Below, in pieces: positions 1 through 64,000 of a stretch of DNA of 64,000 nucleotides. This DNA is from Mariniblastus sp. (lineage in GTDB: Bacteria > Planctomycetota > Planctomycetia > Pirellulales > Pirellulaceae). The position numbers and the translations under genes are program-made. Below the pieces are notes generated by a model. It was not told the DNA's origin and made no database searches. It saw only the letters and a program-made list of their open reading frames with translations. Where the stretch lies: assembly GCA_028823415.1 (NCBI GenBank), contig JAPKBL010000007.1:1-64000 (forward strand), given 5' to 3'. Each line of letters opens with the position of its first letter. Position 1 is the stretch's first letter.

Positions 1-349
1 CATCCATTCCTGGGACGTTGCTGATAAATCCGAATCCTTTGGTGTCGTTAAAAAACTTGACGGTTCCATTGCCTCTTGCGGTCATCTCTGCTGTAACCTC
101 GTCGCCGTTGCTGACAAATCCGAATCCTTTGGTGTCGTTAAAAAACTTGACGGTTCCATTGCCTCTTGCGGTCATCTCTGCTGTAACCTCGTCGCCGTTG
201 CTGACAAATCCGAATCCTTTGGTGTCGTTAAAAAACTTAACGGTTCCATTCTTAATCCGGTCCTGCGTCTTCTCCTGAGCTTGGATTGTCAGTGGGGCGA
301 GTGAAAAAATTAGCGTACAAGCCAGACTTAAAAAGGTAGCGCGATTCAT
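1..349 (-). CDS. Exported protein with tandem cold-shock-type repeats (3' end outside window)
   Basis: Read on the minus strand from the ATG at 349-347, this frame is open to the window edge (116 codons). Residues 1-25 form a classical signal peptide (MNRATFLSLACTLIFSLAPL, then an AQA-type cleavage site). After a short linker comes a 30-residue unit that starts NGTVKFFNDTKGFGFV and continues SNGDEVTAEMTARG. It occurs twice in full and begins a third time, where it diverges to GFGFISNVPGMD. The first half of each unit is the N-terminal part of a cold-shock domain, with the RNP1 motif KGFGF. The RNP2 part (VFVH) is missing from the two full units; the third copy may be a complete domain running off the window. 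Cold-shock proteins are normally cytoplasmic RNA/DNA binders, so the signal peptide is odd. The two full copies are nearly identical in DNA, pointing to recent duplication or gene conversion. Function unknown. Confidence 0.75.
   Translation of the reverse strand, partial: MNRATFLSLACTLIFSLAPLTIQAQEKTQDRIKNGTVKFFNDTKGFGFVSNGDEVTAEMTARGNGTVKFFNDTKGFGFVSNGDEVTAEMTARGNGTVKFFNDTKGFGFISNVPGMD
21..250. repeat. 90-bp tandem repeat, about 2.5 copies, coding
   Basis: Copies start at 21, 111 and 201 with a period of exactly 90 bp. The third ends near 250, where the unique N-terminal coding part of the minus-strand gene begins. I see only two differences between copies: position 24 (T against C, which changes Val to Ile in the protein) and position 239 (silent). 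The period is a multiple of three, so copy number can change without a frameshift. Arrays like this are also prone to assembly collapse. Confidence 0.9.
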
Positions 350-579
350 AAGTAAATCCTATTCGATTGGAAGCGATTTAGAGTGGTGCTTCCCTAGGTG
401 CAAATGGTGTGCCGGACTCAAATAAACGAAGAAAATCGGATCTTTGTCGGATTTCAATGCTGATTCTTTCTCAATTTGCGATCAATGTCTCAAATTGAAA
501 CTAATTGAGTTGATATGAGAATTTGAGTTGCCCTGTGAATTACCGCCAACATCTTGGTTAGATAGTTTTATCGATGGCG

Positions 580-611
580 TCCCCAATGAATCGAAAATAA
601 TTCATTGGGGA
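580..611. repeat. Perfect 12-bp inverted repeat
   Basis: TCCCCAATGAAT (580-591) is exactly complementary to ATTCATTGGGGA (600-611), with an 8-nt loop. Neither strand has a T run after the stem, so it is not a typical intrinsic terminator. It lies about 230 bp upstream of the minus-strand repeat gene and could be part of its leader, an operator, or an unrelated structured element. Confidence 0.7.
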
Positions 612-617
612 TCGAGG

Positions 618-678
618 GTTCGGACAAATTTATAGTTGGTTCGCGTACGCAATTGGTTTAACAGATGTTTGTCCGAAC
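618..678. repeat. Perfect 11-bp inverted repeat with 39-bp spacer
   Basis: GTTCGGACAAA (618-628) pairs exactly with TTTGTCCGAAC (668-678). The spacer contains the palindrome GCGTACGC flanked by TTGG repeats. Lying just 6 bp from the 580-611 hairpin, it makes a compact structured block that could be a regulatory RNA, a protein-binding site or a mobile-element remnant. Nothing in the sequence decides between these. Confidence 0.6.
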
Positions 679-1291
679 GTAACCGATTAACAGATCGTTG
701 AGAGTGGATCGTAGTACCGAGCACGCAAAATTGGACGAGCGATTTCACTGACAAAGGAAAACAACCAACCAATTAGGTTATGGAAGACAGATTTCCAAAT
801 TGCCCGTGGCAAATTAAGTGATTGGTATTTCTACGACGTTACAGTGAAATTGTACCAACAGCTATTGGGATCGGAAACGCTTCGTCGTCCGAGAGACGAT
901 ATGGATGGGAGTCTGTGCTCAAATTTACGCAGGATTTTGTATTGTTTTGGAATGGCGGGACTGGCCAAAGCCAATGGAAGAAATCGGATCATACAATCTT
1001 GCGGAGAGGAAAATCGACTGCACGAGTTTACCATCGATTGTTTGAATTTGGAATAAATATCCTTTGCGGCGGTTCCATGATATTTTCTCGTCAGACAACT
1101 GTTTCCAACGCGTCTCAATACAAGACTTTGGGTTTATTATGAGACTTATGAGAGGATATTTAGAAAATTGGTTGTCCAGACTCTCTAAAAGACACCAGTT
1201 CTACTCGTGTCCCGAATTTTGCAAAGGGCGAAGGTTGGGTCGAAATTTTTCTCGCTAGTAAACCACTTCCTAATATTTGGAGCACTCCGCT

Positions 1292-1387
1292 GTGAAATTT
1301 CCATTTCTTTACGCCGTTGTGATCGCAATTGGTCTATTAGCTGTTCAATCGGACTGTCCGCCCAGTCGGCCAAGGAAAGGACGTTAG
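1292..1387 (+). CDS. Possible 31-residue lipoprotein-like peptide, GTG start
   Basis: A GTG-initiated frame encodes a peptide starting KFPFLYAVVIAIGLLAV followed by QSDC and a short basic tail. Lys, a hydrophobic stretch and a Cys at about residue 22 resemble a minimal exported lipoprotein, as in bacterial entericidin-type peptides. The box before the Cys (QSD) is poor, however. GGAG lies about 12 nt upstream of the GTG. There is no conserved neighbour to support it. It may be chance. Confidence 0.2.
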   Translation: MKFPFLYAVVIAIGLLAVQSDCPPSRPRKGR

Positions 1388-1681
1388 GAAAAAATTGACG
1401 CAAATGAAAAAAGCCAATCACAAACGGAATCAGGCAGAAATAGATTGATTGCGAATCAAGTTGAGAGTCGAAATTCAGTTGACCAAGAGACAATGATTCA
1501 GCCAGTTGCTGATTCAGATGAAGGTGATGGAGATGGAGATGGAGATTTCGGTATTGGTGGAAGAAGAAAGTGCATTAAGGCGGGGGGAGTATGGTGCATT
1601 ACCAGCAATGGAAAGTTTTGCATGATGACACTCCCGCTGAGCACGGCTATGAATATGAATAATGATTTTTAGCCAGAATTT

Positions 1682-1960
1682 TTGGATCAGGAGAATAAAA
1701 ATTCTACAACCAGTAAGACAACAGGGGATGATCCGAACGACGGCATCAAAATTGCGATTGAATATATGCTTGTATCTGCAATTCAAAAAGCAAATGCGGT
1801 TGGCCCAGGCCCCTCTGTATTATTTGTGGATGATCGCCATCGTGACTTGAGTTATCAAGAAACCATCGAGTTGGTCGCATTAACCGGGGAGTTGGCACTC
1901 GCCAATAAAATCAAGCGATTGACTTCTGGTAAATCTTTCGACTCGGGCGAAATTAATTGA
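1682..1960 (+). CDS. Hypothetical protein, weak, TTG start
   Basis: This 92-codon frame begins at a TTG two codons after an in-frame TAG (1670-1672) that closes another open frame beginning at 1445. The composition is more protein-like than its neighbours: an acidic N-terminus, then a predicted helix around EYMLVSAIQKANAV, then LFVDDRHRDLSYQETIELV and a helical tail. No family is recognised and no ribosome-binding site precedes the TTG. It could be a real small protein, the 3' part of a decayed gene broken at the TAG, or chance. Confidence 0.25.
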   Translation: MDQENKNSTTSKTTGDDPNDGIKIAIEYMLVSAIQKANAVGPGPSVLFVDDRHRDLSYQETIELVALTGELALANKIKRLTSGKSFDSGEIN

Positions 1961-2081
1961 ACGGCGCTTTCTACCGTAGTTGTGCTCTCCGATCGAACTG
2001 AAACCAACAAGCTAATGGCATTGGTGTTTAAAGACTGTCAATAATACAGGCATGGGGTTAAACATTACGCAAAAAGATTGA

Positions 2082-2112
2082 ACGGCATTTTCGAGTAAGT
2101 GCCGTCTTTTTA
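2082..2112 (+). terminator. Weak intrinsic terminator
   Basis: ACGGCA (2082-2087) pairs with TGCCGT (2100-2105) across a 12-nt loop and is followed by CTTTTTA. It reads on the plus strand, upstream of the sigma factor. The stem is short, so this is tentative. Confidence 0.4.
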
Positions 2113-2324
2113 TTTCTTTCCCCTTTTGTGTTCATCGAGCTGGACGTTTACTAAATTCCTTAAATTACTACGTTTGAGACTTTATTGAGATATTATTTTG
2201 ACTAAACTAGCGACTTAGAAAAAAGGCGAAGGAAATGATTGTTTTGTTCAGTGACGGCTCTGCTTTTAAGTGAGCGTCTGATTTAGATAAATTCCAATGA
2301 AGCCACAGGCGGGTTGTTCAAAAT

Positions 2325-2894
2325 ATGAGCTCTCTTTATGAAACCAAAAGTGATAGGCCTTCAAGCGGACGCGATTTAAGCTTCAGCGATGACGATTATT
2401 CCCGTCTAAAGAATATTGCCAATGGATTGATTCGCCGCGAAATGACCAGCACACTTACGGCTACAGGCCTAGTTCACGAGTGGTTTCTAAAATCCATTAA
2501 GTCGAGGTTCTCTCCCCAAGAGCGAGTGGATGAGTTAAACGAATCTCCGCAGTTTCGTTATGCGTCTCGAAATATGAAGCAGATTCTAATCGACCGCGGC
2601 AGGTCACGCATTTCTCGGAAAAAATCTGAAAGAAATGCGACTCACAGTCTGGTTGATAATTCCACACTGTTAAAGCTCCAAGAGGCGGACGAATTTATCG
2701 TCGCTCTTGAAGAGGCCGTTTTATTAATGCAGGCGACGATGCCGGAAAATGCTCAATTGGTTCGATTGCGGGTTTTCGAGGGAAAATCAATTGAGGAGTC
2801 GGCGGAAATACTTGGAATGGCGAGAGCGACTGCCTTTCGGAAATGGTCTTTTTGTAAAGCTTGGTTAGCGAGCCGGGTTGACTGTCCGGTTTGA
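2325..2894 (+). CDS. ECF-type RNA polymerase sigma factor (planctomycete family)
   Basis: A 189-residue protein with the layout of the Sig-70_X6/TIGR02999 sigma factors abundant in planctomycetes. Region 2 carries TATGLVHEWFLKS and FRYASRNMKQILIDRGRSR (about residues 46-105), matching the family's 'LVHEAYL' and 'MRRILID.AR.R' blocks. Region 4 (about 130-185) has LVRLRVFEGKSIEESAEIL and then MARATAFRKWSFCKAWL, a helix-turn-helix that should contact the -35 element. The start is the ATG at 2325, with no strong ribosome-binding site. The large Ser/Thr kinase lies 209 bp downstream. In planctomycetes, kinases and ECF factors of this kind are commonly neighbours, so kinase-controlled sigma activity is a reasonable inference. 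The promoter target is unknown. Confidence 0.9.
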   Translation: MSSLYETKSDRPSSGRDLSFSDDDYSRLKNIANGLIRREMTSTLTATGLVHEWFLKSIKSRFSPQERVDELNESPQFRYASRNMKQILIDRGRSRISRKKSERNATHSLVDNSTLLKLQEADEFIVALEEAVLLMQATMPENAQLVRLRVFEGKSIEESAEILGMARATAFRKWSFCKAWLASRVDCPV

Positions 2895-3103
2895 GATAAT
2901 GAGTGCTGATGCGGCATTTATTTTTCGTTGAATTGAAAAATTCCGATTTTTCTGGGATTCTTTGGGCCCCGTTTACGCACTATTGTTAACGAAAGCGGTG
3001 CGCGAAGTTTACTGTGCCGTTCCTAGAGGGGGGCCTCCGTTCGACAAATTTTGTTCGACAAGCGGCCTTGCAATCAACTAATTCGGTGAACGAGATTACA
3101 AGC

Positions 3104-5689
3104 ATGGACTCTACGTACTTTAAGCGACTCGAAACCGCATTTAATAACGTAGAAGAGGCGAGTACGGACGCTCAGCGGCAGGAAATCATTTCGACGCTAA
3201 ATCTCAGTGATCCAGATATAGTCGAGGAACTTGAGACCCTTATCTCTTTGAAAAAAGAGCAAGATCTAATCAAAAGTCAGTCATCGGATAAGAGTTTATT
3301 TGACTTACTTTTGACAACATTGGGTGAGGGAAGTCGCAAAGATTCCTCTGCGAGCCTACTCCACTACCTTTCGGAAACTCATGGCACGTCGGGTTCAGAT
3401 GAAATTGCCATTCTGAGGGGGTTTTCGTTTCGAAAATTGATCGCAACGGGGGCGACGGGCTTTGTCTTCGAGGGGTGGGATGAAATTCTCTGTCGGCAAG
3501 TCGCAATAAAAGTACTATCGCCGTCGATTGCGAGTGAGGCAAGTTCTAAAAGTCGATTTCTAAGTGAAGCAAGGTTGGCGACCTCGATAGACCATAAGAA
3601 CGTTATCGATGTGTATCACGTTTCTGCAGACCAAGATTCAATACTTGTATTTTTTGTAATGGAGTGGTTTGAAGGAGGAACGCTGCAGGATTGGCTGGAT
3701 CACAACGATTTTGGGTTGGCGACGCTCCGATCTCGAATTTCTATTTTTAGTGAGTTAGTTTTAGGGTTGGATGCCATTCATGAGACGGGAATTATCCATC
3801 GTGATCTAAAGCCTGGAAACGTGATGATCAACGAGAAAACACGCGACCTAAAGATTCTTGATTTTGGTCTAGCAATTAACCCAGCGGTGGATGCTGAGAA
3901 AGTTACGCTTGCTGGGACTCCGCTTTATATGGCTCCAGAACAAATGGAAGGGGCGTCCCTATCGACTAAGACTGATCTGTTCGCGTTAGCTGAGATTGCC
4001 TGTTTACTTTTCACGGGGACTCATCCATTTGAAGCCCGTGATCTCGACGACTTATCGCGACAGCTTTTAAAGGGCCCGGATGGTTTGCGGGCAAATCCGT
4101 CAATTGATCCAAATCTAAAGGATGTATTGCTGAAGGGTCTTTGTCGGGAACCAAGTGGCCGGTATGAGAATGCAAAGAGTTTCGGAGTGGCAATTGAAAA
4201 TGCATTCGCAGATGTTTGTTTACCTGAGCTTAATAATTCCACGATTCCATTATTAGTTCCAACACAAAGCCAATCTCCGAATAGATTTCGGGATTTCAGT
4301 AGTTGGCTAATTAATCCATTGGTTTGGGTGGTGGTTGTCTGCCTTTCTGTGGGGGGGGCTTATCTGCTAAGAGGCGACTCTGCCCAACAGGCTGTCGAAA
4401 ATCCATCGACGGAGGTCGAAGTTGTTAAGCCACAAAAAGGCAAGTGGATTGATGAGCAGCATTTTGAAAATTATGAAGGGATTCACTTCGTTCAGGTTCA
4501 ACTTGGCAACGCGGGGCGAGAGGAGAAGGAGGCCTTCGCTAAGGAATACCCTGAGCTTTCGGAAAACCTTGGTTGGTCAAATTATAATCCCAGCGATCGC
4601 TGGCTGATTATGGAAGATCTCGTTTCTTCGAAACACTATCACGCAATCATGGGAATAGAAGCCGAGGTCCCCGATAACGAGGAAGTGATTTCTAATATCA
4701 CTTACGCTGATGTAAATGAGTTCTGTAAAAAGCTGACTAAAAACTGTCCAAATGGCCTTCAGTATACGCCAATTTCAAGGAATCAACTTTGCTATGCGAT
4801 TTACGGAAAACACCATTTTATCGATGGAGTACCGATAGACGATCTTAGCGATGCGTTTCTTAATTTGAGTAACGGTCAGTTGCCGGGTCAACAAAATCCC
4901 ACGACTCTCCCCTTGATCAGTGGGGTGTACGGTCAATCTTGGGAATGGACAGACGGTTACACGATTAAAGCACCTAAGCCAGATGGGATCGTTAGCTACA
5001 CGGACCGTATTGAGATGCCGCATGAGCGATCCTATCAAATTATGGGCGGGGGCCAGTCTGACATCTTTGTTCACCGCTCCAATATGGCCTCGGGAATGAA
5101 TGACTTTTATCACGACAGCGATAATCTTCTGTCGTCATTGGAGGCAGACGGACAAACAACATATTTGCGATCGATTATTTGTGGACAACCCGGTTGGGTT
5201 TCTTATCGTTACCAGTTTCCTAAGGGGATTCGGAATGCGTCGATTGGGAATTGTCTACACCTGTTGCGGGAAAACAGCCAGGGCGGGATAAAATTAAGAT
5301 ATCGAAAATCAGAATTGGATCCCATCCTAGATGATTGTGATTGGCAAGTTGTGTTTGACAAATGCGATCCGAAAACTCGGCCGATTTCGGATGACGCGCT
5401 TGGTCCAGTGCGATTCGATGTAAGTAAAGTGTTAGCTGGAGCGATTGAAGTAGAATTGAAATATTGGGTGCAATCGCCGCAGGAGCCGACTTACTATGAA
5501 CAGATTGCCAGAACCGTGGATACACGGAGCCTTTCGGCACGACCGATGGAATTTGTGGTGGTGGCAGAAGGCCGCCTTGAATCGATGCGGCAGTTCTCAA
5601 CCGCACCCGCGTCTTTTCGCCACCCGTTAATCTCCTTTCGCGTAATGGCGGAGTGGAAAGACGATGGTGATTCAGAAGCCTGGCCCTAG
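3104..5689 (+). CDS. Membrane Ser/Thr protein kinase with FGE-like C-terminal domain
   Basis: I place the start at the ATG at 3104 (861 residues) rather than the upstream GTG at 3014, because MDSTYFKRLETAF matches the usual N-terminus of planctomycete kinases (a helical segment before the catalytic domain). The Hanks-type kinase domain covers about residues 105-375. It has a glycine loop GATGFV, VAIKVL, the catalytic loop HRDLKPGNV (about 231), DFGLA (about 251) and APEQ (about 275), so it should be active. One transmembrane helix follows near 405-425. The outer part, about 445-700, resembles an FGE-sulfatase fold: YTPISRNQLCYAIYG, GVYGQSWEWTDGY (about 610), IMGGGQSD, FVHRSN and YLRSIICG. The paired catalytic cysteines of true FGE (MCHRSYC in SUMF1) appear as VHRSNM here, so it is probably a sensor or binding module. 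Residues 700-861 are not recognised. Confidence 0.9.
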   Translation: MDSTYFKRLETAFNNVEEASTDAQRQEIISTLNLSDPDIVEELETLISLKKEQDLIKSQSSDKSLFDLLLTTLGEGSRKDSSASLLHYLSETHGTSGSDEIAILRGFSFRKLIATGATGFVFEGWDEILCRQVAIKVLSPSIASEASSKSRFLSEARLATSIDHKNVIDVYHVSADQDSILVFFVMEWFEGGTLQDWLDHNDFGLATLRSRISIFSELVLGLDAIHETGIIHRDLKPGNVMINEKTRDLKILDFGLAINPAVDAEKVTLAGTPLYMAPEQMEGASLSTKTDLFALAEIACLLFTGTHPFEARDLDDLSRQLLKGPDGLRANPSIDPNLKDVLLKGLCREPSGRYENAKSFGVAIENAFADVCLPELNNSTIPLLVPTQSQSPNRFRDFSSWLINPLVWVVVVCLSVGGAYLLRGDSAQQAVENPSTEVEVVKPQKGKWIDEQHFENYEGIHFVQVQLGNAGREEKEAFAKEYPELSENLGWSNYNPSDRWLIMEDLVSSKHYHAIMGIEAEVPDNEEVISNITYADVNEFCKKLTKNCPNGLQYTPISRNQLCYAIYGKHHFIDGVPIDDLSDAFLNLSNGQLPGQQNPTTLPLISGVYGQSWEWTDGYTIKAPKPDGIVSYTDRIEMPHERSYQIMGGGQSDIFVHRSNMASGMNDFYHDSDNLLSSLEADGQTTYLRSIICGQPGWVSYRYQFPKGIRNASIGNCLHLLRENSQGGIKLRYRKSELDPILDDCDWQVVFDKCDPKTRPISDDALGPVRFDVSKVLAGAIEVELKYWVQSPQEPTYYEQIARTVDTRSLSARPMEFVVVAEGRLESMRQFSTAPASFRHPLISFRVMAEWKDDGDSEAWP

Positions 5690-5815
5690 AAATAACTCAA
5701 AGGGCGGGGACTCAAATAAATAAAATACGCAATTTAGCGTGAGTCAGAGGCCGGTGCCAAGTTTACGAGCCTTCAGGCTTGCCTCCTAACTCTTAATCCG
5801 TTCGCTAAAGATGGT

Positions 5816-6532
5816 TTAAGTTGTCGCCTTGGTTGGGTTTGAGGGATGTCGCGTATCGCGATACCACAGTGCGATGAAAATTGGCACCAACACGACGATC
5901 GCCCATTGATAAGCAGAGAGTCCGCCCGTCCAGTGGATCTCCGGTCGCAAGAATTCCGTGAGAAAACGAAACGCGAAATAGGCGAGAAAATAGACCTTGA
6001 TTAGCTGACCCTGCAGAATGCTATTCTTCAACATCCAGTACAGAATGATAGCCATCAATAGATGGAAAGCCGCTTCGTAGATTTGATTGGGATGGCGGGT
6101 GAGTTGGTCGACTTTGGGAAACACAACGCCCCAGGGAAGTTTGGTTTCAACTCCATAACAGCACCCCCCAAAAAAACATCCGAGGCGACCGACTCCAATC
6201 GCGACGGCAACCGGGACCGCAAAGGAATCACCTGTTTTCGTCTTAACACCACGAAACCATTTTCCTAACTCGACGCCAAAATAGCCTCCTACAAGGCCCA
6301 GTAGAACCGTCTTTCCACTCAGCAAAATTGATCCGGCATTGTGGAGCACATCTTCTGATAACAAGATGAATGGCAATTTAGCAAATATGATCGCGAAACA
6401 GAAACCGCACAGCACAATGAAAACTTTATCCGGTTTCGAAAGCTGAATTCGCTCAGCGGTGTATTTGGAAGTGAAGGCCGACACGATGAGGCCAGCGATA
6501 CAGCCGAGAATGGTAAACAGAGGGTAAAACAT
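5816..6532 (-). CDS. Lgt-like integral membrane protein (variant signature)
   Basis: A 238-residue, roughly seven-helix membrane protein of the prolipoprotein diacylglyceryl transferase (Lgt) family. Supporting blocks are GLVGGYFGVELGKW, GRLGCFFGGCCYG (about residues 114-126), RHPNQIYEA, and YFAFRFLTEFLRPE followed by GLSAYQ. True Lgt moves diacylglyceryl from phosphatidylglycerol to the lipobox cysteine of prelipoproteins. Its signature GRxGNFxNxE is altered here to GRLGCFFGGCC: the Asn and Glu are lost and two adjacent Cys are gained. It is therefore more likely a paralogue than the housekeeping enzyme. The radical SAM gene lies just upstream on the same strand (110 bp gap), so the two may form a unit. 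If related, the function probably concerns glycerolipid handling in the inner membrane. Start at the ATG at 6532. Confidence 0.8.
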   Translation of the reverse strand: MFYPLFTILGCIAGLIVSAFTSKYTAERIQLSKPDKVFIVLCGFCFAIIFAKLPFILLSEDVLHNAGSILLSGKTVLLGLVGGYFGVELGKWFRGVKTKTGDSFAVPVAVAIGVGRLGCFFGGCCYGVETKLPWGVVFPKVDQLTRHPNQIYEAAFHLLMAIILYWMLKNSILQGQLIKVYFLAYFAFRFLTEFLRPEIHWTGGLSAYQWAIVVLVPIFIALWYRDTRHPSNPTKATT

Positions 6533-6642
6533 TTACAAAATTGACGTTCGCTAAAACGCGGTTGCTAATGGATGATCAAAAGTAAATTCTAGATAGGCAA
6601 ATAATTGGTCAAATCCTCGGCAAAGAGTCTCAGATCACGGTG

Positions 6643-8154
6643 TCAGGCGATTGGAACGAATGAAGACTGAGGTGGCGCGGTAAGGTCCGGGAGTGGCACA
6701 TGCCCATCACGATAGAGAACATTGTATGCCGAAAAGGGAATCAAGTGTCCGGAGGGAAGAATATGGTGAACGCACGATTTCATCAGTTGGCGAATATCAA
6801 AATTGTAGGCATCCATAAAGGAAGTAGTGGTTATCCTCAGCATATGCTCAGGCTCGAGTTCCATGCTAAGAGCGCTATGAAGAAATTCTTTCGCCAGTGA
6901 GACGATGTTTGAATTAGATTGCGGTGTGTCTGAGCCAGAGTTGCCCGACTGTAGATGCTGCGCGAACAATCCTAACGCACTGTCTATTTGGGATGGGTTG
7001 GCATTGGTAAGTCCGCATCCAAATGAATCGAGTACGGTAGAAATCAGCTCTTTGGCTCTTGGTCGGTCGAATGTAATCCGCCCCGATAACAAATCAATAT
7101 GTTTTTCGATATCAATGAATCTTGCGAGTGGCGTGAATTCAAGATCGGGTTTAAACCGCCGATAGGTATATGCCAGCGTGTGACCATTGGGGTGAGCGCA
7201 AGGCAGCGGGGAGAAATCGGATGCCTTCCATTTTCCATCTGTTTGTGATTCAAGCCCGTGAAGAATGTCTGGGAAAGTGATGCGGTTTTCAAGTTCATCA
7301 GGCAGGAAGTAACGCCCGGTGTAGGTTGTCGGTTGAAAACTCACACCGGTAATCCAAGGTCGTTCAAGAGCGAATTCTGTGATTGGGCCAATTTGTTCAT
7401 CGTTGACGCCCGCCTGAAGGGTGCAAACGAGTGTCGTTCGGATCCCCATTTCTCCGAGGCGTTTGATCGCTCTGAGCTTGGTCTCTACCAACGATACGCC
7501 CCGAAGGGTTTCCGTTTGAATGTCTTCGAATGAATCGAATTGGAAATAAACTTCGCATCGCTTTCGATGGGAAGCCAGAAAATCGACAAATTTCGAATCC
7601 CTCGCAATTCTTAATCCATTCGTGTTGATCATCACGATATCGATCGGCTGTTCGCAAGCGTATTGAAAAATGGTTTCGAAATCGGGATGGATGGTCGGTT
7701 CACCGCCCGAAAGTTGCAAGATTTCGGGTTGTGTTTCAACCTCAACAAGCCGATCTATCGCGCGTTTGCATTGCTCGACCGTGAGGTGAGTCCCGCCTGG
7801 TCCACTGCCTGCAAAACAGATGGGGCATTCCAGATTGCAATGCGAGGTAATTTCCAACAGACCAATGCAGGTGTGTTGCTCATGTTCGCTGCAAACCCCA
7901 CAGTCATAAGGACAGCCAAGTTTTGGTTGGATTCCAAACTTTGTGGGTTGTTTACCAGGTAAGGTGAATTCGTTTCGATCAAAATGACTGGCGTCGCTAC
8001 AGACGAAGTCCTCGCGGAATCCATGTTCTTTGCAGAACTTTCTAAAATACACTCGATTGCCCTTCGTGATGATTTTGGCATCAACCAGTGATAGGCACTG
8101 AGGGCAAAGGCTTTTTGTCGTGCCGAGGAAATTGTGATCACGGTATTGGTGCAT
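6643..8154 (-). CDS. Radical SAM protein related to tetraether synthase/MJ0619
   Basis: Start taken at the ATG at 8154 (503 residues); a TTG at 8187 would add 11. The N-terminus has LCPQC (Cys17, Cys20) and CKEHG (Cys41, His44), a rubredoxin- or zinc-like site. A second cluster follows, GCPYDCGVC with Cys81, 85, 88 and 96. The radical SAM motif is CNLECPICF (Cys106, 110, 113), followed by LSGGEPT (about 149-154) and NTNGLRI. This order (CxxC/CxxH knuckle, GCPxxCGxC, TxxCNLxCPxCFA) is, as I recall it, that of archaeal MJ0619/Tes, which joins lipid chains into tetraethers, and of its bacterial homologues. Pairing with an Lgt-like protein also suggests lipid chemistry. The alternative is a generic radical SAM methylase. 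The family is firm; the substrate is inference. Confidence 0.85.
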   Translation of the reverse strand: MHQYRDHNFLGTTKSLCPQCLSLVDAKIITKGNRVYFRKFCKEHGFREDFVCSDASHFDRNEFTLPGKQPTKFGIQPKLGCPYDCGVCSEHEQHTCIGLLEITSHCNLECPICFAGSGPGGTHLTVEQCKRAIDRLVEVETQPEILQLSGGEPTIHPDFETIFQYACEQPIDIVMINTNGLRIARDSKFVDFLASHRKRCEVYFQFDSFEDIQTETLRGVSLVETKLRAIKRLGEMGIRTTLVCTLQAGVNDEQIGPITEFALERPWITGVSFQPTTYTGRYFLPDELENRITFPDILHGLESQTDGKWKASDFSPLPCAHPNGHTLAYTYRRFKPDLEFTPLARFIDIEKHIDLLSGRITFDRPRAKELISTVLDSFGCGLTNANPSQIDSALGLFAQHLQSGNSGSDTPQSNSNIVSLAKEFLHSALSMELEPEHMLRITTTSFMDAYNFDIRQLMKSCVHHILPSGHLIPFSAYNVLYRDGHVPLPDLTAPPQSSFVPIA

Positions 8155-8203
8155 GGGATACAATCGCAAAGTAAACGCGCCGGCCAAGTTCAGTTATTCT
8201 CAA

Positions 8204-8530
8204 TTAGTCTTTTCGTTTATATGCGGAAATTAGGGATTTCCCGCCAACATAAAGGCATGCAATCATGCCAGCTAAACCAACTAGCCCGGACACGAGTATG
8301 ACTGTAATTTCTGAGCTTATTGACCCCGTTGCAAAGGTGCCTAGGCAAGTAAGAAAAAAAGCAACCGCACCGACGATGGGAGAAATCAATAATAGAAAAA
8401 TCCAACCTAAAGCCTGCAAAATGGAAAATCCGCCAACGGGAAGATTCGAACCTTCTAGAGGGTCAATTACTTTGTCCACAGCATAGGGATTAACAGGGAG
8501 GTCATCATCCGAAATATTGGAGTTGGGCAT
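8204..8530 (-). CDS. Small two-helix membrane protein, unknown
   Basis: A 108-residue protein with a hydrophilic N-terminus (about 30 residues, containing NPYA). Two transmembrane helices follow at about 37-60 (ILQALGWIFLLLISPIVGAV) and 72-97, then a basic tail ending SAYKRKD. The 'NPY' N-terminal motif before two to four helices is common in uncharacterised planctomycete membrane proteins. It lies upstream of the radical SAM gene on the same strand with a 49-bp gap, so co-transcription is possible. Function not recognised. Confidence 0.65.
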   Translation of the reverse strand: MPNSNISDDDLPVNPYAVDKVIDPLEGSNLPVGGFSILQALGWIFLLLISPIVGAVAFFLTCLGTFATGSISSEITVILVSGLVGLAGMIACLYVGGKSLISAYKRKD

Positions 8531-9095
8531 TTGCTTTTTTCTTGACTCGGAAGCGTGAATTTGAGTCGCAATAAAACCTAGTTTAAGAATTAGTCAGTTG
8601 TTATTCGTAATAAAAGCGATTTTAATGGATCGTCAATGAAATGCTTTAAGCTGTTAAGAATTATATACGACCAAGATCCGGGTGTGTTGGCATGATTTTC
8701 TAAAAACTCAAACCGCTGCCAAGCTATGGATTTGGATTCAATTCCAACAGAAGGTCTGGGCCTGCTTCCGTACGATTGCTAAATCTGTAGTGGTCACGCA
8801 ATTTAACCAACCATCCTCGCGGTGAATGCTATCCCCAGTGCCAAACTTAACAATCAATGTTGTTAGGAATGCGATATACCATAGCAACCACAAATTTTTC
8901 ATTAGGCAAGACGTTAGTTTCAATCCCTCCAGTTAAATTCAACGGAATCGCAGAAAAACAATGTTTGGTGAAATTCGAATCTGCTCTCACTGGTCAGTTT
9001 TTCTTGGAATGCAACAAATTCTCAAAAAACGCCACGAGTTAAGCAGCTTTTTGCCGATTTTGTCAAGGTGTCACGCATTTAAATGATTGTCAGCC
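8531..9095. other. Intergenic region with one weak small ORF
   Basis: 565 bp between divergent genes. On the minus strand, a frame from an ATG at 8902 to 8738 encodes 54 residues starting MKNLWLLWYIAFLTTLIVKF, which looks like a signal or membrane segment, and ending with two Cys. No ribosome-binding site or homologue supports it, so I leave it as a possibility. Promoters for both flanking genes should be here but are not obvious. Confidence 0.4.
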
Positions 9096-10742
9096 ATGTC
9101 AAATATTGAGTCCCTTTTCGACGAATCCGTTCAGAAGCATCAGGCGGGCGACCTAACCGGCGCAGCGATTGGATACGCCGCGGTATTGAACGAGGACTCA
9201 CGCCATTCGGAGGCTTGGCATTTTGCGGGTCTCATTGCCCATCAAATGGGAAACTCCAATGACGCGTTGCAACAGATAAAATATGCCATAGAAATTGATC
9301 CGGCTAATCCTGAGTATTATTCAAATCTTGCGTCGATCTTCAATTCGATGGAAGAGCAGGAGTCGGCCTTGGTGTCGGCTGACAAAGCAATTGAATTATC
9401 GTCAGAATTCAGTCCGGCATTTTTTCAAAAAGGCATTGCCCTCGGCAAGCAAAATAAAATCGACGATGCCTTGATTAGTTTTTATGCGGCATCCAAGTTT
9501 GGTTTTTCGGAAATTCAGGTTCTCAATGAAACGGCGAGGTTGAAACAGTTTCGTGGAGATTTTTTGGGCGCAATTGAAGATATTCGGCGTGCTCTGGCGA
9601 TCAATGCTGATAATCCACAAGCCTATTTTCAGTTGTCCCAATTCGTAAATATGGGCGAATATCAGTTTGCCGAATCGCAATTAAGTTCACTGCGATCGTT
9701 TTTAGAGATGCCCGACTTGAATCTAGTAGCATCGAATCGGCTGAATGTTGCCATGGCCGTTCATTTGGAAACGCAGAAAGATTTCCCAAGAGCTTTTAAA
9801 CACTTTAAGCAAGCAGCCGACGCTACTCATGCGTTGGGCGACGCCAAAGGGCTTCGTTTTGTTAAAGACCGGCGTGAAACAGTTGTTGATGACTTGGTTG
9901 AATTCTTTACGCGAGAGAAAATTGAACAATTTTCTAAAAACGGAAACCCTAGCGCAGCGCCGGTGTTTATCGTCGGAATGCCTCGAAGTGGAACGACATT
10001 ATTACAGCAAATGCTTTCCCGTCATTCTGCAGTCGAAGCGGTGGGCGAACTCGAATCGCTCGGCGATCTGATTTCGTCTCGTTTTGGAGACGCAAGCCAG
10101 GTTCGTTTGCGCGATATGTTTAAGACATTGGATGATTTCTGGATCCGTGCCAGCGCCCAGGGCTACGTTGATCAGTTGACTCGATACACTAGTTTTGATG
10201 ATCTGGGGGAAGGTGGCGGGGCTGATTTTCCAATGCGATTTATCGATAAAATGCCAGCGAATTATTTGCACATCGGATTCATCACAATGTTGTTTCCTAA
10301 CGCCCACATAATCAATTGCATTCGAGATCCGCGAGACGTTTGCCTTTCCTGTTACTTTCAGTCCTTCAGCGACGAAAAGCTGCAATTCGAAACATCGCAA
10401 GTTGAGTATCTAGCGGCCATCTATCGAAATTATTCCCGTTTAATGAATCATTGGCGATCCGTAGTGCCTGAATCAGTTTTCGATGTGTGTTACGAAACCC
10501 TAACGGATATGCCCGAAGAAATAATCAAGTCGGTGGTCGAGCATCTTGGGCTTCCTTGGGAGCAAAGCGTTCTTGAATTTCACAACAGTGATCCCGTAGT
10601 AAGTACCGCAAGCTCCGTGCAAGTTCGACGCCCAATTTACAAAACCTCCCGCAACAAGTGGAAACGGTACGAGGCTCAACTGCCGGAGCTGCTAAAGGCA
10701 CTTGAACCCGAAATTAATGAATATGAGTCAAGGCAAAAATAA
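9096..10742 (+). CDS. TPR-containing sulfotransferase
   Basis: Start taken at the ATG at 9096 (548 residues) rather than a TTG three codons earlier. Residues about 1-235 are tetratricopeptide repeats (patterns such as NPEYYSNLASIFNSMEEQESAL and NADNPQAYFQLSQF), a helical protein-binding scaffold. The C-terminal half is a Sulfotransfer_3-type domain. The PAPS 5'-phosphosulfate loop is VFIVGMPRSGTTLLQQML (about residues 290-307) and the 3'-phosphate site is CIRDPRDVCLSCYFQSF (about 408-424). TPR-sulfotransferase fusions of this design are frequent in planctomycetes and proteobacteria and sulfate glycans, lipids or proteins; the acceptor here is unknown. There is no signal peptide, so it should be cytoplasmic, where PAPS is found. 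It is monocistronic in appearance. Confidence 0.92.
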   Translation: MSNIESLFDESVQKHQAGDLTGAAIGYAAVLNEDSRHSEAWHFAGLIAHQMGNSNDALQQIKYAIEIDPANPEYYSNLASIFNSMEEQESALVSADKAIELSSEFSPAFFQKGIALGKQNKIDDALISFYAASKFGFSEIQVLNETARLKQFRGDFLGAIEDIRRALAINADNPQAYFQLSQFVNMGEYQFAESQLSSLRSFLEMPDLNLVASNRLNVAMAVHLETQKDFPRAFKHFKQAADATHALGDAKGLRFVKDRRETVVDDLVEFFTREKIEQFSKNGNPSAAPVFIVGMPRSGTTLLQQMLSRHSAVEAVGELESLGDLISSRFGDASQVRLRDMFKTLDDFWIRASAQGYVDQLTRYTSFDDLGEGGGADFPMRFIDKMPANYLHIGFITMLFPNAHIINCIRDPRDVCLSCYFQSFSDEKLQFETSQVEYLAAIYRNYSRLMNHWRSVVPESVFDVCYETLTDMPEEIIKSVVEHLGLPWEQSVLEFHNSDPVVSTASSVQVRRPIYKTSRNKWKRYEAQLPELLKALEPEINEYESRQK

Positions 10743-11754
10743 GGTTTATCGTTGGTCAGGTTGTTATTTCGGAGCATCAAATTGCGGGGCGTCAATGCTT
10801 TTGGCACAAACGATCAACGTCAATTTTGGTTTTCCGCGTACGTCATAAGCATTGCAGGCTGCGGTTCGAGATTGGGTTTTGCGCCTACTCGAGGCTCCAA
10901 ATAAAGTCGGCCAAAACACCAATAACATGGCGGAGCAAAATTGAACCGAGCTTGGCCTTTGATTACTGGAATATTCTTGCCCCTGGGAGATTTCCAATAA
11001 GGTGCCGGGAGAAGATATTAGTTAACAGAAGAGTTAGCAACGCGAGCGCAATTGGAAAACGAGCGTTAGAATTGATTATTGGTCTATGATAGAAGTTCTT
11101 GATGCGATAACCGAGTCTGCCAAGATCGCTTTGACTGAATCCAATTCCGAAACCAACACTTCTGTGACTTACCAAGCTAGGTGACCTGTGCTAATTATCT
11201 CTCGTCGAACTTGCTAAGACCTGAATTTATCGGGCAAAATCGTCAATTCTTGTTATCTGGGCAATCAAACACACGAAACCCTTCTTAGTCGGTGGGAAGG
11301 GACAATATCTAAAATTTGGTGGATTTCCGTTGCTTTGCTTGACCCTATGTCTCAAACAGTACTTCTGCTTGAATTTTAAGTTTGTGTGTTTCGTCCCGCG
11401 TTTTGGACTTTGAACAACTGAGCCAATATAAAGAAAGCAGTTTACAGAGGCCAAACCAGAGGCGGAAACAAGCCAGAGGACCTGAGTTAGTTTATTTTGG
11501 TAGTCTTTATTTAGTAATTTTCGATGTGCGGTTGGGTTCTCGGATAGAACGCGGCGGCCAGCGAGGTGCTCGCAGCTAAGGTCCCAACATTCCACACGAT
11601 GGGGTCGTTGCGAGTTGCTGCTAAGTCAATCTCCTCTGCAAACGTTGTGATATTTATCGACCTAGACGGAAGTCCTATAAATACATCCTTTGGATCGTTT
11701 TTTGTTTCGTTGGTAGATATAACTGGATCGCTAATTAAATTGGGAGAGTTTCGC
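10743..11754. other. Intergenic region, no confident gene
   Basis: About 1 kb. Open frames on both strands are short and mutually overlapping. A minus-strand frame at 10764-10997 ends with a protein-like stretch (YDVRGKPKLTLIVCAKSI, then a short tail) and could be the remnant of a decayed gene, but I recognise no family. An open frame from 11566 runs into the next gene, but its first 63 codons look non-coding and the ribosome-binding site points to 11755. Confidence 0.5.
11742..11746 (+). promoter_or_regulatory. Ribosome-binding site fixing the start at 11755
   Basis: GGGAG (part of TTGGGAGAG) lies 8 nt before the ATG at 11755. It supports that start over the longer frame beginning at 11566. 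Confidence 0.75.
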
Positions 11755-12342
11755 ATGATCTATCCACTCAGTTTGTCTTTTAAAATTGTTGCCTTGGCGC
11801 CGCAAATATTTGTACGCGACGCGGATGGTCAATCTATTTGTTACGTAAAACAGAAATTATTTAAGCTCAAAGAAGCGGTGAAGGTTTACGGCGATGAGTC
11901 GAAATCTCAAATTTTGTGTGAGATGAACGCAGATCGCATAATTGATTGGTCTGCAACCTATCGCTTTTCGGATGCCGATGGAGAGATATTTGGTTCGGTC
12001 AGAAGGAAAGGGACTCGCTCGATTTGGAAAGCGCACTATGAGATATTTGATGAAGATGAGGTTCAGATTGCGAGTATTCAAGAAGAAAATCCCATGTCTA
12101 AAGTCGCGGACGGCATTTTGTGCGAGATCCCCGGTGGCGCTCTTTTATCTGGATACTTTTTTCATCCTAGGTATCTGGTTTCGTCAACCGCCGGCCAGCC
12201 GTTGCTCAGGTTAACAAAGCAACGCGCGATGCTTGAAAGTAAATTTTCAATTGAAAAGCTATCCGACCTCGATCCTGTTAACGAGTTGAGACTCTTAATG
12301 GCAATCCTGATGGCGAGTCTGCTAGAGCGAGCGAGAGGTTAG
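11755..12342 (+). CDS. LURP-one/tubby-like C-terminal fold protein
   Basis: A 195-residue protein with no signal peptide. The pattern fits the LURP-one-related/tubby C-terminal fold, a 12-stranded barrel around a central helix shared with phospholipid scramblases. It starts MIYPLSLSFKIVALAPQIF and continues with alternating short strands such as FVRDADGQSICYVKQKLFK, a repeated turn with 'D.DGE.FGSV' (SDADGEIFGSV) and KARYEI-like strands (KAHYEIFDEDEVQIASI). It ends in a helix (NELRLLMAILMASLLERA). In bacteria these proteins are uncharacterised and are thought to bind lipids or membranes. No operon partner is evident. Call rests on pattern recall, so moderate confidence. Confidence 0.6.
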   Translation: MIYPLSLSFKIVALAPQIFVRDADGQSICYVKQKLFKLKEAVKVYGDESKSQILCEMNADRIIDWSATYRFSDADGEIFGSVRRKGTRSIWKAHYEIFDEDEVQIASIQEENPMSKVADGILCEIPGGALLSGYFFHPRYLVSSTAGQPLLRLTKQRAMLESKFSIEKLSDLDPVNELRLLMAILMASLLERARG

Positions 12343-12492
12343 TTTGTTAAACTTCCTCGGTATCCGGAGCGCGAGTGCTCTGAAATTTGTTTTGAATGAA
12401 ATTTTCTTCCCTCGCTCGGCCAGTCTAGGATACAGTCAGTTTTGCCGACGGCGTTAGATGTCCAAACCTAGTTTAAGAGAGACAATGAAACG

Positions 12493-15400
12493 ATGAATTT
12501 AATGCGACTTGGGTTGGCCTTTACTATATTCATTGGGATTGGTGCGGGCTTTGGTTATTGCGATGAAGACAAGCCGCATGCTGTTTTTGTTGTTGGAACA
12601 CCGCATTACAGTCCATCGCGTTCGATGCCGCTCTTGGCAAGCCATTTAGAAAGGATTGGGTTTCGGACAACCGTAGTTAAAAGTGGGGCCAATCCAGAGA
12701 ACGATCCGGCCGGCATTCCAGGATTGGAGGTTTTAGAGACCGCGGATGTCGCGATCTTCTTTCTTCGCTTTTTGACCCTGCCGGACGATCAGTTGAAATT
12801 GATTGAACACTATCTGGAATCAGGAAAACCGCTGGTTGGTTTTCGCACTTCATCCCATGCGTTTGCTTACCCAAAAAATAGCAAACATTTTGGATGGAAT
12901 GATGGTTTTGGTCTAAACGCGATGGGCGTGAAATACGAAACTCACCTGACCGGAAAAACGTCTGTCTCTTTAAACGACGCGGGCAAAAAGCACCCAGTGT
13001 TAACGGGTATCAATTTCAATAAACCCCGCATGGCTTCGGGAACGCTTTATCTAGCGTCACCGCCGCCGAGTGTCACTGTCCTCTTGGACGGGACTGGTAA
13101 CTCCAAAAAGACTGGAATGGTCCGGAACGCATTTGGGGTTCATCAACTCACCGAGACAATGAAGGAACCCGTCGCATGGGTCTTCGAAAACAAGTGGGGT
13201 GGGAAGGTATTTGGAACAACCCTTGGCCACTGGGAGACTTTTAATGACGTTAGATTTGTTCGACTGTTTGTGAATGGAATCTGCTGGTCGGCCGGAAGAG
13301 AGATCCCGACTCGAGATGAATTTGAGTTAGTAGGATTAAAATCATATGAACAGGAATCCAAAAAACAGGCGAAAGCGAAGAGCGGAAGTCACCAAGACGC
13401 TAAAAATAGGAAAACCAATAATCCGGAACTGCCAGAGGATCCGGAGTACAAGAAATACGGGATCTATGCAAACACCGCGCCGCGGGCAAAAACGGTGGCG
13501 CCATCAAAAACCACACTTCCGATTAAGTTAAAGCCAAACAGTCGAATTGCACTTGTCGGCAACACGCTTTTCGAGAGGGCGCAGAATTTCGGTTATTTCG
13601 AGACGTCGTTACTTCAGTCCTTTCCCAATCATCAATTGATCGTAAGAAATTTAAGCTGGGCGGCGGATACGACCACCATCCAACCGCGGCCGAGCAATTT
13701 TGCAGACCAAGATCAACATTTGACCCATGAAAAAGCAGACGTGATTTTTGTTGCGTATGGCTTTAATGAATCCTTTGAAGGCGCGGCGGGATTGTCAAAG
13801 TTTCGGGAGGAATTAACGAACTATCTTAAACGCCTGAGAGCCAAGGCGTTCAATGGAAAAACGGCACCTCAGTTAATTTTGGTTTCGCCAATCGCTTGCG
13901 AAAACGTAAAGGGTGTTGCGGCGGCTGATTTGAATAACGAGAACGTCTCTTTGTACCTGCAAGCAATGAAGGAAACGGCGGCGGAACTCGAAATAGGGTT
14001 TGTCAATGTTTTTCGTGATACCCACGCGACTGCGGTCTCTGGCGAAGATGAGATCACTTCCAATGGGGTACATCTTAGCCAGCGCGGCTATGAAATTTTT
14101 GGCCAAGCGCTTTTTCGCGGCGCCATTGGAACAGAAGCGCCGCCCATTAACGAGGAACTAAGAAAGACGGTTGTCGATAAAAACAGGCAGTATTTTCGAC
14201 GTTACCGTCCGCTCAATACGTTTTACTACACCGGCGGTCGGAATAAGTCTTACGGATATCTCGATTTTTTACCGGCCATGAAAAATTTCGATTTGTTGGT
14301 TGAAAATCGTGAGCGACGGGCGTGGGCGTTGGCAGCAGGTAAAAAAGTTCCGGATTCGGTGGATGATTCCAATCTCCCACCACTTCCCAAGACCAAAGAA
14401 AGTCGGGGAGCCAATCGTTGGATGTCCGCCGTTGATGAGCAAAAGGCGTTTAAAGTAGATCCTCGTTTCGAATTGAATTTGTTCGCTAGCGAAGAAGAGT
14501 TTCCTGAGATAGCGGCGCCCATTCAAATGCGATGGGACGGTCAAGGACGGTTGTGGGTGAGCTGTTCTACGACCTATCCTCACGTATATCCCGGCAACGA
14601 ACCTAATGACAAACTTGTAATTCTCGAAGACACAGACGGTGATGGAAAAGCTGATAAGTCGTCGGTGTTTGCTGACAACTTGGATATCCCTTTGTCGTTC
14701 GAGTTTGGCGATGGCGGTGTTTACGTTTCGGAAAGTCCGCAATTAACATTTCTGAAGGATACCGACGGTGATGGACGAGCCGATCAAAGAAAAATCTTGT
14801 TGTCAGGATTTGGAACGGAAGACTCTCATCACGCGTTACATGATTTCATTTGGACCCCTGATGGAGACCTCATCTTTCGGGAGTCAATTTTCCATCACTC
14901 CCAGATCGAGACACCTTATGGTCCTGTCAGACAGCAAAATAGTGGTTGGTTTCGGTTTGATCCCAAATCGCACCGCCTGACGAGTTTCGGCACTTATCCC
15001 AGCACCAATCCCTGGGGAGTGACGTTTGATGATTGGGGCCAACACATGGCCAGTCACCCTGTCTACGCGGCAGCGTTTCATTCGCTAGACCCGCCCTACC
15101 CCGCTCAACATGTGAAACCTGCCGGCTTGCAAGCGTATTCGGGGACGTGCGGTCACGAATTCGTGGACTTCAGCACGTTTCCTGATGAACTAAGAGGCAG
15201 CTTCATAAAAGCGAGGTACAAACCAACGAATCGAATTGAGATTCTAAAATGGAAAGAAACGGCGTTTGGGTTTGAGGAAGAGTACGTAAGTGATTTGATT
15301 TTTTCTTCGAACCTCAGTTTTATTCCCGTCGACCTTAGATTCGGGCCTCGGGGCGCGATGTATATTTGTGATTGGTACAACCCGGTCAAAGGCCATGCGC

Positions 15401-17100
15401 AATATTCTTTAAGAGATGAACGAAGAGATCGGCACTCAGGGAGAATTTGGCGTATTACGGCGAAAGGCAAGCCGGTTAAATCGATGCCGTCAATATCTGG
15501 CGCGTCCATCATGTCACTCTTGGAGTTATTAAAACGACCGGAATTCCGCGTTCGTTACTTAGTTAAAAAGGAACTTAGATCTAAGTCCTCGGACGAGGTC
15601 GTTCGTGCTCTGGATCAATGGGTTGCCAATTTGGATTCCAGTGACCCTCGGTTTCGGCATCATCAACTCGAAGCACTTTGGTGTTATCGTAACGTCCATG
15701 CGAATGGACGGGGACTATCTCAGTCGCGAAACCGGACTGACATTGCACACGAGTTATTGAGGGAGCTTTTAGCCTGTGAAGTCCACCAGGCACGTGCTGC
15801 GGCAGTTGAGCAATTGCGGTATTGGCACTTCGAACTCGATGACGCCTACCAACTGCTGATTAACGCGGCTAATGATTCGAACTCGATTGTTCGGATGCAG
15901 GCTGCTATTTGCTGTAGCTATGTTGGGACCAGCGAGGCTTTGGATATCTTGCTTCAAACGCTGAACCTACCTGCTGAGAAACATGTAGCCTATGCCATTC
16001 AGTCAGCCTTGAATTCATATACGATAACACGCCATTGGAAAGGAAACCCAAATTATTCGATCGATCAAATCATGAAACGGCTGGAACGAACGCGGGAATT
16101 GAAAGAACCATCTCCAAACGCCCAGCAAGCTCAATTTGATACACAAAATAACCTACAGACTATTAATGTCTCTTGCATACCCGAACGTATGATTTTTAGT
16201 GTAAATCAAATAGTTGCCACGACGGGGCAGCCCTTGAAAATTATATTTACCAATCCCGATGCGACGGATCACAATCTCGTCATCGTAAAACCCGGAGCAC
16301 TGGAAGAGGTTGGAATGGCTGCCAATGAAATGGCGCGAGATGCAAAAAATGCAAATTCGGATTTCATTCCAAAAAGCAAATCAAATTTAATAGTAACGTC
16401 CACGCCAATGATTGGGCCAACACGGAAGTCATTGGTCCACGTCTTGAGATTCAACGCTCCCCAAGAGCCTGGGATTTATCCGTTTGTTTGTACGTTCCCG
16501 GGACATTGGGTGATTATGAAGGGGGATTTAATTGTTGTTGACGACCTCTCGGAAGCCGACGCATTGATTGCCTCGGCTCAACCCAAGGTCGTCAAAGCTT
16601 GGTCCGTCGAGGATTTCGGCGAAATCACCGAAAGGAAAATAGACGAGGACGTCGTGATGCGGGGAATGCAAAGTTTCGTTAAGGCTAGGTGTAACCAGTG
16701 CCACGTTGTTGCGGGCCATGGAATCAATCTTGGCCCTGACCTCACCAAGATCTCCGAAAGAATGACAGGAAAAAAATTGCTGCAGCAAATTCTTGAACCG
16801 TCATTGGAGCTGAACAAGCAATATCAAAATCATCAATTTATTCTAGAGGACGGTACGGTTGTGTCGGGCGTGATCGTCGACGAAACCCCCAAACAATATA
16901 AGATTGTCAGTAATCTATTAAACCCGAACGATTTTAAACGGATTGATAAAAACCAAATTGATGAACAGATTCCCTCCAGGATATCCGCAATGCCAAGTGG
17001 AATGTTGGATGTTCTAACGCGTGAAGAAATACTCGATTTGTTGTGTTTCCTTGAGTCCGGCGGGCACAAGACGCAATCGCATCGGGAGGGTGGCCATTGA
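12493..17100 (+). CDS. Giant secreted ThuA-SGNH-propeller-HEAT-cupredoxin-heme protein
   Basis: A 1535-residue protein with an N-terminal signal peptide (RLGLAFTIFIGIGAGFGY). Domains in order: a ThuA-like glutamine-amidotransferase fold (about 25-275); an SGNH domain (about 350-560) with GNTLFERAQ where GDSL is expected, GFNES, and NGVHLSQRG; a PVC-type membrane-bound-dehydrogenase propeller (about 655-1000) with EF-hand-like DTDGDGKAD and DTDGDGRAD loops; HEAT-like helices (1005-1180); a type-1 copper domain with ligands at DHNL (His, about 1259) and YPFVCTFPGHWVIMKG (Cys, His, Met, about 1330-1345); and a c-type heme domain with CNQCH (about 1400). The propeller class is thought to oxidise sugars. 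Copper and heme in the same chain suggest an internal electron path. It is preceded by a 150-bp gap and appears to be a single-gene unit. Confidence 0.92.
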   Translation: MNLMRLGLAFTIFIGIGAGFGYCDEDKPHAVFVVGTPHYSPSRSMPLLASHLERIGFRTTVVKSGANPENDPAGIPGLEVLETADVAIFFLRFLTLPDDQLKLIEHYLESGKPLVGFRTSSHAFAYPKNSKHFGWNDGFGLNAMGVKYETHLTGKTSVSLNDAGKKHPVLTGINFNKPRMASGTLYLASPPPSVTVLLDGTGNSKKTGMVRNAFGVHQLTETMKEPVAWVFENKWGGKVFGTTLGHWETFNDVRFVRLFVNGICWSAGREIPTRDEFELVGLKSYEQESKKQAKAKSGSHQDAKNRKTNNPELPEDPEYKKYGIYANTAPRAKTVAPSKTTLPIKLKPNSRIALVGNTLFERAQNFGYFETSLLQSFPNHQLIVRNLSWAADTTTIQPRPSNFADQDQHLTHEKADVIFVAYGFNESFEGAAGLSKFREELTNYLKRLRAKAFNGKTAPQLILVSPIACENVKGVAAADLNNENVSLYLQAMKETAAELEIGFVNVFRDTHATAVSGEDEITSNGVHLSQRGYEIFGQALFRGAIGTEAPPINEELRKTVVDKNRQYFRRYRPLNTFYYTGGRNKSYGYLDFLPAMKNFDLLVENRERRAWALAAGKKVPDSVDDSNLPPLPKTKESRGANRWMSAVDEQKAFKVDPRFELNLFASEEEFPEIAAPIQMRWDGQGRLWVSCSTTYPHVYPGNEPNDKLVILEDTDGDGKADKSSVFADNLDIPLSFEFGDGGVYVSESPQLTFLKDTDGDGRADQRKILLSGFGTEDSHHALHDFIWTPDGDLIFRESIFHHSQIETPYGPVRQQNSGWFRFDPKSHRLTSFGTYPSTNPWGVTFDDWGQHMASHPVYAAAFHSLDPPYPAQHVKPAGLQAYSGTCGHEFVDFSTFPDELRGSFIKARYKPTNRIEILKWKETAFGFEEEYVSDLIFSSNLSFIPVDLRFGPRGAMYICDWYNPVKGHAQYSLRDERRDRHSGRIWRITAKGKPVKSMPSISGASIMSLLELLKRPEFRVRYLVKKELRSKSSDEVVRALDQWVANLDSSDPRFRHHQLEALWCYRNVHANGRGLSQSRNRTDIAHELLRELLACEVHQARAAAVEQLRYWHFELDDAYQLLINAANDSNSIVRMQAAICCSYVGTSEALDILLQTLNLPAEKHVAYAIQSALNSYTITRHWKGNPNYSIDQIMKRLERTRELKEPSPNAQQAQFDTQNNLQTINVSCIPERMIFSVNQIVATTGQPLKIIFTNPDATDHNLVIVKPGALEEVGMAANEMARDAKNANSDFIPKSKSNLIVTSTPMIGPTRKSLVHVLRFNAPQEPGIYPFVCTFPGHWVIMKGDLIVVDDLSEADALIASAQPKVVKAWSVEDFGEITERKIDEDVVMRGMQSFVKARCNQCHVVAGHGINLGPDLTKISERMTGKKLLQQILEPSLELNKQYQNHQFILEDGTVVSGVIVDETPKQYKIVSNLLNPNDFKRIDKNQIDEQIPSRISAMPSGMLDVLTREEILDLLCFLESGGHKTQSHREGGH

Positions 17101-17243
17101 ATGAGAGTTTAAGCATCTGGGCACTATCGGTTGATTCTATCGAAGAGTTTCATCTAGCGATCAGCGCTTCGCCGTCGCGGGATCGAAAAGTCTAATATCC
17201 AATCCAAATCGACGGGTTCGATGCACCGGATCTGCAAATATGT

Positions 17244-20200
17244 TCACTCGGCAGTTGTGACGGATTCTTCCGAGAGTGATCCTAGGTAGCTGATCAAACT
17301 GGCTAAATCATAAAGCGTGTTCTCTTGCAGTAGGTTGTCAGGCATGGATGATAGCTTGGACTCTTTGCGTGAGTCGATCTCCGCTTTGTCGAAGGAAAAC
17401 TCTTTCCCTTCTTGGTCTCGCAGAACGACTCGATCAGCTGATTCCTCAGTTACATATCCTGTAACCAGCCTTCCATCGATGTCCAAAATGATATTCGTCT
17501 TAAATCCTTGCGCGATGGTTTTGTTGGGTAACAAAATCGCCATGGATAGATCGCGTGGTCGATAAGTCTTTGAGATATTCCCAAGATAGGGTCCTTTCTG
17601 TTTTTCTGACATCTTGACGGTGTGACAAGCGGCGCAATTTGATTTGCTGTACACACTTTCGCCATGCCCGCGGTCGCCCTTTACTTGCATGGCTTGATCA
17701 ATCGCGGAATTTACGTCGAGTGTGCCTAGTTTTGCGGAACGATCAACGAGCATCGAAAGATTCAACTTTTTTGCAGCCGCGCTTGCGGCTGCTGCGAGTT
17801 TTGGTTCGTCGGATTTTATTGATGCCAAAACAAAATCGTCGATTGAATGATTCTTTAGATACGCCGCGGCGGAAACCATTCTGATTCGCAATGAGGGATT
17901 TGAACATTGCCGACGGATGGAGGCATCGCATGTTGTTTTGGTTAGAGGGCTCACATTCTTTTGGGACGCTAATGTAAGGAGTGCACAATCCGCCCAAAAA
18001 CCTGTCTTGTCGGTTTTCAGCGAGTGATCGGAAACAATCTCTAAGTTCTCTTTGAGGAGATTCGATTTAAGAAAAAAATCTTTTGATTTATTGACATGTT
18101 GTCGGTCAATGTTCAATTGATTGAGAATTTCAAGCGCGTTAAAAATGAACGGAATCGTTTTAGGATTGTTTAATTTTGTGAGTAACACGACGACATTGGC
18201 AAGTGTATTCGGTGAAACGTCAGATCGAACCGAGGACGTAAGGAATTCGAATGATGCCTGTGGAAGCTTGCTAGTATTAAGTAAATTCGACACAGCGGGC
18301 CCGGTCAGTTCGGGGTTGGATGTCGCCAGAGCTATAATTTGTTCCATGGAGTCCGCGAGGTCAATTCGGTTTTTGGCTAGTTCCTCCATTAGGAAGGCGA
18401 GAACCGGAGCACTATTGGACTGCATTTCTTTCGTCAGGAGCCTCTGAATCGTTTCCGTTTCTTGCCATTTTACCGGTTGGTAATAAGGCCCGCGAGTATC
18501 GGGGCGAGTGCCCCACGATTGCCCTTCCCACTTTGCTTCCTTGAAATACAGGCGACACAAGGTTTTGAGGATTAATTTCTTGTGCTGTTCATTAGGTTGA
18601 GTGAGCCGTTGTTCGAGTTGCATCACTGTTGAGGATTGATGCATCATCCCCAAGGCGCGATAAAGGTTGCTGGGATCTTTTTCCAATTCAAGTTGCGAGA
18701 GAGTCAGGTCTAAAAGATTACGCTTGGCGGTTTCACGGATAGCTACGTGTTGGATTGTTGGGTCAGTGTGACTCATCGCAGCAATTACTTCCTGCGGATC
18801 TGTGTCGTTTTGTATTTTATCAACGGTGCGACGAGGGGTATTCCAAGTCGCGACGCCTCGATCGATTAATTGTTGGCTTGCGGGATTTTTTCTGCGGATG
18901 AGCTCACGCTGGGCGGCCAGTCGTCGGCGATGGCTTGGAGAATCGAAAAGTTGGACCAGTTGGTCAGGTGATAGCGTTTCGAAGTTCGGAAGAGGTTTCG
19001 GTACGTAATCTTTTGGCTTGACTTGGACGATGTAGCCAACTTGAGGCCCTACCCACTTAAATGTCGCACCTTTCCAACTCGAGCAATACAGCCGACTCAT
19101 TGCGTCTACGTCACAATCAGTAGGCCGAGGAAGTTTCACGAATGGCTTGGGTCGCTCAGTCTCTTTGAAGGTCGCACCGGCGGGGGTAACGCTGTGGTGA
19201 TAGATGCTGCCGGTTCCCCAATCCGCCGTAAAGGGGGCGTGATTCCAGATGCCAAATCCAGGTTCGTCGACGTAAACAGCACCACAACCTGACCCGCCGC
19301 CGTAATCTGCCAACGGTGGTATGCATTCTTCAGGGAAGTTCTTGTAGAGCCGTGGATATCCATGATCGTCACCGCCGGTGAAATGGTGGAAACGGACATT
19401 CCAACCACCGCCGTCATTTGTGTTATCTCTCGCAAAGAGATCCATTTCCGGACTCACCGCTACCTCGAGGATATTGCGCGTCCCCGTCGAGTAGAGTTCT
19501 AACCCGGTTCCATCGGGTCGCACGCGAATTACGCCACCACCCCGATGCGTCAATGTGGTGCCGTCAGTCCCTTTGGCGTTCATAAACCCAAAGTCACCCC
19601 CGGCGATGTAGAGATATCCGTCGACGCCGATACTCAACCCATTAGTGGTGTGATCGGCTGGACGTTTGTCATAGCCAAAGGCAAGGTCACTTACGAGTAT
19701 GTTCTGTCTATCTGAAACGCCGTCGTCGTTGTCATCAATGAACTCCGAAAGATGCGGTGGGTGCATGAGATAAAGCCGGTCATGGTCCCAGACTAAACCA
19801 CGGGGTGCGTCGACTTCACAAAAAATTTTTGTTTCATCGGCCCTTCCATCTCCGTCGGTGTCCCTCAACCGAATTACGCGACCGCGGTGAGGGTCTCTAC
19901 CGAGCGAACCATTTCCGTCGGAACTGACGTACAGAGTTCCATCGGGTGCAGCGGCGACAAACACCGGGTAGTTGACTGCCGGAGGTGCCGCAAATACAGT
20001 CGCGTCAAATCCAGCGGGTATGGTTACCTCTTTTAGAATCGCCGCTTCCTGCTCCTCAGTGAGAGGAACCATTTTTGCTGGTGCGTTGCCTTGTTTTAAA
20101 TAGGGGTCAGGATTGGCTGCCGGGGTCGGCTCAAACGCTGGCTTGAAACTTTTGTCGGCCGGCCAAATGTCTTTTAACTGCTTCCCCTTGAATTTAATTT

Positions 20201-21434
20201 CACGGATGCTGCACCATCCACCAGTTCGGCATCCCATGCCTTCTATTCGAATCTTCTTGGTAGGCTTCGATGCCTTGGTCAGAGCCTGAAACTCGGAGAT
20301 GGCCTTCTCATTTCCTGACTGATCAATGACCACAACCATCTTCCCATCTTGTTCTGATAGAACCTTATATTGATAGGCAGCATTTTTTTCCCAATCAATT
20401 TTAATTTGTTTGACGGACTGAGGGTTTTGAAATTCCAACTCTATCCATTGCGGGTAACTACCGTTCGAGGCGCACCACCGCGTATCATTCTGTTGATCAA
20501 TGCAGTGGGCGGGGTCATGATTCTTTTCAATCGATGAAGCGGTTACATGCACAAGCGTGGGGTTTTTTGGCGGAGTCTTTATTTGTTTTTTCGCTGAGTC
20601 GTTCTTTTTTTCGACGAACGTAATCTTATTATTTCCGGTAAACGGACTTGGCGTCTCTGGTATGTTCTTTTTACAGGACCACAAAATTCCTCGTGTTACT
20701 AAATCGAGGTACCGGTCGTCGGCTACGCCAGCGGTGTAATGGCCGATAGACATACTAAAACTGCGGGTATCATTGACTTCATTACTCCAGATCACAATCG
20801 CTTCCTGTTCGCTTGTTTTCCCTTTGCGCTCAAATGTCTGAGTCCCCATTGCAATCGGATGTGCACCGTATAGTTTGGCGTTGTTATAGAGTTCGTCTTT
20901 GTCGATCGTCCAATTCTCCATTCCGCGAACGACCGGGTGGTTTTTGTCAACAAACGCAACCTTTATCGGGGCGTGAGGCCCATGCCCGGTGGATTGTAAA
21001 CCGAGGTGTTTGAACCATAAGTCAGTACCATTGCGGAAACTATGCATCGCGCAATGGAGGTGTATGGCTGGTGTTTTTTCATGCACCTTTAGAATTCGCT
21101 GAAGGACTTCCACGTTTGTGTTCCGTGCGGCACATTCGTCATGGATGATGACGTCGTAACCGTTTGCCCAGTTGACATTGTCATACACTGTCAGGGGAGG
21201 ATTGGTTGATTTATCATCGGTCCACCAGACGTCGACGCGAATATTGGCCCTTGCCTGAATGCCCTCGGAGAGTACTTTGTGCTGTTGTGTATAGTCGTGA
21301 CAGCAGCCACCGCAAATAAGCAACGCCCTCAGTGGTTTTTCAGCGGAATTGTTTGCGTCCGAGGTTTCGATCTGAGAAAATAAAGTTTGCGGCATCAAAA
21401 CCGCGGTCGCGATGATTGTGAGAAACTTGAGCAT
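17244..21434 (-). CDS. Giant secreted ThuA-F5/8C-propeller-HEAT-heme protein
   Basis: Start set at the ATG at 21434 (1396 residues). The open frame extends to 21758, but that would overlap the divergent gene at 21610, and MLKFLTIIATAVLMPQTLFS is a clean signal peptide. Domains: ThuA-like (about 34-255, with LLICGGCCHDYTQQ and GHYTAGVADDRY); a discoidin/F5-8 type C-like carbohydrate-binding module (about 290-420, WIELEFQNPQSVKQIKI); a PVC-type propeller (about 470-805) with DTDGDGRAD loops and RGGGVIRVRPDGT; HEAT repeats (about 820-1230); and a c-type heme domain with CAACH (about 1265) and the family tail 'VTGYV.E....LRD..G....' (1250-1396). Unlike the other two giant proteins here, it has no cupredoxin domain. 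Probable periplasmic sugar oxidoreductase or binding protein; the substrate is unknown. Confidence 0.9.
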   Translation of the reverse strand: MLKFLTIIATAVLMPQTLFSQIETSDANNSAEKPLRALLICGGCCHDYTQQHKVLSEGIQARANIRVDVWWTDDKSTNPPLTVYDNVNWANGYDVIIHDECAARNTNVEVLQRILKVHEKTPAIHLHCAMHSFRNGTDLWFKHLGLQSTGHGPHAPIKVAFVDKNHPVVRGMENWTIDKDELYNNAKLYGAHPIAMGTQTFERKGKTSEQEAIVIWSNEVNDTRSFSMSIGHYTAGVADDRYLDLVTRGILWSCKKNIPETPSPFTGNNKITFVEKKNDSAKKQIKTPPKNPTLVHVTASSIEKNHDPAHCIDQQNDTRWCASNGSYPQWIELEFQNPQSVKQIKIDWEKNAAYQYKVLSEQDGKMVVVIDQSGNEKAISEFQALTKASKPTKKIRIEGMGCRTGGWCSIREIKFKGKQLKDIWPADKSFKPAFEPTPAANPDPYLKQGNAPAKMVPLTEEQEAAILKEVTIPAGFDATVFAAPPAVNYPVFVAAAPDGTLYVSSDGNGSLGRDPHRGRVIRLRDTDGDGRADETKIFCEVDAPRGLVWDHDRLYLMHPPHLSEFIDDNDDGVSDRQNILVSDLAFGYDKRPADHTTNGLSIGVDGYLYIAGGDFGFMNAKGTDGTTLTHRGGGVIRVRPDGTGLELYSTGTRNILEVAVSPEMDLFARDNTNDGGGWNVRFHHFTGGDDHGYPRLYKNFPEECIPPLADYGGGSGCGAVYVDEPGFGIWNHAPFTADWGTGSIYHHSVTPAGATFKETERPKPFVKLPRPTDCDVDAMSRLYCSSWKGATFKWVGPQVGYIVQVKPKDYVPKPLPNFETLSPDQLVQLFDSPSHRRRLAAQRELIRRKNPASQQLIDRGVATWNTPRRTVDKIQNDTDPQEVIAAMSHTDPTIQHVAIRETAKRNLLDLTLSQLELEKDPSNLYRALGMMHQSSTVMQLEQRLTQPNEQHKKLILKTLCRLYFKEAKWEGQSWGTRPDTRGPYYQPVKWQETETIQRLLTKEMQSNSAPVLAFLMEELAKNRIDLADSMEQIIALATSNPELTGPAVSNLLNTSKLPQASFEFLTSSVRSDVSPNTLANVVVLLTKLNNPKTIPFIFNALEILNQLNIDRQHVNKSKDFFLKSNLLKENLEIVSDHSLKTDKTGFWADCALLTLASQKNVSPLTKTTCDASIRRQCSNPSLRIRMVSAAAYLKNHSIDDFVLASIKSDEPKLAAAASAAAKKLNLSMLVDRSAKLGTLDVNSAIDQAMQVKGDRGHGESVYSKSNCAACHTVKMSEKQKGPYLGNISKTYRPRDLSMAILLPNKTIAQGFKTNIILDIDGRLVTGYVTEESADRVVLRDQEGKEFSFDKAEIDSRKESKLSSMPDNLLQENTLYDLASLISYLGSLSEESVTTAE

Positions 21435-21609
21435 GCGGATGTCCGTGAAGAATAATCGGAAAGATACTTCATTGTGTTCGGTTTCACGGCGAAAATCCAG
21501 TCGATTTAGATTCTCACTTGATAAATTTGAGATCTTTGAATCAGACTCAATAAACTTACAGGTCGTGGTATCTTTGAATGGCAATAGGTTTCTGAAACTG
21601 TCTTGAGAA

Positions 21610-23940
21610 ATGAACGGGTGGCAAATGGGGGTTGGTCGAATCATTAAAAAAACTAACTGCTTGATACCAATCGTAGCGATTCTGTGTCTAGTTTCCACAC
21701 AGTCGACGGGCGATGAGATTTCGTTCACTAGCGACGTGCGTCCGATACTGGCGGCCAAGTGTTTTAATTGCCATGGATTTGATGCGGGTAGCCGACAGGG
21801 GGACCTGAGGCTCGATCGTCGCGATGAAGCTGAATATGTGTTTTCCGGCGCTGGTGATACCGCTTTGTTTTGGGAACGTATTAATTCCGACGATCTTGAG
21901 TTTCGAATGCCGCCTCCTGAAAGTAAAGAGGCACTCTCGTTAGAAGAAATCGAGATTTTAAATCAATGGTTGTCACAGGGCTCTCCCTACGAAGAGCACT
22001 GGGCGTTTCGCGCTCCCGTTAGGCCCACGGTTCCGTTGGTTGAGTCAGAAGCTATAAGGAATCCAATCGATAGTTTCATTCGGGCTCGGCTTATCAAACA
22101 AGGGATGACTCCATCCAATGCCGCAGATCCAGTTACTCTTGCGAGGCGGCTTTCACAGGATTTACATGGTCTACCTCCCGCAGCTAACGTCGTCGAGGAA
22201 TTTGCCAACCAATCCAGCGACAAAGCCTATTCAGATTTGATCGATGTTTTGATGGCGTCACCACGTTACGGCGAACATATGGCGGTGCCATGGTTGGACG
22301 CCGCAAGATATGCAGATACGGACGGTTATCAAAACGACCGTTATCGGTACATGCACGTGTGGCGTGATTGGGTCATTCATTCCTTGAACGAAAACATGCC
22401 GTACGATCAATTTGTATTGGAACAGGTTGCCGGTGACATGCTGCCCGATGCAACCTTAAAACAACAAATCGCCACAGGGTTTTGCCGAAACCATCGAATT
22501 AATTCCGAGGATGGTTCGATTCCTGAAGAATGGCATGTTGAAAATGTCGTTGACCGGATCGACACCATCGGAACTGCGATTCTAGGATTGACCGTTGGGT
22601 GTGCGCGATGCCATGACCACAAATTTGATCCAATTTCGGCTAAGGAGTATTACCAGCTATTCGCCTATTTCAATAATGTTCCCGAATGGGGGGTCGGACC
22701 TAATAATGGAAATAGCCCTCCCTTTATCGAAGTCCCGAAGTCATGGCCGAACCTTTCCGAGGACGAAAATGTCGCGATTCTGCCGGCACCTTTGAAACTG
22801 AGGGAAGCGAGGAAGGGACAGATGGGAAACGGACTTAAACGGCCACAGGCTGGTAGTCCCCAGACGGTCATGGTGATGCATGAAATGAAAGTGCCACGTG
22901 CGACCTATCTCTTAATGCGAGGTCAGTTTGACAGCCCGGACAAGTCAGAACTGCTCACTCCGGGCGTACCAAAGGTGTTGCTGTCATCCCTTGCGGCGCA
23001 GCCTCAAAGTCGATTGCAGTTTGCGCAGTGGTTGGTAGATCGGGAAAATCCATTAACCGCTCGAGTCGCCGTGAATCGAGTTTGGCAACAAATATTCGGG
23101 ATGGGTTTGGTGAAGACAAGCGAAAACTTTGGTACTCAAGGTGAGTTGCCGAGTCATCCGGAACTCCTTGATTGGCTGGCGGTCGAGCTAATTGAAAGCG
23201 GCTGGGATATTCGACACATTCAAAAACTGATTCTTCAGAGTACAACCTACCGACAGTCATCGGAAACAACCCCCGCTCGCGAAAAAGAGGATCCGGAAAA
23301 TAGATTCTTAGCGAGAGCTCCACGCTATCGCCTGCACGCGTTTGCATTGCGGGACTCATTGCTCGCCAGCAGTGGGTTGCTCGTTGAGAAAATTGGCGGA
23401 ATACCGGCAAAACCTTACATGCCTCCGAAAATTTGGAGAGCGATATCGAACAACACCTATAAGCAAGGGACAGGAGACGATTTGTATCGGCGAAGCGTTT
23501 ATACGTTTTGGCGGCGGACAATTCCCCCGCCGATGATGGTCAATTTTAATTCCGCTGATCGGGAAGTTTGCATCGTCCGCAAGGATCGCACCAATACGCC
23601 TCTGCAGGCGTTAACCCAGATGAATAACATTGCATTTGTCGAGGCGGCCAGGTTCCTGGCTGAGAGGATGATTGAGCATTCCGTTGATCCGCGAATTGCG
23701 ATTGAATTTGGTTTTATTTCCTTGGTTTCGAGAAAACCGCGGAAAGCGGAGTTGATTTTGTTATTAGACGCTTACAGTGAATTTGAAAAACATTACCGAG
23801 CGCAGCCCAAGGCGGCGAAAGCACTGCTGTCCGTTGGCCAGAAAAAACGAAACGAGAACCTTGAGTTGACAGAGCATGCTGCTTTGACAATGGTGGCGTC
23901 ACTGTTAATGAATCTTGATGAGGCGGTCACGCGAGAATGA
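21610..23940 (+). CDS. DUF1549/DUF1553 protein with planctomycete cytochrome c domain
   Basis: A 776-residue exported protein. A signal sequence (about 15-35) is followed by a planctomycete cytochrome C-type domain with a CFNCH heme motif starting at residue 51 and the 'RMPP' segment near 100. DUF1549 follows (about 145-355), with NPIDSFIRARL, YGEHMAVPWLDAARYADTDG and GCARCHDHKFDPI (a second CxxCH, about 331). DUF1553 follows (about 480-740), with RVAVNRVWQQIFGMGLV, HPELLDWLAVELI and RTNTPLQALTQMN. Such proteins always travel with a DUF1501 partner, and here the stop overlaps the next start (ATGA at 23937), so the two are translationally coupled. Biochemical function is unproven; a periplasmic redox role is inferred from the hemes. 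It is divergent from the giant gene at 21434. Confidence 0.93.
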   Translation: MNGWQMGVGRIIKKTNCLIPIVAILCLVSTQSTGDEISFTSDVRPILAAKCFNCHGFDAGSRQGDLRLDRRDEAEYVFSGAGDTALFWERINSDDLEFRMPPPESKEALSLEEIEILNQWLSQGSPYEEHWAFRAPVRPTVPLVESEAIRNPIDSFIRARLIKQGMTPSNAADPVTLARRLSQDLHGLPPAANVVEEFANQSSDKAYSDLIDVLMASPRYGEHMAVPWLDAARYADTDGYQNDRYRYMHVWRDWVIHSLNENMPYDQFVLEQVAGDMLPDATLKQQIATGFCRNHRINSEDGSIPEEWHVENVVDRIDTIGTAILGLTVGCARCHDHKFDPISAKEYYQLFAYFNNVPEWGVGPNNGNSPPFIEVPKSWPNLSEDENVAILPAPLKLREARKGQMGNGLKRPQAGSPQTVMVMHEMKVPRATYLLMRGQFDSPDKSELLTPGVPKVLLSSLAAQPQSRLQFAQWLVDRENPLTARVAVNRVWQQIFGMGLVKTSENFGTQGELPSHPELLDWLAVELIESGWDIRHIQKLILQSTTYRQSSETTPAREKEDPENRFLARAPRYRLHAFALRDSLLASSGLLVEKIGGIPAKPYMPPKIWRAISNNTYKQGTGDDLYRRSVYTFWRRTIPPPMMVNFNSADREVCIVRKDRTNTPLQALTQMNNIAFVEAARFLAERMIEHSVDPRIAIEFGFISLVSRKPRKAELILLLDAYSEFEKHYRAQPKAAKALLSVGQKKRNENLELTEHAALTMVASLLMNLDEAVTRE

Positions 23941-25403
23941 AACCCGACCATTCCGAAATTCTGGAGCGGTGCAGAACCGCGGTGAACCGGCGGTTTTTCT
24001 TAGGAAGGGCTGGTCTCGGATTAGCGGCTATCAATGGCTTGATGGGATCGCCGGGCAGATTGATGGGAAGTGAAATCCCGGTGAAACCTGGCGTGGATGA
24101 TGTGCCTCACTTCCAGCCAAAAGCCAAACGGATTATTTATTTATTCCAATCGGGCGGGCCGTCGCAGCTAGACTTATTTGATCCAAAACCAGAGTTAAAA
24201 AAACGGTTTGGCCAAGAGGTGCCTAAGTCGATCTATCCGGATGAGCGGAAAACGACGATGAGCAATGCCCAGAGTCAGTTTGCCACGTCACCGAGTGTAT
24301 TTAAATTTAATCGTTGTGGTAAATCCGGTTTGGAGCTGAGCGAGTTGTTGCCCAATGTCGGTCAAATGGCGGACCATCTGTGCGTGATTCGATCCATGCA
24401 CACTCAGGCAATTAATCATGACCCGGCGATCACGTTCATGCAAACGGGAGCACAGATTCCGGGACGACCAAGTATGGGGGCCTGGTTGAATTATGGGCTT
24501 GGATCGGAAACCGAAAACCTTCCTGCGTTTGTCGCGATGAGTTCTCGTGGTTCGGGCAAAGGAGGACAGCCGATTTACGACCGGTTATGGGGAAGTGGAT
24601 TTCTCCCCTCAATTTATCAGGGGGTTAAATTTCGGAATCAAGGATCGCCGGTGTTGGATATTTATGATCCGGCTGGTGTCGATCCGAATGTTCGGCGGAC
24701 CATGCTCAATTATCTTGGCAAATTGAACGAGATGAAATTTCAGAGTACCGGAGACGCGGAAATTCGAACCAGAATCGCACAATATGAACTTGCGGGTAAA
24801 ATGCAGGCTTCGGTTCCTGAGTTACTGGATTTTACACAAGAGACCAGGGCAACGATGGAAATGTACGGAAAGGATGTGGGTCGGCAGGGCTCTTTTGCGT
24901 TTAACTGTCTCGTGGCTCGGCGTCTGGCTGAACGCGGCGTTCGTTTCATACAGCTTTTTCATCAGGGCTGGGATCAGCACGTCAACTTACCAACCCAAAT
25001 TCGGCGACAGTGCATTGATACCGATCAACCGACCGCCGCACTGATGCAGGATCTAAAATCGCGGGGAATGCTTGAAGATACGCTGATCGTTTGGGCGGGA
25101 GAATTCGGAAGAACAGTATATTCTCAGGGGACGCTCAGCCCTCGGAATTACGGTCGCGATCATCATGGAAATTGTTATTCGGTATGGCTTGCCGGTGCCG
25201 GAATTCGGGGTGGAATAAGCTACGGCGCTACTGATGACTATAGCGTCAATGTTGTAGAGAATAAGCTCGAGCCACATGATTTGAATGCGACGATCTTGCA
25301 GCAAATGGGCATCGATCACGAACGGCTCACGTTCCCCTTCCAAGGGCGAGACTATCGGTTAACCGATGTCCATGGCCGGGTGGTTCATGACATCCTGCGT
25401 TAA
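23937..25403 (+). CDS. DUF1501 protein, Tat-exported
   Basis: A 488-residue protein starting 4 bp inside the previous gene (ATGA overlap). A Tat-type signal, NRRFFLGRAGLGLAAI (about residues 18-33), predicts folded export. The DUF1501 body is related to the alkaline-phosphatase/sulfatase superfamily, with YLFQSGGPSQLDLFDPKP near the N-terminus, GAWLNYGLGS, SGFLPSIYQG, LFHQGWDQH, VWAGEFGRTVYSQ and GRDHHGNCYSVWLAGAG. The DUF1549-DUF1501 operon is a hallmark of planctomycetes. Tat export suggests the protein carries a cofactor or metal, and the His/Asp-rich motifs would suit metal binding. Activity is unknown. Confidence 0.93.
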   Translation: MKPDHSEILERCRTAVNRRFFLGRAGLGLAAINGLMGSPGRLMGSEIPVKPGVDDVPHFQPKAKRIIYLFQSGGPSQLDLFDPKPELKKRFGQEVPKSIYPDERKTTMSNAQSQFATSPSVFKFNRCGKSGLELSELLPNVGQMADHLCVIRSMHTQAINHDPAITFMQTGAQIPGRPSMGAWLNYGLGSETENLPAFVAMSSRGSGKGGQPIYDRLWGSGFLPSIYQGVKFRNQGSPVLDIYDPAGVDPNVRRTMLNYLGKLNEMKFQSTGDAEIRTRIAQYELAGKMQASVPELLDFTQETRATMEMYGKDVGRQGSFAFNCLVARRLAERGVRFIQLFHQGWDQHVNLPTQIRRQCIDTDQPTAALMQDLKSRGMLEDTLIVWAGEFGRTVYSQGTLSPRNYGRDHHGNCYSVWLAGAGIRGGISYGATDDYSVNVVENKLEPHDLNATILQQMGIDHERLTFPFQGRDYRLTDVHGRVVHDILR

Positions 25404-25439
25404 AACGTTTCTGTCGCGGATTATATTAGCTGCGGCTTG

Positions 25440-25464
25440 GCGAGCTACCGTTAGCTCGCTTGTT
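25440..25464 (+). terminator. Hairpin between convergent genes
   Basis: GCGAGCTA (25440-25447) pairs perfectly with TAGCTCGC (25452-25459) around a 4-nt loop, followed by TTGTTTG. It lies 37 bp after the DUF1501 stop and contains the stop codon of the convergent gene (25451-25453), so it probably ends transcription from the left and may act on both strands. Confidence 0.6.
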
Positions 25465-26725
25465 TGAAAAAGTCATCTTCTGCTCTCGCTGTTTTGGGAG
25501 AATAAAAATTGACCAAATTGGGAGGTGCCGGCTTTGGCTTTCGCGTAAATAGCCAACCAGCAAACAGAATAAAGAAGCCAACGAAAACCGAGGCTATCGC
25601 CAGCGTCTGCTTTGTTTCATTGATCGCGAGAACGAGGAGCGACTCGCCATAGCGGGCGGCTTCCTCGGTTCGCTTCTTCGATAGGTCGTCGATCGAGGAA
25701 ATCGTTTTGTCGAGTTGCTGTTTTAGATCTTCGGTAGCCATGACCCTTTCTTGGTTGACAGTCTCTAACACGAGTCTACGTTCCTCTTGCAGCTGAACGA
25801 TGGTGTTAACGCGCATGGCTTCGATTTGCTGGACGGTTTTTTTGCGTTGATCGTCGATTGCGAATTCGACGGCTTGCCGCTCTTGGTCAATGAGAACAGG
25901 TATCTGTGCAACGGTTTGAGCGATTGACTCAGCTGCGACCGTGGTTTGTTTGAGGTCTGCGAGCGACTCGGTAAAGGGTTCCATTTCGATAACATCAAGG
26001 GTGAGTAGTTCGGCTTCCCAGCGCGCCTGTTTGGGGAGAAATTCTGCGTAAAGACGCAATAAGCCTTGCAGTTCGTCGATGTTAACTTCCAAACGTCCGA
26101 GAATTTCGATGGGTTCATTTAAATTTGCTTGGACGGCATCGATGTAGTGTGACTTGGCGGACTCCCGGTCAAAATATAAATCCTCGATTGGGAATCGATT
26201 GGCAAATTTCTCGGCGAACGGTTCACCGAGTTCAGTATCTCTATTTAATTTGGGAATTTCTCGGCCAATTGTCGTTTGTATGTTGCGCAGGCGATCTTCA
26301 AACGCTTCCCCTTGGTTAAGGGACGCAAGTGAAACCGAGCCAAATAACGTTGAGCCATTTCGTGCAAGAAGGTCGTCGGTTTGTTTGACAAGGATCCATA
26401 AATCAAGAAACGCACCCATGGGATCATCCCGCGATGCGGCCCGAAATGTCGCGTTGATTCCGTTGATTTTCCAGAGCAATGCGTTGCGTCGAACCTCGAC
26501 TGAGGGCGAATTTGATAAAACTCGATCGCAGGTCTGCTCTATGTGGGTCACATAACGCAAAGTAAAATCGTTAACGAGAACACGCAACTGTTTGGAAGAA
26601 AGTTGAATTTCAGCCCCGGACTTTTCCAGAAATCCGCGTTCCTGCGTTGTTAATTGACACCCACTATGGAATAAAACGTTAAAAAACGCGAGAGATATCA
26701 ATAATTTTTTATAATCGAAAGCCAT
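25451..26725 (-). CDS. Coiled-coil lipoprotein with C-terminal membrane anchor, unknown
   Basis: A 424-residue protein. The N-terminus has a lipoprotein-like signal (LLISLAFFNVLFHSGCQLT, Cys at about 23). The middle is almost entirely helical, and from about residue 240 to 365 it forms a likely coiled coil rich in Q, E, R and V (DQERQAVEFAIDDQRKKTVQ, LQEERRLVLETVNQERVMAT, LKQQLDKTISSIDDLSKKR). A transmembrane helix follows near 372-395 (LAIASVFVGFFILFAGWLF), then a basic cytoplasmic-looking tail. A lipid anchor plus a coiled coil plus a TM helix would let it tether two membranes or act as a spacer. I recognise no family. It is convergent with the DUF1501 operon and monocistronic. Confidence 0.7.
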   Translation of the reverse strand: MAFDYKKLLISLAFFNVLFHSGCQLTTQERGFLEKSGAEIQLSSKQLRVLVNDFTLRYVTHIEQTCDRVLSNSPSVEVRRNALLWKINGINATFRAASRDDPMGAFLDLWILVKQTDDLLARNGSTLFGSVSLASLNQGEAFEDRLRNIQTTIGREIPKLNRDTELGEPFAEKFANRFPIEDLYFDRESAKSHYIDAVQANLNEPIEILGRLEVNIDELQGLLRLYAEFLPKQARWEAELLTLDVIEMEPFTESLADLKQTTVAAESIAQTVAQIPVLIDQERQAVEFAIDDQRKKTVQQIEAMRVNTIVQLQEERRLVLETVNQERVMATEDLKQQLDKTISSIDDLSKKRTEEAARYGESLLVLAINETKQTLAIASVFVGFFILFAGWLFTRKPKPAPPNLVNFYSPKTARAEDDFFKQAS

Positions 26726-27336
26726 GGCGTTTCTTAACAGGATGAGATTCCTGTGACAAGATCAATAAAAACGCCATCCTAGGTGTCCGAGGATAATTCC
26801 AATCGAATCCGGCTTCAGCGTTAGTGGATCCCGCCTCGCCAATCTTAAATTAAAAAAAGCCATCCTATTGGTTGGGAAAAAATCAATTCGATACGGGTTG
26901 CACTTGTACTAAAATCCGGTTGCCCAATTTGAATTGATTGAATCAGTATCTGTTACGGATACTACTTTCTTCGTAGGTTTCCCGATATCGGTATTTTAAA
27001 CAGTGACCGCATCGATCCAGCAAACATCATTATGTCGGAAGATTTGAAAAAGGAGTCTCAAAATGATAATGCTGACTCAGAATGAGACGGATCAGCGCAC
27101 AGACTCATGGGGAAGGCAATATTTAGGTGCATTTTAGACTGGTCAGGAGATGCAAATTGCCAGCGAATTTGCTGGTTAAGTCTCTCGTGGGGAAGGGAAA
27201 CATTGGAAATCGTTTGAGATAGGAAACGTTTAGCACGGCATGTGCATTAGTGTAGCTACGCGAGTGCAGAAGGCATGACGAGATATTTCAATTGACCTCC
27301 ACTTTCCTTTCCCCACTAAGTATAGCGAGAACGACT
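26726..27336. other. Intergenic region upstream of the peroxidase gene
   Basis: About 610 bp between two divergently transcribed genes, AT-rich. I see only short imperfect hairpins (for example CCAGC-GAATTT-GCTGG near 27158) and no credible ORF. It should hold promoters for both flanking genes. An open frame upstream of the peroxidase ATG from 27292 adds 15 codons and looks non-coding. Confidence 0.4.
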
Positions 27337-28770
27337 ATGAAAAAAATAAGGACTCAATATTCTAGCTTGAAACGCACATTGACAATTTGTTTGGGTTTCA
27401 TTTTCTGTCTTGTTGTTATGTTTTCCAATAACACGGCAATCGGCGACGACAAAAAACATTCGTCCAAAAAATCGCTTGATAAAAAGTTGAAAAAAAGTTT
27501 GAAACGAAATCATGTCGCCCCAATCGATCTCGGGCCAACGGCATCATTGGAAATGATTGAACTGGGTCAGGCATTGTTTTTTGATCCAATTTTGAGCGGA
27601 AACAGAGATACCGCCTGCAGTACTTGTCATTATCCGACAGTGGGGACAAGTGATCAATTATCCTTGGGCGTAGGGACTGGGACCATGAGTCCAGGCAAGG
27701 TCAGTTTTTTCAGAGAAAAAGGGCCTGACCGAATACATATACCTCGCAATGCGCCAGAGTTATTTAACAAGGGCTCGGTTCTTTGGACCTCTCAGTTTTG
27801 GGATAGTCGAGTCGCTTCAGCGTATGGTTCGATGTCATCTCCGGCCGGTTCTGATTTGCCGAGCGGTCTGACAACTCCCTTAGCGGTGCAGGCTATGTTT
27901 CCTGTAACCAGTGGTGATGAGATGCGGGGTTCGATAACCGATTTTTTTGACCCAGTTAAAAACAATGAAATTGCGGATCCAGCGCTCGATGGAGATCTGC
28001 CCGGGATCTGGAACGCGTTAATGCAACGGCTAACAAACATTGATGGTTATGCGAATCCAACAGACGGTTTGTTCGTCAAAGCGTTTGGAGAAGTACCTTC
28101 CAATCTGGGATTCGAAAGCGCGGCTACCGCGATGGCGGCTTTCGAGACATCTGCCTTCGGCTATGACGACAGTCCCTTTGATGAATATTTGAAAGGTGAC
28201 AGGGATGCGATGACAACCGCGCAAAAACGCGGCGCGATTTTGTTCTATGGAAAGCTAAAATGCTCGACTTGCCACTCTGGAACTTTAATGACGGATCAAA
28301 ACCACTACAACATCGGCGCACCGCAGTTCGGGCCCGGTAAAGATGAAACCGGCCTCGATTTAGGTAGATATTTGGTTACCGGTGATGAATCAGATCGATT
28401 CAAATTTAGAGTTCCTGGATTGCGAAATGTTACGCAAACTGCGCCATATCTACACAATGGAGCTTTTTACAGTCTTTCTGATGTAATCATGCATCACTTA
28501 GATGTAAAGAAAAGTTTGCGAAATTACGATCCCGTGGCAGAGCTGGTTCAAGGCCCTGAACTCTCCGATACCTACGTTGATGACCCAGATGTATTGAACG
28601 AACTCATCTATTCTTCTGATGTACGAAAGAAGAAAATCAAGAGTTCCGAAATGGCGGACTTGTTAGAATTTATGAATGCTCTTACGGCTCCGAACATTGG
28701 TGCTCGACTGGAATCCACGATTCCGTCAAGCGTACCGAGTGGTTTGCCGGTCGATGAATTTGATGAATAA
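27337..28770 (+). CDS. Di-heme cytochrome c peroxidase (CCP/MauG family)
   Basis: Start at the ATG at 27337 (477 residues). A signal peptide (about 10-36, ICLGFIFCLVVMFSN) is followed by a Lys-rich linker (about 40-58, with KKSLDKKLKKSLKRN). There are two c-type heme sites, CSTCH at about residue 94 and CSTCH at about 309, spaced as in the family. Other family blocks are LGQALFFDPILSGNRDTACS, RNAPELFNKG, LFYGKLKCSTCHSG, RVPGLRNVTQTAPYLHNG and MADLLEFMNAL. These enzymes act in the periplasm, using two hemes to reduce H2O2 with electrons from small cytochromes or copper proteins, or (MauG type) to oxidise a partner protein. It is monocistronic, with a strong terminator downstream. Confidence 0.93.
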   Translation: MKKIRTQYSSLKRTLTICLGFIFCLVVMFSNNTAIGDDKKHSSKKSLDKKLKKSLKRNHVAPIDLGPTASLEMIELGQALFFDPILSGNRDTACSTCHYPTVGTSDQLSLGVGTGTMSPGKVSFFREKGPDRIHIPRNAPELFNKGSVLWTSQFWDSRVASAYGSMSSPAGSDLPSGLTTPLAVQAMFPVTSGDEMRGSITDFFDPVKNNEIADPALDGDLPGIWNALMQRLTNIDGYANPTDGLFVKAFGEVPSNLGFESAATAMAAFETSAFGYDDSPFDEYLKGDRDAMTTAQKRGAILFYGKLKCSTCHSGTLMTDQNHYNIGAPQFGPGKDETGLDLGRYLVTGDESDRFKFRVPGLRNVTQTAPYLHNGAFYSLSDVIMHHLDVKKSLRNYDPVAELVQGPELSDTYVDDPDVLNELIYSSDVRKKKIKSSEMADLLEFMNALTAPNIGARLESTIPSSVPSGLPVDEFDE

Positions 28771-28816
28771 TTCGATTCGATATCCTGTCTAATCGGTAAG
28801 TTCGTTTGAATTTAAT

Positions 28817-28853
28817 AGCCGAGTTCCGAATAGAGCTCGGCTGTTAATTTTTA
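28817..28853 (+). terminator. Intrinsic terminator of the peroxidase gene
   Basis: AGCCGAGTTC (28817-28826) pairs with GAGCTCGGCT (28833-28842), ten pairs with one G-U, around a 6-nt loop. It is followed by GTTAATTTTT. It lies 47 bp after the peroxidase stop. Confidence 0.8.
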
Positions 28854-29003
28854 AAATGAAACCGGTTTGGGCCGTCTGAGTAAAAGGGCATTTCTTCGCC
28901 CCAAGTTTTCGCTGGGTGTGCTCTCTTAGCTGCGAATTTTCAAAAACTAAGCTACAATGATTCCACGTTTCAACAAATCGGTAAGCTTTGGTTTTAAATT
29001 GTT

Positions 29004-29984
29004 ATGAATTTTCGAATTTTTCAATGCACGGTTGTATTATTGCTTGGACTGTTTCTACCCAGTCAGTTTCAACCGACGGCGACAGCGGATACCACCGTGG
29101 AAATCAATCGCCTCAAGCCTGTGCGTGTTTTCATCCTCGCAGGACAGTCCAACATGGAGGGCGCGGGAGTGGTCAGTGCTCGAGCAAATCCGCGAAATAT
29201 GGGAAAAGGTACACTAGAGTATCTCGTTAAGAGCGACGACACCAAGGAGCGTTACAAACATACGGTTGATTCAAAGGGTGATTGGATCGTTCGTAGCGAT
29301 GTATTCATTTGGTATCTCGAGCGAAAGGGCGGTCTATCGGTTGGGTATGGAGCCAGAACCGATCGCATTGGTCCTGAGTTTCAATTTGGACATTTTCTCG
29401 GAGAGGCGTTTGACGAACCCGTCTTACTGATCAAGGTGGCGTGGGGTGGTAAGAGTCTCGCGAAAGATTTTCGACCGCCAAGCAGTGGTGGCGAAGTCGG
29501 CGTTTTTTATAAACAGATGTTGAATCACGTTGAATCCGTTCTGAAAAATATACCCGCTGATTTTCCAGAGCTAGCTAACCGAAAATACATTTTGAGCGGT
29601 TTTGGATGGCATCAGGGTTGGAACGATGGATGCGACAAAGAGCAAACAAGCGAGTATGAGTCCAATCTGGTCAATTTCATCAAAGATGTCCGGAAGGACC
29701 TAAACGCCCCCGATCTTCCGTTCGTGATCGCGAACAGTGGATTTGCCGGTTGGGATCAAAAAGTTGATCGACGACTGGAAATTATGAAAGCCCAGGCTGC
29801 TGCCGCAAATAACGTAGAATTTCGTGGGACCGTTAAATGTGTAGAAACTCGAGATTTTTATCGAGCCGAAGACGTCTCTCCGTCTCGTCAGCGTTACCAT
29901 TGGAATGGCAATGCGGAAACTTATTTCTTGATTGGCGACGCGATGGGGCAGTCAATGTTTCAATTAGTAAATCAAGCAGATTAG
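29004..29984 (+). CDS. Secreted SASA-domain carbohydrate esterase
   Basis: A 326-residue protein with a signal peptide (CTVVLLLGLFLPSQF). The domain is the sialate O-acetylesterase/CE6-like SGNH fold: VFILAGQSNMEG (about residues 42-53, nucleophile Ser in GQSN), LIKVAWGGKSLAKDF, FGWHQGWNDGC (about 200-210), and a C-terminal RYHWNGNAETYFLIGDAMG (about 297-315) carrying the catalytic His. Such esterases remove acetyl groups from xylan, sialic acid or other glycans. Export and the nearby sulfatases suggest de-esterification of environmental polysaccharide. The following lipid-kinase gene is 91 bp away on the same strand, but a shared operon is uncertain. Confidence 0.88.
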   Translation: MNFRIFQCTVVLLLGLFLPSQFQPTATADTTVEINRLKPVRVFILAGQSNMEGAGVVSARANPRNMGKGTLEYLVKSDDTKERYKHTVDSKGDWIVRSDVFIWYLERKGGLSVGYGARTDRIGPEFQFGHFLGEAFDEPVLLIKVAWGGKSLAKDFRPPSSGGEVGVFYKQMLNHVESVLKNIPADFPELANRKYILSGFGWHQGWNDGCDKEQTSEYESNLVNFIKDVRKDLNAPDLPFVIANSGFAGWDQKVDRRLEIMKAQAAAANNVEFRGTVKCVETRDFYRAEDVSPSRQRYHWNGNAETYFLIGDAMGQSMFQLVNQAD

Positions 29985-30075
29985 CTCGGATTTACAGTTG
30001 GTGATTTGAAAAAACAAGCATGGACCGTCGCTGTTAATTCATTAGCCAGGCAGAACATTGTTTGGCGATTTTTGA

Positions 30076-31023
30076 ATGGCAGGATTTGCAAGTCTTGGGA
30101 GAGATATTTTGAACAGCGAGAACTGTCGAAAATTTTGTTTAGTAGTCAACCCATACGGGGGCAAAAAAAAAGGATTGGCAATTCTCGAACAAATTAAGCC
30201 GATTTTTCATTCAGCTAATATTGAGCTCGAGATCATACAAACCACGCACCCTCAGCACGCCTTTGAGGTAGCGAATTCCAATTCGTTTAAAGGTATTGAG
30301 GGTCTGATCGTGATCGGTGGTGACGGCACGATTCATGAAGTCGTTAATGGAATGATGACCAGAGCGGATAAGAAGGCGTTTCCGCTTGGGTTAATTCCCG
30401 GGGGTTCCGGGAATTCTTTTCTTACTGATTTGGAAATGCTCGATCCAATGAAGGCTGCGGAGATGATCGTCAAAGGTAATCGTCGAAAAATCGACCTTGC
30501 CAAAGTCGAGTTGGGCAGCCAAACTATTTTTGCGTTTAACATCGTTGGGTGGGGGTTGGTGACGGATGTCAACGTCCGCGCTGAGCAATTCCGCTGGATG
30601 GGCCCGATGCGCTATACTGTTGCGAGCCTAGTCGAGTTATTCCTCGCGAAAAAAAGAAGGGGCAAACTCACTTTCAACGATTGTGTGCTCATCGAAGATT
30701 TTTGTTTTGTCCTCGCCTGCAACACGATGCATACCGCAAAACGGATGAAAATGGCGCCTCATGCAACCCTCGACGACGGATTGATCGATCTGATTGTCGT
30801 GAAACACGGACCAAGCACCTTCAAGATGCTCTCTCTATTTTCAAAGCTGCATGACGGCACTTATCTTAAGGATCCGGCGGTCGAATACTATCAAGTCAAA
30901 GAGTTCGAGTTAAAACCGGAGTTAGATGGGCCTCTCAATATCGATGGCGAATTGATTGGCGATACGCCGGTTCGGGTCGTGATGAATCCGTCCGCATTCG
31001 AAGTGTATTCGGATCCGAAGTAA
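30076..31023 (+). CDS. Diacylglycerol/sphingosine kinase-family lipid kinase
   Basis: A 315-residue cytosolic or peripheral membrane protein. The N-terminal catalytic domain has CLVVNPYGGKKKG (about 21-33), IVIGGDGTIHEVVNGMM (about 77-93, the GGDGT ATP site) and LGLIPGGSGNSF (about 104-115). The C-terminal beta-sandwich ends DGPLNIDGELIGDTPVRV. It phosphorylates a lipid hydroxyl (diacylglycerol, sphingoid base or similar) with ATP. The GGSGNSF motif, against GTxNDF in many bacterial DgkB/YegS enzymes, leans toward the sphingosine/ceramide-kinase side, though that is weak evidence. The ATG at 30076 lacks a good ribosome-binding site; later TTG starts are possible. Confidence 0.88.
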   Translation: MAGFASLGRDILNSENCRKFCLVVNPYGGKKKGLAILEQIKPIFHSANIELEIIQTTHPQHAFEVANSNSFKGIEGLIVIGGDGTIHEVVNGMMTRADKKAFPLGLIPGGSGNSFLTDLEMLDPMKAAEMIVKGNRRKIDLAKVELGSQTIFAFNIVGWGLVTDVNVRAEQFRWMGPMRYTVASLVELFLAKKRRGKLTFNDCVLIEDFCFVLACNTMHTAKRMKMAPHATLDDGLIDLIVVKHGPSTFKMLSLFSKLHDGTYLKDPAVEYYQVKEFELKPELDGPLNIDGELIGDTPVRVVMNPSAFEVYSDPK

Positions 31024-31085
31024 ATTATTAATCGACCCCTTACAAGTTGGTAAATCTAGCAATCAGAAGATTGCCGTTTGGAGAA

Positions 31086-32684
31086 TCACTTCAAAGGGCC
31101 GGCTAGCGGTGGCTTTTCAAAAAACTCACCTTCGTCGATCATCCGAGGATCCAGAGTGGATTCAAGCGTCGATATCAGTCTTCGCTTGAGCGTGGATTTG
31201 ACGTTTTGATATTTACGAAGAGCTGCGACGTTTACCATCTGGTGGGGATCGTTTTTGAGATCATATAGCTCCTCCATGGGACGTCTTCCGTATGCGTTTT
31301 CATAATACGGTTTTACATCGGGCCGATTTCGATTCGATACAATCCATGCCTTGGTCGGCCCTGCGTCCTCGTCGGCAAGTGTGCAAAATGTGTTATTGGT
31401 AAGGCGATCTATGGTCGGTTCTGAACTGCCTTCGTCAAGGTTTTTCGGATCTCCCAAAGGGTATCGGTCCGGCTTGAAATTGATGATGTAGAGATAGTCT
31501 TTGTTTCGAATTGCTCGCTGTGGATATGGTAAGTTTCCCGCTCGCGCACCAGCGACGTGTCGTTCGCGACCGGAAAAGACTTCCGTCCGCGTTGGATCAA
31601 CTAATCCCGATTCGTTGGAGGTTAAGGTGGGCCAAAGGGATTTCCCGGTCATGACATCTGGGATTTTAGTTTTTCCGGCCGCTAAAAACGTGGGTGCTAA
31701 ATCTGGCAGTGATGTAAAATCCTGAACGACACGCCCACCCCTGACATTGGGGCCCGCGATGCACAGAGAGACCCGCGTGCCGAAATCGTATAAGTTGCAT
31801 TTGCCGTGTGGAAATCCAGCCGGGCCGTGATCACCAGAGACAACAATTAGAGTGTTGTTATAAACTCCCGCAACTTTCAGCTCGTCGATTAAAATTCCCA
31901 GTGCCGTGTCGAAGGCATTCACTTCTCCAAGGTAATCTGCGAAATCTTGGCGGACTTCTGGCACGTCCGGAAGGAATTGCGGCAATTTGCCCTTCAATAG
32001 ATCCGGATCAATCTTCCACAGGCGTTTGCCCGACCCTTTTGTCCATTTTCGATGCACATTGGTTGGCCCGAACCAGTACGCAAATGGTTTTCCTTCTGTT
32101 TCGTCGAGCATGTTACGAAAATTTTTACGGACCTCCTTGAGAAGTAATAATTTAGAATCGGTTTCTGTTTGACCAGAATCCAAGGCGCTCGTTACGTATT
32201 GCGAGAATTGATTGAACTGCCGACCTGCACCGGAATAACTGTTTTTCTTGGCTCCGAATGGCGCATCTTTTGGCGTGCCGGGGGACCAAACTTTCCAAGT
32301 GTAACCAATGTGGTAACCATTAGATTGAAGCAATAAAGGCCACGATGGAATCTGACTGTCCCAAACCGCACCTTGAAGGATCGCCCCGCGGCCGGTTCGC
32401 CAGAAATGCTGTCCCGACAAGATTGAGCTCCGGCAAGGCGTGCATGAGGGAGCATTGACAAAAGCATTTGAAAACAACACGCCTTGTTTGGCGAGCCGAT
32501 CGAAATTGGGTGTCTGAGCAACATCGTTTTCCGTTCCCGGACCATCGACTTCAGCATAAACGCTGGCGTGCCGTCCCCAATCGTCGGCAAATGCAAAGAC
32601 AATGTTAGGTCGCTGATCTGCAAGAGAGTTGGAACCAATTCCTGAAAGAACTAAAAAAGCTATTGTTGTCCATTCATTCTTCAT
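31086..32684 (-). CDS. Secreted sulfatase (motif CTPCR)
   Basis: Start chosen at the ATG at 32684 (532 residues). Upstream in-frame ATGs would add up to 26 residues, but MKNEWTTIAFLVLSGIGSNS is a good signal peptide and AAGG lies 7 nt before. Family S1 sulfatase: RPNIVFAFADDWG (metal Asp pair), then the formylglycine site CTPCRSSILSGQ (Cys81), WKVWSPG, HRKWTKG, VVSGDHGPAGFPHGK (metal Asp-His) and a C-terminal RPMEELYDLKNDP. The residue after the motif Pro is Cys rather than Ser, an uncommon variant. It cleaves sulfate esters, probably on polysaccharide, after formylglycine maturation. It is divergent from the next sulfatase, with a 130-bp shared promoter region. Confidence 0.93.
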   Translation of the reverse strand: MKNEWTTIAFLVLSGIGSNSLADQRPNIVFAFADDWGRHASVYAEVDGPGTENDVAQTPNFDRLAKQGVLFSNAFVNAPSCTPCRSSILSGQHFWRTGRGAILQGAVWDSQIPSWPLLLQSNGYHIGYTWKVWSPGTPKDAPFGAKKNSYSGAGRQFNQFSQYVTSALDSGQTETDSKLLLLKEVRKNFRNMLDETEGKPFAYWFGPTNVHRKWTKGSGKRLWKIDPDLLKGKLPQFLPDVPEVRQDFADYLGEVNAFDTALGILIDELKVAGVYNNTLIVVSGDHGPAGFPHGKCNLYDFGTRVSLCIAGPNVRGGRVVQDFTSLPDLAPTFLAAGKTKIPDVMTGKSLWPTLTSNESGLVDPTRTEVFSGRERHVAGARAGNLPYPQRAIRNKDYLYIINFKPDRYPLGDPKNLDEGSSEPTIDRLTNNTFCTLADEDAGPTKAWIVSNRNRPDVKPYYENAYGRRPMEELYDLKNDPHQMVNVAALRKYQNVKSTLKRRLISTLESTLDPRMIDEGEFFEKPPLAGPLK

Positions 32685-32814
32685 TTTTTGCCTTGGTTTT
32701 TCTCTTTGGTCACCAGTCATTTCCCGATTCATTAAAATATCATTCGGCTTCCGTGGAGGCAAGCAATTCGGTCAATTAATGGCGATGGACGGACTTAGCC
32801 GGTAGACTGGATCA

Positions 32815-34338
32815 ATGCAGGGATTCCAGACACACATTGGCAATCCACGATGGAAGATTAATTACTTAAGGAATAAAAATTTGTTACGTCATATAAAATC
32901 TCAATTTAAATTGATCTTCACGCTTACTGTATTAGTAGTAACGATGCTTGGCGGCGAGGCTTTGGTTTTGGGACAAACTGATTCCCGTCCCAATATCGTT
33001 TTCTTTTTCGCCGACGATCAAAGAAATGATACTCTTGGCTGCGCGGGACATCCCATTGTAAAAACCCCGACGATCGATGGATTGGCAAAACAGGGCGTAA
33101 TGTTTGAGAACTGCCTGGTCAGTCATTCGATTTGTTGGGTAAGTCGAACGACAATACTTTCAGGATTGACCGCTCGCAGTTTCGGTAGCAACGCCGTAGC
33201 CGATAAAGCGAAGGCGAGCGCTGTGGAAACTCTCTATTCCGACATTCTTAGAAAGGCCGGTTACCGGACTGGCTATTATGGCAAGTGGCATGCCAAGATG
33301 CCTCAAGGCTATCGTCCATCCGACCATTTTGACGAGTTCGAAAAAATTGGTCGCAACCCATTTTTTAAAAAAATGCCAGACGGTTCAACAAGGCATGAAA
33401 CTGAGGTGATTGTCGATCGTGGGATTGAATTCCTGAAAAACCGTCCCGATGAAAAGCCATTTGCCCTGAATATGTGGTTCAATGCCTCGCATGCAGAGGA
33501 CGGAGATAAGCGACCGGGGATTGGACATTTTCCCTGGCCGCATGCGGTGGATGGGATGTACGAAGATATTCAAGTGCCACCACCGCGTCTTAACGATCCA
33601 AGCATTTTTGAAAGTCAGCCCGATTTTTTGAAACAGTCAATCAACCGTGAACGGTTTTTTTGGCGATGGGATACGCCAGAGAAGTATCAAACGAACATCC
33701 GTGCGTACTATCGAATGATATCCGGTATTGATCATGCGATGGGTCGCTTCTTGAAAGCGTTGAAGTCCGAGGGCCTGGATCAAAACACAATCATCGTTTA
33801 CTCAGGCGACAACGGTTATTATTTAGGTGATCGAGGTTTCGCCGGAAAGTGGTCGCATTATGAGCAATCTCTACGCGTTCCTTTAATCATCTATGATCCA
33901 CGGCTGCCGGCGGAAGATCGCGGTCGGATTGTCGAGGAAACTGCGCTCAACCTTGATTTTCCGCCGACGTTCCTCGAGTGGGCTGGGGCCGAAATTCCAA
34001 AACGCTATCAGGGGCGAAGTCTTGTTTCACTGATCAATGGAAACACAGACAAGCCCTGGCGGTCCGACACTTTCCATGAGCATCTGGCGGTTCGTTCTCG
34101 CCAACCCGCGTTTGAAAGCATCCGAGAGGGCCGATACAAATATGTCCGTTATTTTGACGAGTCACCGGCTTATGAATTTCTACACGATTTGGAGAACGAT
34201 CCCGACGAGTTGCAAAATTTGGCAGGCGATCCAAATTTCCAAGACGAATTGGAAAGATTGCGAACACGCTGCCGGCAACGTGTCGACGAATTGGGTGGCC
34301 CAGTGATTCCACTGGAAAAGAATGGTGCGCCGAATTGA
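32815..34338 (+). CDS. Secreted sulfatase (motif CWVSR)
   Basis: A 507-residue S1 sulfatase. The ATG at 32815 leaves a long N-terminus before a hydrophobic signal segment (about 31-53, LIFTLTVLVVTMLGG), so the true start may be a downstream TTG near 32881. Motifs: RPNIVFFFADDQRND, CWVSRTTILSGL (Cys107), GYYGKWHAKMPQGY, VYSGDNGYYLGDRGFAGKW and a C-terminal YEFLHDLENDPDELQNLA. The usual C-x-P-x-R has Val in place of Pro, as in some substrate-specific S1 subfamilies. It is likely extracytoplasmic and active on sulfated glycan. It is convergent with the next sulfatase, with only 1 bp between the two genes' ends. Confidence 0.92.
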   Translation: MQGFQTHIGNPRWKINYLRNKNLLRHIKSQFKLIFTLTVLVVTMLGGEALVLGQTDSRPNIVFFFADDQRNDTLGCAGHPIVKTPTIDGLAKQGVMFENCLVSHSICWVSRTTILSGLTARSFGSNAVADKAKASAVETLYSDILRKAGYRTGYYGKWHAKMPQGYRPSDHFDEFEKIGRNPFFKKMPDGSTRHETEVIVDRGIEFLKNRPDEKPFALNMWFNASHAEDGDKRPGIGHFPWPHAVDGMYEDIQVPPPRLNDPSIFESQPDFLKQSINRERFFWRWDTPEKYQTNIRAYYRMISGIDHAMGRFLKALKSEGLDQNTIIVYSGDNGYYLGDRGFAGKWSHYEQSLRVPLIIYDPRLPAEDRGRIVEETALNLDFPPTFLEWAGAEIPKRYQGRSLVSLINGNTDKPWRSDTFHEHLAVRSRQPAFESIREGRYKYVRYFDESPAYEFLHDLENDPDELQNLAGDPNFQDELERLRTRCRQRVDELGGPVIPLEKNGAPN

Positions 34339-34339
34339 A

Positions 34340-36226
34340 TTAAGGATGTTCCAGATGGAGATTGGCTTCGCGAATCCAGTCGATCTCCACCGTGGCATTC
34401 TCGTCGCCCGAAAAATGAAACTTAATTGTATCTAGTTCGGGATGTTTTTTCCAAAGTGCGGCAAGCGGAATTTCTAACGTGGAATAGTCTTGAGATGGTT
34501 TTATCAGAAACGCATCGGAAATTTTTGTCTGATTTCCGAATACGGTCATCGAGACGTCAACGCTGGATCGGATTGCAATGACAATCGATTTGTTCTTTTC
34601 TGGCGTCAGTTTCAATCCTGCACGCACAATGGATCCCACACCGGTGATTAGATCGAATTCTAATGAGCCTTGACTGCCACAAATGTTGGTTAGTTTGCCA
34701 AGTGGTTTCCAGCCTTCGGTTTGCCATCCCCCGCAATTGAATTCAAATTGAAGTTTTCCATCATCCGGTTTTCGCTGATTAAGCAGTTCCCAATCGTCGG
34801 ACAGTCCATCGCCATCGTTGTCCGAGCGAATGGCTTCGTATTCAGAATTCACTCCCCTGCCCCATTTTTTATTGTCGGCCATTCTCAATTCAACCGGCGG
34901 CTCTTCACCCGCGCCAGTATCGCCACTCGCTAACCAGCCATTGAGTAATTTACGGTGTCGCTTGAGCTCCGTCGTCAAACGCGGATCGTCAACAAGATTT
35001 ATTAATTGAGCAGGGTCGTTCACGATATCGTAAAGCTCTTCCGCCGGCCTTTCGCCGAAATATATTTTGGCGAGCGCAGGATCTAATGTTCGATCAGCAT
35101 AGGCATCTCTGATATTTTTCACAAAGTCTTTTGAATCTCGATACTGTGGTTGGAGGAGGACTCGGTCGAGCATGAAATTTCGTGTGTAACGAAATCGATC
35201 GGTTCGAATACTTCGAATGCGGTCAATGGTTTGATCACACCGGTCGCGGGCGGTGGCGACAAACTCTCGAGGAACAAATTTTTCAGAGAACAAGTCTTGG
35301 CCTTCCATCCACACTGGTTGTTTGATCCCGGCCCAAGCCAAAGTGGTGGCGGAAAGGTCGAGCATCGAGACAAGATCGTCACGAACCGAGGGGGCCGGCA
35401 CCCAGGGATCTGGGCCTGAAATGATGAAAGGAACGTGGGAGCCACCTTCGGTGGGTTGCTGTTTATGACGAACGAGATTGTTTGCGCCGTGGTCTGAAAA
35501 ATAAACCACAATGGTGGAATCTATAAGATTGTCAGCTTCAAGCCTTTTAAGTATTTTATCGATGGTGCCGTCGTCCATCCTTGCTGAATCGAAGTGTTCC
35601 GCAACAACCTCTCGGTAAATTTCATTTTGCGGATAATCTCCGGGAATAGTTACTGAGTTGCGGTCTGTTTTGTCTTCAAACTTAGTGGTGTTGATCTTAC
35701 CACCCTTCAGTTGAATTTGCCCAAAAAACGGTTTCCCTTTTGGTCCAGCTCTCCAAGGCGTCAATCGCTCTGTCTTTGGAATGTCGGAAAAGACACCAGC
35801 ATGTTCGAAGTTATAATCCGTTTTTCCAACGTTGAAACAAAAATACCCCTCGGCCTTCATTAGATCGGCAATCGTACACATTCCCTCCGGTAGTGAACGC
35901 GATGCAGCGCCACGCCCAGACCGGTGTTCGTGTGCCCCGAAACGAATTTGATTTGCCCCGGTGATCATGGCGGATCGGCAGATGGAGCAAACGGGTGCAG
36001 GCACAAAGGCACGCGAAAACCGAACACCGGCAGCAGCCATTTTATCGATGGTAGGCGTATGTCCTTTTTGGATTTCATAACCATAGCAACCCAGCCAGGG
36101 CGAAAGGTCTTCTTGAAACAGCCATAAAATGTTGGGCTGTTTTTCTGATTCGGTTGCCTGGGCGTTAAGTGGGCAAATAACCAAATTAGCCAACGCGATT
36201 AAAAAATATAAATGGAGATTCTGCAT
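34340..36226 (-). CDS. Secreted sulfatase (motif CSICR) with C-terminal calcium-loop and beta module
   Basis: A 628-residue protein with signal peptide MQNLHLYFLIALANLVICPL. Sulfatase domain about 28-460: PNILWLFQEDLSPWLG, CSICRSAMITG (Cys80, with Ile in the usual Pro position), VGKTDYNF, VVYFSDHGANNLVRHK and AEELYDIVNDPAQLINL. Near residue 465 is an EF-hand-like loop DNDGDGLSDDWE. A roughly 140-residue beta-rich module of carbohydrate-binding character follows (LQFEFNCGGWQTEGWKPLG). The QEDLSPWLG/CSICR variant is typical of planctomycete heparan- or glucosamine-sulfatase-like branches, but substrate cannot be read off. The end abuts the convergent sulfatase at 34338. Confidence 0.92.
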   Translation of the reverse strand: MQNLHLYFLIALANLVICPLNAQATESEKQPNILWLFQEDLSPWLGCYGYEIQKGHTPTIDKMAAAGVRFSRAFVPAPVCSICRSAMITGANQIRFGAHEHRSGRGAASRSLPEGMCTIADLMKAEGYFCFNVGKTDYNFEHAGVFSDIPKTERLTPWRAGPKGKPFFGQIQLKGGKINTTKFEDKTDRNSVTIPGDYPQNEIYREVVAEHFDSARMDDGTIDKILKRLEADNLIDSTIVVYFSDHGANNLVRHKQQPTEGGSHVPFIISGPDPWVPAPSVRDDLVSMLDLSATTLAWAGIKQPVWMEGQDLFSEKFVPREFVATARDRCDQTIDRIRSIRTDRFRYTRNFMLDRVLLQPQYRDSKDFVKNIRDAYADRTLDPALAKIYFGERPAEELYDIVNDPAQLINLVDDPRLTTELKRHRKLLNGWLASGDTGAGEEPPVELRMADNKKWGRGVNSEYEAIRSDNDGDGLSDDWELLNQRKPDDGKLQFEFNCGGWQTEGWKPLGKLTNICGSQGSLEFDLITGVGSIVRAGLKLTPEKNKSIVIAIRSSVDVSMTVFGNQTKISDAFLIKPSQDYSTLEIPLAALWKKHPELDTIKFHFSGDENATVEIDWIREANLHLEHP

Positions 36227-36383
36227 GAGTTGCCTTTTTTTGCGAACGTCTCAATGGGTTTCTGGGCACTGCTGATCAAGGGATTCAATAACTAGGGGTT
36301 CAATTAAACGGATCGCCAATTTCCAATCATAAATTGGAGACTAGGAAAGTTGTAAGGAATCATGCATCGCCGCTTGCCGGTGG

Positions 36384-39300
36384 TTACTTGCCGTGGTTGT
36401 TTTCATGTTGATGGCCGCCCTCAAACATTTTATGTTTGGGGTCAGCGTTGGACAGAACGTAGGCGATTAGGTCGATGATTTCCTCGCGAGAGAGTTTGTC
36501 TACCATCCCGGCTGGCATTTGACTTTGTTTCGCTCTTTTGCGGTCGTCGATTTCATCCTGATTGATGATGGTGATTTTATTTTTCGCCAGTGGGTCAACC
36601 ACGATTTTCACGACTTCGTCATTTTCTTCCATGATCATGCCCGAAATGGTTGTCCCGGTGTCCAGGACGAAAATATTGGACGCAAATTTCTCATCAATGT
36701 CCTGGGAAGGTTCTAAGATCGAGCGGAGAATATGGCTTGTCGTTCGTTTTTCATCGGTCAATTTTGAAAGGTCCGGACCGAAGTTTTGTCCCTGACCGCC
36801 GAACTGATGGCAAGCGATGCAGTTTGCTGCTTGAAAAGAGGCCTGCCCAACTTCATGGGAGCGTCCCATTATCATTTTTAGATCGCCAATGAGATCATCG
36901 TATTTCCATTCTTGACCCCGTGTTCCGGTTTGAAGTAATTCGTCCTTGATTTCCAGTTCGAGTTCATCCAAATAATCGACCTGAGCAGTAATGTAATCAT
37001 CAAATTTCGGTACCACATACAGAGCGCCATACATTCGCCGCCAATGTCCCGGATAGGTGCACACATAAGGGTAAACCCCGGGTTTGGTCGGTACGATGAA
37101 ACTGATCGCCTCCTCTTCGCCAGGCTGAAGGAGCCGACTTGCGACCAACACCTTACTGGATTTGGGAATGTAATGCCGTGCCATGGCGTCCGCATCTCGT
37201 CCAGTTGCCTCCGCAAGTTCGCCGACCTCTGCGAGTGCACCGGGAAGTGTCACGGCAAAATTATGGGGCATTGAATCTGTGTTACTGAATCGAAATTCAA
37301 CCGGTTTGCCAGCTTCCACGACGATCATTTCTTTGTCGTAAATCATCCGGTGCGGAATTGTGCCGATGGCAATTACCCGAACGTCGAGATTTTCAAGACG
37401 ATTCTCAATATCCTTTCGTTCTAACGCGGAAAGTTTTGTACCCAATTTTCGGGCCATCTCCATGGCGTTGTTTGCTGAGGAGGAATTTCTTTGGCTGATC
37501 GGAATTGTACTCAGATAACCAATAATATTATTGACCAATGGTTTAATTTCCGAAGCGATCCAACCTTTAGGTGAGACCTGCTTGAGTGCCGTAATCGCGG
37601 CGGGTTGAAGTTCGCCCAAGGCGATCAATCGATTAAGGACCGCAAACTTCTCTGCGTCATGCCCCGGAATTGAGACAAGCGCCCGAATGGCAACCTCACG
37701 AAGTGTTTCGCCCCCGCCAATATATAAACGGTCCGCGGGAATAGCCTGTGGCTTGAATCCAGGTCCGCTCCACTGGACTATCAGCCCATCCTCACCGCCA
37801 GAGTCAAAATAGTTTAGCCGGAGTGATTGTAGCCCGGCGGGCAGCGACACAGTACCCGATTGGGTTACCATGCCGTGGGGGCCGTCGTTGTTGATGAGCT
37901 CTTCGCCATTAACGTAAAGCCTTGAGCCATCGTCGGACGTGATTAGAAACGTGTAGCGGCCTGTCGTCGGAATATCGATCAATGATTCGAAAATATTGGT
38001 AAACGAATCGCGTGGTTGTCCTTGGGGGATGAACACACCGAAATTGGAAACCGCGCTGGTGATCTGAGGTTTCCGTTGGTCAACTGTGGCCGAAGTCGCA
38101 TTGGCTGCATGGGGTGTCATATAGCCAGCATTGACGCCGTTTTTCAAAGCACCTGTCGCCGTTTCGACGCCCAGTTTCTTTGGCAATTCAAAAACCAGTG
38201 GACTGACTTTGTCGAACAGACTGCCACGCGCTGTTGCGTCGACGGTGGGAACGGCATCCAGGAAATCGCGCAGTCGTTTTTTCGATTGAGTCGCCGCAAG
38301 AAAAGCATCTCCAGGGCCCGAAGCGGCGACCCATGATGCGTAGCCAAGTCGCTTGATTTCGGACGTGGCTCCATTGATCGCAAGATTTTCAACCTCCGAT
38401 TGGATTAATTTTAACTCGTCGATCGGTTGGGCCGCCAACAGTTTTCCCAAGCCAACGACGTTTCCATTGACTTTGCCTTGTTCCTCTGTGATTAAATCTA
38501 CGATCAACTTTGTTTTGGATTGCTGGGTAAGTTTAGACAAACCGTCAAGTGAATTTTTCATCAAGGACGGATTGGCTTCCATGTGGGAGAGAATTGTTCG
38601 ATAAACCTCTTCGCTGGGTTCCAAACGAACCAAGTCATTGGGTGATCCTGTTGCCAGAATATATGCCCTTGCGCTGGGGGAGAGAGCACTTCCAGTGGCA
38701 AGCATCTGCTTAATCATCGTCTCAATATTCAGACGTGACTTAGCATATTTTAGAACGGTATCCAATTCCGGATCGAGCTCCATTGTATTGGCTTCGAAAA
38801 CAGCTTCCGCACCGGGTAGCCCACCGAGTTCGACGGCTGCTTTTACGGCTTCGGCGCGAACCAGCGCCGACGGATCGCGAGCAGCACTCATCAAAATCGG
38901 TTCCCAGCCATTGACCCTTCCGTTCCAATGTCCGAGCGTGCGAATCGATGCAGCTCGAACTCGGGCTTCGTCCGCTTGAAAAACCCGTTTCAAGAGATCC
39001 AGATCCGGTAGTCTTTGTTCTTCCATGACCCACAAGCATTCCAATAGGGCTTGTGCCTCATTTCGATTAGGCGAATCATTTTGGGGGTTGAGTTGGTTGG
39101 CGAATTGGACGACCTGCTGCTTAATCTCGTCCGAATTTCGGCCGCTTAACTCCAGACGGGCTCGATAACGCGTCGACGTTTCTTTTGAAAAGAAATTTTC
39201 GCAGACTTCCGCAATAGACCGGCCTCGCATTTTGGGTGCCTTAACCAGGGGACGTCCCTCGTACGTTACTCGGTAAACCCGACCGTGGGAGTGATCGCGA

Positions 39301-41345
39301 TTGGGGTCACGCATGTTATGCTGCATATGGCCGATCAGTGCGTTATGCCAGTCGGTAATATAGAGTGCGCCATCGCCACCCACTTCCATGTCGCTGGGCC
39401 GAAAATTGGGATCAGCAGAAGATAGAATCGGTTCAACTTCTACCGCATTAATGTCCGCGCCGTTGTAATTCACTTTGTGTTGCGCCACACCCAGAAAACC
39501 AATTGCGTTGCTAATTAGAAAGTTACCCTCATGTTCCGGCGGGAAGTGGCTACTGGATAGAATACCGGTAGCTGGAACGGGGCGTACGCGTTTATTAAAC
39601 CATTTTTTATTGCCTATCCCTTTTCCTATGTTTACGTAACTTCCAGTGCCTCCGGTACCGTCGTTGGCGAATTGATAACCCCATTGGTCAAACACATCTC
39701 CATGTGGATTGGGACCAATTGGGAAATGAAATTCAAATTCAAACGTCCGCGGATTGAAACGATGAACGCCCGATGCTCCGGAACGAAATGTTTTGGTTGG
39801 GGTTTCGAAGTTCGCGACGTTGAATATCCCACGCGAAAAGTAGAGCCAACCATCGGCACCCACAATCAGTGCATTCGCGGAGTGGTGGGTATCGGCACTC
39901 GAGATTCCTTGGAGCATTCGGATTTTCACATCCGCCTTGTCATCCCCGTCGGTGTCTTTTAGAAACCAAATTTCCGGAGGAGCCGCAACCAACATGCCCC
40001 CACCCCAAAACTCAAATCCGGTGACCGAATTTAATTCATCAGCAAAGACAATGCTCTCATCTGCAACGCCGTCCTGGTCATGGTCGGGAAGAATTAAGAT
40101 ACAGTCTTTTCTCGGTTGGCTAGGGTTCCAGTGAGGGTAAGACTCCCAGCAGGCAACGTACAACCTACTGTCGGCGTCGAAAGACATTTGAACTGGGTTA
40201 ATGAGGCGAGGAAACATTTCCTCGGACGCAAAAAGATTCACTTTCATGTTTTGGTGAATCGTCATCTTTTCAATCGCTTCTTTGCCACCTAAGTAGGGCC
40301 ATGCCCCATTTTCCAGCGGTCCGAGTTTGTTGGGGCGAACCGATAAGTCACTTGGTAGATTGATATCCTTAAGAGGCGTTGGGTTCCCTTGAGCAACGGA
40401 CGCGATCTGTTTGTCACGGTTGCCAGTCATGACGTCCAACATCTCCATCTCCCGCATCATGACGTCAGCGTTTGATTGATCAAACCAAGCAAGTTTGGAA
40501 CGACCACCGAATACGTTGTAGCCATCGACCACTCGGTATCGACTAAACCAATGGTAGTTTTTGTCGGTTACCGCGGAGTGCAAATCAGCGATATCGTTTT
40601 CGGAGGGGAGTGGTTTCCCCGGGGAAAGGACAGGGGCAATGGCTTTGGCAAGTTCCTTGTTTCCGTGATCGGTGAGATGTATCCCATTCATCGTCAACGG
40701 CACGTCCGAGTTTTCATAAAGCTGATTGCTGATTGCAAATAAATCGTAGAATGGCACGTTTTTTTGCTCGCAGACTCGTTTCATCGCCTCTGTGTAGAGT
40801 TTCAGGTTGGCATTGTTCGCCTTGCCGTCGGGCAGGTTGGGACTATTGAGGTTCTCATGGGCGATGGGGGAGAAAAAGGCCAATCGCGGGGCGGACTGGC
40901 CGTTATATTTCTGGGCCGACATCTGGTCGATCGCAAGGGCTAGGTCAGATTCAAATTGAGGCAAACCGGTGACGCCGCGCAAGGCTTCGTTGTAACCAAA
41001 AAAGCAGAACACGACGCTCGCATTGCACTTGGTGAGCCATTGGTCCGGCGATCCGAAATTGGCAGAGCGGGGCCTGGTCTTGATCTCATCGGCGGAAAAT
41101 CCCAAGTTCCGAAATGTAATTTCCTTGTCTGCATTGGCCTGAGTTAAATAAGTTTCGAGCCATGGGTAATGCTGCATTCGATCAGCGAGTGTGTTGCCGA
41201 TGTAGCAAACGTTATCGCCCGATTGAAATACAAATTCTGACTGGCCGTGCGACGTCGAAACCAAACTGGCCATAATCAAGGCGACCAGAGCGGCGAGTTG
41301 GCGGGAGAATCGCGCTGAATTTTGTCCGGCAAGCAGTTTCATCAA
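36384..41345 (-). CDS. Giant secreted SGNH-propeller-HEAT-PA14-cupredoxin-heme protein
   Basis: A 1653-residue protein that starts MMKLLAGQ with a signal peptide near 14-35 (QLAALVALIMASLVSTSHGQ). Domains: SGNH (about 38-255) with GNTLADRMQ for the GDSL block, FGYNEAL, and NGIHLTDHG; a PVC-type propeller (about 345-700) with HDQDGVAD and DTDGDDKAD loops; HEAT-like repeats (about 710-1060); a PA14 domain (about 1085-1210, TSDDGSRLYVNGEELINNDG and QSLRLNYFDSGGEDGL); a cupredoxin (about 1310-1440) with PHNF (His) and YPYVCTYPGHWRRMYG (Cys, His, Met); and a c-heme domain with CIACH (about 1508). It is paralogous to the 12493-17100 protein but has a PA14 module instead of ThuA. Probably a periplasmic or surface redox enzyme acting on glycans. 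Confidence 0.92.
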   Translation of the reverse strand: MMKLLAGQNSARFSRQLAALVALIMASLVSTSHGQSEFVFQSGDNVCYIGNTLADRMQHYPWLETYLTQANADKEITFRNLGFSADEIKTRPRSANFGSPDQWLTKCNASVVFCFFGYNEALRGVTGLPQFESDLALAIDQMSAQKYNGQSAPRLAFFSPIAHENLNSPNLPDGKANNANLKLYTEAMKRVCEQKNVPFYDLFAISNQLYENSDVPLTMNGIHLTDHGNKELAKAIAPVLSPGKPLPSENDIADLHSAVTDKNYHWFSRYRVVDGYNVFGGRSKLAWFDQSNADVMMREMEMLDVMTGNRDKQIASVAQGNPTPLKDINLPSDLSVRPNKLGPLENGAWPYLGGKEAIEKMTIHQNMKVNLFASEEMFPRLINPVQMSFDADSRLYVACWESYPHWNPSQPRKDCILILPDHDQDGVADESIVFADELNSVTGFEFWGGGMLVAAPPEIWFLKDTDGDDKADVKIRMLQGISSADTHHSANALIVGADGWLYFSRGIFNVANFETPTKTFRSGASGVHRFNPRTFEFEFHFPIGPNPHGDVFDQWGYQFANDGTGGTGSYVNIGKGIGNKKWFNKRVRPVPATGILSSSHFPPEHEGNFLISNAIGFLGVAQHKVNYNGADINAVEVEPILSSADPNFRPSDMEVGGDGALYITDWHNALIGHMQHNMRDPNRDHSHGRVYRVTYEGRPLVKAPKMRGRSIAEVCENFFSKETSTRYRARLELSGRNSDEIKQQVVQFANQLNPQNDSPNRNEAQALLECLWVMEEQRLPDLDLLKRVFQADEARVRAASIRTLGHWNGRVNGWEPILMSAARDPSALVRAEAVKAAVELGGLPGAEAVFEANTMELDPELDTVLKYAKSRLNIETMIKQMLATGSALSPSARAYILATGSPNDLVRLEPSEEVYRTILSHMEANPSLMKNSLDGLSKLTQQSKTKLIVDLITEEQGKVNGNVVGLGKLLAAQPIDELKLIQSEVENLAINGATSEIKRLGYASWVAASGPGDAFLAATQSKKRLRDFLDAVPTVDATARGSLFDKVSPLVFELPKKLGVETATGALKNGVNAGYMTPHAANATSATVDQRKPQITSAVSNFGVFIPQGQPRDSFTNIFESLIDIPTTGRYTFLITSDDGSRLYVNGEELINNDGPHGMVTQSGTVSLPAGLQSLRLNYFDSGGEDGLIVQWSGPGFKPQAIPADRLYIGGGETLREVAIRALVSIPGHDAEKFAVLNRLIALGELQPAAITALKQVSPKGWIASEIKPLVNNIIGYLSTIPISQRNSSSANNAMEMARKLGTKLSALERKDIENRLENLDVRVIAIGTIPHRMIYDKEMIVVEAGKPVEFRFSNTDSMPHNFAVTLPGALAEVGELAEATGRDADAMARHYIPKSSKVLVASRLLQPGEEEAISFIVPTKPGVYPYVCTYPGHWRRMYGALYVVPKFDDYITAQVDYLDELELEIKDELLQTGTRGQEWKYDDLIGDLKMIMGRSHEVGQASFQAANCIACHQFGGQGQNFGPDLSKLTDEKRTTSHILRSILEPSQDIDEKFASNIFVLDTGTTISGMIMEENDEVVKIVVDPLAKNKITIINQDEIDDRKRAKQSQMPAGMVDKLSREEIIDLIAYVLSNADPKHKMFEGGHQHENNHGK

Positions 41346-41800
41346 AATTACCTAATTGGATCGAGTTGTCTTCGAATCTGAAATTTTAAACGAATTAGAA
41401 TTGGTTTGCACTCATGTCTCGCAATGTTCGAAGTAAAGATTCGAAAATCGCATCTGCAACTACAGCTCAACCCATTTAGAGAAGATCGCTTGCTGTGGCT
41501 GACAGAAATATTGTGAGGTTGGGTTAAAAGTGGCGTGGGGAACAGGGAGGCCCCTGTTTTAAGTAAAATACCACACCAATCTCTGAGGCTAATCCCGAAC
41601 TAGCGGTTAAAAATGGTCTGCGGAATCGTGCTTCATCAAAATAGATTGACAGGCATTCCTCAAATAAGAACGAGTTGGAACAGGTTTACGCAATCAAGAC
41701 CCAGTACAAAATAAATCTTGATCCTGGTTTAGAAAAAAAAATCACCGAAAGTGAATTCGATGAAGTTCGTAGAGGTTCAGTTTTCAAAAGGGATTGAAGT
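41346..41800. other. Intergenic region between ilvN and the giant propeller gene
   Basis: 455 bp without a credible gene. It contains a hairpin at 41541-41558 (AACAGGG, AGGC loop, CCCTGTT), with TT after it on the plus strand, and an A9 run at 41733-41741 that forms the T tract of a possible ilvN terminator (listed). The promoter of the giant minus-strand gene lies downstream of the ilvN end and cannot be placed. Confidence 0.5.
41733..41754 (-). terminator. Possible terminator of ilvB-ilvN
   Basis: Read on the minus strand, TCAC-TTTCG-GTGA is followed directly by a run of nine T. The stem is only four clean pairs, but the T tract is strong. It lies about 50 bp after the ilvN stop. Confidence 0.4.
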
Positions 41801-42334
41801 TTAGCGAAGGGAAGACACCTTAAGTTCCGAAAGATAATCTTTGAGCTCTTTCATGGGGCGGGAAATCGCGACGCGTCCGGATCTAACAAATTCGAGTATG
41901 CCATAGGGCTCAAGTTCCTCAAAAAGTTGAGTGGTTGCTTCCCTCCGTCCAGTTTTTTGGATGACGGTAAATTCCTTTTCGACAGATAGGATCCGTGCAT
42001 GGTGTCGATCCACTACTTCAAGAAGTGGACTTCCATCCTTCATCGCCTCGGCGCGAATTTTGTAGAGCGCAATTTCGCGGTAGATAATTTCTTCATTGGC
42101 GTACCAAAACGCCTTTTGGATGTCGACTTGCTTTTCAAGGGCATGGACTAATTTATCTGCATCCGCGGGAGTTATTTCCACGACGATGGTGTAGCGGTGA
42201 ATCCCGGGAATTTCACTTTGAGATGCGGTGAGGCTTTCGATATTTATTTTTCGTCGTGTAAAACTGGTGGTCACGCGGTGCAACAAGCCTGCTTTGTTTT
42301 CACTGAAAACGGCAATCGTAATTTGTTGTGGCAT
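41801..42334 (-). CDS. ilvN: Acetolactate synthase small (regulatory) subunit
   Basis: A 177-residue protein, a typical length for the longer IlvH-type small subunit. The ACT domain is in the first 75 residues (ITIAVFSENKAGLLHRVTTS, RRKINIESLTAS and VVEITPADADKLVHALEKQV). The C-terminal domain (about 85-165) has IYREIALYKIRAE and TGRREATTQLFEELEPYGIL. It binds the large subunit and gives valine feedback control in branched-chain amino acid synthesis. It lies 63 bp downstream of the large-subunit gene on the same strand, so the two form the ilvBN operon. Cytoplasmic housekeeping gene. Confidence 0.95.
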   Translation of the reverse strand: MPQQITIAVFSENKAGLLHRVTTSFTRRKINIESLTASQSEIPGIHRYTIVVEITPADADKLVHALEKQVDIQKAFWYANEEIIYREIALYKIRAEAMKDGSPLLEVVDRHHARILSVEKEFTVIQKTGRREATTQLFEELEPYGILEFVRSGRVAISRPMKELKDYLSELKVSSLR

Positions 42335-42397
42335 AATTGTGTAGAGAGAGTTGGTGTTTGTAATTTGGGATGAATAAAGTGTGATAGCAATCTGTTG

Positions 42398-44122
42398 TTA
42401 TTCGAGCCGGATTTCTGAAACGCCCGCTCCCGATGGGACCATCGGAAATACATTGTTTTCTTTTCCAACCATGACCTCCAGGAAATAGGCGCCGTCGTGG
42501 TTGAGCATGTCCTCAATGGATTTATCTAAATCAGCTCGATCATCAATTCTTTTTGCCTCAATTTTGTAAGCCTCGGCGATCTTTTGAAAGTCAGGATTGA
42601 TCATTTCAGTCGCCGAATAGCGTTTATCAAAGAATAGCTGTTGCCATTGCCGAACCATGCCCAGAAATTCGTTGTTGAGTAAGACAATTTTAACGTGAAC
42701 ATCGGTTTGCAATATTACGCCAAGTTCCTCAATCGTCATTTGAATTCCACCGTCGCCCACCACGGCGATTACCTGCCGATCGGGCGCACCAAGTTTGGCC
42801 CCGATGGCGGCGGGAAGACCAAAGCCCATCGTTCCAAGTCCACCGGAAGTAATATTACTTTTAGTTTGTTTGAATTCCGCGTACCGACAGGCAACCATTT
42901 GGTGCTGGCCAACATCGGTGACGATAATGGCTTCACCGTGGGTATGTTGATTGATGTTTTTGATGACTTCCCCCATTGTCATCATCCCCTCAGTGGGGTC
43001 GCATTCATTCCGGATAACTTTGTCAAACTCCATGACGTCGCATTCTTTAAATCTTTGATGCCATGACTCATGGGTGTTTGTATTAACCAACGGAGTGAGC
43101 AAACTGAGTACTTCTTTGGCGTCACCAACAAGGGCGACATCGGTTTTAACATTTTTGTCAATTTCCGCTCGGTCGATCTCGAGATGGATAACTTTTGCTT
43201 GTTTTGCAAATTTATCAAGGTTACCGGTAACACGATCGTCAAATCTCATGCCGATGGCGATCATTACGTCACATTCATTGATCATGACATTGGGGCCGTA
43301 ATTCCCATGCATGCCCAGCATGCCGACGTTGAGCGGATGGTCAGTGTTCATGGCAGAAAGCCCCAAAATCGTCCACGCCGCTGGAATCCCCGCTTTTTCA
43401 ACGAGCGATTTCAGTTCTTCTTCAGCCTCCGACAAAATCACGCCTTGTCCGAAAAGAATGTAAGGCCGTTCTGCTGAATTGATCAAATCTGCTGCTTCTT
43501 GCAGTTCGTTTTTGCCGATCTCCGGACGGGAAACGTAAGTCTTTACAACCTCACAATGTTCGTATTGGTAATCGAGTTTTCCGAATTGAGCGTTCTTGGT
43601 AATGTCGATGACGACTGGGCCAGGACGCCCCGACTTTGCGATGTAAAATGCTTTCGCGAAGACCTCCGGTATCTCGGAAGCTTCGGTGATCTGGAAACTC
43701 CATTTTGTGATGGGAATTGTGATTCCCATCACGTCTGTCTCCTGAAAGGCATCCGAGCCAAGGAGGTGCTTGGGAACTTGGCCAGTAATGCAAACCATCG
43801 GAGTGGAATCGATCATGGCGTCGGCAATTCCAGTGACTAGGTTCGTAGCGCCCGGTCCCGAGGTTGCAATGCAGGCGCCAACCCGACCGGATGATCTAGC
43901 ATAACCTTGAGCGGCGTGCGTGGCCCCTTGCTCGTGGCGGACGAGTACGTGGTGAATTTGATCGCTGTACTTATACAGTTCGTCGTAAACGGGCATGATT
44001 GCCCCGCCTGGGTAACCAAAGATTAAATCCACGCCTTCTTCGAGCAGGCAGCGAACGACTGCTTCGGAGCCGGTGATGTGATTAGAGGGAGTTGCTGTTT
44101 CTGGCTTCGTTTTAGTGGACAT
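42398..44122 (-). CDS. ilvB: Acetolactate synthase large (catalytic) subunit
   Basis: A 574-residue TPP enzyme that condenses two pyruvates to acetolactate, or pyruvate with 2-ketobutyrate, the first common step of valine/leucine/isoleucine synthesis. Start at the ATG at 44122 (MSTKTKPE), since the 25 codons upstream look non-coding. Motifs: IFGYPGGAIMPVYDELY with the activating Glu in HEQGATHAAQGYARSSGRVG; CIATSGPGATNLVTGIADA; FAD-binding NYGPNVMINECDVMIAIGMRFDDR; and the TPP motif VVGDGGIQMTIEELGVILQ to NNEFLGMVRQWQQLF. It is complete and intact. Its own leader (44123-44456) is long but shows no clear attenuator. Confidence 0.97.
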   Translation of the reverse strand: MSTKTKPETATPSNHITGSEAVVRCLLEEGVDLIFGYPGGAIMPVYDELYKYSDQIHHVLVRHEQGATHAAQGYARSSGRVGACIATSGPGATNLVTGIADAMIDSTPMVCITGQVPKHLLGSDAFQETDVMGITIPITKWSFQITEASEIPEVFAKAFYIAKSGRPGPVVIDITKNAQFGKLDYQYEHCEVVKTYVSRPEIGKNELQEAADLINSAERPYILFGQGVILSEAEEELKSLVEKAGIPAAWTILGLSAMNTDHPLNVGMLGMHGNYGPNVMINECDVMIAIGMRFDDRVTGNLDKFAKQAKVIHLEIDRAEIDKNVKTDVALVGDAKEVLSLLTPLVNTNTHESWHQRFKECDVMEFDKVIRNECDPTEGMMTMGEVIKNINQHTHGEAIIVTDVGQHQMVACRYAEFKQTKSNITSGGLGTMGFGLPAAIGAKLGAPDRQVIAVVGDGGIQMTIEELGVILQTDVHVKIVLLNNEFLGMVRQWQQLFFDKRYSATEMINPDFQKIAEAYKIEAKRIDDRADLDKSIEDMLNHDGAYFLEVMVGKENNVFPMVPSGAGVSEIRLE

Positions 44123-44456
44123 AGATTGACAATTAATCAGGAGAGAAATGGGCTCAGGAAAAATTCCATTATATGAATTTCGCTCAGATCTTTGCATAAC
44201 AATATCAATTGCACCAGTCAGCTGGGAATTGCAAAGGGTGGATCGCCTCCAACCAAGTTAGGGGATGTGTAGTGCCGTTAAGATAAACTTGGGGCGTTCA
44301 GTTTGGCAAAGACGCAGGCGGTGGCGAGCAAGACGTACAGTCGCATCGCCGTTTTAAAAAAAAACAAATAAAATAGTTGTCGAATTTCTTGTTTTTTTCG
44401 ACGACAAACAATCGCCATTTACGATTTTGGAGGCCCGATTGAACTTATGCTTCGAC
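44123..44456. other. Leader/promoter region of ilvBN
   Basis: 334 bp between ilvB and the terminator of the upstream PEP-CTERM gene. It should contain the ilvBN promoter. I looked for a branched-chain leader peptide or T-box and saw neither. A-rich runs near 44347-44355 and 44391-44398 (T runs on one strand or the other) have no strong adjoining stem. Confidence 0.4.
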
Positions 44457-44482
44457 AAAAAAAGCCTGACAGATGCCAGGCT
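44457..44482 (-). terminator. Intrinsic terminator of the PEP-CTERM gene
   Basis: On the minus strand, AGCCTG (44482-44477) pairs with CAGGCT (44468-44463) around an 8-nt loop, followed by TTTTTTT. It lies about 54 bp after the stop of the PEP-CTERM gene. Confidence 0.8.
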
Positions 44483-44535
44483 CCAATGAGTCTAAGATGT
44501 ACCAATGGTTCAACTTCTAAATCGAAAGTTGCATG

Positions 44536-45213
44536 CTAGCAGGTTCGCTTGCGTCTCTTTCCGGCCAACGCAACCAATCCGATCATTAAGAATGAGAGCG
44601 AGCCGGGTTCGGGTACCGCATGGGTGAAATTGATAAGCTTCACGTGCTCTGCCCATGCAACGCCGGTGCTGTTGCCTGTTTGTTTGTATTTAACGGACGC
44701 GCGAATGGCTGTAACATTTTCGGGAATGGTGCTCGTTACGGTTTCAAAAAATAGATACTCGTCTCTTCGAGATTCGGAGGTAAGGAATGCCGACTGGACG
44801 GTTCCGCTTAGAAACGGTCCAAGAATAAAGGCGATCTCAAAATAGGCTTCATTTCCGCCAGTGAGTGCGCTTGAGGATTGGTGAGCAAGTAATCCTTGGA
44901 GTGAAATTTCATCACCGACGGAAAAGTCGGTCCCGTCTACTGCAATTTCCTGATAGGCTTCTGAGAAGCTCGTCGTTGAGCCGCCTAAAAAGTTTCCAGT
45001 TATCCTAAGGGTCTCGTTGCCTTCAATCGGCGCATCAATTCCCGGAGCGACTGCGTCCTGATTGGCGTTGTTGGGGGCGGTTCCGTAGAGCCATCCCGCT
45101 TGAGCGCCGTTTAATTCAAAATCACCGTCGATAAGAACGTCTCCGTCGGCATTGGATCCGTAAATCAGGAGCATGCAGAGACATAATGTGAGTGATGAGA
45201 AGCACTTATTCAT
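44536..45213 (-). CDS. PEP-CTERM anchored exported protein
   Basis: A 225-residue protein. An N-terminal signal (CFSSLTLCLCMLLIYGSN) is followed by a beta-rich body that begins VLIDGDFELNGAQAGW (the common 'N-terminal GxFE' start of jelly-roll domains in this class). At the C-terminus is the sorting signal VPEPGSLSFLMIGLVALAG followed by KRRKR. PEP-CTERM proteins are processed by exosortase and often accompany exopolysaccharide production; no exosortase gene is in this window. It is monocistronic, with its own terminator. The only odd point is a final Cys after the basic tail. Confidence 0.88.
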   Translation of the reverse strand: MNKCFSSLTLCLCMLLIYGSNADGDVLIDGDFELNGAQAGWLYGTAPNNANQDAVAPGIDAPIEGNETLRITGNFLGGSTTSFSEAYQEIAVDGTDFSVGDEISLQGLLAHQSSSALTGGNEAYFEIAFILGPFLSGTVQSAFLTSESRRDEYLFFETVTSTIPENVTAIRASVKYKQTGNSTGVAWAEHVKLINFTHAVPEPGSLSFLMIGLVALAGKRRKRTC

Positions 45214-45435
45214 GATGGGTCTCAGAGCAAAGAGGGAGTTGCATTGGCAGGAGATAGGTGGAGGATCGTTCTTTCCCTATCGCGAGTATTATGAAAACGA
45301 CCCATCCCGGTGTCAATTTTTTCATCATAAAAAACCCGAATAAAACGAGTTTTTTTGATCAACCGGCAGGTCGAAGGCTCAAAACAGTCCGCAAAAAGAT
45401 CGATAGCCGCGTTTGTACCGGCAATGGGTCAATTT

Positions 45436-46824
45436 TTACCAATCTGATTCCTGATCCTCGTCTGCGGGTCCAATTTTCCCTTTGACTGACGCCAACAACT
45501 TTGCAGGGTCATGGATGACGCCAGACTTGACGACGTGGCTGATGTTTCGCGTGTTTCGAATGTTCTCGAGTGGATTCCCTTTCAGGATGACTAAATCGGC
45601 CGACTTTCCGGTCTCGATTGACCCATGGTCCTGATCAATTTTAAGTGCTTTGGCACCGTTGATTGTCGCAATTTTAAGTGTTTCACTTGGGGAAATACCT
45701 GAACGAACCATGACATCCATTTCGCGATGGATCCCAAAACCGGGCAGATGGTTTCCGTTACTGACATGGTCTGTACCCAACGTAATTAATCCGCCTGCGG
45801 CATGGAAAGGCTCGATCGTGGTTTGCTTAACGCGATAGATCCGTTGATAAATGTCCATCCCTTTTTGAGGGGGAGCTTTTTTAACCAACTCCTGCATGTG
45901 AGGTGTAAATAATTCATTCTCATTGAACCAGTATTGATACTCTTCGTGGGTTTCTGCCGTGGTTTCGCCCAGATATCCGTAGGCAGTAAGGGTTGCGTCG
46001 AAGTAGATCCCGTTATCTATGAAATGCTGAACGATCTGACGATAGGCCGGTGTCCCGGGTTGGAGATTTTGCAACGACTGGTAAGCCGACGTTGAATTGG
46101 GAAGCGCATCACCACCGAGGAAATGTTCGATCCGGTCGATTCCCATATCGATTGCATCTTTTGGATTAACACTGTTGCGATAACCTGAATCCAGGTGACC
46201 GGTCACGGTCAGGTTGTGCTTATGGGCTTGTTCGATCAATACACGCAATGAATCTGGATCGATAGCCTTGGCTTTGAAGCCTCCAACTCCGCGGCTCGCC
46301 CAAAAATCTACCTCATCTCGAATCTCCTGTTCCGGTTTCTTGCCCCGCCAGCTTGGTCGCGCGCGACCGAAATAGGGACCGCTGTTGATTAAACGAGGCC
46401 CGATCTGCTCGCCTTTCTCGATTCGCTTTCTAAGTTCCATCATTCCGTGCGGATCAAATTCCCCGCAGGAAAAGGTTACTGTCGCGCCATTGGCTAGATA
46501 AACCAATGGCATGAACTGAAACTCCTCGCGGCGTTTTTTGATTAAGCGAACGTTATAATGCGCATGGCAATCGATTAGCCCAGGCAAGATAAAATCGCCG
46601 TCATCAAGCGTGACAGTTTCTTTGGCGCGATATTTATCTGGATTTTCTCCAACCCCTACGAATCTACCTTTCAAAATCGCTATGGAAGAATTGGGTTCCA
46701 ATTCTCCCGAAATCGAATTGAAAACATGCCCGCCAACAAAAACTGTGTCGACAACCTCTTGTGCCTCAAGCGGGCAGTGGACCGCAACAATAAAACTCAA
46801 CCATAAAGCAATTCTGGCGTACAT
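45436..46824 (-). CDS. Exported amidohydrolase-family protein
   Basis: Start at the ATG at 46824 (462 residues); GGAG sits 6 nt before it, and MYARIALWLSFIVAVHCPLE is a signal peptide. Amidohydrolase fold: DTVFVGGHVFNSISGELEPN (about 26-45), the metal site GLIDCHAHYNV (about 80-90), HNLTVTGHLDSGYRN (metal His), RIEHFLGG and GTDHVSNGNHLPGFGIHREM (metal Asp near 351), then SADLVILKGNPLENI. It hydrolyses a C-N or similar bond with one or two divalent metals; imidazolonepropionase/dipeptidase-like homologues are common in planctomycetes. The substrate is not determined. Export suggests scavenging. Confidence 0.88.
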   Translation of the reverse strand: MYARIALWLSFIVAVHCPLEAQEVVDTVFVGGHVFNSISGELEPNSSIAILKGRFVGVGENPDKYRAKETVTLDDGDFILPGLIDCHAHYNVRLIKKRREEFQFMPLVYLANGATVTFSCGEFDPHGMMELRKRIEKGEQIGPRLINSGPYFGRARPSWRGKKPEQEIRDEVDFWASRGVGGFKAKAIDPDSLRVLIEQAHKHNLTVTGHLDSGYRNSVNPKDAIDMGIDRIEHFLGGDALPNSTSAYQSLQNLQPGTPAYRQIVQHFIDNGIYFDATLTAYGYLGETTAETHEEYQYWFNENELFTPHMQELVKKAPPQKGMDIYQRIYRVKQTTIEPFHAAGGLITLGTDHVSNGNHLPGFGIHREMDVMVRSGISPSETLKIATINGAKALKIDQDHGSIETGKSADLVILKGNPLENIRNTRNISHVVKSGVIHDPAKLLASVKGKIGPADEDQESDW

Positions 46825-47062
46825 TTTTTCTCCAAGCGATTGGCGAATTAAAAATCGGTAACGAATTCCACGACTGATCAACCACACCAGCGCAACTGGG
46901 TTCTAGGCGTATCTCCATCTGACTGGATGGGACTTTTCTCGCACGGTTTATCCGTGATGGCAAGGCGATTGAATGCTTGATCCTACAGACGGCTTTTTTA
47001 TTTCTAAATTAGTGTCAATTTTCACGAGAAAAAGTTATCCTATAAGTGAATGTCAGTTTTTT

Positions 47063-47068
47063 AAGGAG
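47063..47068 (+). promoter_or_regulatory. Ribosome-binding site fixing the start at 47078
   Basis: AAGGAG lies 9 nt upstream of the ATG at 47078. It marks that start rather than the ATG-less extension back to 46973. Confidence 0.75.
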
Positions 47069-47077
47069 AAGATTCGT

Positions 47078-48289
47078 ATGTGCACCAGATTAGGTTTGAT
47101 TTTTTCTGTCGTTTTTTTCTGGGCGGGTTTTGCTAACTCACAAGAAATCAAAGATGGGAAATTTATCTCACTGTTTGATGGCGAGACCACCGAGGGATGG
47201 CATAAACCATTTGATTGGGGAGACGTCTCTGTTGTTGATGGAGAGATTCACTTGATCGCACAAAAGAAGTTTTTCCTCATGTCGGATAAACAATTTGGTG
47301 ACTATGTATTTGAGGGTGAAATGCATTTGCCCGAAGGAAAATCAAATTCTGGATTTATGGTTCGTGGTCAGGAATCCAAGAACCGCGTGTTTGGCTATCA
47401 ATGTGAAGTCGATCCGTCTCAACGGAAATGGTCGGGTGGGCTCTATGATGAAGGCCGGCGTAAGTGGCTCAATCCACTCAAGGATCAGCCAAGTGCTCAA
47501 GATGCGTTAAAAAAACGTGAGTGGAATAAATACCGAATTGTTTGCGAGGGTGACCATCTAGAGTTTTGGGTTAACGGGATCAAGACGACCGATTACTATG
47601 ACCCAGTCGATTTGGTCGGAAGGATCGGACTCCAGCACCACGGCGAGAAGGATCAGTTGTACCGATTCAGGAATCTTAAAGTTATCGATCGTGGACGTCA
47701 CCGGTGGGAACCTATTTTTGATGGTACATCATTGGATGGGTGGAATGCGACTGGCGGCGGTAATTGGGAATTAAAAGATGGAGTGTTGCTTGGCACTAGC
47801 AGTAAAGCCGAATCCAGGCACGGACTTTTAACCAGCGATCAATCGTACGATAATTTTACCGCGAAAATTACATTTCGGCTTAGTGACGGAAACAGTGGAT
47901 TTTATTTTCGTAGTGAACCCAATAATTCCGGCGTCGGAATCGGTGGAATTCAGGCAGAACTTGAGAATTCGGATTTGATGGGCGGTCTGTACGAAACCGG
48001 TGGCCGTGGATGGATCGTTAAACCTCTGCATTATTTTCCAAACTTCGCCGAAGATCGCCAAGCGATTCGAAAAAAACAATGGAAGAACGCCTGGGACTCA
48101 GACGATTGGATGACCATGGTCGTATCCGCTCATGGAGATCGAATTGTAACCCATGTCAACGATATTCTGGCGAGCGATATTGTCGATCCGAAAGGAAGAA
48201 AAAAGGGGAGGTTTGCAGTTCAACTCCACGGAAATCAGGACATGAAAGTGGAGGTCAAATCCATAGAGTTATTAGTAAAAGAGAAATAG
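47078..48289 (+). CDS. Two-domain DUF1080 (3-keto-disaccharide hydrolase-type) protein
   Basis: A 403-residue exported protein (signal RLGLIFSVVFFWAGFANS). Two tandem DUF1080 domains, concanavalin/GH16-like sandwiches, are visible. The first (about 28-210) begins KFISLFDGETTEGWHKPFDW and has SNSGFMVRGQE and WNKYRIVCEGDHLEFWVNG. The second (about 218-400) begins EPIFDGTSLDGWNATGGGNW and has GNSGFYFRSEPN, MTMVVSAHGDRIVTHVNDI and KGRFAVQLHGNQDMKVEVKSI. Characterised DUF1080 proteins cleave 3-keto-glycosides, while others are binding modules. Tandem copies suggest either bivalent binding or one catalytic and one binding domain. A small lipoprotein gene follows 63 bp downstream. Confidence 0.92.
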   Translation: MCTRLGLIFSVVFFWAGFANSQEIKDGKFISLFDGETTEGWHKPFDWGDVSVVDGEIHLIAQKKFFLMSDKQFGDYVFEGEMHLPEGKSNSGFMVRGQESKNRVFGYQCEVDPSQRKWSGGLYDEGRRKWLNPLKDQPSAQDALKKREWNKYRIVCEGDHLEFWVNGIKTTDYYDPVDLVGRIGLQHHGEKDQLYRFRNLKVIDRGRHRWEPIFDGTSLDGWNATGGGNWELKDGVLLGTSSKAESRHGLLTSDQSYDNFTAKITFRLSDGNSGFYFRSEPNNSGVGIGGIQAELENSDLMGGLYETGGRGWIVKPLHYFPNFAEDRQAIRKKQWKNAWDSDDWMTMVVSAHGDRIVTHVNDILASDIVDPKGRKKGRFAVQLHGNQDMKVEVKSIELLVKEK

Positions 48290-48352
48290 ATTGATTCAGT
48301 GAGTCCTTCTTTGGTTTTCAATTTGTTCTTCGATTTTGAAGGTGTAGTGATC

Positions 48353-48754
48353 ATGGTGAAGACCAATTTAGATTCCTCGGGCAATATCAATTTTGGCACT
48401 TCAAACTCGCGGCTTCGGTTGATATTCGTTTTGATTGTCATTGCGACTGCAGGATGCTCCGGTAGACCAGAAGTGGAACAGTTCACACACTTTTGGACTG
48501 CACAGGGTTCTCACGTTTGGAGCCATCTTGGGGTCGAGTTAATTCAAATGGATTCGGAGGTTCTTCATCCGCCGGAGTTTTTTATAAGTCGAGAACTGAA
48601 ACCTGGAGAGGCAGTCAAACTAGTCGGGGGGGTTGTCATCCGCTATGACGGCAAAACTCTTTCGGTCGATGAACGAATCATTTCAGAAGACAACGTCTTG
48701 ATCGAAAAAGATGGGCGAATTCTTCCCAACGCATATATAAAGACAGACCGATAG
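48353..48754 (+). CDS. Small lipoprotein, unknown
   Basis: Start taken at the ATG at 48353 (133 residues); an in-frame GTG at 48299 would add 18. A 22-residue hydrophilic lead precedes a hydrophobic stretch (RLIFVLIVIATAGCSGRPE) with lipobox TAGC (Cys35). The mature part is about 98 residues, without a known domain, and contains a beta-like segment GEAVKLVGGVVIRYDGKTLSV. It lies in the same direction as the DUF1080 gene and may be co-transcribed with it. Function not recognised. Confidence 0.65.
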   Translation: MVKTNLDSSGNINFGTSNSRLRLIFVLIVIATAGCSGRPEVEQFTHFWTAQGSHVWSHLGVELIQMDSEVLHPPEFFISRELKPGEAVKLVGGVVIRYDGKTLSVDERIISEDNVLIEKDGRILPNAYIKTDR

Positions 48755-49079
48755 TTCTGTTCGATAATAAATCGCGTTGGTTAAATAATGACTTGTGTTC
48801 TATCGACCAATGATCGAATCGTCGTTGGAAAATTGTGATTTGGACTCGGACGGTTGCCCTCTGTTTAGGACCGTTCTGTTTTATGCTGTTTTCGCCTAAG
48901 AGTTCGGCCAGAGTTATCTTGATTTGAATTTTTGACTATTGATAATACTGTGTTTGAGGCTGTCCTCCCCGGATTTTTTTTCTCTTTAGTTGTGTTAAAT
49001 CAGCGGGAAACGTTATCATGTTTGAGTAGCCGGTGCCGGCTGGTCAATTTCCTCAGGTTTTTTTTCTAAGCTAGCGCCG
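48755..49079. other. Intergenic region, nothing definite
   Basis: 325 bp. A GGACGGT...ACCGTTC pairing near 48858-48876, followed by TGTTTTA, is a weak terminator candidate for the lipoprotein gene. The promoter of the DUF1549 gene should also be here. No ORF of interest. Confidence 0.35.
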
Positions 49080-51938
49080 ATGAACTGTTGGAAACACTCT
49101 CCCATATTGACGATGATTTTGTTGATTGTTGGTTCCTCCGTGGGCGTTTCGGTAGCCCAAGAGACTTCTAAGCTACTCCCAGCGGAGCGGCAATTTGTTT
49201 TGGTTGTTTTGCCCATCCTTCAACGCCGATGTTTCGCTTGTCATGGAAATGACGCCAGCGATCTTAAAGGTGAATTGGATCTCTCGAATCGCGCTGGGAT
49301 GTTGAAGGGCGGAGAGTCCAAAACGGAGGCGATTGTCGTGGGTAAGTCGGAGAATAGCTTGCTCATGGAAGCGATCCGATGGGATGGATTGGAAATGCCA
49401 CCGAAGCAGAATGATCGACTAACCAAAGACGAAATTGAAGCGGTTGGTAAGTGGATTGATGACGGGGCGATCTGGCCTGACCCGCAGAGGCAACGTGCCA
49501 TCGTTGCGGCAAACGGTAAGGACGCAAGCGTCTCTGGTAACGTGATTCCCACGAGTGGCGGATTATCCGATGCTTGGAATCGCCGTCTGTACAAACCGGA
49601 GGATGTCTGGGCATTTCAACCGCTCGCTAAGCCGGTGCTGCCACCTTCTGGTTTTGAGGGAAAGAGCGAGTTAGACGCTTTTATAAATTTCAGAATTTCT
49701 GCTGCAGAGTTGACACCGTCTGGACCTGCCACACCCAGCGTTCTGGTTCGGCGAGCCTATTACGACCTGATTGGCTTGCCACCGTCCATTGAACAGACGG
49801 CAGCCTTCGTCCGGGAGTACAAAAAAGATCCCGAGCGGAGCTGGGAAGGCTTGATCGATGAATTATTGTCGAGTCCTCATTACGGAGAACGATGGGGTCA
49901 ACATTGGCTGGATGTCGTGCGGTATGCCGATACAAGTGGTTTTTCGAATGACTATGAACGATCCAACGCGTGGCGGTATCGCGATTATGTCATCCGATCG
50001 ATCAATAATGATCTGCCTTATGACCAATTCATCGTCCAACAGATAGCGGGGGACGAACTGGCCAAGGAGATGCAAGAATCCCACGGAGCTACTGCTAAAT
50101 TCACAATGGCCGAGGGCCGAGTGGCTACTGGCTTTTTACGAATGGGGCCTTGGGAGCATACACCAATGACCCCCGAAAAAATCAGCCGTCAAATCTATCT
50201 TGATGATTTGACCAATGCGGTTGGCGAGACATTTCTCTCTACGCCAATGCGGTGTTGCAAATGCCATGACCATAAATTTGATCCTATTCCGACACGCGAT
50301 TATTACCGAATGTATGCGGCTTTCTCAGCGACTCAGCCGGCTGAAATGGAGGCCAATTTTTTACCAAAGGAAAATCGGAGCAGTTTTGCAAGTCAAAAAG
50401 AGCATGTTCAAACAATGCTCTCTCACGCGACCGATAAGATGAACGCTCTGTATGAGAAACGCGAAAACGCTGCGAAGCTTTGGTACGAGGAGCGAGGCAG
50501 GAAGTCCGATTACGCTCCTTTTAATCAACGCCGAAAGCAAACGTTCACAGGCGAAAAACCAAGGCGGTTTGTAGGTTTGTCGACAGCTGAAGAGGGTGAA
50601 CTGAAGGTTCGCGAGCAGGATGTGCGGCTTTGGACACGAAGGATGGAACGGTTTCAGCCCCTCGCTCAATCGGTTTACAACGGGGGCGATTATCTGCATG
50701 CTTCGCTCAAATTGCGAGAGCCGAAGAATCCGGGTCAACTTTCCAAAGTCAAACCGATCGCGCAATCCAAAATTTTAGATGGTGGCAGTGTGTATGCTCC
50801 AACGGAGGATGTGTCGCCAGGTGTCCTCAGTGCGATCGGATTAAAGTTGGGGGGTGACGCTTCGGATGGAGATTCTTACGCGCTGACTGAATCTGCTGAC
50901 GGGCGTCGATTGGGTTTAGCGAGATGGATCGCAGATTCAAACAATTCCTTGGCCGTGCGCTCTATCGTGAATCGCGTTTGGAGTCTTCATTTTGGGCAGG
51001 GGATTGCTGGGAACCCCAATAATTTAGGAGCTTCTGGAAAAAAACCGACTCACCCCCTCCTGCTTGAGCACTTAGCCCTAAAATTTGTTGCCAATGGGTC
51101 GTCCCTGAAATGGTTGCACAAAGAGATCATGATGAGCCAAGTCTATCGACGTGCCAGTGAGCATCCGGATTTTGCGAATGTCAGCATGAAGGATCCGGGC
51201 AATCAACTTTTGACCCATTTTAACCCGCGTCGGTTAACGGCTGAGGAACTGCGAGATACCATGTTAGTTCTTACCGGTGAAATCAATTTGAATGTCGGCG
51301 GACTATCGGTTCGACCGGAAATAAATCTTGAAGTGGCGTTGTCTCCTCGGATGATCCAGTTTTCACTGGCACCGGGCTACCAACCCGAGGCGACGCCGGA
51401 TCAGCGGAATCGGAGAAGCGTTTACATTCAGAGAATTCGCGGGATGGCTGACCCCTTAATGGAGGTTTTCGACAAACCGAATTCGAGTGAATCGTGCGAG
51501 ATGCGTGATTCAGCAAGTGTGACGCCTCAAGTCTTTACCTTGCTCAATAGTGATGTTGTAACCAAACGGTCGATCGCAATGGCCATTCGTTTGCAATCAA
51601 AGAACGGCTCGGTTGAATCTCAGATAACTCGAGGTTACCAGCAATCACTTTCAGGGGCGCCGTCTAAGGCGATCCTTCGGCGGTTGGTTGAGCATTACCA
51701 TAGGATGGTTAAGTATCACCGAAGCCACATCCCTGAAGAAACTGTTTACCCGGTCGAAATTACTCGGCGTTTAGTTGAGGAATTTTCGGGGGATCCATTT
51801 GAGTACGCGGAGAGGCTTGCCGTATATGAGAACTATGTCTCGGACAAGGCGGCGAGTGACGTTAGCGCCGAGACAAGAGCTTTGGCAGATGTGTGTCTTT
51901 TATTTTTAAATAGCAATGAATTCATGTTCGTGTATTAA
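49080..51938 (+). CDS. DUF1549/DUF1553 protein with planctomycete cytochrome c domain (second copy)
   Basis: A 952-residue exported protein (signal MNCWKHSPILTMILLIVGSSVGVSVAQ within the first 27 residues). The planctomycete cytochrome C domain has CFACH at residue 51, exactly as in the 21610-23940 copy, and later LEMPPKQNDRLTKDEI. DUF1549 (about 195-410) has LDAFINFRISAAEL, YGERWGQHWLDVVRYADTSG and CCKCHDHKFDPIPTRDYY (CxxCH near 393). A hydrophilic insert (about 440-560), unlike the shorter paralogue, separates it from DUF1553 (about 610-950), with RSIVNRVWSLHFGQGIAG and FNPRRLTAEELRDTM. It pairs with the DUF1501 gene 42 bp downstream. Presumed periplasmic redox role; unproven. Confidence 0.93.
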   Translation: MNCWKHSPILTMILLIVGSSVGVSVAQETSKLLPAERQFVLVVLPILQRRCFACHGNDASDLKGELDLSNRAGMLKGGESKTEAIVVGKSENSLLMEAIRWDGLEMPPKQNDRLTKDEIEAVGKWIDDGAIWPDPQRQRAIVAANGKDASVSGNVIPTSGGLSDAWNRRLYKPEDVWAFQPLAKPVLPPSGFEGKSELDAFINFRISAAELTPSGPATPSVLVRRAYYDLIGLPPSIEQTAAFVREYKKDPERSWEGLIDELLSSPHYGERWGQHWLDVVRYADTSGFSNDYERSNAWRYRDYVIRSINNDLPYDQFIVQQIAGDELAKEMQESHGATAKFTMAEGRVATGFLRMGPWEHTPMTPEKISRQIYLDDLTNAVGETFLSTPMRCCKCHDHKFDPIPTRDYYRMYAAFSATQPAEMEANFLPKENRSSFASQKEHVQTMLSHATDKMNALYEKRENAAKLWYEERGRKSDYAPFNQRRKQTFTGEKPRRFVGLSTAEEGELKVREQDVRLWTRRMERFQPLAQSVYNGGDYLHASLKLREPKNPGQLSKVKPIAQSKILDGGSVYAPTEDVSPGVLSAIGLKLGGDASDGDSYALTESADGRRLGLARWIADSNNSLAVRSIVNRVWSLHFGQGIAGNPNNLGASGKKPTHPLLLEHLALKFVANGSSLKWLHKEIMMSQVYRRASEHPDFANVSMKDPGNQLLTHFNPRRLTAEELRDTMLVLTGEINLNVGGLSVRPEINLEVALSPRMIQFSLAPGYQPEATPDQRNRRSVYIQRIRGMADPLMEVFDKPNSSESCEMRDSASVTPQVFTLLNSDVVTKRSIAMAIRLQSKNGSVESQITRGYQQSLSGAPSKAILRRLVEHYHRMVKYHRSHIPEETVYPVEITRRLVEEFSGDPFEYAERLAVYENYVSDKAASDVSAETRALADVCLLFLNSNEFMFVY

Positions 51939-51980
51939 GCGATTCAATTTAGATTTAGCTAAGTCAGGTATTTGCATCCT

Positions 51981-53405
51981 ATGAATGGTTCTGAAACGGA
52001 ATTAAACCGCCGTAATTTTATGTATGGGCTGGGTGCATCGTTGGGTTCGGTTGCCTTGACGGGCATGATGGGCGAAGAAGCTTCGGCGGCCCGTTTATTG
52101 TCAGAACAGGATGGCGGGCAAAAACCACATCACGCGGCGAAGGCGAAATCCGTAATTATGTTGTTCATGGAGGGCGCTCCATCCCACATTGAAACATTCG
52201 ATCCGAAGCCTAAGCTCAACGAGCTTCACTTGAAAAAATTCGTCAGTTCTAATGAAAAGTTTTCAGGAATGACGCGGGGTAATCGGTTTTACGTTGGCAG
52301 TCCCTACAAATTTCGTAAAGTAGGAAAATCGGGGATTGAGATGTGCGAACACTTTACGCACATGGCCGATGCCGATGTAGCCGATGAGTTGTGTATCTAT
52401 CGAGGATGTCAGGCCGAATCGGTTAATCATCCCGCGGCACTGTTTCACATGAACACAGGCAGTCGCTTCGGCGGCAATCCGGCAATCGGCTCTTGGGTGA
52501 ATTACGGTCTTGGGTCCGCGAACAAAAATTTACCAGGCTACGTGGTGATGACTGAATTCGCCGCGCCTCAAGGCGGATCGGGCAATTGGTCCAGTGGGTT
52601 TCTCCCCTCCAAGTACCAAGCAACACGGTTGCGTTCATCGGGTTCACCAATTCTTGATTTGAATCCGCCTGCCTGGAAGACCCGTGACCACCAACGATTA
52701 AATTTGGATATGCTTTCGGAATTAAACCGCGAGTCGATGAAGAATCATCCCCAACATCGGGAATTGGAATCCCGGATGGATAACTATGAATTGGCCTTTC
52801 GAATGCAGATGGAGGTCCCTGATTTAGTTGACTTAAGTCGAGAGTCGGAGAGCACGATCGAGCAGTACGGGCTAAATCGAGAAGCGACCGCTGAGTTTGG
52901 TAAAAAGTGTTTGATGGCTCGGCGGCTAGTAGAGAAAGGGGTTCGGTTCGTCCAGATTTTTTCAGGTGGCTGGGATTCACACGACTTCATCGAACGCGCT
53001 CATAAAAAGAGAATTCAATCGGTCGATCAACCGATTGCTGCGTTAATTAAAGACCTTAAAGCAAGAGGCATGTTAGACGATACGTTAGTGGTTTGGACCG
53101 GAGAATTTGGGCGAACCCCCGACAACACCGTTCGCGGTGGTGAAACGGCGATTGGCAGAGATCACAACGCCCAAGCGATGAACATGTTTTTCGCCGGGGG
53201 CGGGGTAAAAAAAGGCGTTGCCGTCGGTGCGACCGATGAAATTGGTGGGCAAGCCGTTGAGGTCGTCCACCCGATACGTGATGTCCACTGCACCCTGCTT
53301 GACCTGTTAGGATTGGACGATAATAAGTTGACTTATTTTCACGGGGGACGCTACAAGCAACTCTCGCAATTTGGCGGTGAAGTGATCAACGAGATCATTG
53401 GTTAG
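51981..53405 (+). CDS. DUF1501 protein, Tat-exported (second copy)
   Basis: Start at the ATG at 51981 (474 residues); a TTG three codons upstream is less likely. A Tat-type signal, LNRRNFMYGLGASLGSVALT, is at residues 9-28. The DUF1501 body has IMLFMEGAPSHIETFDPKPK, GSWVNYGLGSANKNLPG, SGFLPSKYQATRL, FSGGWDSHDFIERAHK, VVWTGEFGRTPDNTVRG and GRDHNAQAMNMFFAGGG. It is the operon partner of the DUF1549 gene just upstream, with 42 bp between them rather than overlapping as in the first copy. Confidence 0.93.
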   Translation: MNGSETELNRRNFMYGLGASLGSVALTGMMGEEASAARLLSEQDGGQKPHHAAKAKSVIMLFMEGAPSHIETFDPKPKLNELHLKKFVSSNEKFSGMTRGNRFYVGSPYKFRKVGKSGIEMCEHFTHMADADVADELCIYRGCQAESVNHPAALFHMNTGSRFGGNPAIGSWVNYGLGSANKNLPGYVVMTEFAAPQGGSGNWSSGFLPSKYQATRLRSSGSPILDLNPPAWKTRDHQRLNLDMLSELNRESMKNHPQHRELESRMDNYELAFRMQMEVPDLVDLSRESESTIEQYGLNREATAEFGKKCLMARRLVEKGVRFVQIFSGGWDSHDFIERAHKKRIQSVDQPIAALIKDLKARGMLDDTLVVWTGEFGRTPDNTVRGGETAIGRDHNAQAMNMFFAGGGVKKGVAVGATDEIGGQAVEVVHPIRDVHCTLLDLLGLDDNKLTYFHGGRYKQLSQFGGEVINEIIG

Positions 53406-53521
53406 TCTTTTTTACTATGAGGAAAAAATATTAATCAAGTTTCCCGTCGTTTTTTCGGTCCATCTGAGCAGCTGCTTTTGGCAGCCTTCGTTCAATTTAA
53501 TTTTTGATAGGAAGTTGGCTG

Positions 53522-55567
53522 ATGTTCAAATTCGTTTTTTGTGTTTTGGTCTCTTTCAGCTGCGTTGTGACTTTTGATGGAGCGGTGCTTGGCCAGAATC
53601 AGCCGAATATCATATTTATCCTTGCCGACGATTTGGGGTGGGGTGATTTGGGCATTCTTCATCAAAATACCTCGTCTCATCCACGCCAGCATAAGACTCC
53701 TTTTTTAGACCAAATGGCAAGGGATGGAGCGCTTTTGCCTAATCATTACTGCCCTGCCCCAGTTTGTGCTCCCAGTCGTGCTTCGTTTTTAATGGGTGTG
53801 CATCAAGGCCATGCTACCGTCAGAAATAATCAGTTCGATAAAGCGCTCAACGATAACCATACGGTGGCAACCGTTTTAAAAGGCGCCGGATACAAGACAG
53901 CGCTGATTGGTAAGTATGGGCTGCAAGGAGACGGTGATAGTCCTGACACCTGGCCAGCCTATCCGACCAAACGCGGGTTTGATGAGTTTTTCGGTTACGT
54001 TGCTCATCGCGATGGACACCTCCACTATCCCAGTCACCTCTGGCCGATAGGGAATTCCGAGGCTCATCGGGTTGGAAAACCGGTTTGGTGGAACGATCGA
54101 GAGGTGTCTGGTCAATTGGATAAGTGCTACACCACAGATCTATTTACGGCCCGAAGTAAGCAGTGGATTATCGACCATCGCAACACAAATCCGGAGCAAC
54201 CGTTTTTTCTTTACCTTGCCTTCGACACACCCCATGGGGCATTGCAGGTTCCGACTAGTGCATATCCTCAAGGGATGGGAGTTGAAGGCGGCATTGGTTG
54301 GCTGGGAGAGCCGGGACGGATGATCAATACGGCAGTTGGAGCCATTGATTCTTATCGGCACCCAGATTATGTCGGGAAGGGGTGGTCGGACGTTCAGGAG
54401 CGATTCGCAACGATGGTGAGAAGAATTGACCATTGCGTTGGTGATCTTTTAGTAACGCTCAACGATCTCGACATTTCCAAGAATACCCTAGTCGTATTTA
54501 CTAGTGATAACGGGCCCCATCACGAGTCGTATATCCAGGGAGTTGAGTATGAAGCGAGTGATTTTCAATCTTATGGGCCTTTCGATGGCAATAAGCGTGA
54601 CACGTGGGAAGGGGGCATTCGTATGCCCACGATCGCATGGTGGCCTGAGAACATTCCAGAGGAAACTGTGCATCGAAAACCGACTCAGTTTCATGACTGG
54701 ATGGCGACGTTCGCGGACGTTGCCGGCGTGATGCCGCCTGCAAGGACTGATGGTGTTTCCATGATCAATTCCCTCAAAGGCAGCCAAGATATCAGTCCCA
54801 GCAAAATCTATATTGAGTACGAACAGCGTGGTAAAACCAAATCTTATCCGACCTTCCTCAAATCGCGCCGAGGTAGGAAGCGAGGTGAAATGCAGGTGAT
54901 TCACATGGACGGATACAAAGGTATCCGGACCAATATTCAATCGCATTCAGACCCGTTCGAAATATACGACGTCGAATCCGATCCTGGTGAGCGAAAGAAC
55001 CTAGCAAGCGGTGGAAAAGAGTTTGCCGAGCTTGAAAAGCGGATGCGAGAACGTGTGCTTCGACTCCGCGTATCCAACGATTCGGCTGTTCGGCCCTACG
55101 ACACCGAATACATCCCGGGTTATCAGGAGCTTAGTAAGTTAGACCGTCAGTACGACTTGAGTCTTGCGGGGCAATTTAGATACGTACCGGATCTCACGAC
55201 ATCCTCGATCAAAGAAAAACGCGAACTCCACCAAAATGTGGTGTCTCTAATTGGTCAAGAGACGAGTTACTCGGAAAAGCTTAAGTGCGTTAACGGAGGC
55301 GCCGTCGGGGCATACCGAATCATCAGCGTCCCCCAAAACGGTCGGTATAAAATCTCTTTCAAATCAACTGGAAAAGCATTTGTGAGATTACACGAAGCGG
55401 GAATTATTGATGCGGATTTCGGCCACGAATCGGCGTCGAATTCGATTGATCTCGAACTCAATCTGGGCGCTGGATATCATCCATTGTTAATTTCAGGTCT
55501 AACCAACCAGAATAATGAACTAGCGGTCTCTGTGAAATTTAAGAGACTAGACGCCGGGCCGGAATAG
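53522..55567 (+). CDS. Secreted arylsulfatase-like sulfatase (motif CAPSR) with C-terminal extension
   Basis: Start at the ATG at 53522 (681 residues), with AGGAAG about 10 nt upstream; six residues upstream are ignored. Signal FKFVFCVLVSFSCVV. Sulfatase S1: QPNIIFILADDLGWGDLG, the canonical CAPSRASFLMG (Cys82), IGKYGLQGD, DTPHGAL, VVFTSDNGPHHESY, WEGGIRMPTIAWWP and a DVESDPGERKNLA block. It is the only one of the five with the classic C-x-P-S-R. The C-terminal extension (about 565-681) is beta-rich, with GAYRIISVPQNGRYKISFKS and LNLGAGYHPLLISGL, probably a glycan-binding or oligomerisation module. It is convergent with the next sulfatase. Confidence 0.93.
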   Translation: MFKFVFCVLVSFSCVVTFDGAVLGQNQPNIIFILADDLGWGDLGILHQNTSSHPRQHKTPFLDQMARDGALLPNHYCPAPVCAPSRASFLMGVHQGHATVRNNQFDKALNDNHTVATVLKGAGYKTALIGKYGLQGDGDSPDTWPAYPTKRGFDEFFGYVAHRDGHLHYPSHLWPIGNSEAHRVGKPVWWNDREVSGQLDKCYTTDLFTARSKQWIIDHRNTNPEQPFFLYLAFDTPHGALQVPTSAYPQGMGVEGGIGWLGEPGRMINTAVGAIDSYRHPDYVGKGWSDVQERFATMVRRIDHCVGDLLVTLNDLDISKNTLVVFTSDNGPHHESYIQGVEYEASDFQSYGPFDGNKRDTWEGGIRMPTIAWWPENIPEETVHRKPTQFHDWMATFADVAGVMPPARTDGVSMINSLKGSQDISPSKIYIEYEQRGKTKSYPTFLKSRRGRKRGEMQVIHMDGYKGIRTNIQSHSDPFEIYDVESDPGERKNLASGGKEFAELEKRMRERVLRLRVSNDSAVRPYDTEYIPGYQELSKLDRQYDLSLAGQFRYVPDLTTSSIKEKRELHQNVVSLIGQETSYSEKLKCVNGGAVGAYRIISVPQNGRYKISFKSTGKAFVRLHEAGIIDADFGHESASNSIDLELNLGAGYHPLLISGLTNQNNELAVSVKFKRLDAGPE

Positions 55568-55628
55568 GAAATGATTTCGGAACAACCCAAGGTTACCATT
55601 GGTAAATTGAATGAAGGTTGCCGCTGGA

Positions 55629-57134
55629 TTATTTACTTGACGATTGCTCTAGAATTTCCGTCTTGTCGGTCCATGTTCGTTTTCGGTCAAACAAATCTTT
55701 ATACTTCCGGTAGACCGGGCGAACTGCTTTTTCATTTATCTCATATAAATTCCTGTCGTAGAGTTTTCTCATTTTATTGAGAGTTTCCAAATTGGAATCG
55801 TCCTCTGCTGCGTTTGTGAGTTCATTGGCGTCTCGTTCCAAATCAAATAGTTCTTCAGTCGCCAACATGTCATTTTCTTGCGAGTACCAATAAAGGTACT
55901 TCCAAGAATTGGTAACAACCCCAAAGGAGTGGGCTGACTTGGGGCCCCAGAAATTCATCAGCGAAAGACTTTCCCGAACTGGTTTTGTCGGCGTTTGAAG
56001 CAGCGAAACCAGGCTTACGCCATCAATGCCTTCCGCTTCAGGCAGACCAGCAAATTCAAGCATGGTCGGTGAGAGGTCGATGCTCCCGGTTAGCGAATCG
56101 CAACGCAACCCTTTCCCTGAATTGGGGTGCCGGGGATCGAAAATGATCAGAGGAACGCGAGTCGACTCCTCATAGGGGATGACTTTCGAGCCATACCCGT
56201 GGGAACCGCACAAGAATCCATTGTCAGACGTAAAAATGATAACAGTATTGTCGGCAACGCCTCGTTTGACGAGTTCCGATCTGATCATGCCAAGAGCGAC
56301 GTCCACTGCGTAGATTTGTTGGTTGTATTTACGCATAACGCTATCGTAATTGTCTGCATAGCCCCACTCTTCGAAACGAGGATATTGCCGTCCGGTTTTA
56401 CTTTGCTCGGCAAGGTGTTTTCCGTTTTCCCGGCCATAGTTTTGGGGTTTTTCAAAAACAACACCTTCGTAAACTGAGTCAAACTTCGGATCCGGCTGCA
56501 CTGGTCGGTGGGAGGCTTTGAAACTAATCGACAAACAGAATGGAATACGGTCGGTGACGGATTGATTAATAAAGTCTTTTGAGAACTCCGCATAGGACAA
56601 AGTAGAGTGCGGCTGTTTCGCTGCGTATTTTTTCATGGAGGAATTTCGTGCGGTCGCGTAGTTGGTTTGACCAGGCCCCCCACCCCAGAAATCAAAATCT
56701 TGGCTTGGTAGTTTTTTTTCACCTTCGATTTCGATTCCGAATTTCCCCGCAAACGCGGTGCGGTACCCTGCCTGGCGGAATCGCATCGGATAGCTGGTCT
56801 CCCAAAGCTCACGGGTCAGATTTCCGTTGCCAAAATTACAACCGGTTCGGAATTCATAAAGTCCCGTGAAGATATTGGCGCGACTCGCCATGCAGATTGC
56901 GGTCGTAACATAATGTCGGTCGAAAATGACACCGTCGGCAGCGAGCTGATCCAGGTTTGGCGTTTTTACATTCCGGTTCCCATAACAACCCATCGTGATG
57001 GTAGATTGGTCATCGGTGAGCAGAAATATGATGTTGGGTTTCTTTTTGGGCTCGTTAATTTGTGAGAAGCCAATTCCCGCAAAGTGGACTGGGAGCAATA
57101 TTGCGAGGATTAGGACGGTTTGAGGATTTAACAT
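55629..57134 (-). CDS. Secreted sulfatase (motif CMASR)
   Basis: A 501-residue S1 sulfatase with signal LNPQTVLILAILLPVHFAGI. Motifs: KPNIIFLLTDDQSTITMGCY, CMASRANIFTGLY (Cys81, with Ala in the usual Pro position), AGKFGIEIEGEK, SFKASHRPVQPD, IIFTSDNGFLCGSHGYGSK and LFDLERDANELTNAAED. The C-x-A-S-R variant is seen in S1 subfamilies acting on various marine glycans; the substrate cannot be deduced. It converges with the 53522-55567 sulfatase (61-bp gap). The upstream region to 57374 is short and shared with the divergent AP2-protein gene. Confidence 0.93.
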   Translation of the reverse strand: MLNPQTVLILAILLPVHFAGIGFSQINEPKKKPNIIFLLTDDQSTITMGCYGNRNVKTPNLDQLAADGVIFDRHYVTTAICMASRANIFTGLYEFRTGCNFGNGNLTRELWETSYPMRFRQAGYRTAFAGKFGIEIEGEKKLPSQDFDFWGGGPGQTNYATARNSSMKKYAAKQPHSTLSYAEFSKDFINQSVTDRIPFCLSISFKASHRPVQPDPKFDSVYEGVVFEKPQNYGRENGKHLAEQSKTGRQYPRFEEWGYADNYDSVMRKYNQQIYAVDVALGMIRSELVKRGVADNTVIIFTSDNGFLCGSHGYGSKVIPYEESTRVPLIIFDPRHPNSGKGLRCDSLTGSIDLSPTMLEFAGLPEAEGIDGVSLVSLLQTPTKPVRESLSLMNFWGPKSAHSFGVVTNSWKYLYWYSQENDMLATEELFDLERDANELTNAAEDDSNLETLNKMRKLYDRNLYEINEKAVRPVYRKYKDLFDRKRTWTDKTEILEQSSSK

Positions 57135-57373
57135 GTTCGCTCAATATTATTTTAAGGCCGATTTAGCAAATTTATGGCAAAGTTCTTATGGTTTGCAACC
57201 ACGAAAGATCATACCGTAAGGGTTGTTTTCTGGGAAGCAATTATTATTCGTAAAACTCCGCGAAGGCCGATGTCACCGACCTCCAACTGCTGAAAACCAA
57301 TCGGGTGTCGATTGGCGCCCCGAAACTCTGTTGGCGTGGTGCAAGGCAACACAGAAACATTTGGTCTGCATTC

Positions 57374-57928
57374 ATGGGAACTAAATTGGTTGAACGTGGC
57401 ATTACGCGCTACGACATTCTTGATCAAGGCACCTTCGGGTACATGGTGCGGATTTCTCGTGCCGGTGCGCATACGAACAAATTTTTCTCTGACGCAAAAT
57501 ATCGTGGTAAACGAAAAGCGCTTGCCGCTTCTAGGTCTCGATACAGTGAATTGGTTTCTCAATTGCCGCCACCCAAAACTACCAAAGGCATCCAGACTCA
57601 CCGCAATCAAACCGGTGTCGTTGGCGTGCATTTGGCGGTCTGTGAATCCACTTATGGGAAGCTTTACTCAAGTTATTGCGCGTCCTGGAAAGAGACGGAT
57701 GGATCTCGGCGCAAAATCAGTTTTTCCTTAAAAAAATATAACAAGAAAAAGGCTTGGGAAATGGCTTGCATCGCGCGAGAACTGGAAACGGTTGACCGTT
57801 CAAAAATTGAGCGGACAATTCGGTCGCGATCTCGCAAAAAGTCACAACGAACAGTCAACGCGGCTACGATGAAGCCTCCAAGAGCTGGCTCGAGAAAATC
57901 GAAATCCCCAAAAACCAATTCCAATTAA
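57374..57928 (+). CDS. Tandem AP2-domain DNA-binding protein
   Basis: Start at the ATG at 57374 (184 residues); an earlier GTG/ATG-less extension from 57305 looks non-coding. Two AP2/ERF-like DNA-binding modules are visible. The first, about 17-65, is GTFGYMVRISRAGAHTNKFF then a long helix KRKALAASRSRYSELVSQL. The second, about 75-135, is TGVVGVHLAVCESTYGKLYS then SYCASWKETDG and KKAWEMACIARELET. Each shows three strands followed by an amphipathic helix. The C-terminal ~45 residues are very basic (RSRSRKKSQRT, SRKSKSPKT), suited to DNA binding. AP2 domains in bacteria are usually on integrases or homing endonucleases; here there is no nuclease or recombinase domain. Role: DNA-binding regulator or nucleoid protein, unproven. 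Confidence 0.78.
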   Translation: MGTKLVERGITRYDILDQGTFGYMVRISRAGAHTNKFFSDAKYRGKRKALAASRSRYSELVSQLPPPKTTKGIQTHRNQTGVVGVHLAVCESTYGKLYSSYCASWKETDGSRRKISFSLKKYNKKKAWEMACIARELETVDRSKIERTIRSRSRKKSQRTVNAATMKPPRAGSRKSKSPKTNSN

Positions 57929-58238
57929 TAATTCGCTCAATGAATTCCGAACATATTGGCAATGGAAAACTGAAACTGGAACCGGAATCCATCTATTTGG
58001 GCCTTAGCCCAAGAAACATGCTGATTTCCTGCAGTCCTCGTTAGAGATTAAATTTTCCAAGCGAACCGAGTGAATCGGCATCTAGAAGAATTTTTTGCGA
58101 ACTATTGACCCGCATGGAGATTCTAATGCTCGGCGATCCCTTCATTAAGAAAACCCTGCTAGAATTGCCAACTGTTAAGATTCAATTACCCGAATCAGAT
58201 TACAAATGATAGGTAATCATCGGAATGGTTTCAATTAA
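57929..58238. other. Intergenic region, small hairpin only
   Basis: 310 bp. TTGGGC (57997-58002) pairs with GCCCAA (58007-58012) around a 4-nt loop, with no T tract. No ORF stands out. It presumably carries the DUF819 promoter. Confidence 0.4.
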
Positions 58239-59804
58239 GTGAGAGTAAAAGTGGTTCGACTTTCAATCGTAGTGGTCAGTATGTTCTGCTGTTTCCATAC
58301 TTGCGGGCAAGCGGCGTTGATCCAAGATGAAGTTCCGGAAAATTCAACGGAGCGCGTTGAGATAGTTGAAACGGGCGAAGAGGCTAATGAGTCTCAGACG
58401 GCCGAAACGAAAGCTTTAATTTCATCCGAGCTCCATGGTGAATCGCATGAATCAGAGCCGTTTTTCAAGAATGATGCCGTTATCTTTGGCATTCTCATGG
58501 TCATGTTGGGGTTCATTTTTTGGACGTCCAATCTTGACGTGGGGTGGGTTAAGTTATTCTATAAAGTCATTCCAATGTTATTGGTTTGTTACTTCCTGCC
58601 GTCGCTTTTGACATTTTTTAATCTGGTGGATCACCATGATTCTAATTTGTATTACGTAGCGACACGTTTTCTTTTGCCGGCCACTTTGGTTCTGTTAACG
58701 CTCAGCATTGATTTAAAAGAAATTTATGCACTCGGTCCCAAAGCACTCATTATGTTTTTTACTGGAACGATCGGAGTGGTTTTGGGCGGTCCGTTGGCGG
58801 TTCTAACCGTCGCATGGATTTACCCCGAGATTGTTGGTGTTGACGGTCCCGCGGCGGTTTGGCGAGGGCTCAGTACCGTGGCAGGAAGTTGGATCGGTGG
58901 AGGCGCCAATCAGGCAGCAATGCAGGTTGTTTTCATGACACCGGAAGCCGATGCCAGTTCGAATGTTTCAGGCCAATTAGAAGACTTGTACAGTGTGATG
59001 GTTGCCGTCGATGTGATTGTCGCGGAAGTTTGGATGTTCTTTTTGTTAATGGGAGTAGGTTTTTCCAAAGATATTGATCGTATTTTTAAAGCCGATTCAT
59101 CCAGTATTGAGCGATTGAAGACGAAGATGGAGGATTTCAGCAAGCGGGTTACACGAACTCCGACGACTACTGATTTTATGGTGATTGGCGCCATCGGATT
59201 TGGCGCCACTGCGGTCGCCCATTTCGCGGGCGCCTATATTGCAGATAGTGTTCAGGCCGCAATTACGGCAGCTCAGGTGACGACTACGAATCCCGAGGGT
59301 AATCTCATTTTGTTAGAGAACCCCTATGGTTTCTTGAAGGATCTTGGACTGGCGAGTTCATTTTTCTGGCTAATTGTACTAGCCACTGCGATTGGTATTG
59401 GACTGTCGTTTACCCCGTTTAGAAATTATGAAGGCGCAGGCGCGTCCAAATTGGGGACAGTCTTCATTTTTATTCTCGTTGCCGTGATTGGAATGGGAAT
59501 GGACATCCGTGCCCTCGCTGATCACCCCGGGTTTTTTCTGATTGGAGGAATCTGGATGGCATTTCATATCGGACTGATGTTTTTCGTTGGGTGGTTGATC
59601 CGGGCACCCTATTTCTTCCTGGCAGTGGGCAGCAAAGCAAATATTGGCGGAGCAGCCAGTGCTCCGGTGGTGGCCGCGGCCTTCCACCCTGCCCTCGCTC
59701 CGGTAGGCGTTCTGTTAGCAGTGGTGGGTTACGCGCTGGGAACCTATGGAGCGTTATTGTGCGCGTGGATGATGCAATACGCCACACCGATTGCAAACCA
59801 ATAG
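58239..59804 (+). CDS. DUF819 integral membrane protein (YjcL-like)
   Basis: A 521-residue polytopic membrane protein. The start is uncertain: GTG at 58239, GTG at 58251 (VVRLSIVVVSMFCCF) or ATG at 58281. A signal-like stretch and an acidic periplasmic-looking linker (about 28-75) precede the DUF819 core, about 75-521, with about ten helices. Core blocks are ALGPKALIMFFTGTIGVVLGGPLAV, RGLSTVAGSWIGGGANQAAM, the central cytoplasmic-looking loop (about 280-305), and SKANIGGAASAPVVAAAFHP with LAPVGVLLAVVGYALGTYGA near the end. DUF819 is a putative transporter family in the CPA/AT superfamily; no substrate is established. The acidic N-terminal extension is unusual. It is convergent with the J-domain gene (47-bp gap). 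Confidence 0.85.
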   Translation: MRVKVVRLSIVVVSMFCCFHTCGQAALIQDEVPENSTERVEIVETGEEANESQTAETKALISSELHGESHESEPFFKNDAVIFGILMVMLGFIFWTSNLDVGWVKLFYKVIPMLLVCYFLPSLLTFFNLVDHHDSNLYYVATRFLLPATLVLLTLSIDLKEIYALGPKALIMFFTGTIGVVLGGPLAVLTVAWIYPEIVGVDGPAAVWRGLSTVAGSWIGGGANQAAMQVVFMTPEADASSNVSGQLEDLYSVMVAVDVIVAEVWMFFLLMGVGFSKDIDRIFKADSSSIERLKTKMEDFSKRVTRTPTTTDFMVIGAIGFGATAVAHFAGAYIADSVQAAITAAQVTTTNPEGNLILLENPYGFLKDLGLASSFFWLIVLATAIGIGLSFTPFRNYEGAGASKLGTVFIFILVAVIGMGMDIRALADHPGFFLIGGIWMAFHIGLMFFVGWLIRAPYFFLAVGSKANIGGAASAPVVAAAFHPALAPVGVLLAVVGYALGTYGALLCAWMMQYATPIANQ

Positions 59805-59851
59805 CGGTGCTTGGCTGGAAGTGGTGTTCTTACCGCTGCGGGCCTGGCGGA

Positions 59852-60496
59852 TCAGGGAATGGGCGCGGTGTGCTGCAGGTAGAGAAGCAGGCTGTAAATA
59901 ACGACGACGCCGACGATACAAGAGCCTGCGTTTAGCAAAAACTTTGCCGTTTTAACCTTCTTGATTGCCACGATTTGCGCGATGACGCAGACGACTGCTA
60001 CGACGAGTAATTTGAAGCCAATGGCACCATAGAAATCGAATTTGTCGATGAAAAAGTCAGCAATTGGATTCGTTTCGACTGCCCCCTCAACCTTGAAAAG
60101 CAAGCGATGCGTCATGAAAATATCCAAACAATTAATTAGGATAAAGACCGTAGTTTGGTTTTGAAGAGGCAGTTGTCCAGTAAACAGGTTTCTCCATCCG
60201 TGATTGGGATGTCCCTCAGCGTGTTTATTTGTGTTCACGGGTTCGGCTTCCGTATTTTTGGTCTCAAATTCTTGTTTGGGCTCCGGTCGACGTCGCTCGC
60301 TTGGTTGCATCGCTTCGAAAGGAGCTTCACTTTCGGATTGCTTCGACAATTCATCGAATGCATCTTGCACCTGTTGAAATGCCCAACTGTCCCCACCCTG
60401 GTCTGGATGGTGTTTCTGAGCTTTTTCTCGATAAGCTTTGCGAATTTCCTGGGGCGTGGCGTCATTGCCTACGCCTAATATTTTTCGTGAATCCAT
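59852..60496 (-). CDS. J-domain membrane protein
   Basis: A 214-residue protein. Residues 1-55 form a DnaJ J-domain: GVGNDATPQEIRKAYREKAQ and KHHPDQGGD with the HPD motif at 30-32, which should stimulate DnaK ATPase. A charged linker (about 55-105) leads to about three membrane helices (about 115-135, 150-175 and 185-210) with NPIADFFIDKFDF before the second. The C-terminal part resembles DUF5658-like small membrane proteins. There is no Gly/Phe or Zn-finger region, so this is a type III J-protein tethered to the membrane. It probably recruits DnaK to a membrane client. The start is clear (ATG at 60496). Confidence 0.85.
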   Translation of the reverse strand: MDSRKILGVGNDATPQEIRKAYREKAQKHHPDQGGDSWAFQQVQDAFDELSKQSESEAPFEAMQPSERRRPEPKQEFETKNTEAEPVNTNKHAEGHPNHGWRNLFTGQLPLQNQTTVFILINCLDIFMTHRLLFKVEGAVETNPIADFFIDKFDFYGAIGFKLLVVAVVCVIAQIVAIKKVKTAKFLLNAGSCIVGVVVIYSLLLYLQHTAPIP

Positions 60497-60786
60497 ACTT
60501 CAATTGTACTGGGGAAATTTATTGCGAAAACACGACTTTCGACGGTGTCCGCTCAAATTACGTAAATTCAGGGTTGAAAATTGCTAAATTTTCTCATTAG
60601 CTCATTCGAATTGTTAGTTTAGCTCCAATCGTGCACCCGAAGTTGGATCAAGGCGTGGCGCTTGGTCACCTTTGGGCGACGCCACCGAACCTCCTCAAGC
60701 CGCATTTTCCTCGAATTGATTCTGTTTGACCATCGGTATATCTGCCGATACAGTTTGAGGGTGTGTCCGTCGGAATCGGTGTATCA

Positions 60787-61713
60787 ATGATCAAACAAAA
60801 AAACGGTTTTTCCCTTATCGAATTGTTAGTTGTCATCGCAATCATTGCAATTTTGATCGCAATGTTTTTGCCGGCAGTGCAGGGAGTTCGGGAAGCGGCA
60901 AGGCGGACCAGTTGCACTTCGAACTTGGTGCAACTCGGTTTGGCCAACCAAAACTTTAACACGTCGCACAATCATTTCCCCAACGGATGGAATAGCGAAA
61001 CTGGCTGGGGTACGATCAGTTTTCTTTTGCCATTTTTAGATCAAGGCAATCTTTACGCAGACATTGACTTTTCGACCTTTACGGACGCCGCGATCAATCT
61101 ACCAGTGATTCAGCAAAAGCTCTCGGGACTGTTCTGTCCTAGTTCAGGGAACAATTCAAGCTCGTTTCAACTGGAAGGTTTGGACGGCATGGTAGACGTC
61201 GGCCGAACACACTACGTCGGATGTATTGGATCTTCTGTCAGGCAAGAGGACATGGGCGACGGTCAGCTATGCCCTTCGGCGGACTTGCTAAATTCTATTG
61301 GCTTCATCGACGGAATGTTCTACGAGAATAGCACAACCCCACTGAGAGATGTTCGTGATGGACTTTCCAACACCATCTTAATGGGTGAACGGAGTGCTAA
61401 CCTATTTGACTCGCAGTGGCCAGGGATAATTGATGGTTCGGCTCACACTGGTTGGCGCGTGGTGGGGTGGACTGGCGAACCCCCCAATAATCCACCGAAT
61501 CGAGATCCCGTCGTGGTAATCAACGAAGATGGCAGCGAGGAAATTCTTGAAATCCATTTCCATGGATTTGCTCAATTCAACAGTATGCACGGTGGTAGTC
61601 TAACCACGTTTGCTTTTGTTGACGGGTCCGTGCGATTTATCAACGATGACATTGACCCTCGCGTGTTCAAAGCAATGGGCACGATCAAGAACGGCGATCG
61701 AGCTACTGAATAA
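60787..61713 (+). CDS. DUF1559 protein with type IV pilin-like N-terminus
   Basis: Start at the ATG at 60787 (308 residues). The N-terminal GFSLIELLVVIAIIAILIAM is a class III prepilin signal (KNG/FSLIELL, Glu at +5), followed by LPAVQGVREAARRTSCTSN. The body is DUF1559 (SBP_bac_10): LGLANQNFNTSHNHFPNGWN, LLPFLDQGNLY, CPSS, DGLSNTILMGERS, and the end MHGGSLTTFAFVDGSVRFIND. Planctomycetes carry dozens of these major pseudopilin-like proteins, presumed to assemble on the cell surface through a type II/IV system. It ends 47 bp before a strong terminator. Confidence 0.93.
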   Translation: MIKQKNGFSLIELLVVIAIIAILIAMFLPAVQGVREAARRTSCTSNLVQLGLANQNFNTSHNHFPNGWNSETGWGTISFLLPFLDQGNLYADIDFSTFTDAAINLPVIQQKLSGLFCPSSGNNSSSFQLEGLDGMVDVGRTHYVGCIGSSVRQEDMGDGQLCPSADLLNSIGFIDGMFYENSTTPLRDVRDGLSNTILMGERSANLFDSQWPGIIDGSAHTGWRVVGWTGEPPNNPPNRDPVVVINEDGSEEILEIHFHGFAQFNSMHGGSLTTFAFVDGSVRFINDDIDPRVFKAMGTIKNGDRATE

Positions 61714-61759
61714 TGTTATCAGTATTTTTAATTGAAACTTGAACGCGTCACACTGTAAA

Positions 61760-61796
61760 AAAACGAGCTTCCGGCTGTTGGCCAAAAGCTCGTTTT
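61760..61796. terminator. Bidirectional intrinsic terminator
   Basis: AAAACGAGCTT (61760-61770) pairs perfectly with AAGCTCGTTTT (61786-61796). Each side has A/T runs, so it can end transcription of the DUF1559 gene (plus) and of the convergent oxidoreductase gene (minus). Confidence 0.85.
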
Positions 61797-61826
61797 CTAA
61801 TTCGCTGTAGTTTTTGAATAACCATC

Positions 61827-63203
61827 TTACATGTTGATCTCAAATCCCTTTCGATAAGGTCGAGCGAGAAATGAGTTGGCGTAATCATCGCCGATGATTT
61901 CTTCCTTTTGATCATCCCATTTTAAGCTACGACCCAGACGAGCGGAGATGCCTGCGAGATGGCAGACGTTGAGCATCTCCATGTGTGAATGGACGTCCGA
62001 AATTGGCTCTTTTTGTTCACGATGACAATATAGGAAATTTGCCCAATGAGCCCGACGCCCGCTCTGTTCCATCGGAAGCCCCTTGTAGGCGTTCTGGATA
62101 GCGTCTTCGGGTAACGGATTCTCTTTGAGCGCTTTGACTGGCGCCCCGTCAAGTTTACCTCGACTGACAAAAATGCGGCCTTTTTCTCCCTCAATCAGAA
62201 CCCCGTTTCGCCCTTCACTTTTGATAATCATTTCGACACCGCCTGGGTAATTAACAGTGAATGCGAAATTGTTGGCCGTATTGTACCGATCACGTTGGAC
62301 AGGAAATCCATCCTTAAAATCGACAGGATGTTTAGATTCCCCGGAAATGGAAAGTGGCCCGGCTTTTTGACCATTAGATTTCAGGGCCCAATTTGCAATG
62401 TCGACGTGATGTGCGCCCCAGTCTGTCAGTTTTCCGCCGGAATACTCATACCACCAACGGAATTCGTAATGGCAATTGGTGTTGCTTCGCTTTTTTTTAC
62501 TGGATGCATCGGCTCGGTTTAAATAGCTTACTTTCGGCGCGGGACCAAGCCAGCGATCCCAATCGAGTCCGGCTGGAATATCGGCGGTTGGTATTGCATC
62601 GCATTGCGGTGCGCCGCCAATGCAACATTCAATTCGTTTGATCTTACCGAGACGGCCATCGGCGACGATGGCGATGGCTTTGGTAAACAGATTAAAGGTA
62701 CTTCTTTGTTGCGTCCCGACTTGGACAATGCGGCCTGTCTCTTTCTGGACCTTCCGGATCAGTTTCCCCTCGTCGATGGTAAGGGTGAGTGGTTTCTCGC
62801 AATAGATATCTTTTCCAGCATACATTGCTTCGATTAATGGTTTAGTGTGCCAGTGATCAGGGGTCGCGATGTGAACGACTTTAATGTCGTCGCGTTCCAA
62901 TATCTTTTGATAGTCTTTGTAGGTGTCAGCTTTTCCATCACTCAGCGATTGATTGGTTGAGTCCCGGCGGTCTTGGTCGACGTCGGCGATTGCCACCACG
63001 TCGACCCAGGGTTTCGCCGCCCGCATATTTCCATTGCCCATTCCGCCCGCACCGATTAAACCAATCGGGATGCGGTCATTTTTTTCTTGGGTGACTGCCG
63101 CAAGCGTATTTGTTTTGGGATAAACGCAAGGAAGCGACAAGCTGGCCCCCGCCGCCGCGGTCTTTTTAAGGAAGTCTCGACGATGGTTATTATTTGGCTG
63201 CAT
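61827..63203 (-). CDS. Gfo/Idh/MocA-family oxidoreductase, Tat-exported
   Basis: A 458-residue protein. Tat signal HRRDFLKKTAAAGASLSLPC (residues 7-26). Rossmann domain from about 45: IPIGLIGAGGMGNGNMRAAK (NAD(P)-binding Gly motif), VVAIADVD, VHIATPDHWH and EKPLTLTIDEGKLI (about 138-152, the EKP signature). The C-terminal domain has the planctomycete extension with FRWWYEYSGGKLTDWGAHHVDIANWAL (within 20-residue blocks FRWWYEYSGG and KLTDWGAHHVDI). These enzymes oxidise or reduce sugar C3/C2 positions with bound NAD(P). Export with cofactor via Tat is typical of this planctomycete branch and fits 3-keto-sugar chemistry with the DUF1080 and ThuA proteins. Confidence 0.92.
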   Translation of the reverse strand: MQPNNNHRRDFLKKTAAAGASLSLPCVYPKTNTLAAVTQEKNDRIPIGLIGAGGMGNGNMRAAKPWVDVVAIADVDQDRRDSTNQSLSDGKADTYKDYQKILERDDIKVVHIATPDHWHTKPLIEAMYAGKDIYCEKPLTLTIDEGKLIRKVQKETGRIVQVGTQQRSTFNLFTKAIAIVADGRLGKIKRIECCIGGAPQCDAIPTADIPAGLDWDRWLGPAPKVSYLNRADASSKKKRSNTNCHYEFRWWYEYSGGKLTDWGAHHVDIANWALKSNGQKAGPLSISGESKHPVDFKDGFPVQRDRYNTANNFAFTVNYPGGVEMIIKSEGRNGVLIEGEKGRIFVSRGKLDGAPVKALKENPLPEDAIQNAYKGLPMEQSGRRAHWANFLYCHREQKEPISDVHSHMEMLNVCHLAGISARLGRSLKWDDQKEEIIGDDYANSFLARPYRKGFEINM

Positions 63204-63231
63204 ATTGATAATCCGAAATTAAATTTCAAAG

Positions 63232-63465
63232 ATGTCCACGATGGAGGTGTGTATCGAAAAAAATGGGATGAAGGAAACCACCGCCGTTTTAAGCTTTTTA
63301 TTAGGTGGAAAAATAGGCTATTTCGGCGGGTTCCGACTCAAGGTTAGCAACAATACGCTATGGAAGCTAACTTCCTGGGGAATGATAATTACCGGCATAT
63401 CGACTGGATATCTGTATGCGCATCGGATTTTTCGAGAAAATCAGCATGAGTTGCACCAAATTTGA
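63232..63465 (+). CDS. Possible small membrane protein, unknown
   Basis: A 77-codon frame with a hydrophobic middle (TLWKLTSWGMIITGISTGYLY, shown as the single helix near 43-62) and a short charged tail ending REN-QHELHQI. It is divergent from the oxidoreductase, with only 28 bp between starts. There is no clear ribosome-binding site at the ATG at 63232. It may be a real small membrane protein or part of the promoter region by chance. Confidence 0.3.
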   Translation: MSTMEVCIEKNGMKETTAVLSFLLGGKIGYFGGFRLKVSNNTLWKLTSWGMIITGISTGYLYAHRIFRENQHELHQI

Positions 63466-63559
63466 TAGCGTTGGTATAGCTAGAGAAATCCTAGTTGTAC
63501 AATAAGTTGATCAAGTGTAGTATTCAAAACAGTTAATAGAATTTCTCGCAATCGATCGT

Positions 63560-63961
63560 ATGCACAGAATTTTAAAAATCACACTCGCAATCATTGTTGT
63601 CAGCTGCCCAGTTCGGTGTCAGTTGGGATGGAGTGATTGCTGTGGTGAGATGAATTCACCGTCGCCCGTGACGTGCTGCTGCAGCGACGCTGATCTTGAG
63701 GCTCCAGCCTTTCCCGTGGATGACACCGAGGAACGCTGCGGCTGCATCTGTAGTGGTGCAACGATGCCGGATGGGTCCGTTTTGATTTATCAAACATCGG
63801 TTCAGTTTGAATTTGAGTTGGCTCAATTCCCAATGGCTAACTCACTTACGACCAACGATGAGTTAGGGCGTGGCACTGATATCTCGGCAAATGGTCCGCC
63901 ATGCTGCGCGGGGAACTTTGGTCGGCAGCTGCGCTGTCTTCACGGATCGCTTATCATCTAG
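63560..63961 (+). CDS. Cys-rich small exported protein
   Basis: A 133-residue protein with a signal peptide (LKITLAIIVVSCPVRCQLG) and 13 Cys in all, mostly in clusters (DCC, TCCC, CGCIC, PPCC). Short Cys-rich peptides of this type often precede heavy-metal efflux (RND/CusA-like) genes in planctomycetes, but that region is beyond the window, so the link is inference. Metal binding or disulfide cross-linking is likely. The start is the ATG at 63560. Confidence 0.65.
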   Translation: MHRILKITLAIIVVSCPVRCQLGWSDCCGEMNSPSPVTCCCSDADLEAPAFPVDDTEERCGCICSGATMPDGSVLIYQTSVQFEFELAQFPMANSLTTNDELGRGTDISANGPPCCAGNFGRQLRCLHGSLII

Positions 63962-64000
63962 CGCCGGTAATTGCATTTTCAATGCGATTTCGTTCGTTTT

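Follow-up and report, generated by a model that had tools for sequence, protein, structure and literature searches.

The locus described here raises the question of how the first part of a cold-shock domain (CSD) came to be repeated in tandem behind an apparent export signal, and what such a protein might do outside the cytoplasm. It lies at the very start of the window, by which we mean the whole analyzed stretch of 64,000 nucleotides (bases 1-64000 of contig C262); position 1 is the contig end, and the gene is truncated there. The gene was read as the minus-strand open reading frame (ORF) 349..2, which runs past the window edge and encodes MNRATFLSLACTLIFSLAPLTIQAQEKTQDRIK, then two identical units NGTVKFFNDTKGFGFVSNGDEVTAEMTARG and finally a partial unit NGTVKFFNDTKGFGFISNVPGMD. 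The gene content, with an ECF sigma factor of PF07638, a Ser/Thr kinase, a 3-keto-disaccharide hydrolase and, in a relative, a sulfatase, fits a planctomycete, and our guess would be one of the Pirellulaceae. Our analysis confirms that the tandem repeat of half CSDs in this putatively exported protein is real; its copy number at the contig end is uncertain.

Architecture of the truncated gene

The predicted signal peptide MNRATFLSLACTLIFSLAPLTIQA (278..349, minus strand) shows a best mean hydropathy of 2.24 over 13 residues, with cleavage placed by eye after residue 24, and similar N-termini begin the proteins of the relatives, in agreement with the export signal proposed in the preliminary description. 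Signal-peptide-like N-termini were found in the 10 cases examined by hydropathy, which would speak against a cytoplasmic location of these proteins. Seven bases 5' of the start codon the sequence reads AGGA (357..360, minus strand), a likely ribosome-binding site, and the signal peptide is followed by the short linker QEKTQDRIK (251..277, minus strand; ORF translation). The half-CSD units 1 (161..250) and 2 (71..160), both on the minus strand and with the same protein sequence NGTVKFFNDTKGFGFVSNGDEVTAEMTARG, were delimited by translation, Pfam profile matches and Tandem Repeats Finder. Unit 3 (NGTVKFFNDTKGFGFISNVPGMD; 2..70, minus strand), which is truncated by the contig end, was delimited by translation and the frames of relatives; it departs after GFIS into NVPGMD, leaving two full 30-residue units. 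Its counterpart in the relatives from g1 and g54 continues into a GGPxTGCTFEIMDIL segment (GCTFE segment), which follows the last half unit as a conserved segment in complete members and lies beyond the contig end in the window.

On the DNA level, Tandem Repeats Finder reports for positions 16-250 a period of 90 with 2.6 copies and 98% matches, and the window units are 96-99% identical to each other, which bears out the near-identity of the copies noted earlier. The Pfam CSD profile (PF00313) matched the window ORF with 51.8 bits in total (E 7.4e-14, cut-off 27), the three stretches covering only positions 2-19, 2-22 and 2-22 of 66, so that the initial reading as half cold-shock units is upheld by a profile that covers its first third only, three times. 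The RNP1 motif K-G-[FY]-G-[FY] on strand 2 is present in the window units. The half-unit matches stop at positions 19-26 of the 66, and the earlier observation that RNP2 is skipped therefore also stands: RNP2 on strand 3 is absent from the half units when compared with the CSD profile, and by the same comparison the second half of the CSD, hence a complete five-stranded barrel, occurs in none of the window units. NCBIfam models of cold-shock proteins (CSPs) match the half-CSD stretch, every one below its cut-off, and the PHROGs label of the protein is 'cold shock protein'. The additional suggestion that the spacer GDEVTAEMTARG resembles the last CSD strands had to be abandoned, because 843 of 5000 shuffles align with the second half of the closest CSP at least as well, and a remnant of beta-4 is thus not supported; the spacers of sister species read GDEGDQDAAEMTSRG and DGDGDQDSNEVTSRG.

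The openness of the ORF is no proof of a gene, because other reading frames across the repeat are likewise open, and the proof is carried by homologues and the substitution pattern. The remainder of the truncated gene was not found in the own genome, which holds only a paralog on contig C47 and a decayed copy on C95. A collapsed assembly, considered in the preliminary description, is unlikely to have caused the arrangement, because tandem units exist in independent assemblies too (G022, G016, G208 and G199). The structure prediction also proposed there was run on the window ORF and turned out uninformative: the AlphaFold2 models reached a mean pLDDT of 53.6 with the ORF alone and 51.9 with 14 CSP rows, and because the two poor models differ in their strand pattern we make no claim on its fold.

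Distribution, locus and origin of the half units

A first search over 60 genomes gave five with a match, own genome included. In the subsequent family search, a profile built from the last unit and the segment behind it matched 18 of the 241 genomes of family f1. Five of these carry the half unit together with the GCTFE segment, namely G000 (the own genome, on C47), G016, G017 and G022 from the same genus and G118 from genus g54; one (G007) carries a second exported family, three carry the repeats of genus g79, two are CSP-type (an ordinary CSP in G080, a CSP-type frame truncated by the contig end in G109), and seven were left out because they have no frame with the unit. Altogether, the search for the 30-residue unit in related genomes, advised from the beginning, found half-CSD units in apparently exported frames of 8 of the 241 genomes, own genome included, and in three genera; at least two tandem units are present in six of the eight (G000, G016, G022, G199, G200, G208). 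Within the genus the gene is patchy (4 of 28 genomes, including the own). An order-wide scan (396 genomes, six with matches including the own) gave no further half-CSD carriers, G080 again being an ordinary CSP. Phylum-wide, 40 of 392 genomes matched, own genome included, and the eight loci read are apparently ordinary full-length CSPs. More than one unit occurred in none of 90 CSP-like frames from 79 of 80 other loci (best 80 of 206 stretches, named genomes); an export signal was listed for two of these frames by a crude check for an upstream Met and a hydrophobic stretch, neither of them convincing.

Outside the window, the DNA identity from unit to unit amounts to 81% for the two copies of G022, 95% for the two of G016, 92-96% for the three of G208 and 85-90% for the three of G199. 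The units of g79 belong to large, putatively exported proteins with three units of 28 residues in G208, three units about 60 residues apart in G199 and two in G200, and the flanks of these three genes align mutually. The exported protein exists in 4 of 22 g79 genomes (G199, G200, G203, G208); in G203, no half-CSD units were found in the frames seen, which an assembly gap breaks. The RNP1 motif is partly degraded in g79 (KDFGV in one G199 unit, KGFRI and KGSRI in G200), its last F is replaced by L in the gene on contig C2 of G118 (G118:C2), and its lysine and glycines are conserved in g1. The g79 proteins (L114, L116, L111, L200) contain several further short repeats, VRKKPGR, NDPIPGIDVIVEK and SDSEAIEYGLIAALM. 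The second exported family has GPTGGCTFEIEDLF near its N-terminus followed by a full CSD and was found in G007 and on contig C33 of G118. A 515-residue frame on contig C115 of G016 (L133) starts with the same GPTGGCTFEIEDLF and goes on with other sequence, perhaps by further segment shuffling.

The neighbors of the window gene are the ECF sigma factor (2325-2894) and the Ser/Thr kinase (3014-5689). Their DNA aligns with the flanks of the genes in G016 and G017, and G017 and G022 have the opposite flank in common, including a 3-keto-disaccharide hydrolase-like gene; because the flanks align, the window gene is placed at the same locus as the genes of its congeners. The C47 paralog resides at a different locus. 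The stretch between the exported gene and the sigma factor gene (774-2325) is gene-poor with apparent remnants of small exported ORFs: it contains MKFPFLYAVVIAIGLLAVQSDC at about 1291 (plus strand), an acidic Cys-bearing ORF at 1445-1672 with a GATGGA repeat and an ORF at 1682-1960. Positions 267-773, i.e. about 520 bases with the signal peptide and the upstream non-coding DNA, are 79% identical to L194:5189-5710 in G118 from another genus, whereas the sigma factor/kinase DNA is only 66-71% identical among congeners. This difference hints at an exchange between genera, as far as DNA identities can tell. A decayed third copy of the gene start is situated in the own genome (G000:C95:13575-13810, L220), with a stop soon after the signal region, and G017 harbors a broken second copy (G017:C7:138155).

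Regarding the source of the CSD, the three resident CSPs of the own genome read EGTIKRLTDKGFGFI or QGTIKKLTDKGFGFI and have no FFN; they represent a GTIK(R/K)..DKGFGFI type, to which with small variations 29 of 31 further CSP loci of the family belong (exceptions L112 and L113). Compared with these residents, the exported full CSDs reach 34-39% (G007) and 29-36% (G118) identity to the best-scoring resident-type CSPs among those listed. Their identity to the CSP of a Flavobacteriales MAG is 73% (G007) and 62% (G118), a likeness that is, over the VKFFNDTK stretch, partly by construction since the Bacteroidota CSPs had been picked with peptide patterns (e.g. VKFFNDTK) from the window protein, giving a biased reference set. 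A tree was calculated with 90 of 112 rows, after leaving out L113 (cut by a contig end), L147, CSPs outside 58-75 residues, second frames per locus and duplicates; of its 57 hit rows, three are from Pseudomonadota and not from Bacteroidota (L080, L090, L092). In this tree, which has few columns, unsettled bootstrap values and long branches that meet, G118's among them, the exported CSDs of G007 and G118 pair with each other (99/89) and then join the Flavobacteriales CSP (97/91) among Bacteroidota rows. A separate group (100/99) contains 30 of 31 family CSP rows, the exception L112 being of the Bacteroidota type, and two Pseudomonadota rows adjoin the residents. Furthermore, the fusion point in G007 retains an internal Met (AKMQTGTVKFF) where a free-standing CSP would start. 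The half units themselves offer with 20 residues too few positions for a tree; they are linked to the same source because of the shared GCTFE segment and the intermediate G118:C2. These comparisons make it probable that a cold-shock gene of the Bacteroidota type became joined to an export signal and was then split, its first half persisting and multiplying while the second decayed.

Selection and putative sigma-54 control

The intermediate character of G118:C2 is based on its tail DGWNDLFRGSGALPGLIDEINEGDDVRFNTE, which matches the CSD strands 3-4 of L060 with a score of 65 that was reached by none of 5000 shuffles; hence, this gene still has both CSD halves, separated by the GCTFE segment as an insert. 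The tail in G017 matches that of G118:C2 (0 of 5000 shuffles as good) and only weakly the CSD (61 of 5000), and for the C47 tail no match to the CSD was found (535 of 5000 as good). Among 10 pairs of genes, pN/pS values were 0.00-0.38 for the last unit, 0.23-0.50 for the segment behind it, 0.23-1.60 for the tail and 0.23-0.48 for the signal region; they come from few sites and non-independent pairs, with poorly aligned tails and some saturated synonymous sites. In nine of the 10 pairs the last unit was below the tail, and likewise in nine below the following segment. The comparison of C47 with unit 1 of G022 gave 8 synonymous and 0 non-synonymous changes in 14 codons; comparisons over 14-17 codons, such as this one, are short, close to saturated and mutually dependent. 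The lower pN/pS of the unit and the shuffle results together indicate conservation of the first half and drift of the second.

Two blocks are common to the upstream regions of all six genes compared (window, C47, G022, G016, G017, G118:C2). One is a sigma-54 -24/-12 type box of the form GG-N10-GC, in the window CGGCACACCATTTGCA (399..414, minus strand), 65 bases 5' of the start codon and at nearly the same position in the relatives. In the order given above the boxes score 10, 10, 11, 11, 11 and 11 of 11, at -65 to -69. The second exported family has boxes of 10 (G007), 10 (G118:C33) and 9 (G016:C115) at -64, and those of the g79 genes give mixed scores (9, 10 and 8 of 11). As a control, 8 of 2000 random window segments reach 10 and none of 2000 reaches 11; among 351,334 positions in 12 loci, 19 reach 10 and four reach 11, the latter being the boxes of G022, G016, G017 and G118:C2. 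Taken alone, the box of the window is at chance level in 64 kb (1 match, 1.04 expected), and it is credible only because of its conserved place. In this regard it should be mentioned that sigma-54 control of chaperone and stress genes has been predicted for Planctomycetia in a 2025 survey (PMC12316311).

The other block, TTGAGACATTGATCGCAAATTGAGA (469..493, minus strand), was recognized in the alignment of the upstream regions and by a genus scan, and represents a candidate site for a sigma-54 activator of the enhancer-binding type. With 0-2 mismatches, its pattern TTGAGACAnTGmTCGCAnAnTGAGA occurs in the 28 genomes of the genus solely before five half-CSD genes, from which it had been built, so that their own matching is by construction and the absence elsewhere is not. 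The reversed pattern as control gave two matches in G000 and one in G015. At three mismatches the element appears at three places in G014 and one in G027; these matches were judged unrelated, those of G014 belonging to an interspersed repeat of about 100 bases that lies near GCGTGGGCGTCAGAATCAGTTGAGACAGTGATC at three places (L216, L219, L221). At the decayed C95 copy the element has three mismatches, the box spacing is changed, the start codon is changed, with an in-frame ATG a few codons before, and the frame has 36 residues; at the broken copy of G017 the element was not found within three mismatches.

Possible function and comparison with known systems

Our leading explanation, as a whole chain still tentative and put somewhat short of probable, assumes that a Bacteroidota-type cold-shock gene would have been fused behind an export signal within the family and the CSD then split by a segment containing GCTFE. 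The second half would have decayed, while purifying selection would have preserved the first half (strands 1-2 with RNP1), of which tandem duplicates would have arisen in some species. A dedicated activator might switch on the gene from a sigma-54 promoter, and the Sec pathway would export the product. The repeated hairpins, which retain the RNP1 lysines and aromatic residues, could serve outside the cytoplasm as a series of weakly adhesive modules, whose most likely task would be to retain nucleic acid on the cell surface or within the matrix. Origin, architecture, selection and promoter are supported by the sequence comparisons, and the signal-peptide-like N-terminus points to export. Most likely, the exported hairpins would bind nucleic acid or each other. 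Weak multivalent nucleic-acid binding would be our first choice over self-assembly, the main rival, because the unit keeps the RNP1 lysines and aromatic residues; any such binding should be weak because RNP2 is missing, and a strict nucleic-acid role is doubtful in g79 because of the partly degraded motif.

The rival of self-assembly regards the protein as a functional amyloid or matrix protein, in which the freed CSD hairpins polymerize into cross-beta fibers that strengthen the matrix in a curli-like manner. Each unit corresponds to the first two strands, with two to three repeats behind the export signal, and CspB peptides, including one of the first two strands, have reportedly formed amyloid; moreover, some g79 copies lose the nucleic-acid residues of KGFGF while most keep TVKFFN. 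Nevertheless, we consider this reading doubtful, as g1 conserves the lysine and glycines of RNP1 in the way expected if binding mattered, and no dedicated secretion gene was noticed in the scanned part of the neighbors. A broader version, in which nature repeated the half-domain experiment by exporting and splitting a foreign CSD, the hairpin forming a sigma-54-controlled, self-assembling surface amyloid that also holds nucleic acid, with half-CSD repeats having arisen or spread in at least two genera, appears quite improbable to us. The gene could also be evolutionary debris, i.e. a functionless fused cold-shock gene with repeats from replication slippage. The patchy presence in the genus, the two broken copies and the freely diverging tails would suit this idea. 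However, pN/pS is low both in the unit and in the GCTFE segment, and the box and the element are kept in all six upstream regions, are worn at C95 and were not detected at the broken copy of G017, which makes this idea unlikely.

The small size, the repeats, the export signal and the dedicated regulation would equally fit the precursor of a secreted competition peptide, for example repeats of a Bacteroidota cold-shock hairpin that would aggregate together with the corresponding competitor protein. In favor of this idea, the unit reads Bacteroidota-like and NGTVKFFNDTKGFGFI is also found in L060, which had been detected with patterns from that very stretch; nonetheless, the proposal is purely speculative and in our opinion very improbable, and no processing enzyme, immunity gene or dedicated exporter came to our attention incidentally. 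We give least credit to an assembly artefact or an ordinary cytoplasmic CSP whose start was misread, despite the contig end, the repeats and the CSD match, because independent genomes again show signal-peptide-like starts and tandem units, the locus beside the ECF sigma factor and the kinase is syntenic, and none of the 90 CSP-like frames mentioned above has a second unit. 

With the CspA family (PF00313), the window protein shares strands 1-2 with RNP1 (GTVKFFN..KGFGF) in every unit, and the full-length proteins most closely related to the exported full CSDs are CSPs from Bacteroidota. It differs from this family in that RNP2 and strands 3-5 are missing from the window repeats, tandem half units stand behind an export signal, and the GCTFE segment replaces the second half in the relatives of the window gene. 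The g79 proteins with VRKKPGR repeats resemble it in their export-signal-like start, in the tandem half-CSD units of three of the four and in a 42-base core of G208, where 36 of 42 bases, including an unbroken run of the first 20, agree with the core of the window gene, whereas their N-terminus and flanking repeats are different and their units partly degraded. Curli are built from CsgA, a small protein that is exported and consists of short beta units in tandem. In this respect the window protein would be similar, provided that its units adopt the beta state for which poor models are the source; we know of no sequence relation between the two, and csg-type genes were not noticed here. CSPs outside the cell are represented by the secreted eukaryotic proteins YB-1 and DbpA, the latter following a calcium- and inflammasome-dependent route, which are full-length animal proteins for which the accessible parts of the reports mention no half-domain repeats (PMC6158828, PMC11506473). 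An exported half-CSD protein of bacteria was not found in our literature search, conducted mostly at title level, and the present case would be an unusual use of the cold-shock fold outside the bacterial cytoplasm.

The origin of new proteins by shuffling of sub-domain pieces is an old question, which has reportedly been tested in the laboratory with CspA halves. Riechmann and Winter are said to have obtained, in 2000, combinatorially shuffled proteins with a CspA half-domain by laboratory selection. There as here, the first part of a cold-shock protein is joined to foreign segments; their products were selected in the laboratory, whereas the present ones are natural, putatively exported genes, and their CspA half reportedly comprised three strands while the natural unit is shorter with two. 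Living species hold what appear to be successive stages of such a process, from the full exported CSD via the insert-split CSD and the half CSD with a decaying partner to the tandem half CSDs. A bacterium appears to have tagged for export a portion of a cold-shock gene that came from another phylum, and the case would show how a domain fragment can start a new exported protein.
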